Source: Agelas oroides (taxonomy: Eukaryota > Porifera > Demospongiae > Agelasida > Agelasidae). Taken from it: a stretch of 64,000 nt of DNA. Positions 1-64,000 of this stretch are shown here, one piece after another. Position 1 is the first letter of the stretch. Each line of letters opens with the position of its first letter. Made by a program: the position numbers and the translations under genes. Under the pieces are notes generated by a model. It did no database searches. It had not been told where the DNA came from and worked only from the letters and a program-made list of their open reading frames with translations. The stretch covers positions 13,673,011-13,737,010 of the forward strand of contig OX422185.1 in assembly GCA_949130485.1 (NCBI GenBank). Reading direction: 5' to 3'.

Positions 1-759
1 AGCAAATTGACAAACACATCAATTTGTTGTCTGTCCTATGCACATACAAGTTGCTTCTATAACTCCTTTCGAACCATATACTGTTGGTAACTGGAATATG
101 TTCACTGCACATACACCCTTGTCCTTTTATTTTTGTCTGTATCATCTTTTAAAAACTAATTTCTGGCCATACATGCTATTGGTGTGTTCTTGCAACCATA
201 TATAGAAAAACTTTATACACTCCAAGTGACCAGAGGAAATAAAATTTTAAAATGAATGCAGTCGTGTAGCCATTCGTACAACTTCTGGCGTTTCTATCTC
301 TAACTGCAGACATGAAGGTAACATATGTACATAATCTTGAGAATGTGTGGGTCCCTGAGAATCTGTTTAGCTAGCACTTATAGCTGCTATAGCAAACTGT
401 TGTTTTCATGTCGTTGTAGCTATGTGTGTATGATCATTTATTCTGAGTTACGAGGACGCACTTTTTATGCATGGAATAAGGAGAGGTGGGTGGGTCCAAA
501 GAGGCACAAAATAACCCCTTACGCATAAGCAACGACAACTTTTTGCTGTCTTTGTGGAGCCATTTCTGGCTATAGAAATCCTCACGTGATCATGCTGGCT
601 CACAGCTTTGTGTGGAGACAAATTCCAAAATTTGCCCTGGACTCTCATAAGTACCTTGATACTGTAGGTGAGTGACACACAGTGAAGGCTACACAATTGA
701 TTTAACAGGAAAACGAGATGAAGTTTATTGTAACAATAAGAGTACATGTGTATGGTATG

Positions 760-810
760 TAGCCTCGTTCCCAGGCTCTCCCCGCTCAGGGAGAGCCTGG
801 GAACGAGCCT
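760..810. repeat. hAT-like hairpin MITE (TAGCCTCG family), short copy
   Basis: About 50 bp folding on itself: TAGCCTCGTTCCCAGGC at the left and GCCTGGGAACGAG at the right, separated by a few bases. The same ends recur at 2305, 16251, 24787, 37942, 50935, 55325 and 63001. The copy is slightly decayed at its right end. Confidence 0.8.
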
Positions 811-817
811 GTGTGAT

Positions 818-950
818 GTGGGTAAATAGCAGTGAATATGATAGCAGTAAAAGGACAGCTTTGCTACAGTGTTAACAGCTTATCTACTTAGGTCGACTTG
901 CACCTGGAATGGCTTTATGCTAAGTAGCATATTCACTACAGATTGCCCAT
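818..950 (+). repeat. Diverged copy of the 30822-31000 MITE
   Basis: The stretch with AGCAGTGAATATGATAGCAG, then ACAGTGTTAACAG, then CACCTGGAATGGCTT and GCATATTCACT matches the interior of the element at 30822-31000 in order and spacing. The terminal CCATCTGGATAGGA repeats of that element are not preserved here. Confidence 0.6.
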
Positions 951-990
951 GTCAGATTGTGTTGATGAGTGAAAGTTGCACATTTAACAT

Positions 991-1579
991 ACCGTATAGC
1001 GGGTTATTTTCGTGGTGGGTGGAAATTTTCATGAAAAGCTGGAAGAGGCCCTCAGAATTAAATTTCGTGGTTTTAAATTTCGTGGCTCGCATATAATGTA
1101 ATGTGAACTTTGAACTCGGTACACGCGATGCTGTTTCGGCGAGGAACGCGTAGGCAGACTCTCACCAGAAAGAGTCTGGCTACACGAGACTAGAAGAAAG
1201 ATGGAGTGCTTCAGTGTCGAGTCTTGTGTGGTAGGCTACCACGTCTACAAAGCACAAAGTCCGTTGGTGCTCGCATACCTGAATGAGAGGTACTGGCCCC
1301 GTTTTTTGGTCGTGCTTCTGCCCTGCTCCGTCACTTCTCTGTTCACTTCCTCCATGCATCACCACACACGGGACAGCTTGAGAAACGGGACCCTACGGAT
1401 CAAGGGCACTGTCAACAGGGCACAAGTAGCGAAAAAGAACGTCGCCCGGTCCGAACACTGGCACGTGTAGACAGAGCTACAGTGTGGGTAGAAAATTTCG
1501 TGGGTGGAAAATAAAAAAAAAGAGTTGAACACGAAAATAACGAAAATTAGCACCCCACGGAAATAACCCGCTATACAGT
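991..1579. repeat. MITE with ACCGTATAGC terminal inverted repeats
   Basis: The left end ACCGTATAGCGGGTTATTTT matches the complement of the right end, GAAATAACCCGCTATACAGT. The interior has CGTGG(T/G)-rich segments repeated in opposite orientation. Related elements with the same ends lie at 13939-14287 (AKR intron 3) and 53076-53222 (P450 intron 12). Confidence 0.75.
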
Positions 1580-1866
1580 ATGTAGGTTTGTCCCTCATGG
1601 AACCTTGGTGTGCTAACAATTCCCACTGTTTCTTTCAACTGCAAAACTAATAACTACTCAACTATTAACTTTTGGTTTGAGAATTGGTGAGAAGGAGTCT
1701 GGTGGAGTGTGTTGTTGATGAATTTTTCCACAATAGCTCCAGAACAATAGAAATAGGTGGAAACCATAGAAAGTGCATGGTAACCATGGGAGCAGGCAAT
1801 ACATGGGATATGTTGGTTTACTGTTTCATGAATACTGCAATGCTTCAGGTATAATATACATACAAG

Positions 1867-2175
1867 TATCATAGTACAAAGCTGTACCAGAAACTATCAC
1901 AAGTTTGTTGCCGTCTGTATTGTTACAAGTGTGTAGCACGAGTAATTATAACAATGCCAGCAGCAACACACGAGTAATATTCTTCCGGTATAGCTTGGTA
2001 TCACGATGATAATATTATCATATGAGCCTTCCATTTCAGTCAGACGCAACACAGTACTGATACGGATTCTTGCGTGACTTGTAGTAAAAATATGTTTTTG
2101 TTTTTTATAAACTGCGTGTAGCTGCAAGGCTTCCCCATTGACTCCCATACATTTGCATGAGTTAGACATATGATA
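1867..2175 (+). repeat. Composite ~310-bp dispersed repeat, copy 1
   Basis: The first ~130 bp is an imperfect hairpin that opens near ATAGTACAAAGCTGTACC and closes with GGTATAGCTTGGTA. The second part runs from TTATCATATGAGCC to TTAGACATATGATAA and contains copies of GATACGGATTCTTGCGTGAC. Five more copies keep both halves together: 15170-15556, 25241-25557 and 27558-27877 (both inverted), 42742-42996 (truncated) and 46871-47210. Confidence 0.8.
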
Positions 2176-2304
2176 ATAATAATAACTATTATGAAGATGA
2201 CAGAAAAGGTCTGAGTGTGAGAGTTTTGTACCATACTACACATGTAGCAATATCTTACCACAAAACCTTTTGTGTTACCATTTTAGTAAGCACTTACTCC
2301 ATTT

Positions 2305-2524
2305 TAGCCTCGTTCCCAGGCCTCCACCATTTTTACCTTCCGTTTGTGTTCATAACTTGAAAGCGAGTTTCTTACCAGTCAAGACGAGTAGTTTCGTTCA
2401 CACTAAGGTCTAGAGTCCAAAACTGCGGTAGAGCGCTCAAACGGATGATCCAGTGCATTGTTTTGTTGTATTATTGTGAACGCAAATGGAAGGTAAAAAC
2501 AGGGGAGGCCTGGGAACGAGGCTA
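2305..2524. repeat. hAT-like MITE (TAGCCTCG family), 220 bp
   Basis: Ends are TAGCCTCGTTCCCAGGCC and GGCCTGGGAACGAGGCTA; the inverted match continues inward (TTTTACCTTCCGTTTG against CAAATGGAAGGTAAAA). Flanks CTCCATTT and CTTCATTT look like an 8-bp target duplication with one change. It is the same subfamily as 16251-16367. Confidence 0.85.
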
Positions 2525-3200
2525 CTTCATTTCACTGTGTGGCATAATTGAAGACATGAGTTTCCTCATGTAGTAGAACATGACACCCGTGTTGGTTAGA
2601 TAGTTCATCCGCTAGCTCCTGAAATGGAGTCACAATGACTATGACGGCAGAGAGACAAACGTTTCTCAATGAGTGAAAAATTGCCACTTTTGGGCCTCAA
2701 GCAACAAAATGGTAGCTAGTAGGTAAAGTAGGAGTAGGTGCAGGGGAGGAGCCTGGGTACGAGGCTACTAACAACCCTCTACTCTTCAACCAAACAAGTA
2801 TTACAAAGTACATGAAATCCTACCAAATGTCTGGCAGAACACATTTTACTGCTACCGTATTCTCTCTAAAATATCGGACGCAATAAATAATTCAAAATGG
2901 GAGTCTCCGGAAAAATTTAGAGAGCTATTAATTTTGAATGGAAGTGTCCGGTGTGAACTAGTGAGTTTTATAGCGCCAGTTTCATCTTGCCTTTTTGTGA
3001 GTCATGTCCAATTAATGCCGCCTTCTGTGTGTGTCGTGGCTTGCTGTACTACAGCAGATCTCATGCCTCCACAGCACTTTTGATGGCAACGGCGCTCTTT
3101 TGCAACGTCTCTCAATAGGCTTTGCTTAGCTTATACACAACTCAGATACATGCCCAGCAAGTAGGCTGCCTCTGTTTATCATCTAGCCTCTACATGGCTT

Positions 3201-3526
3201 CAATAGAGCATTTTCATCACGTGATCACAATTCCGTATACTAGAAATAAGCCGCCATCTTGGTGTACAACTTGTACAGTATGGTATTAGCAGTATATGCG
3301 ATATCGATTAAAAAACCCACAGGTAAGCGTTCATATAGCTGTTTTAACTTATGTAGCAATGGTATTTTGTCCGATTCAACACATATTAGAAGCATTATAA
3401 GTATATCACTCATTTCGTGAAGATCGCCATAGAAGCTCCTATCTCGTTGTACACCAAAATGGCAGCTGTTTTCTGTTTTCCTTCGTAATCTTGAACGTAA
3501 TGACGTCACATGAAAACGCTCTATTA
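3201..3526. repeat. MITE with AATAGAGC ends
   Basis: Left end AATAGAGCATTTTCATCACG and right end ATGAAAACGCTCTATT are inverted copies. The right inverted repeat holds a TGACGTCA palindrome at 3501-3508. No second copy was noticed in the window. Confidence 0.65.
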
Positions 3527-6500
3527 CCACCAATTAGCACCCATGGTAGGTCTAAGACATACAGTGTTCATGCAATAGCAAGTAACCTTCACTTCACTAC
3601 AAGCTGATTTGTCCACCTGCATTCAAGTCCCCATTTCCTTTCCACTTGGGGTGCAGTTAGCCTCATAAAAATGGTCTCCTAAATCCAGTTGTGGGTGAAG
3701 CCACTGAGTGCAGACTGAGTAAACACTGTAGTACGCTTGCATGCGCAGCTGATCTGGAGTTTGTGGGCCTAAGATACTGCCCAGTACAAGCAGATGCCCG
3801 GTACTGTATTTCAACCAATTAAGTCGTTATTGTAAAGATGCCTCCAAGTGTAAGTTAGAAACCTAATCAGAGGTTCTTATGGCTCTAGAAGCATGCAGTG
3901 GTATACCTTGCTTGCCCCCCTCTCTCCCATCCTTCTCCCCTCCTTATCTTCCCTCCTATCTCCAACGCTTTTTTCCTGTAGTGTAATGGAAATCAAGCAT
4001 ATCAGTGTACGATAGAAACTATAAACTAGTGCCAACTTACTCAGACATAAATTATGGCAAAATTGTTAATGACAGTCTCTCTGTGACTGAGCTCTCCACT
4101 TCTTTTTTTTTCACAGTAGTCCGACTACCGTAGAAACTTCCGGTAAAAGGTGAGGTCACGCACGAGGCCGAGGGCCGTAGCAGCGTGCCATGCCACCATA
4201 GATAATACAACCTTACCGCAAGGTCTATGGTACCATAGAGGATGTATAGGGGGTTTGTACTCCTCCTGACAAATGCCTTTGTAATTTGTGATCAATAGTA
4301 GTTGTTGCCGCTCTTTTTGCATGCATTGACCGCAGTAGTCTCGCGGAGCCAGACTCTCACACGAAATGCGGGAGAGAGTCTGGTATCACTCGCATATTGA
4401 GTTGGTGTTGCACTGTCAGCGAGTCAGTAGGTAATTAAGTGGGTGCGTACAAGTGTGCGATTGAAAAGGAAGTCATGGAAGTGACATTGAAGCCAGACTC
4501 CCAAACGGTAACCTGCTTATGGTCAATAGGGGCTTTCCAAAACCCACCCACTTTTGGGGAGTACCTCTGATTGTCCTGAATTTTAGATATGACTTAGTAC
4601 TCATTAGGAAGAGACTAAGTTGAAAATTTGAGCTGGATAGCACGTTTAGTTTCTGAGATCTGCACACTCAAAATTTCAGTTTTCCCATACATTTTAATAG
4701 CCAGGACCCAATCTGGCCCCAATCTCCATCTAAGTTTCAAACTTGAAGCCACCCACATACACTCCTCATAATTAATAATCATGTTCTCCGCGCTGCCTGA
4801 GGCCATGCCATATTTTAGAGATTGACTATATAAGTGGTAGTGCAGAACCAAAGTTAACACGGATCATGCAAGTTTAGTTGTGCTCCTTAATAATTCTTGG
4901 ACAGAAGCAACTCTTCCAGGATTTCTTTTGGGTCTGAAGACTGCACAGTTCATGGCATCAATTTCCCCGGTCCTGTGAAAAGGGAAGAGGCGAAATGTGT
5001 AAATTGAACAATACCAATCATAGTGGTGTGTTTTACCCATGCATACATTCTTTTGTCCTCAACAACAACAGACACTATATTATCTCATGCAAGCTCTTTT
5101 GTCTCTGTCAGCAATTCATGTGAAATCTCCCAGGGCTTCTCGGTGCTGTAAATGCATCAAAAAGTTGACTGTGAGAACGTCTGGGAACTCTTCAGCTACA
5201 CACAATCTCTCCATAGCCTCATTCCCATGCACGCCCCCACCCAGCTTTCTGTTGCTACCATAAGCAAGCAACACAAAGGCGGGTGGGTTATAGTCCGAGA
5301 AAGAGGCTATAGCTACAATCTACTCTCTGGCTACTCTCTCCAAGAAAAAATTGCATACAAGAGTGTTCACCTGCATGATGTACCTTATTATTAAAATAAA
5401 CTGGCTTATGCCCTCCCACTGCACAAAACATATAATATTTTACACCATATAGACAGAAAGGTGGCTTAAAATTAGTGCCAAGACAGAGGTCTTAGCTGTT
5501 TTCCAGAAATAGCACAATGGGAGACATCATCAGCTGAACTCATCGGCGGCTTTCCAGTCAATTAACGCCACGCGCCGTATGCCAACACGGCCATCCGACT
5601 CACTTACTAATACACCACTTCTTCAAGTAGCAATCATCAGCGCGTATGCGCATGGAGACGATCGGTCTTCCGCGTAGCGAACTGATGGATCTTCTCAACA
5701 CGCGCATTCTCTATGGACAGCTGCCAAAGTTTTGCCCCAGCCCGCGTACGTGACGCAAGTCGGCCGGCGCTGCGCTGCCGGTCATTGCGGAAGTGGCAAC
5801 GTGTACTGCGAAGTACGGAATTTAGCGGGTTTTTGCAGTCTAGATCGGACTTACGTTGTCCTGTGGCCAAGGAAGCGTTGCTACTCACTACATGTGCTTT
5901 AAATAAGAGCCCTTCATTGGTACTTTGGCCAAAGATACTTGATTACTGGGCTACAGGAATAATTTAGTCAAAATTTATTAATTAATCAGTCTGTGATCTT
6001 CTATGCTTGAGCCAGCTACTCACTTAGGCTAGTAACTACCTAGTAACTAGTACATGTACCAATTATATGTTCTCATAACTTCTGCTGGACTTCTATATGC
6101 CCCTAAAAAGGTGACGATAACATACTAAGCCTAGCTCCATTTCCCTGTTGGCATCAAAAATGCACCAACTCTTTGGTTACCTATGCAGACATATACAATG
6201 CAGCTGTCTTGTCAGTGCGGCCAATATGGTCGAAGTTCTCTATGCAAGGGCTAAGCAGCGCATTCAAACCATGACCGTATAGGCTTGCAAGGGGATTTCT
6301 GCAGTCTATGAACAGCTTATAGTGCATGTGTCTTTCATGCATAGCTTGGGATATGATCATGTGGTTTCTTCAATTCTAGCCAGAATTTTCACCAAACTAA
6401 CAAAATACACTACTGATACCTGTGGCAATTGATATTTTAGTGCAAATTCTATTGAAAAAAGCCATGCGTGTAATCGTGAATACTAGCCAACCAACATGCA

Positions 6501-8689
6501 GAATCCTTGAAAGATTATAGCTTGCAACAAGCTCTGCCACTCTCTTCTGTATGTGAGCAGTCTGGCTTGTGTCTCTTGCACATGCTGTGTACTTGAGATA
6601 GCTTTAATACAGAACCCTCTTAATTAGATAAGTCACCATGCATGCATGCTTCAAACACTGTCAATACTCCCATTAAGTGGTTGTTGCCTGTGGTACCTTC
6701 ATCTCTGATATTAATTTTGCATTTGTAATGTTTCTAGGGACTCAAGTGATCGTTGCGCCTCTGTGGTAGCCTTCACCATTGATACTCACATTTGTAATGC
6801 TTCTGGGAACTCAATTTCATGTGAGAGTCTGGCTGTGTTACATGAGCACGTGTATATTGGGTTCAAAATGATGCTGTTGTGGGCAACAATTCTAGAGGTC
6901 TAGTTGCAAAACGACATGTAATCCTATTTGAACCCTAAAAAGTAGCTATAGTTTTTATGGTCGGTATTGGACATCAGATGTACCTTAGCTAGACTACAAA
7001 GATATAATTCTTCTCCCCTAGCATCTCCAGATGTATCTTCCTTAACTGAAGTACCTACAGTAGTGTATTTCTATCATTTTCATTACTGTCATTCAGGTAC
7101 ACAGACTTCACTGTGTCATCTGGATATCTTGATGGATAGCTCTCCAGCTGTGGCTCAGTCTACAATACTCAGGTTACAGCATCACATGCCTGACCCCAAA
7201 TACAGCGCAATGCCGTTTGCATCTACATTTTGACTGTGAGACTATATAGGGGAGTGTCACTGTACCAGCCAGCTGAGCACACTCAAAACTAGACATCTTT
7301 CTGGCCTTTGACAAGTTTGACTGCAGGTACCAACTGTACAACTCTCTCATCTTGAACATCTTCTCCACCCTTATCTTTCACACAGGAACAATCTCATTGA
7401 TGGTTGTTTATATTTTAGAAGACAAAGACATTGCTCCTTCTGTATGTTGTTCCTGGAGACAAAGCCAGCATAGTTTTTTATGGATGCATTTCTTTCTGTA
7501 AGCATTTCTCCACCTTGTCTTCTGGTGATCTGCCAGAGACCATGACTTGTGACTTGTATGCAATTAAATGGCAAAATAACGTTCTGTGTTTATGACTTAT
7601 GGTACACCTGCATTTGTTTGTCTACAGAGCAGTGGCGGTAGCTATTAGAAGTGTAAAATTTCCATTAAAAGCAGGTGCTTACTGTTTTAACTTTAAGCTG
7701 TGGAGGGGATACAATGGTGGTTTAATATATAGTGGAAATCGTAAATAACGGACGCATATACCGGTGTCATATAGATAAGGGGACCCCCATCCCCATATCC
7801 ACGATCGATATGGGGACCCCTATATACATTTTTTTCTCTTGTGCTGTAGCTGTGGCTGTGCTTAACTGCAAAAACAATGTGAAAGTCAACATGTGTTATC
7901 ACCATGTATTATAGTAGAATTGTGGACCCCTAAATCCATGGTAGGATTTGGGACCTCTAAATTCATGGTAGAATTTGGGACCCCTTCCATGCATGGATAC
8001 TCACAATAGTAAACATTGATGCTATCACTTTCACTGAGTAGGTGGCTTAATAATCATATAAACAAAATAACCACTACAAAACAAAAGGAAAATAAACAGC
8101 AATAAGTTACTGCAAGAGTTTATTACAGTAATAAACTCTTGGTTACTTAAACACACTACAAAACCAGCCCTGTTCTAGACATTCACATTGACGTCCCTGT
8201 GTAGACAAGTAGTATTTCTTGGCCACAACATCATTTGTTCGATTTATGGCCAAATGACACTCGTCAAGGATGGACTAAACGACCCTCTTCCACTGCTCTC
8301 AGTCTTCAATCACAAGTCTAGGTGTTACAGAGGTCGCTTTCCTAGTCTCAAGAGATAAGATGCAGTACAGATAATACCTCCAATGTAATAGAGATAGATC
8401 TCTTTTCCGAAGAGCAAGTTTGTCTGATTTCTCCAGTCCTTCGGGGTTCTTTGAGGTATTGGCGATATGTGAATCTTCCCTTGTTTTCAGCTTCCATTGC
8501 TACACGATACATGTAGCTTCAGAGATGACTTTTCTTGCTACAACCTACAGACTTTATACCCTTGGGATATTAGACTTCACTCAATCACAGTACAACCGTT
8601 GACATCAATTGATATAGCGGGATCCCAGCATCCCCAAACACACATAGATTTTGGGACTGGGGGTCCATGTCTATAGGGTCTGTCATGAA

Positions 8690-8785
8690 GTAACTTGCCC
8701 CCCAAAGTAAAGTGTCCCCTAAGGGCAAGTTACTTCGAAGTAAACCATCCCCCTTTGAAGTTATTTGCCCCCCACCAGGGGGCAC
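8690..8785. repeat. Small inverted-repeat unit around TTACTTCGAAGTAA
   Basis: TAACTTGCCC and GGGCAAGTTA form an inverted pair, directly followed by the 14-nt palindrome TTACTTCGAAGTAA and by a third diverged GAAGTTATTTGCCCCCC copy. Probably a small decayed MITE. Confidence 0.45.
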
Positions 8786-9015
8786 AGTATTGCGTGATGA
8801 GACACAAGGAGCTGAGACGGAGGAAGGCAGCGTGGAGGCCCGGCGAAGAGGCTATGCTTGTTGCTGTGTATAAGTACCTTTTGGCATCATCAGAACACTA
8901 TCCTGTGTGTTTATGCATGTGCTGTGACTTGTGGTATCACAGCACATGCATAAACACACCAAAAGAAGCATGGGGAATAAACTCTATTTGGTTATGCTCA
9001 ACTTGTAGTGATTAA
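8695..9015 (+). pseudogene. PHD-finger-like open frame, partial
   Basis: A 106-codon frame ends with a Cys/His cluster: CxC-C, then WYHSTC, then WLCSTC. This spacing matches the second half of a C4HC3 PHD zinc finger (Cys pair, H/C pair, final W-x-C-x-x-C), which reads histone tails in chromatin proteins and is also carried by some transposons. The usual first Cys pair is not clear. The CMCCDLWYH segment is encoded by an exact palindrome (8905-8959), so part of the resemblance may be secondary. There is no downstream exon or polyadenylation context. It is more likely a transposon-borne fragment or chance than a host gene. Confidence 0.3.
8905..8959. repeat. Exact 23-bp inverted repeat, 9-bp loop
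   Basis: Positions 8905-8927 and 8937-8959 are exact reverse complements (core TTATGCATGTGCTGTGA), separated by 9 nt. It lies inside the PHD-like frame and 105 bp before the large inverted repeat at 9065. Confidence 0.9.
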
Positions 9016-9064
9016 TTAACGTTTTATGTACTACATAACAGTACTGTTGTTGCTAGTTATAAAA

Positions 9065-9738
9065 GTCACAAAAAAGTTTGCCAAACGCAAACAAGCACAT
9101 GTAGGGATGAAATCCTCAAAAACCAACCAAACAAGACGGGAACGACACCACAATACTTTTACACCATCCCTACATCTTGTGCCATTTTGCCAAAACTGTG
9201 TGTTTGTATTTGTTTTTTAGTTGTGTGTAGAAGAGGGTTGTCTTGTAGATGGAAGGGTGTGGCGTGGGTGTGTTGTGCATAGTGAGTATGTTGTGTTGTT
9301 GGTGGTTGCTACTGAGTGTAGCAGGTATGGTCCAAGTTGTGTGTAGAAGGTGTGGAGTGAGTGAGGAGTGGTGAGTGTGTGTGGTATGTTGGAATGTGCA
9401 TTATGTTGTTAAGTTTTATGCCTGTTTAGCATGATAGATATGGGTTGTCTTGTATACAGGTGGCTGTGAAGTGAGTAGTGGTAATTTTGTAATGCTTTGT
9501 GAAGGATGGGTTATTTTGTGAGATAGTTGAATGGAGTGAAGTACTATGTTTGTTTGTGGTTGGTGTGGGCTAATAAGTACAAATGTAGAGGGTTTTGTGT
9601 TGTGTACAGGTGGCAAAATGGCACAAGATGTAGGGATGGTGTAAAAGTATTGTGGTGTCGTTCCCGTCTTGTTTGGTTGGTTTTTGAGGATTTCATCCCT
9701 ACATGTGCTTGTTTGCGTTTGGCAAACTTTTTTGTGAC
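9065..9738. repeat. Exact 127-bp inverted repeat with 420-bp spacer
   Basis: 9065-9191 and 9612-9738 are reverse complements with no mismatch that I can find by reading base by base. The arms begin GTCACAAAAAAGTTTGCC and include ATCCCTACAT at one internal point. The 420-bp spacer is strongly G+T rich on the + strand. The arms have no recognisable coding potential. Candidates are a foldback transposon or a recent inverted duplication. Confidence 0.9.
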
Positions 9739-10110
9739 TTGTTTCTGTTGTTTTTTTTTTGTTGCTGTGTAACCACACCCCAAGTGAAATGACTTGTTAT
9801 GTAGTTTATTGTTGATGTTGATGGATTTCTGGAGGATGTTAGCTGTTTGCACTTATCCACTTGACAATGGAATCATGGGTGTAACTGTTGTCTAATTGGG
9901 TATGTGCATGTGTGTGTGAGTGGTTGTTCTAAGGCACTGTGGTATATACATGACTGTCTACCTGTTCTGTTGTATGACAGGGTTGTAACACTGTATGTTG
10001 TGTGTTGTCCAAGGAACAGTTTCTATAGCTGGTTATACATTGTGGGCAGGTGTGTGTAGGTTGTGTATGGTGGGTGGCAGGTACATAGGTCATAAAGAGG
10101 TAAGGCATAA
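9192..10110 (+). other. G+T-rich strand-asymmetric tract, no gene
   Basis: Apart from the right arm of the inverted repeat, this stretch is dominated by GTGTG, TGTTG and GGTGG words on the + strand with few C residues. No open frame with a recognisable motif was found on either strand. Confidence 0.5.
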
Positions 10111-10618
10111 CTGTGGTAAAGGAACCCTTGGAGAGTAAGAGTGTTTTTCCGGGTTCTTCCAGTACTTGTTACGGGACGCTTGCCTTTTGCTTTCTTTGTT
10201 TCGCAGATAGTTCTGCTTATCCCGCGCCCGTTTCTTGTGGACGTTACGCATACTGCGTTCCTTGTCAAATCCAGCACAAGTACGTCAACTGCTGTATGAA
10301 AGTAGCAACATATGCAATCGTTTGGGAATCAATCGATCGTCAAGTTCTCTTCGGAAGTAGAATAACCGCAGCTGCATGCCAACTTCACGTGCTGTAGCTG
10401 TTGAACTTCTGTTGACGTAATCGCTATGAATATTCTATTCTAACAAAATGGCGTATAGCAGCAAGCATAAGCGTGGGGTTACCTGAGAATCGCCGATTAA
10501 TTCGACTTATTTCTTTGAGAACGATGAGTGGTGGGTACAATACCCAGTAATTTATGCTGATCTTTCGCGTTTGAATCGTTGTAATAGCTTCAGCCGTTGT
10601 CGTGCTATCGTGGTGAGC

Positions 10619-10623
10619 AAAAG

Positions 10624-10653
<30 letters not shown>
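10619..10653 (+). repeat. (AAG)n microsatellite
   Basis: About eleven uninterrupted AAG units. Confidence 0.9.
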
Positions 10654-10654
<1 letters not shown>

Positions 10655-11201
10655 CAGAAGATAGACGATTTGCCTTTTTTAGCGACTTGACTGTCAGGTA
10701 CTTAGCGATGCTTTCCAGCAAATTTAACGATCCTGTTGCCCATGGAAGCACTCGATAATGTCTGATATGGCTCATGGAGGCCGTTGACTTATCTAACGCG
10801 GACATTTCGAGCGTGTCATTTGTGCACTTTGAATGTGGCCGCCATTTTTTTTCGGGGTCATCCCTACATATGGCGTACTACCGTACGCCATGATTACCAT
10901 TACTTGTTGATTGGGTTCTTGAGGTGGAATACTTTCTTCAAAGACACTTTTCGTCAAAGTACGCTGTCCCCCGGACAGTCTAGTGTGAAGTACATAATTT
11001 GTCCCTATTGGGTTCTTGAGGCAATTCTTTGCAGGGCACCACCACTATGCACGAAATCTTCTAACTGGGCAGTTGCGAAGGCCTGTTATTAAAGAGGCAA
11101 AGGTCGAAGCTCAGCCCCGGCTCTGGAACGAGACTCCCCCCGCACGCGCACCCGGTTTGATGAGCGGCGCGCGCATGAGCGACCCAGTCGATTGTCGCAC
11201 T

Positions 11202-11267
11202 TAGTCTCGTTCCCAGACCGCATTTTTCGCGCCCGCCTCGACGAAAAGTAGTCTGGGCACGAGACTA
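11202..11267. repeat. Hairpin MITE 21 bp upstream of the AKR start codon
   Basis: TAGTCTCGTTCCCAGAC at the left pairs with GTCTGGGCACGAGACTA at the right. It is a variant of the TAGCCTCG family. Its right end is 21 bp before the ATG at 11289, so it lies in the proximal promoter or 5' UTR of the aldo-keto reductase gene. Confidence 0.75.
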
Positions 11268-11288
11268 GTCCGCACTAATCAAGAAATT

Positions 11289-14200
11289 ATGGCGCAGGTA
11301 TGTAAAGTGTAGCTATGTAACGATGTGAATAGGTTGTGTAAGTCGAGTCACTATATGACAAGATACTTTGGGCTGGCCTTCGCTATAGCCAGACACTTGG
11401 TGGGGAAAGCAAATCTGGCGAAATATAATTACATGTGCGCGTGGAAAAATTATGTAACACGCACGGATGCGTATAACCCTATTCCCAGGCCACGCCTAGT
11501 TTTTTTCAGCGAAGGCCTGGAAAGGAAATACACTAGACTAGAAAGTCTTGGACGAGAATGCAATAGACAGTTGACTAGACCCAATTTTCCTGTGGGTACA
11601 AAAATGCAGTCTAAACCTAGTTTGGTTCCCAGACCCTTCCTGTATGGGCGGGGCGAGAAAGGAGAGGGAAGTCAGGGTCTGGTGAATAACTCGACCCCAA
11701 TGCGGATCCACGGCTGCATTCCTGCCATCAGTGTTGGTGAGGGAAAATGCGAATGTCAAGTAGGTGTGAGTCGTGAATAAAATTTCGTGTGAATGTGTAG
11801 TGTGGACATGTGGCTGCGCGTGTGTCATACGATAAACTTGTAAGTATTCGTGGTTTCGCAACTATCAATTATAAACATTAATGAAATTCCGTGGATCAGC
11901 GTTGGGGTCGCCAGTCCCTCTCCTTTCTCGCCCCGCCCATACAGGAAGGGTCTGGGAACCAAACTAGTCTAAACCATATTGTCATGGTTTTTGCAATACT
12001 ATCCTACCAAGGGGCAAAATCAATGAATAGTACCACAAAGTGTGAAACGTTCTGCAGCGTGAAAAGGTCTCTGTGTGTAGTTATACAGTTGTACCTCTAT
12101 CCCCTGGCAGGAGTGGTCTTTGGCGCTTAACAATGGGATGAAGATTCCGGCCTTTGGTTTAGGGTAAGTGTAAAATTAATTAAGTCATTATCCTGTGTTT
12201 GCATACATGAAGCAGAGTGGAGCAATTGGTTCTATCCGTGCATCAGTCAGTCGGTCGACAAAAAGTATAGTAAAATTAGCCTCATTCCCCAGCCTTCCCA
12301 CCATCCACTTTTTGATCACTTGCAGTATGCAAAAAAGGAGGGGGAAGGCTTGGGAGATTCAGTCACGTGAATACATGACATCAGTGTCTACTAGGTAGAC
12401 AGAGGGGAGAGGAGTCCCTGATCGAAAGAACGAGCTTGAGGCCTTTTTTGTAGTTTCCGCCCCAAGCGCTGGAGTTTCAAATGTTTGCAAAGCGAAAAAC
12501 GTGCCGCTCCTGGTTCCAACTGAAGAACTCGTGCGCAAAATGCATTCTTTCTATGGGGGATCCCTCCCCCCCTCTGACTACCTAGGTAGACACTGACGTC
12601 ATTCATGTGATAAAATGAACCAGGCCTTCCTCCTCCGTTTTTTCCATACTGCAAGTGATCAAAAATTAGACGGTAGGAAGGCCTGGGAATGAGGCTATAG
12701 TAAATTCATTCCAACAGTGGATAGGGTGCTTTTCCAGCTCCATGTATCAATCACTAGAAAGACGATGAAGTGGTTCTGCTTTTCTAGCGATTTCTTATGA
12801 CCATGAGTGTCTGAACTGTACATATACAGATGGCGAAATATCCAAAGCCATAAATGAGTATGCCCATCGCTGATATACATGTCAGGGTTTAATTTGGGGT
12901 GCACGGTGGGGTGACCGTGAGGCATTTGCCTCCCCTTGAAAGCCTCTCCGATCTATTAGTCATTTTCCAAAATTTAATACAGAAAAAGCATGCAACATAG
13001 ATAGTAAATGCATATTTGTTTCTCTAATCCATGTCAATTTTCGTCCACCCTTCCCTCCCTTCCTCTCTCCCTCCTTATCTCCCTCCCCATCCTCCCTCCT
13101 TCCCTCCCTCCCTTCCTCTCTCTCTCCCTCCCTCCCTCCCTCTCTCCCTCCTTCCCTCCCTCCCTGACTCCCTCCCTCCCTCCATACTATGATTGCTAAG
13201 CATGTGGCTGACAAAGCCAGGTGAGGCAGAGGAGGTGGTAGAAGCTGCCCTAAGAGCCGGTTACCGACGATTTGACTGTTCACCACGTTACAATAACGAC
13301 AAGGAGGTCGGGAAGGTGCTGCAGAGGTGGTTCAAGGATGGACGTCTGAAGAGAGAGGAGATCTTTATCACTTCCAAGCTACCGTGAGAGAGTACTTAGT
13401 GGAGGAAAGGAGAATGGGAGGGGAGGGGGGGAGGGGGGAGTAGTAGCACATGGAGGAAGGGAAGGATGGGGGGGAAGGGAGAGGATAGTGGAGGAGGGGA
13501 GGTAGTCTTGTGTTGCCTCCCAGTGGGAAACGGTCTGGTGAACAAAGTCGAATTTCTTGGGCTTATTCCCCAAAAGGGATTGTGAGATCATTAATTATTA
13601 CATAGCACTTCTCTTACAACAGTAAAATTAGTTATCTCTACTCGAGTATCTGTACCTTTTTTGAGCCGGGTTTGGCGTAAAATAATTTGAACGTTGCTAG
13701 GTTACACTGTCGCAAAAGTGTGTGCTAGCCCAAGAAGTTTGACTTGATTCACCAGACCGTTTCTCCTCGTGAGAGGTTGGGGTCTGGGGACGAGACTAGG
13801 GGTGGAGGAGGGAGAGGATAGTGGAGGGGGAGGCAGTGAGAGGAGAGGAACGCGGGCTGGGCACAACACCCGTATCAGCCCTGCACTTAACAAAAGTTTA
13901 GTGATACAGCGCTTGAAATGTGGGGATGCGTTCAAAATACCGTATAGCACTAAATCTTTAATTTCGCAAATTTTCCACCGTTTGTGAAAATATTTCAACG
14001 ATAATATTCACACACAGTTTACATGCTCTGACTGCAAGAGCGTCGATGGACAACATCCCTGAGCTAAGCTGCTGAATCCGAAACGATACGGCATTATTTG
14101 CTGACAGCTGTGGGCTCCAGTAGATGACAATGTGACGGTGCATGTTAGATAAACTGCCACGCCCATAGTATATTATGTATGTGGCATGCGCATGCAGCCA

Positions 14201-17200
14201 ATTCGCGAAATTATTTCAACGAAATCTTCAAAAAATGGCTATTTGCGAAAATTTAGACCCTCGAAGATTTTGCTCTATATATACAGTATCAATGTGCTAT
14301 ATGGTATGCGATAAAACAATCCTTAATTTCTATGAGAGACTGCCACATGTAGGATTGATAATGCAAGAGGAGGTGGGGGGGTAAGTGATGGAGGAGAAGC
14401 ATGGTGAGGAGCTTCGAAGCTATCATGAGATGACAGCGTGAGGTGGGAGAGATTTCTGTGTTGTTTAAGCGACCCTCTCCGCCCTCCTTTCCCCCAGACG
14501 TACAGCACATGCTCGTGAGGACATTCTCCCGAGCTGTCAGCAGATGTTGAAAGAGTTTCAGTTGGACTACATCGATCTTTACCTCTATCTTCATTGGCCG
14601 ATGACCAACGCACTTGACCTCAGTAAGGTGACGGAGGATGAGATGGTGGGATATAACCCTCAGAGTGCAGCAGAGACATGGGAGGTGAGAGGGTTAAAGT
14701 TGGGGAGTGAGAGCATTAAAATTGGGAATTGAGAGGGTTAAAACTGGGATTGCAGTGACATGGTTAAAATTGGGAGGAGAGAATGTCAAATATGGAGGTG
14801 AGAGGGTTAAAACTGGGAATTGAGAGCACTAAGTGAAAGGGTTAAACTTGGAGGTGAGAAGGTTAAAAAAAATTAATAATACAATGGATCATGCTCCTAC
14901 GAAAATTTTGGCCTTCCAAAAAACACCCGCTACTGTATACGGTATATTTGAAACGCCTGTATCATTCACACAGGGCATTGAAGAACTGCAGACAAAGGGT
15001 CTTGTAAAGGCAATTGGCGTCTCTAATTTCTCCATTACAAAGACGGAACGACTTCTCCAGACAGCAAAGATAACGCCTGCTCTGAACTCTGTCGAGTGCC
15101 ACCCTTACTTCCAACAAAAGAGGCTCAAGCAGTACTGTGACTCCAAAGGTGTGTTCTGTAATATATAAGTATCACCATAGTACAAAGCTATACCAGAAAA
15201 TACCATGAGTTTGTTGCCGTGTGTATTGTTACGAGTGTGCAGCACAAGTAGCAATCCCAACGGCAACAAATGAGTGATATTTTCCGGTATAGCTTGGTAC
15301 TATGGTGATAATGATTTTATTATACGAACCTTCGATTTCATTGCACATTCAGACACAGCGCACGTGACTTGTAGTACCTGATACGGATTCTCGCGTACTT
15401 GTAGTACCTGATACGGATTCTCACATGACTTGTAGTACCTGATACGGATTCTCGCGTGACTTGTAGTAAAAAAAGACGGCTTTTTATAAACTGCGTGCAA
15501 CTGCAAGACTTCCCCATTGACTCCCGTACATTCGCGTGAGTTAGACATATGATAACATAAAGTAGCTAAGGTCAGAAAATTTGTGCGGACATTTCGACTG
15601 AATGCTCCAGTCGTCATCAGGGCGACAGTAACTAAGACTTAGCAAGAGTGCATAAGAATGGGCAACTGGAGTAAGAGTGTGTAACTCCGTCATCAGGGCG
15701 ACAGTAACTAAGACTTAGCAAGAGTGCATAAGAATGGGCAACTGGAGTAAGAGTGTGTAACTCCGTAAATTTGAAAGTGGTCGGACTTTACCACCAGTAC
15801 TAAAAATAGTAACACGTACTGTGCATGCTGCGTAGACATAAGCCATTGTTACTAAGCACATGACCAGATGTTATATTTTTAGTATGGTTCAATAATTTTG
15901 ACTGGACTTTAGGCTTCTATTGGAGTTACACACTCTTACTCACCCGCCCATTCTTATGCGCTCTTGATTTAGTTGTAGTCATAGCACATATGCAGCAAAT
16001 AAACAAGTCAACTTGTTTTCCTGGTCACCTAGTGCTATAACTGTCACCTGATTGGTCCTTTGTTGTTATTGTAAACATGTGCAAGTGTTTACAGTAAACT
16101 TGACATGATAACAATAGCATATGCACACAACTAGCTGTGCATAATAGCTGTATTAAATAGCTGTATTAAACAGTGTAGTGTACTGTAATCTAAAAAAACA
16201 TGGGAGGGAATTATTTTCTTTGTAGCCGTCATGCTCAGGAGAGAAAATACTAGCCTCGTTCCCAGGCCTCCCCCGTTTGCAGAACGTTTTTTGTCAGTCT
16301 TCCGCTCCTGTGTATTATTGTGAACACAAACGGAAGGTAAGAATGGGGGAGGCCTGGGAACGAGGCTAGGAAAATACCACAGTTTGTTGTTAAGTGCATA
16401 TTCACTATTAAGTGTGGGTATATGTGAGGTCACTTCATAATTATCAATAAAGCACACTGAATGTACCTTGCTGTTAGACACATTGTCAGGCGCTCATTTC
16501 CTTCCTGTGGTGATGGCATATGCGCTTAACAATGCGCGAGAACGGTATTGGTCAATAGTAGCTGCTTTCCCAGGCCCCGCCCAGCTTTCCAGCTTTCAGC
16601 TCTCCCGCTTTTCCGTACTGCAAGCGACGGGAAGCTGGACGAGGGCCTGGGAACAAGGCTAGGTCAATAGCCGTGCACCTGGCTCCTGAGTCCGAGTACT
16701 GTATACATACTGTATATACTGTACTGTTTACACTAGCAGTTTAAACCGGTTTCAAATCGGTTTAGGGCAGCTGTGTAAACGCCGCTAATGCGCTTTGGAA
16801 ACCGCTTTCTGTAAACCACATAACGATGTGGTTTGGCCAAACCGGTTTAAACGTAAACCAGTTTGAAACCGGTTTAAGTGTAAAAGGGGCTTATGACACA
16901 TGGTAATAAGTATCAGCAGGCTGAGACTAACACGTTCACAGCTGAAATGAGATGTTTATTGTATACTGAAAAGTAGGGATAATTCAGTGGGGAAAATTTG
17001 CACTAAATCTGGTAGTGTAACATTGCAGTCAACTTAGCAATATTTATTTCACTAATTGCAGTCTCGCCCACAAACTTATGGCGTTCAGAACTAGATTTTG
17101 TTGATCAATGAATATATTTTACTGAGAGGTCTTACGTAGCTACATGCTGGTCTTTATTTTGTGCCTCAAGCTTACTTATAGTCTGAGCAAGAGCGCATAG

Positions 17201-20200
17201 GAACGGGGGGCTAGAGTAAGAGCGTGTAACTCCAATAGAAGCCCGTAGTCCAGTCAAAATTATTGAACTGTACTAAAAATAGAACATCCGGCACGTGCTT
17301 AGCAACATATCTACGTCAGCTGCACATACGTGTTACTGTTTTTAGTAGTGGTGGTAAATTCCGACCGGTTTGGAATTTTACGTAGTTACACGCTCTTCCT
17401 CTAGCCGCCCGTTCATATGTGCTCTTGTCTGAGATAAGCTAATAACTGTTCGTTTAGAAGACAATAGACACATAATTTTCACCGGTTAAATTTGAACTGA
17501 CTGACAGAAATTGCTGTAAATCCGCCCCCCTATGTGTATGGCATCATGACTGTAATGCACCAGTAACAACAGAGGAATTTCTCATGAACAAAAGAAATCT
17601 CACCTGATGTCTGGCACGTGGGCCCAAGGCCAACTTGCCTTGGGGTGTACTGGTTTGCATTGGGACATACTGTTGTGTTTTGTCTGTTACATATGCACTT
17701 ACAACATCACGGAAATCTTAGAAATTTTACTGTTGACTAAACAGTGCATGGTGAAGAAATCTTACTAACACCAGTGGGTCTGAGATCAACAAAAACATCC
17801 ACAACTTTAATCAGAAGTTTAATAATGTACCGTTGTTTATTATGACTTTTGAATCCCTCATATGATTCAAAGCTATGTATATACTGGAAAATATCACGAG
17901 TTTGTTGCCATCTGTATTTTTTAAACAAATCTTGCATTATTTCGTCTGAGACTAATAAACTATTGCAATGGAACGTATTATGACTGTTATATATGTACAG
18001 TCGAACCCGCTTAATGAACACCCCTCAACAGCGGACACCCACGATATAACGGACAATTCTGAAAGTCCCGACTGTCCTTCCATTCGCTTCAGTACTTAAG
18101 CAACCCCTGAATAGCAGACACCCCGCTACTTCGTATAACAGACAGTTTTCATGCTCCCGATTGTAGGCAAACAATACTTAATGACTCCGATTTAGCAAAC
18201 ACTCATCGAACTTTTCGAGCCCCTGATGTAAAATGCAAATACAGGAGGAAGTCACTTATCCGAACATGTTGGTACCAGAGGGTGTTCAGATAACTGAAAT
18301 GTTCGGATAAGTGAAACAATACTATTTGTCATCAATACCCTACCCCATGTGACTGAGTGTGTTGATTGTAGCTAAGCAATTCACTGTGGGTGGTAGCGGT
18401 TGTGATTGTAACCAACACACATTTTACAACACTTTCAGGATAACAGTGATGGTATGCAGGTGACTGCATGTGATGTCCTTTCTAATGAAGTTTAACTGGT
18501 ATCAGTTAAACGCAGTTAACAGGAACGGGGTCTTACCCGCGCTTGGAATTATTAAGTTTACAGAAGGCGGGGCTGTTAGTAGTGCACATGCGCTACAGCG
18601 TCAGTTAGCCTCGTGGCCTCGTGCTGGTGCCAAGCAGTGTTCATCAGCAGTGTTCGCCATAGTCCGTATCCTTTGTCATCCGCTCCTAACATGTCTCAAC
18701 CACCCCCTTCTACCTCGCGAACCACCGAAGAGCCCGTCATAGAGCGACAGGAGACTCCAGCTGACCCCCCTTCCACTGTGGACACCATCGTGGCCAAAGT
18801 GCTGGAAGCGCTCCAAAAGCAACAGCAGCCAGGAACTTCAGGACCCTCCTTAGGCTCAAGTGGTAAGTAAAAACAGCCGGCATGCCAGGCAATGCTCTCT
18901 CCTCCCGTGGCTACTCCACTTCCCCAAGGAAGTGTGACACGCAATGTGCTAGGGAGGGAGGGTGGCCGTGCAAGGCGGGGCGCGTGTTGCAAGTGAGCCA
19001 AATAAGCAAGAATAGTGTGCACTGGCAATGGCGAGTAGGCACACTGGTTAAGCAAGGCCAGTGAACAGGGCAAGGCAACCAGCTAGGGGAGTACCAAGCA
19101 GTTTAAACTCCCTTCTTGGCTGTTATCATGCAGGTGCACTTTTGGGAAAGCTGCCCACACCTGAGCAGCTGGAAGAACTTCAAGAGTTTCAAGACCAGCC
19201 AGCGGTGCCAGCTCAGCAGGAGCGGGAAAAGGCCGGCATGAACAATCAACCAAAGGCAGTGTTAGCAGCTACAAAGCAGTCCACGTCCACCATGGTAATG
19301 CTAGGGGTAGGCCTGCCTGCCCTGCACAAGAAACTCGTGGACAAAATTGAGGCAGGCGAATATATTGATTTCACTGAGCTCCCGCCGGCGAGGGGAAAAT
19401 CCCGATCTATTTTACCAGCGGTGGAAGGCCAGGTGCTAGTAGTGCAAGCAGTGGACCTCCTGCAATCTCGCCGGGTGATTCCTGACCTGGCAACATGGCT
19501 GCAGTGCTTCGCCATCTATGCAGCAGTAATTGCCTCTAAACAGCCGTCCCGCCTCCCAGACCTCCTTGCCTACATGTCAATAATCGCAAAGGCTAGCCAA
19601 AAGTTCTTATGGCCATCCTGGGTGGTATACGACCAAAACTTCCGGCAGGAAGCTGCCAGCTGCGGGAACTCCGAGTGGGCCAGGGTCGACCCAGGAATCT
19701 ACGCTCAATGTTTCACAGACATGGCAATTGGGTCGGAAGGGTGGTGCAAGCACTGCCAGTCAATAGAGCACACCTCTGAACGCTGCCCGCTAGTTCCAGC
19801 TTATCCGAACAGCATGGAAGCAGGCTTGCAAGGCAGGATTAAGAGTCAAAGACGGCCAGGAGCGGCACTAGTTCCTCCCCCACAAAAGCGAGTTCAGATG
19901 GCGTACCCCGATGACTACTGCATTAAGTTTAATCGTTTCAAAGGTGACTGCAAGTTTGGGAAAGCCTGTCGTTTTCCGCACGTCTGCAGTGCATGCAAAG
20001 GGCCACACCCTGTCAGCAGGTGTGATCGGGTGCGAAATGCAGAGCCAACCGTTTCAAAGTGAACTGAGTATCATTCAGAGGGCATGTTCCCAAAAACTAC
20101 TTACTAGTGTTGTGCTGATATCAGACTGTTCATGTATGTCATCACTTTACTCTCACCGCTGTTTCTAATTACCGCTCATCTGCTTTCATTGTCACTGTCT

Positions 20201-23200
20201 ATTATAATCATTTGGTCTAATTAGTAAATTTGATGCAGGCTGCTAGCTGAGTTGAGCAAGTGCAGGGCAGCATGTTTCCACCTCTTGTTCTTCTCTAAAG
20301 TTCTCCGCCTATACTCCTCTGTCCTCTCTCATTCTCCTACCCTCATATTCTATTCTTTTTGTCATCTGTTGTCTCCTGCCGGCATGCACAAAAACAGCAC
20401 ACTATGAAGCCGCTCTTTATCTCCACAGAGTGCGTGAAGAGTACCGTGGCAAGACACAGCAGTTATCCCTACACCCCCCAACTACTGGCCCTTGATGCAT
20501 GCAGGCCTTGTGTACCTGTGGAGCTACCGCATGCTTTGTGTGAAGTGACCACCCCTCTGTGCATCCAAGCGTGGGAAAGAGAACTGGCACATCACCCGGA
20601 CCAGCAGCTAGTGGCATATATCCTTAGCGGAATAAAAAATGGCTTTCGCGTGGGGTTTAACCATGGAGCTCTTGCTCTGCGAATAAAAGGGGGGAATATG
20701 TTATCAACCAGGCAAGCCCCTAACGTAGTAGAGAATTACCTCAAAGAGGAGCTGGAGCTGGGTAGGGTCGTCAAGCTGTCAAGCTCCGAGGCGTTAAAAC
20801 TCGGGGTGCACTGTAGCCCATTTGGGGTGATACCAAAAAAGCATAAGCCGGGTAAGTGGAGGCTGATCATAGATCTGTCAGCGCCTGAAGGCTCAAGCGT
20901 CAATGACGGCATTGCTAAGGAGCTCTGCAGCTTAGCTTATACCTCAGTTGACGAGGTAGTAGCGTGCATATTAAAACAGGGGAAGGGGTCGCTACTAGCA
21001 AAAATGGATCTAAAGCAAGCTTATCGAAATGTTCCCGTCCACCCGCAAGATCGCCTGCTACTTGGAATGGAGTGGCAGGGAGACGTCTTCGTTGATAAGG
21101 CGCTCCCATTCGGACTGCGGTCGGCTCCTCTGATATTCTCAGCGCTGGCGGACTGCCTGCAGTGGATAATGGAGCAGCGTGGTGCCGATAATGTGTTTCA
21201 CTACCTGGATGATTTTTTGACCGTCGGCAAGGGGCGATCCCCACAGTGCAGCGCCAATTTAGAGGTCATGAAGCACACCTGCGCAGACACTGGTTCTCCA
21301 GTGGAGCCAGAGAAGCTTGAGGGCCCAGCTACAGTAATAGGTTTTCTGGGGCTGGAACTTGACACCAATGAGATGGTAGTCAGGCTCCCATCAGATAAGC
21401 TTGCACGCCTGATGGAGATGCTGTCTGCTTGGAGGGGCAAGAAAGCCTGTAGAAAACGTGAGCTACTCTCTCTAGTAGGGGTCCTGTCCCACGCGAGTAA
21501 AGCTGTGAGGCCAGGGAGAGCATTCCTTAGACGCCTCATCGACTTGTCGATGGTGGTGAAGCATTTGGATCATTATATCAGACTCAACGGATCAGCGAGG
21601 TCAGATATAGAGTGGTGGTTTCGCTTCGCTAGTAAATGGAATGGTACCGCAATGATGACAGTAGTTGACAGAAGCAATCCGGTGGCATTGATCACATCAG
21701 ACGCTTCTGGTAGCTGGGGCTGCGGGGCCTTCTACCTGTCCCAATGGTTCCAGATCGCATGGGGCGGTCCTGTAGCCGAGTCCTCTATTACTGTAAAGGA
21801 GCTGGTGCCAATTGTGGTGGCTGCGGCAATCTGGGGTAAATCCTGGGCTGGTGGCACTGTATTAGCAAAATGTGATAATGCTGCAGTGGTAGCAATGATC
21901 AATAAGGGCAACTGCAAAGAACAGGAATGTATGCATCTGCTGCGGTGTCTTTCCTTTATTGGTGCAGAGTTCAACTTTAACCTGGTTGCTACTCATGTTG
22001 AAGGCCGGGAGAATGTGTTGGCTGATGCGCTTTCCAGAAATAATATCTCTCTCTTCTGTCAACTCTACCCGCAGGCTCATGCTACCCCAACCCGCATCCC
22101 GCCAGAATTGCTGGACCTTCTTGTCCTGTCCAAGCCCGACTGGACATCAGCAGCTTGGACAGAGCTGTGGAGCACTATTTTCGCCACGGTCTAGCAGAGT
22201 CCTCTCGTCGTTCCTATAATTCAGCAAAGAAACGTTATGTGGACTTCTGCTCGGATGCTGGTTTTCTTCCCGTTCCCGCTTCGGAACACCAACTGTGCCA
22301 GTTCGTCTCACACATGGCTGACGTTGGTCTAAAACACAAAACCATCAAGTGCTACCTATCTGCAGTCAGGCATCTTCACTTGGAAGAGAAGCTACCGGAT
22401 CCTGGTCTGTGCAACATGGCAAGGCTTGAGCATGTTCTGCGTGGTGTTAAGTCACTACAGGCCAAGCAAGGCTCTCAGTCGAAGCCACGTCTCCCTATCA
22501 CCCCTACAATCCTATTAAAACTACGGAAAGTGTGGGACTCGCGTCCAACAGATAAAGACCGTATCATGCTATGGGCAGCATCGTGTATTTGCTTTTTCGG
22601 CTTTATGAGAGCGGGGGAAATCACAGTCCCGTCAGACACTGCCTATGACGCATCAACTCATTTAAGTGTTAAAGACGTGTCGGTGGATAGCAAATCTAAT
22701 CCTGGGATGGTAAAACTACACCTCAAAGCTTCAAAGACAGATCCTTTCCGGCAGGGAGTAGATATTTTTGTTGGCAAGACAACAGATCGTCTCTGCCCAG
22801 TTGCTGCATTACTATCATACATTGCTGTGAGAGGCTATGGCGAGGGCCCACTCTTTATTTTTAGCGATGGGCGGTTCCTGACTCGTGACAGATTTGTTGC
22901 TAAAGTACGTGAGGCGATGAGCTTAGCAGGTCTGAACTACAATGACTATTCAGGGCATAGCTTCAGAATAGGGGCCGCGACGACAGCTGCCCAGAGAGGA
23001 ATCAGTGACTCCACAATCAAAATGCTGGGACGGTGGAAAAGCTCTGCATATGCATTGTATATAAAGACTCCCAGGGACCACCTTGCCAAGTTTTCAACCA
23101 CTTTGGTGTCGGAGGACAAGTAAGGATACTAAGTTGTCTAAGAGCATACTGTCATGGCTAGCCTCTTTCTTTGCTTGTATTGTATTAATGCAGTTATTAA

Positions 23201-26200
23201 TGAGCTTGTCCTGAGGGGGAGTGGAGTTGAAGAGCTAGGTTAGGGGTTCACTTGGGTGATTACTTTGGGTGTGTATCTACTAACAGGGCTGTTGTAGAGT
23301 TAGTAGAGTGACCCAAGTGTACCTCTTTGAGCTAGATAGTGAAGGGGACCTACACAGCACATCAAGCAGGTAATAAAGTTGTCAATCATATTATTAACAA
23401 GCCGTGTAGGCCCCCCTAATCGGCACGTCACCTCCGCCCCACCTCCACACTTTATACCTGTTGTATCACAGGTAGATCGGCAGATGTTATGCTAGTGTAT
23501 GTCAAAACGGTATAGTATGCTGCATGGCTTATATATCCCTGTGGATGTTAAATGAAGTTTAACTGGTATCAGTTAAACGCAGTTAACAGGAACGGGGTCT
23601 TACCCGCGCTTGGAATTATTAAGTTTACAGAAGGCGGGGCTGTTAGTAGTGCACATGCGCTACAGCGTCAGTTAGCCTCGTGGCCTCGTGCTGGTGCCAA
23701 GCAGTGTTCATCAGCCCCACCCTCCCATCCCATTATCTTGGGGGCCGCAGGGGCCATGTTGTTCATCTTCTTCTCCACTGGGTCATCCTGGATGTCCTGG
23801 TGTGACAGGTGCGGAGGTGTCGTTGTTTTGTTTTTGTTTCCGGACGTGGGTGTGTATCTACTAACAGGGCTGTTGTAGAGTTAGTAGAGTGACCCAAGTG
23901 TACCTCTTTGAGCTAGATAGTGAAGGGGACCTACACAGCACATCAAGCAGGTAATAAAGTTGTCAATCATATTATTAACAAGCCGTGTAGGCCCCCCTAA
24001 TCGGCACGTCACCTCCGCCCCACCTCCACACTTTATATCTGTTGTATCACAGGTAGATCGGCAGATGTTATGCTAGTGTATGTCAAAACGGTATGGTATG
24101 CTGCATGGCTTATATATCCCTGTGGATGTTAAATAGTGAATACTTACAAGAAATGTCACTTGGAGCACCAGACCCTCCTTCCACTTCTTGGGAGGGTCTG
24201 GGAATTAACATACTTACGACTGTGGCATATATCTGGTTTGAAGCAGTGCTTTTCCTGACGTCTTTATTAACATGACACTAGACAATGCTTATCATAGAGT
24301 TTCTGTTTTTCATGAAAGAGTTTTCTGTTCGTACACGTTCGCACAAACAGGTGTGTAACAGTCATAATACACAACGATACACTTAGTCTAGTTTATAACA
24401 AACACTTTAAATTGTATTTGTGTGCAGTACGTCCCTCGCTCGTGGGTCGGCAAAATATAAATACGAATGTAGATAGTCACAACAACTCAGTTCTCATAAT
24501 TATTGTACATCACAAACAAAAACAATGATTTTCAGTTAGGTACTGTAACACCTCTTGTTGGTCCACTTCTCGTAACCACGTCCAGGAGCAGAGGAGGCAA
24601 AGCGCAGCCCAGCAGCCAGTTGCCTGGTTACCTGGTTGCTTGGTTACAGTGGCAGTTGCTAGGATATGCATGTAACTGTTTAATGAGCAGAAGAGGCAAA
24701 GGTTAGCCCGGTATCATCGTAGGGAGATTCGTCAACAAAGGTGAGATCGCAAACTCCACAAATTTGTGCTTGACCCCGCCTTTACATAGCCTCGTTCCCA
24801 GGCCCCGCACAGCTTTTCGTCGCTTGCAGTACGGAAAAGTGGTTCGATTTTTCGTTCGCGCGCGGGGAGAGCCTGGGAACGAGGCTAGCCTTTACATTAT
24901 CTTCTCAAAAAAACTCACAAAATACTGTCTAAGTTATTCACCACATACTCTGTGTGAGACACATTATGTGTGTGCGTATACATCATTGTAGGGAGATTCG
25001 TCAACATATTCCCCCTCACGTGATGTCACGGAAGACTGACGACGAAGTTGTTTACCACACGCTCTGCGTGAGGCACATTTAGTTAATCAAACTACAACTA
25101 GTACTAAATTTTTTTGTTAAACTGGAAACTATATAACTAAACTAAACTAAAATATCCAAGAACATCCAAGAAGAAACCATAACTACACTAAAACAAAAAC
25201 AACCTTTTTCACTGATAACTATATAACTAAATACCTTTTATTATCATACGTCTAACTCACGCTAATGTATGGGAGTCAATGGGGAAGCCTTGCAGCTGTA
25301 CGCAGTTTATAAAAACCCGTATTTTTTACTAGAAGTCACGCAAGAATCCGTATCAGGTACTATAAGTCATGTGCATGCGTCTGAACGTGCAATGAAATCG
25401 AAGGTTTGTATAATAAAATCATTATCACCATAGTACCAAGCTATACCGGAAAAAAAATATCACCGTTTGTTGCCGTTGGCATTGTTACTTGTGCTGCGCG
25501 CTCATAACAATACAGACAGCAACAAACTCGTGGTATAGCTTTGTACTATGGTGATACTTGTATAGTAATAGTAACACAGTGTTACACAATGTAACATCTT
25601 ACTCAACACGATGTTACACAATGTAACATCTTACCAGTGCAGTGCCCCATATGCTGAATCTGGCAATGATGCCTACATGATGATTACGATAGTGTGTCAG
25701 TATCCTCCCGGCCTGCACACCCAGGAAACATATCACAACAGAGTTGAGTGAACCCAGTGCTCCTTCTGGGTCATAGGGAATGTGTAGCTGGTAGAGGTTC
25801 TGTGTGTGTGTGTGTGTGTGTGTGTGTATAGCCTGCTAATTCTCACACTTATATAGTAAAGGGTTTTGGAATATTAGTAATAATTGACTAACTGTAAAAT
25901 TGGGAAACTATAACTAAACTAAACCAAAAACTAAGTATAACTACATAAACTAAAAGCACAAACCTTATACTACATTATGCCTGTGTGCATCACATTATGC
26001 ATGTGCATATATGCTATACATAGTGGGTGTGCATATACATAGTTATGTGGAGGATTTTGAGGGCTCGTGGTTGTAGCTCAGAGCAATGGCTTCTCAAAGA
26101 GGAGCAGAACCTCAGCTGTTGCCTGGTTTTTGGTTGCTTGGTTACAGTGGTGGTTGCTAGGGATACACATGTAACTGTTAATGCGTCTAAGGTTACCAGA

Positions 26201-29096
26201 TGTATTTGGGTGGCTTTATACTGGCTTGCACATGCGAGGTCACCTTTGCTAGTCCAATATTGGTGGTGTCAGCATGCCAGTATCCATGGTATCCGTACTG
26301 CCATTTTCAAGGTATATCAGTATCAGTGGTATCAGTATCAGTGGTATCAGTATCAGTGGTATCAGTATTAGTCTTGAACCCCCCCTCCAAAGAGGAAAGG
26401 GAGGTCTGGTGAATATAGTACAACATTTTTGTACCTCCACCAGAATTTCGGTGTCACAATGTGGTTGGCTATTATTTCACCTGAACAGGCTTCCTTACCA
26501 CCAACCACTTAGCTTAACTCATCACACCTCCAATTTACTGAAGTCCAGCAACTTCAAAAGCTTATGTGCCTATGAATGTTAGGCCCCACTACCCCCTGTA
26601 CGGGCTATAGTGGGGCAAGGTGGGGATTTGACTAATTTAAATATCAATTGCCCCAATATACGGGACATACCCTATAATCAAATCCCCTTGCAGAAGGTGG
26701 GGGATTACTGGGGATTTGACACACGCAGTGTAACTGTGCAGTATACAGAGACCATTGCCGTATTCAAGATGTCTTCAGAGGTAATCAAATGCCCGACTAT
26801 AGGGGCAGCCTCCTTCGGTCAAAGCCCCTATATTGCCCGCGTCTGCCCGTACTGTGGGCATAATATTGATAGGCGCATTAGCATTTAGCAGAATCCATAG
26901 CAACAGCTAGCCCATGGTGTGAGGCTATACTATATTCGCCAGACCCTCCTTTCCTCTTTGAGGGGGGTCTGGGTTGGAGACTATATCAGTACTAGGAATA
27001 CGCATGCGCAGAGTATGCCTCGCACAGAAGAATATCCGGAAATATGCAAGTAGATATCTGTTGTAACCACGTGTAGGTGCTATATAGGTGCTGGGGACGA
27101 GGTATAGCGGTGAAGATGGCAAAGCGGTCATCTGAAGAGTTTCAGGAAGTGAACGAAGTGTCGTGCAAGTCCTACCTGTCTCCACTAGACTCTCCCTGTA
27201 TACATAGCTTCTTCCTCAATCTGTCAGACTCTTTCTCCTTTGCCTTACTCTCTTCTGATGCAGTGTCCCTTTGTTTCCGTTTTCACTCTCTAGCACAATC
27301 ACGCTTTGACTGCTTCTGCTCCATTTCAGCTCTCGCACGATCTCTTTCACACGTCGATCGCCTCCTGGTCGGACCAGTACCACGTGGCTAGTAGTCTGGG
27401 GCCGAGACCATGGAAACCACACCCACACAATTAAAGTGTGATGGATATATATACATACAAATGCAAACTGACTATACTGCACGATTAGTAGTCTCGCGCT
27501 AAGGTGCTCGGCAATTAGTGGAGTTAAATCAATATCAGTATCAATGGTATCAGTATATTATCATATGTCTAACTCACAAATACAGGAGTCAATGGGGAAG
27601 CCTTGCAGGTACACACAGTTTATAAAGAGCTGTGGTATAAGTCACGCAACAATCCTTATCAGGTACTACAACTCGCATGCACTATGTCTGAACGTGCAAT
27701 GAAATCGGAGGTTCATGTGATAAAATCATTATCACCATGGTACCAAGCTATACCAGAAAAAATATCACTTGTTTGTCAGGATTGTTACTCATGCTGCACG
27801 ATCGTAACAATACAGACAGCAACAAACGGCAACAAACATGTGACGTTTTCCGGTATAGCTTTGTACTACGGTGATAATCATACAGTATCAATATTGGTAT
27901 TAACATCAGTATCAATGGTGTCAGTATCAATGGTGTCAGTATCAATGTTGGTATTACTATCAGTATCAATGGTGTCCATATCAATGTTGGTATTACTATC
28001 AGTATCAATGGTGTCAGTATCAATGGTGTCAGTATCAATGTTGGTGTCAATATCAAGTGATATTTTTCTCACAGGGATTGTGTTTGAGGCTCACACTCCC
28101 TTGGGACGACCTGGCCTTGCTGCTGAAAGCAACGACCCGATTGTCCTGGATGATCCTGTGATCAAAGAGATGGCAGTCAAACACAACGCTTCAGCTGCAC
28201 AGGTCAGCTGTACACAGCAATGTATAGTCTATCGAACTAAAACAACTTGTCTTGCTCATTGGGTGAGGCATCCCACACTTCCGGCGAGCAAGAGAAGTTG
28301 ATAGACTAAGTGTATGTTACTGTAGCTTCCTTTCAAGGCCTTCTGTTTGGGTTGCTTGCAGTATGCAAATTAAACTGGGGGGAAAGCCTGGGAGATTTCA
28401 TCACATGAGTGATGGGGATACTTCTCCGGGGCCCCCAAACTTTTTTCTACCTTTCTGGGCTGCAGTGATTCTTTTCTTTCGCTTTCCATTGCATCGAGTG
28501 AATGCTTGGGTAGAATAGTCAGCAACACTTTCATGGTTAGTGTAGACAAATACTTGTAAACATGCGGAATATAAGTCTCATTGAAAGTCGTAGGTTTTAC
28601 CATGCAAGACAGTGCCATGTTGTAATGTTATAATGTAGATACGAGATTTGTTTACTAACAGCTGTAAATCCCTGGCCACCTGTGCTATAACTGTTATATA
28701 TCCCACCTGATTGGTCCTTTGTTGTTATTACTGTAAACACATCTGTACATGTGCAAGTGTTTACATTAACTTCAACATTGTTTACATACAACTGTATTGT
28801 ACTATAGTAGTGTACTGTAATGTAGATGCTTGCCCTTTTTTGTTTAAACATTTCAGATCTGCATTGCTTTTCTGCTCCACGAGGGAATGGCTGTTATCCC
28901 GAAAACCTCTAAATGCAAACGCATTGAAGAGAACTTTAATGCCACAAAGATTATCCTTGATGCAGACGATATGGATCGCCTCAGGGCATTGGACCGGAAC
29001 CATCGCATTTGTGTTCCTGAGCTCAAGTTGAGTAAGGAGACGATGGAAGCGTTTTGGGACACACAGGCTGATGCGAAATTCAAAATCACAGAATGA
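11289..29096 (+). CDS. Aldo-keto reductase (aldose/aldehyde reductase-like), 7 exons, 324 aa
   Basis: Predicted NADPH-dependent cytosolic reductase of carbonyl compounds, AKR superfamily (TIM barrel). Coding exons by reading: 11289-11297, 12111-12163, 13201-13383, 14498-14684, 14974-15148, 28075-28202 and 28857-29096. Every junction has GT-AG ends and matching phase, giving 975 nt including the stop. Motifs in order: LNNGMKIPAFGLG (residues 9-21); catalytic tetrad D46, Y51, K80 and H114 (in YLHWP); GLVKAIGVSNF (153-163); VECHPY (184-189); cofactor-binding IPKT with R267, E270 and N271. Length is normal for the family. The first exon, ATG GCG CAG followed by GTATGT, is only 9 nt and is the least certain part. 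Without it the frame runs into a stop upstream of 12111 with no ATG. Intron 5 is 12.9 kb and carries an Ngaro-like element; introns 1-3 carry MITEs. Substrate cannot be inferred. Confidence 0.92.
11618..11967. repeat. 350-bp MITE in AKR intron 1, 8-bp target duplication
   Basis: Ends TAGTTTGGTTCCCAGACCC and GGGTCTGGGAACCAAACTA are inverted, and the match extends about 80 bp inward through a GGGCGGGGCGAGAAAGG block. Both sides carry TCTAAACC (11610-11617 and 11968-11975), the 8-bp duplication expected of hAT transposition. Confidence 0.88.
12279..12696. repeat. Long-arm MITE in AKR intron 2 (TAGCCTCATTCC family)
   Basis: The arms are about 130 bp each. The left reads TAGCCTCATTCCCCAGCC...TACTAGGTAGACAG, the right is its inverse ending GGCCTGGGAATGAGGCTA. 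The centre contains CAAATGTTTGCAAAGCGAAA, shared with 47990-48010. A TGACGTCA palindrome is at 12594-12601. Single arms recur at 48520-48613, 61130-61262 and 63090-63213. Confidence 0.8.
13046..13187 (+). repeat. Polypyrimidine tract (CCCT/CCTT)n upstream of AKR exon 3
   Basis: About 140 bp almost wholly C and T, built from CCCTCC and CTTCC units, ending 13 bp before the exon-3 boundary. It supplies an extreme polypyrimidine tract for the acceptor and is complementary in type to the purine tract after the exon. Confidence 0.9.
13400..13502 (+). repeat. Polypurine tract downstream of AKR exon 3
   Basis: GGAGG, GGGGAGG and GGAAGG units on the + strand for about 100 bp, interrupted once near 13441-13451, starting 17 bp after the exon-3 donor. 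Confidence 0.88.
13504..13798. repeat. MITE in AKR intron 3, shared with 43510-43823
   Basis: Inverted ends include AAACGGTCTGGTGAAC and its reverse complement plus AATTTCTTGGGCT. The interior includes GTACCTTTTTTGAGC and AACGTTGCTAGGT. The copy in P450 intron 4 has the same blocks in inverted order. Confidence 0.8.
13939..14287. repeat. MITE with ACCGTATAGC ends, copy 2 (AKR intron 3)
   Basis: Starts ACCGTATAGCACTAAATC and ends near GCTCTATATATACAGT. The arms contain TTCGCAAATTTT/AAATTTTCGC-type blocks in opposite orientation. Same family as 991-1579. Confidence 0.65.
14685..14880 (+). repeat. Degenerate minisatellite in AKR intron 4
   Basis: GTGAGAGGGTTAAA(A/G)(T/C)TGGGA-like units of about 27-30 bp are repeated roughly seven times, starting at the donor of exon 4, so each unit begins with a donor-like GTGAGA. 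Confidence 0.75.
15170..15556 (+). repeat. Composite dispersed repeat, copy 2 (expanded)
   Basis: Same order as copy 1 at 1867. Here the GACTTGTAGTACCTGATACG sub-unit is present about four times in tandem (15360-15470), making this copy longer. Confidence 0.8.
15613..15968 (+). repeat. MITE with AAGAGTGCATAAGAATGGGC end, tandemly duplicated end
   Basis: A ~77-bp block ending GAGTAAGAGTGTGTAACTCC occurs twice in tandem (15613-15689, 15690-15766). The element then runs to the inverted end GGAGTTACACACTCTTAC...GCCCATTCTTATGCGCTCTTG. A related copy in inverted orientation is at 17182-17432. Confidence 0.72.
16015..16215 (+). repeat. Dispersed repeat with CACCTGATTGGTCCTTTG, copy 1
   Basis: Contains CACCTGATTGGTCCTTTGTT, then GTTATTGTAAACA and GTGCAAGTGTTTACAGTAA. 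Copies with the same order are at 28660-28830 and 59630-59930. Confidence 0.7.
16251..16367. repeat. hAT-like MITE, 117 bp, with 8-bp target duplication
   Basis: Ends TAGCCTCGTTCCCAGGCC and GGCCTGGGAACGAGGCTA. GAAAATAC immediately precedes it and follows one base after it. Confidence 0.9.
16553..16661. repeat. Diverged hairpin MITE of the CCCAGGC type
   Basis: TTTCCCAGGCCCCGCCCAGC at the left and GGGCCTGGGAACAAGGCTA at the right, with AGCTTTCCAGCTTTCAGCT between. Confidence 0.6.
16718..16885. repeat. Palindromic MITE of AAACCGGTTT blocks
   Basis: TTTAAACCGGTTTCAAATCG at the left is mirrored by GTTTGAAACCGGTTTAAG at the right; TTTACACT and AGTGTAAA mark the outer ends. The centre holds ACCACATAACGATGTGGT. 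Confidence 0.75.
17182..17432 (-). repeat. Inverted copy of the 15613 MITE
   Basis: Begins AGCAAGAGCGCATAGGAACG and TAAGAGCGTGTAACTCCAAT, and ends GTAGTTACACGCTCTTCCTC...CATATGTGCTCTTG. The interior blocks (ATTATTGAACTGTACTAAAA; TAGTAGTGGTGGTAAA) match 15613-15968 in reverse order. Confidence 0.72.
17997..18240 (+). repeat. Tc1/mariner-pogo-like terminal sequence
   Basis: TACAGTCGAACCCGCTTAAT followed by repeated GGACACCC and AACGGACA words. CAGTCGAACC ends followed by such GAC-rich repeats are typical of pogo/Tigger-type terminal repeats. No transposase frame is present. Right after it, TTATCCGAACATGTT and its inverted partner (18255-18312) suggest a second related end. Confidence 0.5.
18484..18648 (+). 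repeat. YR element terminal repeat A1
   Basis: 165 bp beginning AATGAAGTTTAACTGG; identical by eye to 23551-23715. Confidence 0.92.
19061..20062 (+). CDS. Gag-like protein of the YR retrotransposon
   Basis: A 333-codon frame, first of the element's coding regions, presumed nucleic-acid-binding structural protein. The C-terminal part has a Cys/His cluster (CKFGKACRFPHVC, then CSACKGPHPVSRC) resembling CCCH/knuckle zinc-binding motifs. An in-element open stretch just upstream (18613-18870) with splice-like signals between may belong to it; introns have been reported in DIRS-like elements, but this is inference. Confidence 0.75.
   Translation: MNRARQPARGVPSSLNSLLGCYHAGALLGKLPTPEQLEELQEFQDQPAVPAQQEREKAGMNNQPKAVLAATKQSTSTMVMLGVGLPALHKKLVDKIEAGEYIDFTELPPARGKSRSILPAVEGQVLVVQAVDLLQSRRVIPDLATWLQCFAIYAAVIASKQPSRLPDLLAYMSIIAKASQKFLWPSWVVYDQNFRQEAASCGNSEWARVDPGIYAQCFTDMAIGSEGWCKHCQSIEHTSERCPLVPAYPNSMEAGLQGRIKSQRRPGAALVPPPQKRVQMAYPDDYCIKFNRFKGDCKFGKACRFPHVCSACKGPHPVSRCDRVRNAEPTVSK
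20359..22194 (+). CDS. Reverse transcriptase-RNase H of the YR retrotransposon
   Basis: 611 codons. RT landmarks: KWRLIIDLSAPEGSSVN, LAKMDLKQAYRNVPVHP, LPFGLRSAPLIFSALAD and the YLDD active site in FHYLDDFLTVG. RNase H follows, with ITSDASGSWGCGAFY, a conserved E in TVKEL, and CDNAAVVAMINKG. The order RT then RNase H then recombinase is that of DIRS/Ngaro elements. The last 40 nt overlap the recombinase frame. Confidence 0.93.
   Translation: MSSVVSCRHAQKQHTMKPLFISTECVKSTVARHSSYPYTPQLLALDACRPCVPVELPHALCEVTTPLCIQAWERELAHHPDQQLVAYILSGIKNGFRVGFNHGALALRIKGGNMLSTRQAPNVVENYLKEELELGRVVKLSSSEALKLGVHCSPFGVIPKKHKPGKWRLIIDLSAPEGSSVNDGIAKELCSLAYTSVDEVVACILKQGKGSLLAKMDLKQAYRNVPVHPQDRLLLGMEWQGDVFVDKALPFGLRSAPLIFSALADCLQWIMEQRGADNVFHYLDDFLTVGKGRSPQCSANLEVMKHTCADTGSPVEPEKLEGPATVIGFLGLELDTNEMVVRLPSDKLARLMEMLSAWRGKKACRKRELLSLVGVLSHASKAVRPGRAFLRRLIDLSMVVKHLDHYIRLNGSARSDIEWWFRFASKWNGTAMMTVVDRSNPVALITSDASGSWGCGAFYLSQWFQIAWGGPVAESSITVKELVPIVVAAAIWGKSWAGGTVLAKCDNAAVVAMINKGNCKEQECMHLLRCLSFIGAEFNFNLVATHVEGRENVLADALSRNNISLFCQLYPQAHATPTRIPPELLDLLVLSKPDWTSAAWTELWSTIFATV
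22155..23123 (+). CDS. Tyrosine recombinase of the YR retrotransposon
   Basis: 322 codons. An N-terminal SAM-like region (SSRRSYNSAKKRYVDFC) precedes a catalytic core with Arg in GFMRAGEI, Lys in LKASKTDP, HSFR in GHSFRIGAAT, Trp in LGRWKSSAY and the nucleophile Tyr in ALYIKTP. This is the phage-integrase fold that replaces a DDE integrase in this retrotransposon class. Confidence 0.93.
   Translation: MDRAVEHYFRHGLAESSRRSYNSAKKRYVDFCSDAGFLPVPASEHQLCQFVSHMADVGLKHKTIKCYLSAVRHLHLEEKLPDPGLCNMARLEHVLRGVKSLQAKQGSQSKPRLPITPTILLKLRKVWDSRPTDKDRIMLWAASCICFFGFMRAGEITVPSDTAYDASTHLSVKDVSVDSKSNPGMVKLHLKASKTDPFRQGVDIFVGKTTDRLCPVAALLSYIAVRGYGEGPLFIFSDGRFLTRDRFVAKVREAMSLAGLNYNDYSGHSFRIGAATTAAQRGISDSTIKMLGRWKSSAYALYIKTPRDHLAKFSTTLVSEDK
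23267..23553 (+). repeat. YR element repeat B1
   Basis: 287 bp starting GGGTGTGTATCTACTAAC; about two differences from B2. Confidence 0.92.
23551..23715 (+). repeat. YR element repeat A2
   Basis: 165 bp, same as A1. It directly abuts B1, as expected for the split-repeat layout. Confidence 0.92.
23848..24134 (+). repeat. YR element repeat B2 (right end)
   Basis: 287 bp, partner of B1, ending GTGGATGTTAAAT. Confidence 0.92.
24787..24887. repeat. hAT-like MITE, 101 bp, with 8-bp target duplication
   Basis: TAGCCTCGTTCCCAGGCC...GCCTGGGAACGAGGCTA; CCTTTACA precedes it and recurs one base after the right end. Confidence 0.9.
25241..25557 (-). repeat. Composite dispersed repeat, copy 3 (inverted)
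   Basis: Starts TTATCATACGTCTAACTCAC and ends TTTGTACTATGGTGAT: the same two halves as copy 1 in reverse. Confidence 0.8.
25798..25829 (+). repeat. (TG)n microsatellite
   Basis: About 15 uninterrupted TG units. Confidence 0.9.
26318..26370 (+). repeat. TATCAGTGG minisatellite
   Basis: Units of 15 bp (TATCAGTATCAGTGG) repeated about 3-4 times directly before the MITE at 26369. Related TATCAATGGT units continue at 27528-27556 and 27885-28060. Confidence 0.8.
26369..26983. repeat. 615-bp MITE with CCCCCCTCCAAAGAGG ends
   Basis: Left AGTCTTGAACCCCCCCTCC...GGTCTGGTGAATATAGTA is inverted at the right as TACTATATTCGCCAGACC...GAGGGGGGTCTGGGTTGG. Part of the same element, inverted, is at 41499-41690 in P450 intron 2. 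Confidence 0.75.
27558..27877 (-). repeat. Composite dispersed repeat, copy 4 (inverted)
   Basis: TTATCATATGTCTAACTCAC to CTTTGTACTACGGTGATAA, 200 bp before AKR exon 6. Confidence 0.8.
27885..28060 (+). repeat. GTATCAATGGTGTCA minisatellite before AKR exon 6
   Basis: About a dozen 15-18-bp units (AGTATCAATGGTGTC; variants ATGTTGGTATTACT). It ends 15 bp before the exon-6 boundary and probably supplies its branch region. Confidence 0.85.
28660..28830 (+). repeat. Dispersed repeat with CACCTGATTGGTCCTTTG, copy 2
   Basis: Shares TAAATCCCTGGCCACCTGTG, CACCTGATTGGTCCTTTGTT and GTGCAAGTGTTTACA with the copies at 16015 and 59630; ends 27 bp before AKR exon 7. Confidence 0.75.
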
Positions 29097-29229
29097 GTTT
29101 GATACACTGTGTAATTGACTAATAGGTTGTCACTCAATTAGACAGTGTATTACTAGGATTGCATTCATTTAGAATTCTGAATATTTATCTGCATGATTGA
29201 AACAGATAGCCGCCTGATACATTTGTAAT

Positions 29230-30300
29230 TCTTCTTACGCTCAATCTGTGTGTATACAGATTAGTGTACCTACCTCGTCAATGAAGGTAACAAGCATGGT
29301 ACTAGATGGCAAAAACAACTCCACAGGGTCACTATAGGTCATGCATACTCAAGAACTAACAGTTTAGTAGTGTGAACTAGTAACATCTAGGTCTCCTGGT
29401 TGTTGTTAAGTGAAAGTGCAAGATCCTTTGCCCTGGTTGCTAAGCAACAAGACAACAATTCTCAAGTGTCATTCACCTTCATCAGAGTTTGGACCACCAC
29501 TCTCATCTATACATGTCCAGGTTTGCCAACAATGCATTCTTAGGGGGTGGGGTTAGGGTTGGGATTTGAGAACAAAGAAAGAACAAAAGGAGATCAAAGG
29601 CACTACTAAGCCTTTGGTCGCAATCCTGGACATCTCTCCTCTCATGGATATCTTGTTGCTCCCCATACTTTGTTAGTGAACCACAAGCCAGAATTCCCAG
29701 GTAAGCCACAAACTTGGTTCATAGAGTATCTGGTTCACCAGATCACAGAAAGGCTAGCTGGATGTTTTTGGTCGCTATAGCAAGTGTAGTGTAAAATTAT
29801 ATGCGCAATTAGCTGGGAAGTTCATGAGTATGTATATGCATGGGTGAATATTACATTGGAGTTCTTCTCGCACTTAATCTGTGTGTATACAGGTTAGTGT
29901 ACCTCGTGAATGAAGGTCTCATTCACCAGCAAGTGTGGGAAAATGTCCAAGTCATGTTATGGGTGTGCGTGGCAAAAACAACTTCACAGGGTCACTATAA
30001 GTCATGCATACTCAAGACCTAACGGTTCAGTAGTGTGAACTAGTAGCAACTAGGTCTGTCAAGCCAGTCCTGTGCCCTATTTCCAAGCAGCAGTCCAATT
30101 TTAATGTTGTTAAGTGAAACAGCAAGATCATTGTCCTGGTTGCTGAGCAACAACATATTACAAATTGATGACTTTGTTAGTGAACCACAAGCTAGGATTC
30201 CCAGGTAAGCCACAAATTTGATTAGTAAGTATCTGGTTCACTATATCTCAGAAGGCCCAGCTTGGTGGCTATATAAGCAAGTGTAGTGCAAAATTGTATC
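29230..30300 (+). repeat. Tandem segmental duplication, two ~430-580-bp copies
   Basis: Blocks recur in the same order: TGTGTGTATACAG(A/G)TTAGTG at 29245 and 29879, CACAGGGTCACTATA at 29323 and 29985, CCTGGTTGCT(A/G)AGCAACA at 29431 and 30136, and TTTGTTAGTGAACCACAAGC at 29669 and 30173. The second copy has a different middle. Confidence 0.75.
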
Positions 30301-30800
30301 TTTAAACAATTAGCTAGAAGTAGATACCGTAGCTTCGTAGATGCACGACCACCCCCCAGGGAGGGATTTAACTATTACCTGTAGTGCAAAATTGCATCTT
30401 TAAGCAATACAGTATATATATTAAGTGCAAAATTGAAGGTTATTAGTTCAAAATTACATGGTTAGGCAAATTAGCTATAGGAAGGTTTTAGTACCAAAAT
30501 TGTATGCCTAAGCAATTAGCTAGGAAGTATATACTGGAAGTGCAAAATTGTATTGAGCAATTCACTAGAAACTTATTAGTGCAAAATTTGTATGCCTAAG
30601 CAATTAGCTAGGAAGTTGTTAGTGCAAAATTGTATTGAGCAATTCACTAGAAACTTATTAGTACCAAAATTGTATGCCTAAGCAATTAGCTAGGAAGTAT
30701 ATACTGGAAGTGCAAAATTGTATTGAGCAATTCACTAGAAACTTATTAGTGCAAAATGGTATGCTTAAGCAATTAGCTAGGTAGTTGTTGGTGCAAATTT
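30290..30800 (+). repeat. Minisatellite of CAATTAGCTAGGAAGT units
   Basis: Alternating sub-units AAAATTGTATGCCTAAGCAATTAGC-type and ATTGAGCAATTCACTAGAAAC-type, each followed by TTAGTGC or ATACTGGAAGTGC: roughly ten units, 33-60 bp each. Confidence 0.8.
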
Positions 30801-30821
30801 GCAATTCTCTAGAAAGGTACT

Positions 30822-31000
30822 GCCATCTGGATAGGATGAAGTAGCAATCAGCAGTGAATATCCTTCAGCAGTAAAGAGGAGGGCTTTTGTTACAGTGTTC
30901 ACATATATAGCTAATGTACACTAGCACCTAGAATGGCTTCATGTTAAGTACCTGCTAAGCATATTCACTGCTGATTGCCCCAGGGATCCTATCCAGATGG
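30822..31000. repeat. MITE with CCATCTGGATAGGA ends
   Basis: CCATCTGGATAGGAT and ATCCTATCCAGATGG are exact inverted ends. The interior matches 818-950. Confidence 0.85.
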
Positions 31001-31013
31001 AAGGGTATAGACG

Positions 31014-31190
31014 TAAATCCCTCCCTGGGGGGTGACATTGGTGTCGGGCTACGCCCGACACCAATATGCAAGACCACACCCCAGGGAGGGATTTAACTAT
31101 TATATAACCTGTTACCTAGGCAACATCACTGTACAAGAGAGATATGAGCAACATTCTTATATGTTGCCTAGGTAATGGGTTATATACACT
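31014..31190. repeat. CCAGGGAGGGATTTA repeat with hairpin and small MITE
   Basis: Contains an exact 13-bp inverted repeat (31037-31049, 31053-31065; GGTGTCGGGC core), then a unit bounded by ATAACCTGTTACCTAGGCAA and its near inverse (31095-31190). The second unit recurs at 62735-62825, also preceded by ACACCAAT(A/G)TGCAAGA. Confidence 0.75.
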
Positions 31191-31319
31191 CTTACTGTTA
31201 TGAACTCTTGATGCAAGTGATAGCGTGGTTTTGAGTGCAATTAACCCCAAATTATAACATGCTACTCCTTAATTGTTAATCATTAACTTTGCCAAGTTTG
31301 CAGTACACCGTAATGAGCA

Positions 31320-31640
31320 TAAGAATGCTTATAGTATAGAGGTTTACAGTACACTGTATAGTTTATAGCAAATTGTTACTTACAAGTGACAAGTTTACAC
31401 TAATTCTAAGTTACATATTGACAGTAGTTGTATAGTTTACAGCAAATTGTTGTTACTTGCAAGTGACATGTTTACAGTACACTGTATAGTATACAGCAAA
31501 TTGTTGTTACCTACAAGTTACATGTTTACACCATATTGTATAGTATACAGCAAATTGTTGTTACTTGCAAGTGACATGTTTACACTATATTGTATAGTAT
31601 ACAGTAAATTGTTATTTACAAGTGACATGCTTACAGTATA
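31320..31640 (+). repeat. 57-bp-period minisatellite
   Basis: Units of TATAGTATACAGCAAATTGT followed by TGTTACTTGCAAGTGACATG and TTTACA, about five copies with the last ones best conserved. Confidence 0.85.
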
Positions 31641-31791
31641 GAGAACCCACACTGAGTGTATACTGACAGAGAGAATTTTCTGGTTGAAGTTCTGATGGCA
31701 CATACTGTGTGGCTGCCAGGTGTGTAACTAAGGCATTCAGTCACCACCTTGGCAGGATGTATAGAGGATTGTGAGGACTGGTAGTCATCTG

Positions 31792-31866
31792 GTTGTTGTT
31801 GCTCAGTGGCAGAGTACTGGTGACTCAAACCAAAAGCCCTGGGTCTGATCCCCAGCGACTGCTGGC
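31792..31866 (+). repeat. tRNA-like stretch (SINE head or tRNA pseudogene)
   Basis: GTTGCTCAGTGGCAGAGTAC resembles an A box with D arm, and GGGTCTGATCCCC about 35 nt later resembles a B box and T arm. The acceptor ends do not pair, so this is not a working tRNA. No SINE tail was identified. Confidence 0.4.
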
Positions 31867-32591
31867 CTTTTCACTTTCCTCTATTTTCACCTCATAATGT
31901 AAGGTAAGAAGTTTTAAGCAAGCTGTTTAACTGTTGACGTACATGCACATACAGTTGATTGTTTCACGTACTATAAATAACATTTTCTACATGTTTTACA
32001 TGTTTGTAGTCAGCTAACACATGCTGCCGACCCATTTGCCGACCTTTGACCTCCAATGAAAGTAGTGCATGGAAATAATAATTTGCTCAAATGGTGGCTG
32101 CAACATTCACTTGAGGTGTTGGCAACACCTTTTTGAATCAAACTGACAACTTTCTTTCCATTATGTCTCGCCACAATACACCTGCATTCTTCCTAGAGAA
32201 TGGAAGTGCCCAAGAAAATTCATTTGCCCACCCTACACACTTTTGTCACAGTCCTTTGGTGCTACACAATTTAACATCTGCCTTTGAATAGGAGAGGGGG
32301 TGGATAAGTTGCTTAGTTACGCTTGTAGTGCCAATAAGCATGAAAGCGTTCCATAATGCTTTAGTGGGTGCATGAACAGGTGCTCAGTATTCTCACATTA
32401 CCAAGTGCAGAACATATCACTAACCAGACCTTTGGTTGCAAGGTGACTGCTGTATCATGGAGCCCACCAGTTGCCTAGCTACAGCTGATAACAGCTGTTA
32501 TTGTTTTCTGGGTAATTGAATGGTAAATGGCTTCTCAAACAATAGCATTCTTGGTATGCATATGTAGTGAACACAAACACTGTATGGTAAT

Positions 32592-32806
32592 CTGTGAGTT
32601 AGTCTCATTCCCAGACCACTGACCCAGAGGAGGCCGGACACGGTTGAACTGAAATGGCTGAGGTCACACTAATTGATTTTTCTTATCTCAACAGACTAGC
32701 TCTCTCGACTTTTACTGAGGTGGGACCCCAGTTTTCAAATCAAGATTCAAGGCTGGGGCCAGTCATAGAAAAAGCCTGAGAGGGTTTGTGTCTGGGAATG
32801 AGTCTA
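32592..32806. repeat. Decayed MITE, AGTCTCATTCCCAGAC ends
   Basis: AGTCTCATTCCCAGACC at the left and GTGTCTGGGAATGAGTCT at the right; a variant of the TAGCCTCG family with diverged interior. Confidence 0.65.
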
Positions 32807-34051
32807 ACCGCATGTTGGGAGCTTGTTAAAAGTTTGCTGACAAACTATTATTATATATGTATGTGCCAAATTGGATCAATTTGCTAATGGGTGAAGTGAA
32901 AGAGTTGTGTTAATTGCGTTTTAACATGACAAAAACCTAGCCTATAGGTACACAACACCCTAAAAACCACATTTGAGGTATGATGCACTAAAGCTGTTAA
33001 ATACTGTTCTTCTTCAATTGATGACTAACTTGAAATACTCATAAGAAGATTGCAAGCAAAAAATGAAGATACAGTCTCGGGATTATTGATCATCCAGGAT
33101 CAATTTCTTAAGTCAAACTTCAGTAGCTACAAGCTGAGTACCTGGGAACACTGAAAGAGATAATGTTCACACAGATTGCACAATGGGTCTCCACAATGTT
33201 GCATTTTGCCCACAAAAAGACCTGCTATTGAAATCAGATGTAGCTATTTTGTAAATGAAAGCTGCGAGAACAAATGTCTATATAGCTAGCTCCTTGCATG
33301 TGCTGTACCTACTTATCAAACTGAGTTGTGTATAATTTTCCACTCCCCAACCCACCCTCCACAACTAAAGACATGTTGACAGGTGCGTAGTATATACAAT
33401 ACAAAAATAAAACAACAAACAACAATTTTTATGGTGAAAATGTGCTGTACCACATCAAGTCAATCTTTGTAGCTGCCTATAGTAGTCAGCATGTAATGAT
33501 TACACAGCCTCATACCCAGGCCATGCGGAAGGAGAAAAGGTAGAAAGAGCTCTTCTTCTCTTCTATGACCTGATTATGAGGCTAAGTGTGTACAGTGAAG
33601 CATAGCAGTCATGTGTATTACACATGCTGTAGTTGTTAACAGTACTGTTTTAGTTTAATGTTCGGAATAGTTAGTTTTAATTTAAGTAGGCTACATATTC
33701 AAATTGTTAGTTTAGTATTAGTTTCTAATACTAAATCTATAAACGGTTAGTAGTGGTGTTTTCAGTTATAGTTAACTACCATTTTGGTGTCATTTCAAAT
33801 TAGTTTATTTTTTTTAAGGCACAATGGATTTTAGTTTTAATTCCTAAAAGGTTTTATGCCTTACTAAATGGCATTTTAGTTTTTGGTTTTAGTTAACTAA
33901 AACAACACTGAGTTGTCACAGTATCTAAGCTGTTTGATGGTCTGTAACTATGGTAACCACTCTTGTGGCACCTAAAACAGCCAATCTTGTTTTTACAGTC
34001 ATCATGTGGTACTTAAAATAGCCAATCTGTTTTTACAGTGAATTCTCAGCT

Positions 34052-34240
34052 CTATATAATCAGCTGTAACAGCTCTATCTGTTTTGCTTCTTGCAAAGGT
34101 AGCAAACTCTGAAACTGCTTGATCTCTGGCTTGGTCATCAACTGCTTCCGGGTTAGCTTCTGACCTTTGAGTTTCCCATTCTCAAAGGCTGAATATACAT
34201 TTCCCAAGCTGGTTGTGACACACAGGCCAGACAGAGGACC
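34052..34240 (-). CDS. Candidate 3'-terminal coding exon, unknown protein
   Basis: Reading the - strand from about 34240 gives 62 codons to a TAG at 34052-34054. Landmarks are LCVTTSLGNVYSAFENGKLK and then KLTRKQLMTKPEIKQFQSLL. The composition (Lys/Gln-rich, amphipathic, no low complexity) looks like a real protein end. A stop lies just upstream in this frame, so an acceptor near 34240 (TGAG followed by GTCC) would be required. I do not recognise the family and found no upstream exon before the next gene at 35525. It could also be a relic of a transposon protein. Confidence 0.35.
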   Translation of the reverse strand, partial: GPLSGLCVTTSLGNVYSAFENGKLKGQKLTRKQLMTKPEIKQFQSLLPLQEAKQIELLQLII

Positions 34241-34611
34241 TCATTTCTGTATACCTACGAGATGAGTTACAACTATATACCACTTGTATGTATGCACCTT
34301 TTACATTGCAAAACAAGGGAGCCAGTGAGTTACATAGCTATGCCAAGCATGGTAAAACTGTGAGTGCTGTAATACACTAACAGGTTAGGCTAGCAAACAA
34401 GGCTTCTGTCTATAGAGTGCTAATTACTGCAAGTAAACTTATGTCTGCCTATCATATGAAGTTATACATAACAACAAGTAGAGTATACTTCTACATTTAA
34501 CACAAACAGCAGGTTGAGGGCACCTTTGGGTGTGGTTTAGACTCGTATAGATGCAACGATGAGTTGGATATATATATAGCATGATTCCTCAATTACAAGA
34601 GTGGTTCAATA

Positions 34612-34740
34612 CCATAGGCGTAGGAACTGGGGGGGGGGGGGGCACCGAGTTTTCATAAATTGTTGTATAAATTGCTCACTACTCTATGTGTAGTTTCAAA
34701 CTGTGCCCCCCCATTCAAAAAGTCTTCCCTACGCCACTGA
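34612..34740 (-). repeat. ~125-bp MITE, GGCGTAGGAA ends, first copy
   Basis: CATAGGCGTAGGAACTGGGG to TCTTCCCTACGCCACTG. Contains a G run of about 13. Inverted relative to 35025-35147. Confidence 0.82.
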
Positions 34741-35024
34741 ATACAATAATTGAACCCTCCTGAACTTCATTAAAACAATGCTCAAAGCATGGTTCCTCAA
34801 TTACAAGAGTGGTTTGATACAGTTCAATACAGTTGAACCCTCATATATACACACATAAGCAATCACTGCAAGTAAACTTATGTCTGGCTATCATATGAAG
34901 TTATACATAACAAGTACAGCGTACATGTTGTCAAAGAGGAAACATCTATATACATTCAACACAAACACCAGGTTAAGGGCAGCTTTGGGTTAGACTCGTA
35001 TAGATGCAACAATGAGTTGGATAT

Positions 35025-35147
35025 ACAGTGGCGTAGGAAAGACTTTTTGATTGGGGGGGTACTCTTGAAACTACACATAGAGTAGTGAGCAATTTATATA
35101 ACAATCTATGAAAACTTGGGCACCCCCCCCGGTTCCTACGCCTATGA
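35025..35147 (+). repeat. ~125-bp MITE, second copy, opposite orientation
   Basis: CAGTGGCGTAGGAAAGAC to GGTTCCTACGCCTATG; the interior ACTACACATAGAGTAGTGAG is the reverse complement of the first copy. Confidence 0.82.
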
Positions 35148-35524
35148 TATATATATAGCATGATTCCTCAATTACAAGAGTGGTTTGATACAGTTCAATA
35201 CAGTTGAACCCTCATATATACACACATAAGCATGATTATATATATGTGGTATACTTAAAGCTGGTCTGGAATGCATATGGAACAAGAGCATAGCAGGGTG
35301 GCTATACGTCTGCTGTGAAGAAAAGTTCTTTTCTGTGTTGGTTTTCAGCAGTGCGTGGTTCAATATACATATTTATGGGAGCTAATGCTTTGAAGAGTGA
35401 AGAAATCTAATAGTAAACACCACATAAAAATACAGTTCAGTCATGGAACAGCTTCACAATATATACTAATCACTACGAAACACACAAAGACACAATGCAG
35501 TTAGTTCTTAAACATCGTAAAATC

Positions 35525-36955
35525 TCATGCCTTCTGCAGAATGCACAATGCTCCCTCACACTCCTTCAGGTAATTAGGGACATGAACTTCTTGTATGCGT
35601 TTACACAAACCACTTTTCACCATATTTTCAAGTGTATCTTTGAGGCTGTCATTAACTGCTTGACACTGAGGCTGTAACAGTTCAGTTGCATTCCAGAGCA
35701 AAAGAACTACGCCATCCTTCTTAACCAGGCGAACCATTTCTTCAATGGTGATTTCGGGATTGAGAAATCCTGAAGTAAGAAAGGCTCCGACACAAACACA
35801 GCTGTCAAATGATCCACTAGATAGTTTCCTAGCTTCCTCTTCAAATGCTCCTGAAATTACCTGCTCATAAACTTTCTTTTTTCGCAAGCATTTCAGCATT
35901 TCTTCACTTCGATCGAGTGCAACAAGGTTTGTAAAACCTGCTGCCAACAAAGCCTCCCCCACAAGTCCTGTCCCTGCAGCCACGTCTAAAACTTTCCCGC
36001 TTTTCGCTTCAACTGATTGAGCTAACGCATGTGCAGCAATTTGGGGGCCATTGTAAATGCCTTTCATTTGGTGGTCATAATACAACGCACGATGACTAAA
36101 AAAGTGCTGCACATTATCGGCTCCCACCTTCCCCCACGGAATTTCCATCTCGTAGGCCACCACAGAATTGTATAACTCTGGACGACGGAGGGAGTTGTAG
36201 TCGAATGAAGGTCTTTCAGTAGCGTTCAGTGGAATTGTAGCTATTAGCATTGTTTCGTCTTTAGTGGTTGTTGACACAAGACATTCCGCCCTAGGATCGC
36301 ATACACGAGACATGCCTACGTTTTTTTCACCGGCTAAAGAAACGTAGGCAATGTAGCAGCGGTTTTCAAGTGCTCGAGACGGAACTATCACTGACGGAGT
36401 TTTCTCGCGAAGAGGGTCGTTGCCCACGCCGCTAGCAATTACAACTAACTGGGTTCCGCCGTTGTTCACCATGGCTCTGACGTATTCCGCCATGCAGACA
36501 TCTGCAGAGATACCCAATCCGACCTTCATTCCGGCATCCCAATCGACCACAGTTAACGCATTTCCAGGGGTATAACCCGAGGTCTCATCCACTGTCGGGA
36601 AAGGGTGAGCTTGGCGGTAATTTGAGACGCGTTTTCCACGACTGTCGAGGAACATCAGCGAATTATAGCGGGTGCCCTTTTCCGCCTCAGAGTAACCATA
36701 GATCACAGCGATGTCCAATTCCTTAGCAGCCTTAGCAATCGTGTTTAAAGCAGGCCCTTCTTGTGTCTCCGACAGATCACCACCATTATGGAGAACCAGT
36801 TCTCCAAACAGAGCAAGGTCTGCACCGGATTTTGCAGCTTTTTTCATCCAACTGATAACATTCTTGATGTTAGCTTGTGGATCATTGGGTGTCGGTTTGA
36901 TTTGGCACAGTGCAATAATTCTTGACTTTTTCCTGCGGCTTGTCCGACTTTCCAT
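35525..36955 (-). CDS. Nitrilase-like / METTL27-like methyltransferase fusion protein, 476 aa
   Basis: One uninterrupted frame; the likely start is the ATG at 36955 (MESRTSRRKKSR), although the frame stays open to an ATG at 37099. Residues ~12-275 match the carbon-nitrogen hydrolase (nitrilase) fold: Glu in LALFGELVLHNGG (E52), NYRQAHPFP where the catalytic Lys belongs (Q115), and GISADVCMAE where ICxD belongs (S150). Thus two of the three catalytic residues appear replaced. Residues ~285-476 form a class I SAM-dependent methyltransferase with motif I LDVAAGTGLVG (323-333), closest in my memory to METTL27/WBSCR27 (LYYDHQMKGIYNGPQIAAH, FDSCVCVGAFL). The substrate is unknown. Its intronless state contrasts with the intron-rich neighbours and suggests retroposition or transfer. 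Whether the nitrilase half is inactive is inference. Confidence 0.88.
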   Translation of the reverse strand: MESRTSRRKKSRIIALCQIKPTPNDPQANIKNVISWMKKAAKSGADLALFGELVLHNGGDLSETQEGPALNTIAKAAKELDIAVIYGYSEAEKGTRYNSLMFLDSRGKRVSNYRQAHPFPTVDETSGYTPGNALTVVDWDAGMKVGLGISADVCMAEYVRAMVNNGGTQLVVIASGVGNDPLREKTPSVIVPSRALENRCYIAYVSLAGEKNVGMSRVCDPRAECLVSTTTKDETMLIATIPLNATERPSFDYNSLRRPELYNSVVAYEMEIPWGKVGADNVQHFFSHRALYYDHQMKGIYNGPQIAAHALAQSVEAKSGKVLDVAAGTGLVGEALLAAGFTNLVALDRSEEMLKCLRKKKVYEQVISGAFEEEARKLSSGSFDSCVCVGAFLTSGFLNPEITIEEMVRLVKKDGVVLLLWNATELLQPQCQAVNDSLKDTLENMVKSGLCKRIQEVHVPNYLKECEGALCILQKA

Positions 36956-37941
36956 ATTTCGACGCGCACTTCGGTACAATGTCAGTATGGGTGGTCGCAC
37001 AAACGGTACACAATTTATGACCAGTGTGACGTAGCAGCGTTGGCAACACTTCCGTCTACGCATCCATGATCCAGCATACAAAGGACGATAGTGGGGCAAG
37101 CCTAGCCTCGAACCCAGGCTTTCCGTTCCGGATATACAAAATCCGGAACAGTGCTACATTGTTTCTACTAAGGCTTCACCAGTGCTATATAGTACTAGAT
37201 GAATGCAGGGCATTGTGGGGCGAGCCTGAGCAAGCAGTATGCCAAGGACTACAATTGCGCATGCGCAGTTCGTACACACGCGCGCGTACCCCTTCGCACT
37301 TGTCGAGGTGTCGAAGTTGGCGTGGCGTTTAGTAAGAAGTAAAGTTGCTGTTTGCTTACTGTGCCTCATCCAAGTGTAGAAATGACAAAGGCAGCGTTGT
37401 ACATTATTCACACAGGAATGACCTCGTAATTGAAAGTCTTCAATTCTTGGCCAACCCACATCTAGTTTTCTGCTTAGGGGTGAGAAACAATGAATTGGTT
37501 TGGAAGAGGCTAACATGCAATTTTTTGTGTACACAATCACCGTTATGGTTTATCAATTTTTGTTGTAAACAACATGACATTACACTAATAACGATATAAA
37601 AGTGATGACATAATATTTCCTGTTTGCATGAGAGCTTACATTGGAGTTTCTATCGACCAAATGAGCTTCAAATGGTAGTTTTTTTACACATTGCCAGTGA
37701 GTTAGTGGATGTTGGTTGGTTCAGTTTTTCCATTAGGGCTGTGTCATTGCTATCTCAACACCATTGTTGGTAGCCACAAAAGTTTTCCATTTTTTCTATG
37801 ACATTTTCTCTGAGAGTTTCTACTCCAGGTTGCTGAACGTTGTGCTGGCTAGAAAAGTCTATATTTGCATCATCATTGTCTCTGGCAGATTGTGTAGTGG
37901 AGACAATTGTGGCAAATGCTTCCCATTCTTGCTTACCTGGG

Positions 37942-38017
37942 TAGCCTCGTTCCCAGGCTCTCCCCGCTAAGAAGGGCCCTCCCCCCTCTTAGTGGGGAGA
38001 GCCTGGGAACGAGGCTA
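37942..38017. repeat. hAT-like hairpin MITE, 76 bp
   Basis: TAGCCTCGTTCCCAGGC to GCCTGGGAACGAGGCTA with CTCCCCGCTAAGA inverted inside, nearly a full palindrome. Flanks share ACCTGGGT. Confidence 0.92.
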
Positions 38018-38048
38018 CACCTGGGTACAGTTCACTGAAATCACACAG

Positions 38049-38231
38049 CTATTGCTTGAATTCTTTGTTGTTAAAGATCACCTGACGGATGGTGTCCTTT
38101 TCCTCCTTGACGTCGGCTTCTTCTCTTGCGGTCACGGAAGCCATGTACGCTAATGCGCTATTGGAAGCCCTACATACTTCATGCGACCAAGCGCGGCGCG
38201 CGGGTGATTCTCTTGCGGTCACGGAAGCCAT
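38049..38231 (-). CDS. Possible small protein frame, duplicated N-terminus
   Basis: A 60-codon frame whose C-terminal half (MASVTAREEADVKEEKD, ending NNKEFKQ) has a protein-like charged composition. The start codon and preceding ~80 bp are tandemly duplicated (38125-38290), so two ATG-proximal copies exist in the same frame. No homology or splice partner recognised; it may be fortuitous. Confidence 0.2.
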   Translation of the reverse strand: MASVTARESPARRAWSHEVCRASNSALAYMASVTAREEADVKEEKDTIRQVIFNNKEFKQ

Positions 38232-38290
38232 GTACGCGAATGCGAAGCCCTACATACTTCGTGCGACCAAGCGCGGCGCGCGGGTGACGG
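38125..38290 (+). repeat. ~80-bp tandem duplication
   Basis: TCTCTTGCGGTCACGGAAGC...AAGCGCGGCGCGCGGGTGA occurs twice head to tail; the first copy has a small extra segment. The sequence is CpG-rich. Confidence 0.88.
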
Positions 38291-38510
38291 TCGTACGATA
38301 ATAATACATATATGAAATCTCCCAGCTGTACCGTCTATGTGGGGCTCGCTCAGGCTCGCCCCAATTACAGAGCTTTGCAGGTTGCTTGTATGGTTGACTG
38401 CTAGCAATAGGTGTTGACATAGTCAATTAGTGATTTGCAAAGTGCCTTGGCTGAGTCTATAATTGCATAATTATTACAGGCCTGCCAACTCTACCGTGAG
38501 ACGGTTTTAC

Positions 38511-38663
38511 CGTGAGTCTCACGATTTCAGTGCAAGTCTTACGATTTCAGTGCAAGTCTCACGATATCAGTGCAAGTCTCACGATTTCAGTGCAAGTCTC
38601 ACGATTTCAGTGCAAGTCTTACGATTTCAGTGCAAGTCTCACGATTTCAGTGCAAGTCTCACG
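38511..38663 (+). repeat. 20-bp minisatellite ACGATTTCAGTGCAAGTCTC
   Basis: About eight near-identical 20-bp units with T/C and T/A variants. Confidence 0.92.
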
Positions 38664-39165
38664 GTCTCACGGCCAAACAAGCTAATCTCACGGGTAGTCC
38701 ACTTCGCCGTGTGAATATCTATAAATGCTATTCTAATGGTGCCGATTTCTTACCTGAAAAATGCGGCTTGGTGTTGGAAACGGTCACCGAATTTTTGCTT
38801 ATATTTACCGCGGAAGAGGGCTGCGTGTTCATGACACTAAACACTGCGACACAGGCTAGTATTGATGCGGTTTCTGACTCGGAATCGTCGATCTTCCTGC
38901 AGTGGGTGTGGCTTGCGAGAAATTCTATTGGAGCCACACCCACCAGACAACCCAGCTAGGTTGGCAGCCTGCATAATTCATACATGTATATGGCAAACCA
39001 CTAATTGGGTATGTCAACGCCTATTGCTAGCCAGCATATACCCGGTACTCAGCCTTACATGTAGCCAGCTGGATTGATCACCGTTTACTATCTGTGAACA
39101 GTGCATGGATACACAAGTTTGTGCATGCCCTGCTTTGCTCCCATGTAGAGTCAAACTTCTAGTTC

Positions 39166-39275
39166 TGTGATGGCGGGGCCTGGGTACGAGGCTAGAGTCG
39201 TTCTGTGATGGCTACATTGTAACATAGCCTCGTACCCAGGCCATTCATGAAACAAACAGCCTTAGAACGAGGCTA
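39166..39275. repeat. Paired MITE ends, GTACCCAGGC type
   Basis: GGCCTGGGTACGAGGCTA at 39177-39194 and TAGCCTCGTACCCAGGCC at 39225-39242 face each other, followed by a further AACGAGGCTA end at 39266. Overlapping or nested MITE copies. Confidence 0.6.
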
Positions 39276-39395
39276 CACTGTAACATAGATAGTAGAGTGA
39301 CACTCTACTATCAGGGATTGCAACAATCAGACACAACGGAAAGCTGGGCGGGGCCTGGGAAGGAGGCTCAGTACAATTATCTAAGCCCCCAGCAT

Positions 39396-39398
<3 letters not shown>

Positions 39399-39491
<93 letters not shown>

Positions 39492-39494
39492 TAG

Positions 39495-39554
<60 letters not shown>

Positions 39555-39557
39555 TAG

Positions 39558-39605
<48 letters not shown>

Positions 39606-39633
39606 ACTTTCTTTCTTTCTTTCTTTCTTTCTT

Positions 39634-39713
<80 letters not shown>

Positions 39714-39716
39714 TCG
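39399..39716 (+). repeat. (CTTT)n tetranucleotide tract, ~318 bp
   Basis: Nearly pure TTTC repeat with two TTTAGTC interruptions about 60 bp apart and a few single changes. The two interruptions repeat within a longer unit, indicating block duplication of the tract. Frames of Lys/Glu/Arg or Ser/Phe/Leu repeats here are artefacts. Confidence 0.97.
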
Positions 39717-40428
39717 AGCATAACCACACCCCAAGTGGAAAGAAAACGGTGACTGGAATGCAAGGTGGTAACTGGTGGTAAAAGTCCGTGCAAACGTATT
39801 ATGCCAATGCTGTGCCCTAGCATCGACGGTGTCCTAGCTACGCCACTGCTACAGATCGAATATCGCGTCCCAGTCCTTTACAGCTCAGCGTACAAGTTGC
39901 AGTAGCTAGAATGAAGGTATATACGAGGCTATAGTATAGTATCTATAAGTGGGCAAGACTTTATTATTACATCAAAAAAGTACAAAACAAGAGAGAAATC
40001 GTTGATGAAATAAGATGTACGGATGACATGCCAAAAGTACAGAACGGGAGGATATAAAAGTGAAGAGAAATAAACGAAGCCAATCCCTACATCTTCATAC
40101 TCTGTTGTGAAAAAAAAAATGTAGGGATGGACGGGGCTTTGTATATTACTCCGTGTTATTAAATATGGGCTCAGTTTTCTTAGCAAGGTTCATGTAGTCT
40201 GCACAGTTTGAGCCAGATTAGTCATTATATGAAAAGATGCGCTAGAGGCACTGAGGGTTTGAGCTGAGGTACAAACTAGCCGTTTCGGAAAATAGCGAAT
40301 TTAGCGGGCGGGTAATCTAGTTATTGGAATGAATGTAGCAATGAATTTAATATCGGCGAGTACAATTTTTAGCGAAAAATGCTAAAATACCCGCAATCAG
40401 TAGTACGAGATTTGGAGGACCTCTGACG

Positions 40429-40436
40429 TGACGTCA
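40429..40436. promoter_or_regulatory. CRE/ATF-type palindrome TGACGTCA near P450 start
   Basis: An exact TGACGTCA, the CREB/ATF consensus, 25 bp upstream of the P450 ATG at 40461. Possible core promoter or 5' UTR element. The same 8-mer lies 51 bp upstream of the receptor start (62070-62077). Confidence 0.4.
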
Positions 40437-40460
40437 CGGCTACATATTTTGTTGGTGGCT

Positions 40461-43400
40461 ATGGAGCTGTGGACGGCACTTTCTTCTCCCCTGGGACTGG
40501 CCGTGACTACGGGAGTTTTTCTGTTGATTGGCTATCTTATTTACAGGTATACTAGCGCCATGGATAGTAGAGTGACACTACTATGCTAGCGCCTGCTATT
40601 TAGTACTGTGCCTGTTTCAGTGCAAAGTTTGTGGGGAGTCAGCACTAGATCATGGCCCTTCATTGAAGTATAAGCTCAGTGTTTCCAGATCCATGCACTG
40701 TACTAATTCTTCATGCAACCAATAATAGTGTTCATAAAGAGTTCATAAATATTTTGATGGAATGAAATTCAATACAAAAGTACAGTCTGACAAGAGACTA
40801 AAATAATTATTGTAGTTAGCTGTGGGTATCAGTGTCAGAGCATATACCATATCCAGAAGGGAGATGAAAGTTAACATTCCCTAACTATGCTACTGAGCTG
40901 TATGACTTTATTGTGGATTCTGTTTGCCTTTGCATTAATGTGTACACTTTGCCAGTACTGTACCAATTGCATTACACAAAACTTGAACTCTTAAGCCTTC
41001 AGCTGGGTAAGTTCACAAAAAGATTGTTCATAGATGTTCATAAAAACTTGGTGGTTCATTAAAACGTTTCAAGTGGAGGTATATATAGAATGTTCATAAA
41101 CCTGTGAACTTTGCAACGCTGATAAGCCCTGAACAAGAGTGTATGATGATGTCATCATGCACCTTGACCCCCACAACTATACAGGCTAGATAGTCAAGTA
41201 TTGTAGTAGAACTATCTACAACTCCTCCGCCTCATTTTTCTTCCTCTCTCTCCTCTTCCTCCTTTGATCTCTTCTCTCTTCCTCCTTTCTTTCTTCCTTC
41301 TTCCCTCTTCTTCCTCATCCTCCAACTCTAACTCTTATCTCTTCCTCCTTCCAATGTTCCCAGCTGTGCATATGCCCCATTCCAGGTTCTGAAGCAGTGT
41401 GGAATCAAGGGACCACAGCCACTCCCTTTTTACGGCAGCTATAAGGAGATAAAAAAATTAGTATGTAAACAGACTTTGTATCTTCATGCAATACATTAGT
41501 CTCCAACCCAGACCACCCTCCAAAGAGGAGAGGGGCGTCTGGCGAATATAGTACATCCTCACATGGTGGGCTAGCTGTTGCTGTGGATTCTGCTAAAAGC
41601 TAAGCCTTTGCCTTTGAAGTCTGCTTGCTGGGCTTCAGTAAATTGGAGATGTGCTATATACGTAGATCTGTGAAGGTGTGATGGGTAAATGTTTGTGATG
41701 AGAAAGCCCCTTACAGGTATTGCCAAATGAGCCAATCAGATTGTGCCACCCTGAAAAAGATTCAGTTGAGTTCAATGTTCACTAAGTTTTGTATTCAGAG
41801 CCCAGACAGTTATAAATATGTTGATTTTGGGGTGGACCCAAAGGGCACATTGTTGATTTGGGAGCAGACCCAAAGGCCATATTAGAGCCCTCAAAGGGTA
41901 CAGTGCCTTTTGGCCTAGCGAAAACCCTGGTACTACCTTCCATTAGGATGAAGAGTGTACATAGTTTTCCATGTCATAACAGGCAAGTTAGAAGCACATG
42001 GTATAACCAAAGGATCTCAAGTAAAAGCAGTGGTGTCCAAAAGACCAAAAAGCAAAAGCAATTCGGTACTGTTAAAAAAAAGCAGTAGAGAGACAACTAT
42101 AGTTACACTGCAGTGTGTAGATGATATGGCATTGTTCGATGGAAATCCAATTCCACTGTCTGCAACCCCTGAAATGCTAACCAAGGGTAGTGACCACAGT
42201 TACCGGTGTGATTCAAAATTTAATCTGCACGTGTGTGGTCATGAACAATTTCCAGGAAAAGGAGCTTTGGCATTTGTAAGACTTTTTGTTGCTGCAGCTG
42301 CTACTGCCTACCAAGAACCTTACTTCTGGAGAACTGAATGCATGATCTAATCTAACCCAAGAAATTCAATTCCTGGAATTTATGGGTGGATCTAACTTAA
42401 TGCATGCCACTCAAATGATTTAATTTGCATGCATTTTAAATAAATACGGTATTTTGTTTCCAGTTTTACTGAAAGCTGAGAAAGATGATTGCAATGTCAA
42501 GCTGTGCCATTATATCTAGCCTGCATGATGGTGAGGTATGGGATAGTGGGAAATTGTAATCACCCAATTTCTAAATAATTTATAGGGAATTCTGAACTTC
42601 TGCGAGGAGCTCTGTAAGAAGTATGGTCCAGTGTGTGGGTAAGTTGATTCATAATTGATAATATTGCTGGAGGTACTGTTTAGGTCCAAGTGCTACATGC
42701 AGTGAAGGCTGAAACATCTGTCTGTATAATTATTATATACCACCATATAGTACAAAGCTATACCAGAAAATATCACGAGTTTGTTGCTCTCTGTATTGTT
42801 ACGAGTGTGAAGCACAAGTAACAATGCCAACGGCAACAAACGAGTTATATTTTTTCCGGTATAGCTTGGTACTATGGTGATATGATTTTATCATATGAAC
42901 CTTCGATTTCATTGCACATTCAGACGCAGTGTGTGTGATTTGTAGTACCTGATACAGATTCTTGCGTGACTTGCAGTACTGATACGGATTCTCGCAGCAG
43001 CGTTAAATTTTGTTTGTGCTTCATTCCGTATGGTTGATCTGTTTCCAGTTATTACTTGGGCCAACGTCCTCATGTGGTGGTCACTGATCTGGAGATACTG
43101 AAACAAGTGACAGTGAAGGAATTCAACTCCTTTGTTGACAGAGAAGTAAGCAATAGTAATGACACATGCACTAATGCACAGTATAAAAGCCTGGGGCACG
43201 AAACGTTTACACAGTTACCATGCAGAGCAGAGAGCGAGCCAGGCAGATTGTTGACCGATCTAGCTCTCACGGAGAGTGAGGCAGTATGAACTATTCAGTG
43301 GCTTGGCAAGAGCTTGTATATATCACTACAAAAACAAATTGGATGTTTTAAACACAGAGTGGTTGCCCTGGTTGCAGACTAGCTAGAGAGATGGTGGTTA

Positions 43401-46400
43401 TGAGCCAACTAATTGCATAATACAACCTGAGAGGCAGCTGCCCAGTTCATCTTACAACCACAACTGTTTTCTGGCCCATACCCAGCATACCGTTGATTGT
43501 TCTACAGTACTAGTCTCCATGCACCCTCTCATGATTGAGGAGAAACGGTCTGGTGAACCAACTTGAAGTTGGAATTTCTTGGGCTAGCACACACTTTTGT
43601 GACAGCGTCACCTAGCAACGTTTGATGCTAAACCAGCTCAAAAAAGGTACGGATATCTGAGTAGAGATCAAAGCTGTAAGGGAGGTGCTATGTAATAATT
43701 ACTGCACTGATCTAGCAATCTCATTGGTCCTTACCACTTTTGGGTAATAAGCCCAAGAAATTCAACTTCGTTCACCAGACCGTTTCTTGCCGGGAGGTGT
43801 GCACAGGCTGGGCATGAGACTAGTATAGTACTGCAAGCAATTAAAAGCTGGACAGGGCCTGTGAATGAGTTGTGTGACTATCCTAAATGTAGTGCTCAAA
43901 AACAATTCGGTGGGAGCTGGTATTTGAGTAAACAAGTAAACAGTGAAACAGTTCAGTGGGAGCTGGTATTTGAGTAAACAAGTAAACAGTGAAACAATTC
44001 GGTGGGAGCTGGTATTTGTGTAAACAAGTAAACAGTGAAACAATTCGGTGGGAGCTGGTATTTGAGTAAACAAGTAAACAGTGAAACAATTCGGTGGGAG
44101 CTGGTATTTGAGTAAACAAGTAAACAGTGAAACAGTTCAGTGGGAGCTGGTATTTGAGTAAACAAGTAAACAGTGAAACAATTCGGTGGGAGCTGGTATT
44201 TGAGTAAACAAGTAAACAGTGAAAGAATTCGGTGGGAGCTGGTATTTGAGTAAACAAGTAAACAGTGAAAGATCCAATTGTTAACAAAGAAGTGAACCCG
44301 TCAAAGAGCTAGACTATACTGTAAAAAAAAGGTGAAATGGTAAGGGCTACCCGAATATGCCCCAATTTTCGCCTCTTTTCAATTATATAGCAGCCGTAAA
44401 AAGGATTGCTGTTTCATGCCACCTGGTTTCTGTTAGACCATGACCAGTAGTAATAGTGGCTACAGTGGCTCAGCTCTCAGGCTACGTCTCCAGTTACGCA
44501 TTTTACTGTATTTATTGCTATAAATGGCTTGTTTACACGAGTGCGGCTGCTGTTAATTAGTTGCCATGACAACAAATTGTTTTCATTTACAGAATCGGGG
44601 AGCATCATTGTTGTCATTGTTACAAACCCCATGTTCATACTGCCATGGGTTCATGAGATATTTACAGTTAAATTTACTATGTAAAAAGTTGATGGGTGTA
44701 TGATTTGTATAGTTAAGGCTGCCTTAACTGTTCTGAGTGTGCACGGGCTGGGCATGAGACTAGTATAGTACTGCAAGCAATAAAAAGCTGGACAGGGCCT
44801 GTGAATGAGTTGTGTGACTATCCTAAATGTTATGACTGTAGTGCTCAAAAACAATTCGGTGGGAGCTGGTATTTGAGTAACAAGTAAACAGTGAAACAAT
44901 TCGGTGGGAGCTGGTATTTGAGTAAACAAGTAAACAGTGAAACAATTCGGTGGGAGCTGGTATTTGAGTAAACAAGTAAACAGTGAAACAATTCGGTGGG
45001 AGCTGGTATTTGAGTAAACAAGTAAACAGTGAAACAATTCGGTGGGAGCTGGTATTTGAGTAAACAAGTAAACAGTGAAACAATTCGGTGGGAGCTGGTA
45101 TTTGAGTAAACAAGTAAACAGTGAAACAATTCGGTGGGAGCTGGTATTTGTGTAAACAAGTAAACAGTGAAACAATTCGGTGGGAGCTGGTATTTGAGTA
45201 AACAAGTAAACAGTGAAAGAATTCGGTGGGAGCTGGTATTTGTGTAAACAAGTAAACAGTGAAAGATCCAACTCCATTGTTAACAAAGAAGTGAACCCGT
45301 CAAAGAGCTAGACTATACTGTAAAAAAAAGGTGAAATGGTAAGGGCTACCCGAATATGCCCCAATTTTCGCCTCTTTTCAATTATATAGCAGCCGTAAAA
45401 AGGATTGCTGTTTCATGCCACCTGGTTTCTGTTAGACCATGAACAGTAGTAATAGTGGCTACAGTGGCTCAGCTCTCAGGCTACGTCTCCAGTTACGCAT
45501 TTTACTGTATTTATTGCTATAAATGGCTTGTTTACACGAGTGCGGCTGCTGTTAATTAGTTGCCATGACAACAAATTGTTTTCATTTACAGAATCGGGGA
45601 GCATCATTGTTGTCATTGTTACAAACCCCATGTTCATACTGCCATGGGTTCATGAGATATTTACAGTTAAATTTACTATGTAAAAAGTTGATGGGTGTAT
45701 GATTTGTATAGTTAAGGCTGCCTTAACTGTTCTGAGTGTGCACGGGCTGGGCATGAGACTAGTATAGTACTGCAAGCAATAAAAAGCTGGACAGGGCCTG
45801 TGAATGAGTTGTGTGACTATCCTAAATGTTATGACTGTAGTGCTCAAAAACAGTTCAGTGGGAGCTGGTATTTGAGTAACAAGTAAACAGTGAAACAATT
45901 CGGTGGGAGCTGGTATTTGAGTAAACAAGTAAACAGTGAAACAATTCGGTGGGAGCTGGTATTTGAGTAAACAAGTAAACAGTGAAAGATCCAACTCCAA
46001 GAAGTGAACCCGTCAAAGAGCTAGAGTATACTGTAAAAAAAAGGCAAGTTCATTTGCAATGGTGTCTGTACATCATGAGTTCACCAAGCCACAAGCTAGC
46101 ACGGCATGTACAATGATGTTATGTTGACTGTACAATTCAAAAATGGTAGCTACCAACTAAACGTCACTCAGCAATATTATCTCTGAGTGCTGTGTGCTAG
46201 AGGCAGAGAGAGAAACTATAGTAAAAAAAAAAACTTTGGAATCAGCAATACGATTCTGGAATCAAGCTCCCTTGAATCAGTGTAACAAGATGACAGTGCA
46301 ACACGTTTTACCACATGTTTAACTTACATGACATGTTTGCATTTGTAAGTTACTAATGAAAATTTGCTGACTGTGTGTACCTGTCATATCTTCTGCACTG

Positions 46401-47478
46401 CAGCACTTACCCAACATTTTTGGTTGGAAGCGAAATACACCACGTGGACTTGCACAAGCCAAGGGGGAGACATGGAAGAAAGCAAGACAAATCCTCTCCC
46501 CGACATTTTCTGCTGCAAAAATTAAATCAGTGAGCTGAGAAAGAGTTCTTGTAGTAGTAGCATTACTGAAGGTTTCAACTTGGAAGTTGAGAATCCATTT
46601 TCCATTTGTCTGCAGATGGCTCCCTTTGTGAAGAGTAGTTGTGACACATTGGTTGAGATACTTGGAGTGCATTCAGGGTCGGGGAAAAGCCTGGATGTTT
46701 TCAGGTATAGTTTAGATTGCACACATGCACAGTTGAAAACTGTCTAATACTGAGTGTAATGTCCACATCAACTTAATTACCGAGGAGTGATATGAAAGGA
46801 GACACTGCATGTCGGCATGTAGTTGATTTATGATACAGCATTAGCCACAAAACCATTCAGATAAATAAATATCACCATAGTACAAAGCTATACTGGAAAA
46901 AAGTCATGAGTTTGTTGCCATCTGTTAATGGTATGCACGTAATAATGCCAACGACGACAAACGAGTGATATAGCTTGGTGCTATGGTGATAATGGTTTTA
47001 TCATACAAACCTTCGATTTCATTGCACGTTCAGACGTAGCCACAAGTGACTTGCAGTACCTGATTTGGATTCTTGCGTGACTTGTAGTACTGATACGGAT
47101 TTTTATATGACTTGTAGTAAAAAAATTACAGCTTTTTATAAACTGCATGCAGCTGCAAGGCTTCCCCATTGACTCCCATACATTACCGTGAGTTGACGTA
47201 TATATGATAAAAATAGGTATTATAATAACCAAAATACATAATCGTGTGATATACTCTCATTTGTTATAAGTGATATGAGAAGGGGAGCATGCCTACATGA
47301 GTAACCATGGCAGTGTAACTGTTGGCTATTTACTCTTAAGTATTATAAGCAACAGAGGGATACATAGGGGAAACACATAGAGTTAATAGTCAATTACAAA
47401 ATATGGAATGTACACACACACACACGCACACACACGCACACGCACACACACACACACATACACACACACACACACATG

Positions 47479-47512
<34 letters not shown>

Positions 47513-50500
47513 TACATGTGCACACATGCAGAAAGTATACAATGCACAACAGGCTGTTATGGTTGCTTTTGTTACACATTTCATCAACATGCATACATAC
47601 ATAGAACCTACAGTTCTTTTTCATTGGAGACCATTTTAGCTTTTGTCTTTGGTCGAGTAGTAAACATCCAACGAGGGGAAACAGACCAGTTCACTGACGC
47701 CTGTGAATCCCACTCTTCAAGCCTACTGGAGGGCCACGAATATGCTGACTGGATGGTTGTCTTGCTGAGTAAGTGAGAGAAAGGGAGGAAGTGGGAGAAA
47801 GGAAGAGAGAAAGAGATCATTTTTCATGGGGCAGGTAGGATGCATACACTGCATGATCGAAGAGGCAATTGTGAATTTTTTTTTTGGTGCTCAAAAAGGT
47901 ATTTGTGAAGGATTTAGTCCCAGAGCCAAGATGGTGCGTTGTGTGCTCCAAGCTATAAATACTGTTCCCGGATATTCTTTGTGCCATCCTCAAACGTTTG
48001 CAAAGTGAAAAACGCACCACTCCTGGTTCAAAATGAAGAACACGGCGCGAAATGCATTCTTTTGACGGAGGGCTCCTCCCCCCCCCCCCCCCCTGTCGCT
48101 GCAAAAAGTATTTGGTTAAAATGACCACAAGTGCATGGTTACTGCAGTTTCAGGGTTCATTGAACAAGTGGGTAGCATGATTAAACGAATTATCATCCAT
48201 CAACCACCTCATATTCCATCTAGCTAATTAGCACAGACACTTGTCAGCAAGCCAACCTATATCAGTTCTCATATGCATCCATCTGCTGGCTATTATCCAG
48301 TTCAGAACCGCTGGATAATAGCCAGCAGATGGATGCATATAAACTGGTATATATTGGCTAGCAGACAAGTGTCTCTGCTAGCTATTTGAAGCTTGATGGA
48401 TTGTGAGGGGGTTGATTGATGATAATTGTGTTTTTGATATTTGTAATCACCTGTTCAATGAACTCTGAAACTGTAGTAACCTTCACTCGTGGTCATTTTA
48501 ACTAAGTAGTTTTGCAGTGTATATAGGTAGACACTGACGTCATTCACATGATAAAATGGATCATACTGCATGCGATCAAAATTGGACGGTGGGAAGCCCT
48601 GGGAACAAGGCTAATGTATGAGAATGCTGTCTTCGTGCACTGGAGGCGCTAGAGAGAGACAGAGCTTATTGCATGTCGTCAACAAGTGCCATTAATGTGG
48701 CAAAAGATCTCAATTGTTACAGCCTGTGGCATGACTAAGGTTTCACTATAGTCAAATAACATCATGGCATTGAAATAGTCTCGCGTGGCCACACCCCGTT
48801 CCACATGAGAGGGAAGGGGTCTGGTAACGTTCGTCACAACCACTTGTTGCACAAGAATTTCATTTACTCACATTGCGTAAGTGCAAAGGCTGCAGAATTA
48901 TCTCGCCGAAAACTGACAAAGCAACTGCTTTCACAGGTGCACTGGAGGCCTATAACTAGAGGGAGACATGGCTTATTGCGTGTCGTCAACAAGTGCCACC
49001 CTTAATTGTTACAGCCTGTGGCATGACTAAGCTTTCACTATAGCCACGTAACACCATGACTAAGTTTTCACTATAGCCACATAACACCATGACTAAGCTT
49101 TCACTATAGCCACATAACACCATGACTAAGCTTTCACTATAGCCACATAACACCATGACTAAGCTTTCACTATAGCCACATAACACCATGACTATAGCCA
49201 CATAACACCATGACTAAGCTTTCACTATAGCCACATAACACCATGACTAAGCTTTCACTATAGCCACATAACACCATGACTATAGCCACATAACACCATG
49301 ACTATAGCCACATAACACCATGACTAAGCTTTCACTATAGCCACATAACACCATGGCATTGAAGATGGGTATGGTGTTTTATCCACACTCTCCCACAGAT
49401 CTTCATTGTTTGGCGGAATGAACAACACAAGTCACTCGCAATAGCTCAGCGACCATCACAAATCATAGCTACATGTGACAAATCTCTCTCTTCAAATTTA
49501 TGAAAGAGTGGTGTTATATTAAAGGGGTCTGGCACACTGGTCCCTGTTGAAACATCCGTGGACAAGGGAGGCAGTCTATGTACTCAAGTGTTCATAACCA
49601 GACTTCCCCATTATCTTCTATACCTGACGCCATATAGTTGTAAGAAACTACTGAAGTTGTTTGTACCCCTTTCTTTCTCCCTCTTCTTCTACCCCTTGCA
49701 GCTAACTTTCCCTGTCTGACACATGTGTCTCATTTGTTGTTTCGAGGAATAGTGAAAGAGAGTGTGATGGAAATTCTCCACACTACCACTCTCAGCATAG
49801 TGCAGACAAGGAGGGAGGAAGGTAAATCAAAGGTGAGTAAGCCAGAGCAATTTACTAAAGCTTTCTAGTAAGTAAAGACTACTGCTCAGAGCATCTTGCC
49901 TCACGCTGGAAATAAAGGAATTTAGATGTTATGAGGCAAAAAGACTATATAGTTTACATGCAACTTGGACGCTCACAACAGTTTTGTGTAGCAAAAACAT
50001 CATTTGCACAACTGCATTTCCAAATAACCCAAGAAACCTCAGAGAAGGGATACTTTCCCCGAATCTATAGTCTGACATTACACTATAAACTGCTTTATAC
50101 ATAGGAAGCCACTGAAATATGCATACCTTCCCATAGCAGGCACTCAGTGATGGTCCCTATGGTGTCCACCTTAGAGAAGTTCCACTGTAGTATTACTCTA
50201 GAGTACAGTATGCACAAACACTTGGGTTACTTCAACCATATCTTTGTTTGTCTCAGTTGCATCAGTGTAATAACTATTATCCAAGGAATGGTATCAAATA
50301 GGTTTTCTGAAGTCTACTTCTTCTTTACTTTATTTTTTCCACCATAACCATGCGACCAAGGAACTCTTCCAGGATCAAAGAAACATCAAACATCACCAGA
50401 AATGCTGAGTTATAGGCCTTCTCGAGTAATCCTAATTTAAAAAAAAGGAGAAGCTTCTCAACTACACTTTGATTCAAATTGTAAGCATCTGTTGAACTTT

Positions 50501-53363
50501 ATGTCACGTTCATAACAGGCATGCAATTAAGATGACCAAAATTTGGTTGAAGTAATCCAAATGTTTTATAGTGATATACAGGATAGGTAGCGACCTCTCC
50601 CTCTAAGCCTCGACTCTACATGCTTTCCTTCAATCAGCACAAGGATCTGCTTCAGCTGATGGTTGATGCTGCAGGGGGAGAGGATGGGAAGGGAGAGAAG
50701 CTTACTGATGAACAGATTGTGGTACACTGCATTACATTCCTCTTGGCTGGCTATGATACAACTGCCAACACTCTGGCCTACACCTCCTACCTGCTTGCCC
50801 TAAATCCTGAAGTACAGGAGAAACTGCAAGCAGAAATTGATGAATACTTTGAAAGTAAACCAGTAAGTTATCTTCACCAATTGTGAATTAACATTGTTAG
50901 TGGTGTCTTCGCTAATCAACTGCATATTTGTACTTAGCCTCGTTCCCAGGCCACTCCCAGATTTTATCTCGCAGCTGTGGAGAATAAACGTTTTATCTCA
51001 CAGCTGTGGAGAAAAATCGATTTTTCTCCACAGCTGCAAGATAAAATCTGGGAGTGGCCTTGGAACGAGGCAATGTTGTACTAGCAGTAAGCTCTGCAAA
51101 AAGCAGTGGCGTAGCGAGGCTGGGGTACACTGGGGCACGTGCCCTAGCAACTAGAGACCGTGCCCCACCAATGCAGGTATGCATGCAAATTGTCGGCGCT
51201 GATAGTATCGTTGTAGATCGCGAAATGTGCGCTAAACGGTCTAGAAATCGAACCACTATGTATATCCGCAGAATTACGAATCTCATTACGCTCACGCGTG
51301 TTTGCCATATAAGTGACGTACACTGCACTACAATATGGCCTCGGAACCGACCTGGGAGGCTGTAAACTTCCAAAAAATTTCTGGAGGAGCATGCACCATA
51401 TCCCCTTCTGCACTTCGCGCATGAGTTCAAACAAACGTAGTGTGCCCATGCATGCTGTGCCCTAGCATCGGCGATGTCCTGGCTACGCTACTGGCAAGAA
51501 GTGACTTCTGTATGGCACCTTCACTTCCCTTCACAGGAGACATCTATGTACAGTGCCACTCAGGAACTGCAATACCTGGACATGGTCGTTCAGGAGTCCC
51601 TTCGGATGTACCCAGCATCACCACGGTATAACACTTGCAAACTTGAACTGTTTTCAATAGCTTTGATTCCTAATCCATCTCCAGTCAGGTTTGGTCATTT
51701 TCACTATCATAGGGAAGGTCTGATACAAATTCTCACATGTATAGTGTATGGAGACCTTCTATTACACCATGAAACTAAACTACTGCACTCTACTAAGTTT
51801 GTGTGGCAAGATAGTTAGCATTGTATCATTGAATTGTATTATTTGATGAAAAGTGGAATAAGCGTTCATGAAACCAGCTTTATGACAAAAGCAACCCACC
51901 AATGTTTTGACCAGATGTCTTACATAGCATGCCATGCAACAGGAGATAGAATGCTTCTATTGGAGATGCTTAGTACCTCATCTTCCTCTTTCAGATGTCT
52001 ATATTGAAATACCCTGACACATCATCAAAGATGAGTATTCCCCTCTTCCGTCAGTCAACCTTGATTTTCAACAGCCATTTGAGACATTCATTATGCCGAA
52101 GAGCTCAAAAGTTCTTACAGCCATTGATACATCTCCAGTTGGAAATCACTTATTTGACTGCATTTGAACCAAAGGGCGTTTGGATAACTGAATATACAAG
52201 TGAAACAATACTACCGGGTATTTGTATACAAGCAGATTACTTTCCATTTAATGAACAGCAAAAAAAATTTGTGTTTGGATAAGGGAAGATTTGAATAACT
52301 GAAGTTAATTCAGATGAGTGACTTCCTAATGTAGTATACCCATCTATTTGATTCTGCATGTGATCACAAACTGTGGTGCACAAGGATGACCTTTTTTCAC
52401 TGTAATGTGCACTACAGCAATGCACGTCATTGTCTGAAGACTGTTGAAATCAACGGAGTCACCATTCCTAAGGGAGCAACAGTCCAACTCCCCATCCACC
52501 TCCTTCACTACAACCCAGAATTCTGGCCAGAACCGGAGAAATTTGACCCAGAAAGGTACTGTTCTCTTTCCTTCTTCCTCTCTGATCCTCCCTCCATCTG
52601 TTCTTCCCTTTCCTTCCCTAGGTTTACCCCTGAGGAGAAGGCAAAGCGACCTGCTCTCTGCCACATGCCTTTCGGCTGGGGCCCTCGCAACTGCATTGGA
52701 ATGAGGTTCGCCCTCATGGAGGCTAAGATGGCTCTCATTGAGATTCTGAAGAAGTATACATTTGTACAGGCTCCAGAAACGGAGGTTAGTTTTCTTGATT
52801 CTTCACTTTGACTAGGTATAGTGGTATGATTTTCAGTCAGTTTGTGTTCTGAACGCAATTGCATTGCCACCAATATATGTAAGGACACCTTAACATTTGA
52901 ATAGGATGTTGAAACAGGAAATATTATTCCATTAATAATTGTAGCCACATTCCTCCACTGTACCGCAACAGATATCTGTAGCAAAATGTACACACAAGAT
53001 ATCATCTGATGGGTCAAAGAGCCGAGATCTGACATCAACATACCACTTTACACTTATTGTGATAGAGACTGCAACTACTGTATAGCGACAAATTTTCGAG
53101 GGTCTAAAGAGCATGAAAACTGTGTCGCGCGTCAAAAATTTTCCTTGAAATATTTTCGCAAATGGTTGAAAATTCGCGAAATTCGCGAAATTAAAGACTC
53201 ACGAAAGTTTAGCGCTATACCATATAATATCGTTTCCTTGCACAAGCTGGAGTAAGTCATGTTAACTGCTGGTTCCCTCCAGGTTCCACTGAAGACTTTC
53301 AATGGTGGTGCGATTATGGCACCTCAAAATGGAGTTTACCTTCGGATAACAAGGAGGGACTGA
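40461..53363 (+). CDS. Cytochrome P450, clan 3 (CYP3-like), 13 exons, 509 aa
   Basis: Haem-thiolate mono-oxygenase anchored in the ER membrane, probably oxidising lipophilic substrates. Coding exons: 40461-40546, 41364-41460, 42586-42638, 43049-43145, 46404-46529, 46616-46704, 47614-47768, 49702-49832, 50638-50862, 51537-51625, 52418-52555, 52622-52784, 53283-53363. All introns are GT-AG with consistent phase; total 1530 nt. Residues ~12-28 are the N-terminal membrane helix. A GIKGPQPLPFYGSYKEI proline-rich hinge is followed by WKKAR (C-helix W135/R139), I-helix AGYDTT (315-320), ESLR (K-helix E373/R376), FDPERF, and haem loop FGWGPRNCIG with Cys453. LSPTFSAAKIK and GRVVNIQRGE also fit CYP3/CYP5 relatives. 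Length is typical. The exon-7 acceptor (CAG at 47613) was chosen by phase and homology. Individual CYP family cannot be assigned by eye. Confidence 0.95.
41499..41690 (-). repeat. Partial inverted copy of the 26369 MITE (P450 intron 2)
   Basis: AACCCAGACCACCCTCCAAAG, GTCTGGCGAATATAGTAC, GGGCTAGCTGTTGCTGTGG and TTCAGTAAATTGGAG match 26369-26983 in reversed order. Confidence 0.65.
41955..42350 (+). pseudogene. Open frame of unknown origin in P450 intron 2
   Basis: 131 codons with protein-like composition (KGSQVKAVVSKRPKSKSNS, then CVDDMALFDGNPIPLS and FPGKGALAFVRLF). It overlaps a second open frame upstream in another register (41858-42088), as expected for a decayed gene or transposon fragment. 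No family recognised. Confidence 0.25.
42742..42996 (+). repeat. Composite dispersed repeat, copy 5 (truncated)
   Basis: Hairpin half complete (CATATAGTACAAAGCTATACC to GGTATAGCTTGGTACTATGG); the second half stops after GATACGGATTCTCGC, 50 bp before P450 exon 4. Confidence 0.8.
43510..43823. repeat. MITE in P450 intron 4, shared with 13504-13798
   Basis: TAGTCTCCATGCACC...GAAACGGTCTGGTGAACC at the left and CGTTCACCAGACCGTTTCT...GGGCATGAGACTA at the right. Confidence 0.8.
43808..46030 (+). repeat. Higher-order tandem array of a 46-bp unit
   Basis: The basic unit is 46 bp (AATTCGGTGGGAGCTGGTAT, then TTGAGTAAACAAGTAAACAG, then TGAAAC). Three super-units start near 43808, 44747 and 45745. Each has a ~100-bp head (GGGCATGAGACTAGTATAGT...), a block of 46-bp units (about 8, 9 and 3) and, for the first two, a ~490-bp tail including AGCTAGACTATACTGTAAAA. 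Super-units 1 and 2 share their tail almost base for base. Because 46 is not a multiple of 3 and the unit lacks stops on the - strand, long spurious frames appear there. Confidence 0.95.
46871..47210 (+). repeat. Composite dispersed repeat, copy 6 (P450 intron 6)
   Basis: ATCACCATAGTACAAAGCTA to GAGTTGACGTATATATGATAA, both halves present. Confidence 0.8.
47411..47511 (+). repeat. (CA)n microsatellite
   Basis: About 100 bp of CA dinucleotides with sparse CG, TA and TG interruptions, in P450 intron 6, 100 bp before exon 7. Confidence 0.95.
48099..48517. repeat. 419-bp foldback element in P450 intron 7
   Basis: The whole stretch is one imperfect palindrome: CTGCAAAAAGTATTTGGTTA at the left against TAACTAAGTAGTTTTGCAG at the right, meeting at ATCCATCTGCTGGCTATTAT / ATAATAGCCAGCAGATGGAT with a ~12-bp loop. 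The right arm recurs at 60515-60755. Confidence 0.88.
48625..49355 (+). repeat. Duplication plus 33-bp minisatellite in P450 intron 7
   Basis: GTGCACTGGAGGC...TTGTTACAGCCTGTGGCATG occurs at 48635 and 48937. After the second copy, units of 33 bp (CATGACTAAGCTTTCACTAT then AGCCACATAACAC) repeat about ten times to 49355; several units lack the AAGCTTTCAC part. Confidence 0.92.
50211..50567. repeat. MITE with AACACTTGGGTTACTTCAAC ends, copy 1
   Basis: Left AACACTTGGGTTACTTCAAC and right GGTTGAAGTAATCCAAATGT are inverted. A ~410-bp copy in the same orientation is at 53681-54098, so P450 exons 9-13 lie between two direct copies. Confidence 0.85.
50935..51071. repeat. hAT-like MITE in P450 intron 9
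   Basis: TAGCCTCGTTCCCAGGCCAC to GTGGCCTTGGAACGAGGC, with the palindromic interior ATCGATTTTTCTCC. Flanks TTTGTACT/GTTGTACT. Confidence 0.85.
51104..51493. repeat. 390-bp hAT-like element CAGTGGCGTAGC, P450 intron 9
   Basis: Starts CAGTGGCGTAGCGAGGC and ends GTCCTGGCTACGCTACTG. Flanks GCAAAAAG and GCAAGAAG (8 bp, one change) fit hAT transposition. CAG...CTG termini also fit. A 3'-end fragment of a relative is at 39806-39849. Confidence 0.78.
53076..53222. repeat. MITE with ACTGTATAGCG ends, copy 3 (P450 intron 12)
   Basis: TACTGTATAGCGACAAATTT to TTTAGCGCTATACCATA, arms with AATTCGCGAAATT blocks; ends 60 bp before exon 13. Confidence 0.65.
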
Positions 53364-53680
53364 TGTCACTCTGTGGGGAGGAGGGACTGATGTCATAAAA
53401 TTAACTCATTTGTATACATGCTGTCTACTACAATTTCTTTAAGAGTGACATCTAGGCTGTTGCAATACAATGGACTCCAATTTCCTGCAGAATTTCAGTT
53501 GTGTACAAACAAGTTAAAAAACTTAAATGTTAAATTTAAACACTTCATAGTGAATGATCTAAGACTACAATTTTAGCTGATTCCAGCAAGGGTGCAGCTT
53601 GATGTGCCCTTGATTCCAGACATTACATTGAGTTGCAAGAAAAACAATGTTGAGCGTTTAATCTCATAATTATATACACT

Positions 53681-54098
53681 GCAAAAACACTTGGGTTACT
53701 TCAACCACACTTTTAGGTTGTCTCAGTTGCATCAGTGTAACCAAGGAATGCTATCAAATAGGTTTTCTTGAAAGTTCACTGAGGAGCTTCTTCTTTAGTT
53801 ACATTAGCTAGTCTCTTTTTCAGAAGACCTATTTGGCTACATTCCTGGTATTTCTACCACAACCATGCAACAAAGGAACTCAGGCAGATGATTGTGTAAG
53901 ATCAAAGAAACAACAAACATCAACTGATATGCTGATGTATAGGCTTTCTGAAAGGAGATACTAATTTAACAAAAGCGGGAAGCTGCTCAACTACACTCTG
54001 ATTTGAATTGTAAGCACTTCTTGAACTTTACATGTTATACACACAAAAGGAATGCAACTGAGGTGACCAAAATATGGTTGAAGTAACCCAAACTTTTT
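53681..54098. repeat. MITE with AACACTTGGGTTACTTCAAC ends, copy 2
   Basis: Matches 50211-50567 throughout: TTGTCTCAGTTGCATCAGTG, CCAAGGAATGCTATCAAATA, ACTACACTCTGATTTGAATTG; ends GGTTGAAGTAACCCAAAC. Confidence 0.85.
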
Positions 54099-54567
54099 CT
54101 CTCATAATATCTCATAATGTCTCATGCATGGTGTCTCACGACAAGTAAGTTGTTTTTACGTACAAACACTCCCCCTCTGTGGTTCTGAGTAGTGTACATG
54201 TGTTTGTACTTTACTGCAGTTAGAAGATTCCTTTAAGTAGGTGCACTACAGCAAGTAGGTACAAAGTTGTAACCACAGCTGTTTCTACTACTTAAGCTGC
54301 TAGCACACAGTTTATTGTGAGTAAACTGAATAAGTCTGTGTCTTATAAGACATAGCTGCCTCCTTCCGTAAGTTGCTGGAAGATCCAGATGTTAAATTTC
54401 CGTACTGAAGTGTTAATTGGAGGAATCACTTGGTCAGGGAAGGAAGCCCTGAAAATAATCCCAACCCAAGAAAAGCATGAAACGGCAATCCAAACCACAG
54501 CCTCACCCTGTAACTGCAATGGAGTGTTTCAAAGTATTTCCTACTGGGATCTGAAACAGTGAGGTGT

Positions 54568-54960
54568 CATGTGATGCTCTGGAGTTTTCGCTTCACCTCC
54601 TGTATCAGTTTGTGGGGGGGCGGTGCGGTGAGTGCGAAGCGCCAGGCGCATGAGGGCTCAGATTTTTAAAAAATGCTCCAGACCTGACAGCCAGACCTTA
54701 AACCTGGTCCAAGTCATTGAGAGAGAAAGGGGAGAAATAAAGACGAGAAAGAAAGGGGGGGGGGGGAGACAGTGACTCAGGGAGGGACTTGAACCCGCGA
54801 CATGGCGAAGGGCCTGCCATGCTCTAACCAACTGAGCTACCGAGTCACTCAGCAACTCAGTGGCTGAGTTCGAGTATTTAAGGCCGAGCTGCCAGGGATC
54901 CAGCTGAGAGATCACCATGTGATGTTCTGGAGTTTTCGCTTCACCTCCTGTATCAGTTTG
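54568..54960 (+). repeat. 45-bp direct repeats flanking a tRNA-like insert
   Basis: 54568-54612 and 54916-54960 (CATGTGATG(C/T)TCTGGAGTTTTCG...) match at 44 of 45 positions and bracket 303 bp containing the tRNA-like sequence. Confidence 0.88.
54774..54846 (-). tRNA. tRNA-like sequence, probably pseudogene or SINE head
   Basis: On the - strand: a 7-bp acceptor stem (GACTCGG with CTGAGTC, one G-T pair), a clear D arm (TAGCTCAGTTGGTTAGAGCA, A box), an anticodon arm TGGC/GCCA and a T arm with GGGTTCAAGTCCC (B box). The spacing is about 73 nt. Defects: the anticodon loop is 9 nt if only canonical pairs are used, the T stem has one mismatch and there is an extra base before the 3' acceptor strand. 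The amino acid therefore cannot be assigned safely; pol III promoter boxes look intact. A G-rich run lies just downstream in transcription direction. Confidence 0.5.
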
Positions 54961-54982
54961 CTTGGAACCTTTTCTGGTGTAG

Positions 54983-55012
54983 AGTTGGGGGGGGGGGGGG
55001 GGGGGGGGGGGA
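54983..55012 (+). repeat. Poly-G run, ~28-30 nt
   Basis: Uninterrupted G tract flanked by GTTG and AGATTT; potential quadruplex, and its length is likely uncertain in any assembly. Confidence 0.9.
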
Positions 55013-55209
55013 GATTTGATGCCAACAATTAAACTGGACTTGGGGTGAGGAACACCTGTCCGATAAGTGGTCTTTTGATCCCTTTTAGAAGTCTAATTAG
55101 ATTTAACATACTCAAATTCTGGCACAGGATCATCAAGTACTAGACTGACACATCTAATCACATCTGTGTGAAGTAAGTTTCTTTCAGGAATGCCTAACTG
55201 GGCAAATTT

Positions 55210-55680
55210 TATGAGTTATTGAGTTCCCTGTATAGGGACAATCTACACCAGGCACACTCAATCAATGATCTATGGAATGCAATCATGAAACAAGAACTCC
55301 ATGACTGGAGATCAAGGATCAGCATACCTTCATACCCAGGCCGCATGGGAGGAGAAAGACAGCCTGGGTACGAGGCTAGGATCAGCAGTATTCCCACTTC
55401 GATAGTGGAGGGCACCTTTAATTGCTTTTACCAACACAACAGAACCACCCCCAACACCTTATACATCTTCATGTTGAGATGTGGCTGTCTACCACTGTAA
55501 GTGAAGACAGGGCACTATTGATCACCAAAAACCTTAATAATAGGACCTGCCAACTGTGCAATGATTGAAGATGAAGTCCACTTTTTAAATGGTTACCAAC
55601 CCTTACACAAACTTAGGGTACAGTTATTCCAAGCAGCCTCAGAGGCATATAACAAGCCTTCTACACTCTAACTCCTGAGA
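55210..55680 (+). mobile_element. Decayed LINE C-terminal fragment split by a MITE
   Basis: The frame SLYRDNLHQAHSINDLWN...MKQELHDWRSRIS continues after the MITE at 55325-55378 with SSIPTSIVEGTFNCF and MLRCGCLPL, then, with a frame change, RTCQLCN and IEDEVHFLNGY...LRVQLFQAAS. The C-x-x-C followed by (I/V)EDE-x-HFL and LR-x-x-LF pattern is the zinc-knuckle-like tail found after the reverse transcriptase of many Jockey/CR1-type LINEs. Only this tail remains. Confidence 0.65.
55325..55378. repeat. hAT-like MITE inside the LINE fragment, 8-bp target duplication
   Basis: TACCTTCATACCCAGGC to GCCTGGGTACGAGGCTA, 54 bp. GATCAGCA lies at 55317-55324 and again at 55380-55387. Confidence 0.9.
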
Positions 55681-55863
55681 AAAGAAGACTCCTTCTCATG
55701 CAACTATGTACAGTAAATCCAGTTATAGCTGGGTGCAATTTCAGGTTGTATTATACTGTCAAACATTTGTAATTGGCTATAAACTTGCTACCTACACAAT
55801 TAATACACAAAATAATTTGCATACATTATGCGTTGTAAAGAGCATAATATACATTTCAACTGA

Positions 55864-58800
55864 TTATTCTTTAATGTCATATGATAAGTTGCTTGTATCA
55901 TCACGGTGGTATGTCACAGCTTGACTGTTGCTAGGTGGTGGGAATTCATCCATTAATTCAGAAAAAGCTGCTCTTGCTGCAGCCTGGCTGAACGCTAATA
56001 ATGATTCGTCAAAGCTTAGTTTCACAAGTTTCAGTGTTTTATTGATACTTAGCAATTGTGAAAGAGCCTTTCCACCTTCTTGTTTGATTTTATGGCTACC
56101 GTCTAACTGAAGGCAAACAAGAGAGGTATTATTTACTAGTGCTTCAACCATAACACGAGCTCCCCTGTTACCAAGTGGGCAATCATCAAGCTGTAGTACC
56201 TGGAGGTTTGAATTACTTGCAAGCAGAGATAATTTTCCATTACATCTGGAGAGAACAAGACTCATGCCATATATTTTCAGACTAAGCAGAGACGATTCAG
56301 CTAAAAGAATGCCGAGCAAAACTGGTACTTGCTCTCTGAGGAGTGAAGTGCATGAAATATCCAAATATGTTAGGGTGCCAGTCGGTGTTATTAGCTGCCT
56401 AAGTGCCTCGATGTCTGCAGTACTCCAGTGAAAACCTTGGGGAAATTTGAGAGAATGCAAGTTTCTACATTCGACTAGTGAATGAAGGATTACAGAAAGA
56501 TCCATGGAATCATCCGCCTCTAGGCTGTCAGCGTCATAATAATGTAGCTGAAGGCTTATGTTTTGCAGACTACTCATTTGTTGAAGTAATTGTGCTAGGC
56601 ACAAAAGTGTTGGTTTATCTACCCTGCATTCATCTAAGCTAAGTGTACGAATTTTTTTCAGAATGCTAGGAGGAAGCTGACTGAGATAAGATACGCCTTC
56701 TTGCCGCAAGGGAGTTAATCTAAATGAAAGTGTGTCAACAAAGCTAGAGATTTGTTGATTAGATAGCATGCTTGAAGTAAACATCTCTAAGAGGTCACCT
56801 TCAAGGTTCAGTTCCTGAATGATCACCTTCCAAGAACACTGATTACTGTGAGCAATGCAATAGCCCAGGGCAAAAAAGTCGAAGGGGTGAAAAGATTCTG
56901 AATTTCCTGTTGAGAACACTACTTCTTCAGAAGAGAGTGCAGTATCACAGCCCTTAGACTGTGCCTCAAATAAGCAACGGAGCATAATGAGACTCACAGA
57001 TGTGCTACCCTCTAATATTTCTAGTACTGAGCTATCCAGTTTTACATTGTCTGAATAGGTGGTCTTGGCTACTTCCCATCCAATTTCATCAAGGCCCGTT
57101 ATGCCTGCAAAAAACCTCCACACAACATCTAAATGATCCTTCCTGGAATGCTCTAGGAAAGCCTTTTTTTGTTCATTAGGGGAAAGCTGAGCAATATAAA
57201 AGGCTGCAAGGTATTCTTGAATCGTTAAGTGCAAGAAGCCATGGGTAACTCGTCTACCAGTGAAAAGTTCGGCTGAAGCAGTAGTGAACCCCAAAGCTTT
57301 GCTACCTTCTGGAAGGTTCTTGAAAACTAGCTGCTGTTCTAGAACACCATTGAAAGCAATCTCTGTTAATTCAATAAGGGGTTGGTATGCTTGCTGAGGT
57401 AAATCGTGCAGTGTATCTGGTAAAGAGCTAGGGTCGCTAACAAGCTTGGCACCAATGAGATGTCGCTGAAGCAAGAGAAGGCAAAGATCAGTGTAAAGAT
57501 CAGTCAGGGTGTTGGGAATGGGTCTATCCTTTGTCTTGTTCTCCTGATACACTTCCACTACAATAGCGGTATTAAGAGGAATATATAACATCCCCTTAAT
57601 GGCAGGTGTACTAGAGACATACCTTTCAAAATCATAGAGAGTTTTCGTACCAGAGCCAAAGATACTCTCTGCATATTCATGTATCTGCTCTTTAGCAAAG
57701 CCTAGAATTTCAATGTGTTTGTCTGGCTCCTTGATTCCAACAAGCTGAGTGACTGCTGAAGGACGACTGGTGACCAGAATAGAAGCATTTGGAAGGAATA
57801 CACCTGCAACAATTTGAGCAAAGAGTGACATTCGGTTTGTCCTGACTGAAGAAGGAAGTTCGTCTGCACCGTCCATAATGAGCAGAATCCCCTGCCCATC
57901 ATTCCTGCTGACTTCTTGTGTGACAGCCTGCTGGAGTTCTTGGTCGGTGTGGTAAAAGAGATCGGACAGTGTTGTTGCTTTCTGCACTCGTTCATCACGA
58001 AGGCGAATGATAACAACTAGTGAATACTGCCTTAGTGCATCGATTTCATCCCACCTTTTGCAGAGTTCCCATGCAAAGGTACTTTTTCCCACTCCTGGAG
58101 CACCCTCTACTAGTACATACCTTACACCTTCGTCACAGTGACTCTTGAGCACTTCTTCAAATTCAATTGGCTCTTTCACTTTCATGATCTGATCTATATC
58201 ACCATGAAGGGTGGCTAGTGTGAACTCATTTGCTTGCGCTCGATTCACCCGCTCCTTTTTGACAATTGCCAGGTTCACGTACTGTGTGCTTGGAGTTCTC
58301 GGCCACTTGTAGTCTGGAGAAACGGAGGCAGTGATATAGTATGCCTTTAGGTAGTTTGCAAATCTGTCAAGTGGTCCCAAACTTGAGGAGCCATCAGACT
58401 GTGAGTCCTTTCCTACAGCTGGGATATACAGTAGGTAGAACATAATTTATACATATATTACCAGGTTCATTATATATATAGGCTTCCCTCCTACACACAG
58501 ATTTGTGGGAGGAGACTTGGAATTATACATTTAAGGTAAATACAGCAATCTTGGTATCGGCAATACTTACAGTAGGACTCAATAAGTTTCTTTCCCATTT
58601 CTTCTAGTGGCACAATGGATTGCAAAGAAATTACAAAGGTCTGGAACACATTGGGGTTTGATGAGATTTGGCCTTCAACTTCATTCAAGAGTAGAATATT
58701 TTTCTCATCTGATGACAGCCCAAGAGCTGATAGTTTGTTCATCAGTGATCTGGAAACAACTCCCTTTGAGTAGAGATGACTTGCTAGTTCCAGAGTATCA

Positions 58801-61800
58801 GGTATGACTAGCATGAGTGTCGCATAATGTGTCCTGAATGCTCTTGATGCAGCTGCTGGGTCAACTTTCCCTCCGAAAAGATCAGACACTTTAGAGTCCC
58901 TGCAAATGTGTAGTAAATGTATCACAAAAGATTATGATCCAATATACTGTTAAACTGATTTGCTTTTACCATGCTGCAACTGTGCTTTACCTCACCAAAT
59001 ATTCAGTACATTGTTAAACGTTAGCATAATGTGTTAAAATTTTGGAATGGCCATATGCAAATGCATATAACAAATGAAGCACCATCTGATTTTAAATTTT
59101 CACATTAATCAGAGAGTCGGTAGACTCTCTATTTAGGGATGGCGTTGATGTGTAATGTATGCAATACTTAAGCAAAACCTGAAAACCATGGTCAAGGTTG
59201 TGACTGCATCATAGTTGTGACTGCTGACTACAAATTTCAGAGTCTTGACATTTGACAGTGACCATTGCCCCCTTTGGAGCACCTTACATCTGCAAGCTAT
59301 GACTGTAGGAGGCAGACAGCTACATGTAGCAGCAGAAGAGAAAGAGTGTTGCTCAATGGAGAGTATTGCAGGGATCCATAAAGAGCAGCAAACTTCACTC
59401 ACAAACTTCCATGCTGCTAACTACATGTACAGTTGCCTAAACATAAATGGTGACCCTGCTAATGCAGCTGGAGCTTACCAGCAATCCTGTACCATTATTC
59501 TTTTCTTGCTAATACTCCCCCCACCTCCCACTTACACCAGAATGAATAAAAGTCCACTGGTCAAAGTCCACTGGTCTATGTTTTTGTGTTTTTATTGCAT
59601 GGGCAATATGTTATAGCTATAAGGATTTGTTATAGCATAGTACCAGGGATTTATGGCAGTAAACAGACCGAGTCCAAGAGCGCAGCTCGAGGACGAGGTT
59701 TGCTTACTAACAGTCATAAATCCCTGGCCACCTGTGCTATAACCATTACATATCCCACCTGATATATCCCACCTGATCGGTCTATTGTTGTTATTACTGT
59801 AAACACATCTATACATGTGCAAGTGTTTACAGTAACTTCAATATTGTTTACACACAACTGTATATAAAAACTACTATAGTATGGCAATGAAGTGTACTGT
59901 AAACTAAAAGTACATGGAGAGGGAATTATGAGCCATATTTTCCCTTGTAGCCCCCAGGGAGGGAAATTATCACAGACACTCCTGGAAGCTTGCCTGTTAA
60001 TAGCTGTGGTTTTCATAGTGAAAGTTAGCAAACCACCAGACAGTAGGAAATGCTTTGTGGTTGTTATTTCCTTGTATAGTGGTGGGCATGATAGTTTACT
60101 TATATATCTAAATATGGAATGTGTAATTCCAAACAAACAAGGGCTGTTTGTGTAAATTGATTTCACCTTTCACTATGGGCCTCTATGGCAGTCTGTATGA
60201 TTACCATCACTATCACCATGTAGCACTCATCGCCACCTTGTGTGTCACTAATTAATAGCTTCCAACCTCTGAGTAACCAGCTAGAGCACATAAAAATGGC
60301 TGCCATTCTTATGGGCTCTCGTAGCCATGTAGATAGTTCAGCCAGTGCCAGGTAGTCACATGCATTGTAAAGGTTTCATTGTCCATTCCATTGTTCCACT
60401 CCACCATTCCATTCACCATTCCATTCCACCATTCCATTCACCATTCCATTCACCATTCCATTCACCATTCCAGTCCATATTCCAGTCCATATTCCAGTAC
60501 ACATGCACATGCATGGCTATTATCCTATTCAGAACCGCCCGGAACCAGATAATAGCCAGCAGATCGATGCTGATATGTTGACTAGCAGACAAGTGTCTGT
60601 GCTAGCTCTTTGAAGCTAGATGAAATTGTGAGGGGGTTGATGGATGATAATTGTGTTTTGGATTTCTTTTAATCATACTACCTACCTGCTCAATGAACCC
60701 TGAAACTGCAGCAACCATGCACTTACAGTTGTTTTAACCAAGTAGTTTTTGCAGTTAGCGATTAGAGACACCGAGTTTCCAGGCACATGACGCTCAAGAT
60801 GTAAAGACTTTATGTAGTCAAAGTTCTCATACATCAGTAAACATTTGTGGTATAGTTACTGATGACCAGAGACTAGTTAACTTAAGCAACACATGTAACC
60901 CGGAAATGTGTCCAATTTTTCCCCAAACCCTTATGTAGTCCCCTCACTACACGAGCTGATGCATTGGGTTGTTCATATTAGCCACATAGCTACCCATGCA
61001 TGCATGCCTCTCTCCCTTCCCAGAAAAATTGATGGCAAAGCTTACTACTTACTTTCTGTGGCCATAGTCCATGTGAGGAAATACAATGATTACTGCTTGT
61101 TTTTCATGACAAAGAAAGTGTGTTGGGGATCCCTCCCCCCCCCCCCCTCTGTCTACCTAGGTAGACATTGATGTCACTCACATGATAAATGCTCCCAGGC
61201 CTTACCCTTCATTTCCGTAAGTGATCTAAAACTGGACATGGGAAGGCCTTGGAACAAGGCTCTATACAGTACATTACTATGTGTAATGTTACTTTCATAC
61301 AGTCCAGTAATTAACATTGTGTAATCAATAAGTGCATGGTCATTCATATACCTAGGATTTTCCTTTTTCAACTGCTGCAGGATATCCGTGTTCATCAAAC
61401 TAGCAGTATTCTTGTCATGATCAGTTGTAACCTCTGAGATTTTGGATGTAAACACTACCAGATCTCTGCCAGTCAATTCTACTAGTAGACAAAATATAAG
61501 GAATCGTCACAACACCAACAAAGTAAAAAGCACAAAGCATGCAGTCCTAAAGCATGCTGTACTATCTGATCTCAGAGCTTTTATTATTACCAACTATCAT
61601 CCCATACTTTTGGTACGGATAAGATATTAATTGTTCAATTGTAACTTGAAAAGTATCCAGTTCGGTTGGCCGGAGTTAAACAAGCGCTAGGAAATTTGTT
61701 TAATGTAGCGCTGATTTGAAGGACTGATTCGGACATGACTCGAGTGCCTGCGTGGTCCAATCCACAAACCTAAATTTGAGATAGCTAGCTACATTGCGTG

Positions 61801-62019
61801 TTTCAGGAGCTGTTGAAATAACTTGATCTTTTTTTGTAATTCATGTAAATTCAGCAGGCACTATTAGCTAGCTACCAACTGAAGTATTTATTACTAACCT
61901 TTTCCTTTAGCTCTTTTGGGCTGCCTTATCGCCCACCTGCACAACAAACTGGTGAGTAGGATTGCAGTTAGAGCTACCAGAACAGGCAGATACTGTAGAA
62001 ACGTACTGCTGTCATCCAT
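55864..62019 (-). CDS. Membrane-anchored CARD-like/NACHT/LRR receptor (NLR), 4 exons, 1044 aa
   Basis: Predicted innate immune sensor. Coding exons on -: 62019-61899, 61481-61352, 58899-58571, 58418-55864. All junctions are GT-AG and the phases fit (121+130+329+2555 nt). Residues 1-10 are MDDSSTFLQY, 11-27 a hydrophobic helix (LPVLVALTAILLTSLLC), then RWAIRQPKRAKGK: a signal-anchor pattern placing the rest in the cytosol. Residues ~102-190 fold-match a CARD/death-fold (THYATLMLVIPDTLELASHL, LSSDEKNILLLNEV). NACHT: Walker A GAPGVGKST (299-307), Walker B LLIMDGADE (372-380), sensor TSRPSA, and HLTIQEYLAAFYIAQLS in the winged-helix part. LRRs (~790-1010) include LTYLDISCTSL, LQVLQLDDCPLGNRGARVM and LVCLQLDGS. 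Exons 3-4 are well supported. Exons 1-2 rest on phase, composition and splice sites; an ATG further upstream in frame (62130) is possible. Confidence 0.85.
59630..59930 (+). repeat. Dispersed repeat with CACCTGAT(C/T)GGTC, copy 3
   Basis: GGGATTTATGGCAG at the left is inverted at 59706 (CATAAATCCC), then CCACCTGATCGGTCTATTGTT, GTGCAAGTGTTTACAGTAAC and TAGTATGGCAATGAAGTGTA as in the copies at 16015 and 28660. Confidence 0.72.
60380..60490 (+). repeat. CCATTCCATTCA short tandem repeat
   Basis: About nine units of CCATTC(C)A(C/T) in 10-14-bp periods, passing into CATATTCCAGTC units. Confidence 0.85.
60515..60755 (+). repeat. Right-arm copy of the 48099 foldback element
   Basis: GATAATAGCCAGCAGATCGAT, GCTAGCAGACAAGTGTCTGTG, GAGGGGGTTGATGGATGATA, AAACTGCAGCAACCATG and CAAGTAGTTTTTGCAG in the same order as 48330-48517. 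Confidence 0.8.
61130..61262 (+). repeat. Single arm of the 12279 MITE family
   Basis: CCCCTCTGTCTACCTAGGTAGACATTGATG, then CTCCCAGGCCTTACCC and GGGAAGGCCTTGGAACAAGGCT, matching 12565-12696. Confidence 0.7.
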
Positions 62020-62069
62020 AACTTGCTTCTCCGCGCCGCTATGCGATATGCAATGGCCGACTTGCACAA

Positions 62070-62077
62070 TGACGTCA
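62070..62077. promoter_or_regulatory. CRE/ATF-type palindrome TGACGTCA near receptor start
   Basis: Exact TGACGTCA 51 bp upstream of the proposed ATG (62019). If the longer start at 62130 is used, the site would be coding. Confidence 0.35.
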
Positions 62078-62689
62078 CGTACGAGGGCTGGGCCCATGCG
62101 TGGGCCACATGCCATGCCATGCCGTGCCATGGGGCCATGGACCTCAAATAATCACACACAACCTAACAACAGTAGAAGCAAGTCAGTGAGCATGTCTTTG
62201 ACTAGACAGTCAAAGCAGGAAAATGGCACTGGTCTGACTTACAGGTGTAACAATCTTGCCTGGGTATAAGCTTACCTATGCAATACAGGTAACACTATGT
62301 TACACACAGAAGCTGCAGCTACGTACACATTCCAAAAGGAGCACTCGGTACACTCAACTCGATTGTGATATGTTTCCTAGGCATGCAGACTGGGAGGATG
62401 CACTACTGCAATTGTCACATACGCATCATTGCCAGATTCAGCATACGTATATGGGGAACTGCACTGATAAAATGTTCTCCCTTAGACCAGATAGTGTTTT
62501 AGTTCATCACACCTTGAATGGAAAGAAAAACAGTAATACGTACAAAAGTAGCTACTTGTATGTGCCTACTATAGCTATTAGACTAATGGAGGGAGATATA
62601 AATTAGAGGGAAGGAAAAGGCGGGGAGAGGAGGCTGGGAGGAAGGGGAGGGGGGGAGGAGAAGGGAGTAGTATTAGATTTTCTCTCTCA

Positions 62690-62825
62690 GTACAACACCA
62701 ATGTGCAAGATCTTCCCTCAGGGGAGATATAACCGTTATATAACTTGTTACCTAGGCAACATCTGTAGAGGAGAGATATGAGCAGCATTCTTATAATTAT
62801 GTTGCCTAAGTAACAGGTTATATTA
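62690..62825. repeat. Copy of the 31060-31190 repeat
   Basis: ACACCAATGTGCAAGATCTT, CCGTTATATAACTTGTTACCT and AGGCAACATCTGTAGAGGAG match 31058-31150; closes with TTGCCTAAGTAACAGGTTATA. It is flanked by near-identical TATTAGA(T/C)TTTCTCTC(T/C)CA on both sides. Confidence 0.75.
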
Positions 62826-62968
62826 GACTTTCTCTCCCATCCTGAAAGGACAGCAGAAAGCAATTTTTCAGCTAGGGCTTGTATTTGGACATTCGGGTGA
62901 TTGCTAAATGCTTTTATAATTTCTCTGTTCACAACTGAGTCAAGACCTATAGCTATATCATTTACCAT
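62823..62968 (-). CDS. Candidate coding exon, unknown
   Basis: The - strand frame VNDIAIGLDSVVNREIIKAF, then HPNVQIQALAEKLLSAVLSGWERK, looks like genuine helical protein. The pattern of a Lys/Asn-His-Pro helix followed by LA-x-x-L-x-x-x-W loosely recalls the TFIIS N-terminal (LW) fold. The reading frame runs into the repeat at 62690-62825, so the gene may be truncated or the exon may end near 62823. A stop precedes the ATG. No partner exon found. Confidence 0.3.
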
Positions 62969-63000
62969 GATGAGCTACGACAATTGGACATGCCATTCCC

Positions 63001-63060
63001 TAGCCTCGTACCCAGGGTCCTCCCCATGCTGAAAAGCGGAGGAGCCTGGGTACGAGGCTA
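63001..63060. repeat. hAT-like MITE, 60 bp, exact 8-bp target duplication
   Basis: TAGCCTCGTACCCAGG and CCTGGGTACGAGGCTA are exact 16-bp inverted ends. CCATTCCC occurs at 62993-63000 and 63061-63068. It landed in a decayed unit of the 72-bp repeat found at 63440. Confidence 0.96.
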
Positions 63061-63089
63061 CCATTCCCTTTATGGCTCCCCCCTCTGTC

Positions 63090-63213
63090 TAAAACCCTCT
63101 GTCTACCTAATGTCATTGTACATGACTAAATCTCCCAGGCCTTCCCCCTGTGTTTTTGCATACTCCAAGTGATCAAAAACTGGAGGCGGGAATGGCCTGG
63201 GAATGAGGCTACT
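63090..63213 (+). repeat. Single arm of the 12279 MITE family
   Basis: CTGTCTACCTAATGTCATTG, CTCCCAGGCCTTCCCCC, GCATACTCCAAGTGATCAAA and TGGCCTGGGAATGAGGCTA. Confidence 0.72.
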
Positions 63214-63439
63214 CTACACAGGCTCGTTTCCTCTTGGCATGCACAGGACGAGAAAGAGTCAAATAATGAGCATGTTTTGATATACATATAGCTACCCTGA
63301 GCAAAACTTCTATATACAACAGTATAGACTGTCTGTTAAAAACTAACGCAGCTTCTTTGCAATTTTGAGCAGCTAGGCTACAGCTTTTTCTTGCTTTGCT
63401 ATTCCTGCAAAAAAATTAAATGTATACATTAATTTGCAT

Positions 63440-63740
63440 GCAATTGAGCCCTGTGGCCATCCTATGGAGTACTTTATAACAATTGGATCTGGCATTCCTT
63501 TTATGGCTACAGTTGAGCCCCGCGGCCATCCTAAGGGCCACAACGTTATGACGATTGGACCTGCCATTCCCTTTATGGCTACAGTTGAGCCCCGCAGCCA
63601 TCCTAAGGGCCACAACGTTATGACGATTGGACCTGCCATTCCCTTTATGGCTACAGTTGAGCCCCGCAGCCATCCTAAGGACCACAATGTTATGACGATT
63701 GGACCTGCCATTCCCTTTATTGGCTCCGGTGCAGCCGGCC
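63440..63740 (+). repeat. 72-bp tandem repeat, about four units
   Basis: Unit: GCCCCGCAGCCATCCTAAGG, then GCCACAACGTTATGACGATT, then GGACCTGCCATTCCCTTTAT, then GGCTACAGTTGA (72 bp). The two middle units are nearly identical; the first and last are diverged. As 72 is divisible by 3 the array stays open in several frames, which explains the long repeat frames on both strands. Confidence 0.93.
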
Positions 63741-64000
63741 ATCCTAAGGATCACAACTTCCACTCAGACATTCTGTCCCATAGGACGGAAGCGCTCCTGT
63801 GGACCCCAGGGTGAGAGCTCCCCCGGCCTGTATAAGCATATTTCCTACAGTAGAATGTCTTAGGGTGGTTCCTCCAGTGCATGGAGCTCCTGTCCTAGGG
63901 TATTTCCTTGCCTGGTAGTGTCATTTTAGTAAGAGCTTACACTTTTAGTTTAGTTTGAATCTCCAGTTTTAAAAGTTGTTTAGCTTCATGATCAATTACT

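Follow-up and report, generated by a model that had tools for sequence, protein, structure and literature searches.

Membrane-bound NLR-type receptors have been described in sponges, anthozoans and sea cucumbers. The available text of PMC12909245 describes transmembrane domains in the NLR architectures of the sponge Dysidea avara and credits Amphimedon queenslandica as the first such case. Anthozoan NLRs with 3–5 N-terminal transmembrane domains form a single anthozoan clade, and A. queenslandica NLRs may contain transmembrane domains without clustering with the anthozoan ones, according to the accessible portion of PMC5094078. The sea cucumber NACHT receptors AjNLRC4 and AjNLR-new were placed at the cell membrane by staining in the available parts of PMC8699970 and PMC13133943. 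In plants, RPS5 is acylated at its N-terminus and L6/M carry predicted signal anchors, as given in the part of PMC3801107 at hand. An initial annotation of the gene studied here, from the demosponge Agelas oroides, had proposed a membrane-tethered receptor with its sensor in the cytosol and held this arrangement to be non-standard for NLRs. The first part survives as the best reading of the sequence, but the second does not, since membrane NLRs are already known from the printed sponge, anthozoan and sea cucumber cases, as far as the available text of these sources goes.

The window (the whole stretch of 64,000 nucleotides that we analysed, G000:C3:13673011-13737010, from an assembly of 259 Mb in 141 contigs) carries the gene as four exons on the minus strand (Table 1), placed as they had been initially. 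The introns of 417, 2452 and 152 nt are all GT-AG with matching phases, and the four-exon join gives a single predicted frame of 1044 residues, in agreement with the proposal that two upstream exons join in phase to the CARD exon and the NACHT-LRR exon. Exon 2 is flanked by an acceptor ending in CTACTAG and by a donor, TAG/GTATAT, that is weak (4/7 by our own count). The frame of exon 3 has no Met ahead of the CARD and thus requires an upstream exon. Further in-frame ATGs are present upstream of 62019, at 62130, 62115 and 62097, so the N-end could be longer than modelled. The linker exon had been said to match nothing recognisable, and indeed it has no relative in its own genome and no Pfam match; exons 1 and 2 gave no match in the genome beyond the window itself, which counts against the anchor reading.

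Table 1. Positions in the window of the exons, domains and sequence elements of the receptor gene.
Feature	Positions	Strand	Remarks
Exon 1, MDDSSTFLQYLPVLVALTAILLTSLLCRWAIRQPKRAKGK	61899..62019	-	121 nt; donor AAG/GTTAGT; phase 1 at end
Hydrophobic segment, residues 11-27, predicted signal anchor	61939..61989	-	Kyte-Doolittle up to 2.13
Basic stretch RWAIRQPKRAKGK, predicts cytosolic C-terminal side	61900..61938	-	from sequence
Exon 2, linker VELTGRDLVVFTSKISEVTTDHDKNTASLMNTDILQQLKKENPR	61352..61481	-	130 nt; phase 1 to phase 2
Exon 3, CARD	58571..58899	-	329 nt; predicted fold
Exon 4, NACHT, helical domain, LRRs and stop	55864..58418	-	2555 nt with stop
NACHT, residues 293-447, with GAPGVGKS and LLIMDGADE	57658..58122	-	Pfam PF05729
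Top-scoring leucine-rich repeat, residues 928-948	56155..56217	-	Pfam LRR_6
TGACGTCA, CRE-like, possible promoter element	62070..62077		some 50 bases ahead of the ATG in exon 1

The domains behind the upstream exons are those of an NLRC-type receptor. Exon 3, previously described as CARD-like, is an N-terminal CARD by its predicted fold. The NACHT domain was matched with E 8.4e-21 and 74.9 bits against a cut-off of 26.7, and the plant-type NB-ARC, the kind to which the plant receptors L6/M and RPS5 belong, reached E 0.011, under its cut-off. C-terminal leucine-rich repeats of the NLRC type are indicated by LRR_6 (E 4.6e-4, but at 20.5 bits under the curated cut-off of 23.4) and by the resemblance of exon 4, from about residue 660, to the solved LRR proteins LRRC34 (E 3.3e-5) and DRC5 (E 5.6e-5). 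Exon 4 also has NLRP3-type matches in the PDB. No Ig family was among the 17 families that a search with the whole protein gave at E up to 10.

Exon 1 shows the acidic N-end, hydrophobic helix and basic stretch that had first been noticed there. Its N-end has two Asp, the hydropathy maximum (Kyte-Doolittle over 19 residues) is 2.13 at residues 13-31 compared to at most 1.79 in the rest of the protein, and the stretch behind the helix holds six Lys/Arg and no acidic residue. This is a predicted transmembrane segment such as is found in membrane-bound animal NLRs; hydropathy gives one in the N-terminal part and not the 3–5 of the anthozoan type. The protein begins MDD and thus lacks the Gly2 and small residue at position 6 of N-myristoylated proteins. 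Under the positive-inside rule the basic flank lies on the cytosolic side, so that the acidic residues before and the basic residues after the helix predict an N-end that is out and a C-end that is in. Exon 1 therefore has a pattern that predicts a signal anchor which is not cleaved off and leaves the sensor cytosolic. To our knowledge, no N-terminal membrane anchor is present in the CARD proteins Apaf-1/CED-4 and NOD1/NLRC4. By its length and position, the hydrophobic segment could also be a cleaved signal peptide, which would leave the receptor secreted or lumen-facing. We regard this as extremely improbable: signal peptides have a basic N-end and a small-x-small cleavage site, but here the N-end is acidic, six basic and no acidic residues follow right behind the helix, and no small-x-small site lies ahead of the basic residues. 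In known NLRs, the CARD and NACHT partners are cytosolic. The product is thus probably a CARD-NACHT-LRR receptor of the NLRC type that a lone, uncleaved signal anchor at the N-terminus keeps on a membrane. Some 10 residues would then lie beyond the membrane, and the CARD, NACHT and LRRs would be in the cytosol. We infer from the sequence that exons 1 and 2 are spliced to the rest and how the product is inserted, oriented and put to work.

A scan for an ATG frame with an N-terminal hydrophobic segment of Kyte-Doolittle at least 1.9, a net charge of +4 behind it and then a donor returned exon 1 as the single match on both strands of the window, 3 matches in the other loci (584.8 kb, both strands counted) and one match in 640 kb of second-order Markov sequence. 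Without the donor filter, the other loci yielded five candidates (L009, L010, L008, L042 and L067), among which L009 and L010 overlap exon 1 itself and L008 is a low-complexity run. The hydrophobic upstream frame of L042 was rejected as a transmembrane exon; it crosses a TTTC (pyrimidine) tract ahead of an acceptor. From 2 or 3 hits, the expectation for the 3.1 kb preceding exon 3 is 0.011-0.016 anchor exons (1.1-1.6%), and this is an upper figure because two of the hits are exon 1 itself. The coding score of exon 2 was higher than that of all 1303 open 40-codon null pieces, which were taken from both strands of 61300-59000 and 64000-62250, with the coding side of the score trained on paralogue NACHT exons and its background partly on the same null stretches. 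Exon 1 is not coding-like by this score (43% of the null pieces score as high). On synonymous codons alone, exon 1 is matched by 94% of the null pieces and exon 2 by 21%, so that exon 2 is not separated from them.

The codon usage of exon 1 and the weak donor of exon 2 would suit a soluble cytosolic CARD-NLR, whose true first exon lies elsewhere (in intron 2 or beyond the window) or which starts at Met70 in exon 2, leaving exon 1 outside the main product. Intron 2 holds 17 other ATG-to-phase-2-donor combinations of at least 5/7, which counts against the anchor, and a soluble form is also favoured by the relatives described below, 30 of 34 of which begin before the CARD without an anchor-like signal, and by L032, which has the same junction phase by our own reading and a short soluble first exon, MAQPGSMDKQET. 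Nevertheless, we consider a soluble receptor unlikely. No open 40-codon piece in 61300-59000 or 64000-62250 matches the coding score of exon 2 (the background having been trained there), and the context of Met70 is weak (TTGATGA). Exon 2 moreover requires an upstream phase-1 donor, and of the two in-phase ATG-exon donors of at least 5/7 found in the 2.5 kb upstream of it within the window, exon 1 has the better (6/7). Intron 2 is long compared to the other two introns, as would be expected if exons 1 and 2 were a separate small gene and the CARD-NLR began elsewhere. This is very improbable, as a donor leading in phase into the CARD exon, like that of exon 2, was also read in C15:1031358 and L032, and exons 1 and 2 have no other genome match that would mark a separate family.

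We also looked at the sequence upstream of exon 1. The CRE-like site there is weak promoter evidence because five copies occur within the window, and CpG content together with this site was rejected as evidence for a promoter, CpG observed/expected being 0.73 there (rank 270 of 1276 windows). A similar stretch containing TGACGTCA (GTAGACACTGACGTCATTCA) is present twice, at 12594 and 48535, and resembles a small mobile repeat carrying a CRE-like site. Several tandem copies of a unit of about 72 bases were seen by eye at 63416-63814, upstream of the gene. Cytochrome P450 exons (50587-52811, plus strand) adjoin the NLR gene. Elsewhere in the window, a single open frame at 35525-37153 (minus strand) encodes a fusion of a carbon-nitrogen hydrolase (E 1.8e-34) and a methyltransferase (E 1.2e-11), and a retroelement at 19052-23123 (plus strand), which we take to be DIRS-like in make-up, has one frame for a reverse transcriptase and another that is tyrosine-recombinase-like (under the curated cut-off).

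The same genome contains many relatives of the receptor, and this large CARD-NLR repertoire is in keeping with a sponge. Apart from the window gene itself, the CARD exon gave 116 matches at E up to 10, and the NACHT-LRR exon has at least 52 other main matches, plus 5 rows that represent additional fragments of genes already in the list. The NACHT-LRR search scored 53 of 389 candidates, and the top match among those scored was C2:1126552 (L042), with 41% identity. No relative was found in the prokaryote contigs scanned with the same exon. When the 30 best NACHT regions were placed in a tree, a group made up of the window gene, L043 (C15:1031358), L042, L053, L048 and L063 split from the other 24 (100/100), and after removal of L043, L053 and the duplicate L058 the remaining four still split off (100/99). 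The branching order within the six-gene group is unsure because of long branches, a midpoint root and rows picked by their similarity to the window gene.

Two members of this group have starts of a different anchor-like type. C15:1031358 (L043/L071) has an upstream exon at C15:1030208-1030338, where a second, better-placed ATG begins MGSSESKRDLPRVATSQQHRSGKSRREKR (MGSSESK) and the donor TAG/GTACCA leads into the CARD exon in phase 2, the same as in the window gene (phase by our own reading). C2:1126552 (L042, near 1126000) begins MGGLLSRLSSRRRHRYRH (MGGLLSRL), right after an acceptor-like site. Both starts have Gly2, a small residue at position 6 and a basic cluster, a make-up shared by Src-type myristoyl-plus-basic anchors, so that with the window gene three of the group of six have an anchor-like start. 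Outside the group, C4:50196 (L056, start near 53100) begins MGCSSSKPV, and the CARD gene L028 (C15 near 5077700) starts MGQTASSS. These four paralogues (L028, L042, L043 and L056) are those that fit a PROSITE-like myristoylation pattern among 34 readable paralogue N-termini, against 0.33 expected; the 34 are interdependent, many sharing MATN or MFSK starts, and each initiator was read off the open frame. They come from 25 of the 29 CARD loci and 9 further loci among the 29 NACHT loci, with L031, L034, L038, L039, L053, L063 and other NACHT loci (unread or unusable) outside the set. The other 30 N-termini have no anchor-like signal, and a transmembrane start was seen in none of the 34. Similarly, hydropathy in 60 rows of relatives exceeded 1.9 only in L069 (2.24), which we took as intron read-through. 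For L053, no first exon was found in the upstream stretch examined.

When CARD and NACHT loci were paired by distance, 3 of 4 intact, readable genes inside the group had anchor-like starts compared to 1 of 9 outside, an enrichment that is suggestive only, given a P of 0.052. Homology of exon 2 to the first exon of the C15 sibling was rejected, as 1766 of 2000 shuffles scored as high locally and 1547 of 2000 globally. For the C15 and C2 sibling starts, 172 and 28 of 2000 shuffles scored as high, and their likeness may only mirror their basic make-up. In the C11:1757013 region, L048 (L017) has a long Lys/Arg/Ser-rich stretch before the CARD that looks like a nuclear rather than a membrane signal; L063 has a similar stretch, but with a stop in frame. 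Downstream of the MGQTASS CARD exon, L028:2790-3140 has an open frame for a hydrophobic helix and, behind it, GPFVGREKQV, which resembles the start of another STAND-type ATPase; this may be a membrane CARD-STAND gene of a second kind.

We tentatively propose that the window gene and its closest relatives may form a subfamily of CARD-NLRs with interchangeable membrane tethers at the N-terminus: one member would use a signal anchor, and two an N-myristoyl group plus a polybasic stretch. A myristoyl-palmitoyl-like start is also seen in a more distant paralogue. If the proposal holds, early-branching animals would have arrived at the solution also seen in plant NLRs (L6 versus RPS5), with CARD signalling starting at the membrane. 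The starts of the siblings also bear on the choice of membrane. Anchors of the Tom20/Tom70 type have a short N-end, moderate hydrophobicity and a basic C-terminal flank. Exon 1 shows all three, with a single hydrophobic segment and a flank that is strongly basic, and could be a mitochondrial outer-membrane signal anchor of that kind, placing the CARD on mitochondria. MAVS, anchored by the opposite end, also places a CARD on mitochondria. This sub-case of the tethered receptor seems to us quite unlikely, since the same features suit a signal anchor of the ER or plasma membrane and the myristoyl-plus-polybasic starts of the siblings fit the plasma membrane or endomembranes better.

In the tethered receptor that we favour, a ligand or a disturbed host component would be sensed at the membrane by the LRR side; with nucleotide exchange the NACHT domain would oligomerise, and the resulting CARD cluster near the membrane would recruit CARD-bearing partners. 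By confining the receptor to a single membrane, for which the plasma membrane, the ER/Golgi and the mitochondrial outer membrane are candidates, the anchor would also raise the local receptor concentration. A real anchor would mean that an early animal NLR uses a CARD to signal from a membrane, with some relatives using fatty-acid anchors at the same place, and would make testable both the repeated origin of NLR membrane tethering, as in plants, and the site at which such CARD receptors sense. It would also be a warning for gene models, since those in which an NLR begins at the CARD exon may lack small exons further upstream that determine where the protein goes.

Like the window gene, the sponge NLRs of Dysidea avara and Amphimedon queenslandica have predicted transmembrane segments and are termed 'putative membrane-bound NLRs' in the available text of PMC12909245; the window gene is predicted to have a single signal anchor at its N-terminus, encoded by a separate exon, and these proteins are compared with it by their text description. 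The anthozoan NLRs share with it N-terminal membrane segments in an animal NLR, but as described in the accessible portion of their source they are multi-pass and belong to one clade, whereas the window gene is predicted to be single-pass with the CARD behind the segment. AjNLRC4 and AjNLR-new each have Ig domains and two membrane segments in the parts of the sources at hand, in contrast to the window gene with no Ig domain and one N-terminal segment. AjNLRC4 is described there without the CARD and LRR that the window gene has, and the NACHT domain of AjNLR-new is said to be extracellular, whereas that of the window gene is predicted to be cytosolic. Plant L6/M and RPS5 are likewise tethered to a membrane through their N-terminus, by an anchor or an acyl group, with both devices found among related receptors, according to the available text; plant NLRs are not CARD-NACHT proteins, and the resemblance is convergent at most. 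In the literature on sponge membrane-bound NLRs and on NLR myristoylation in invertebrates and Porifera, we found no report of acylated sponge NLRs. What the start sequences compared here suggest, putative lipid-anchored sponge NLRs beside a signal-anchored one, was likewise not met with in that literature.
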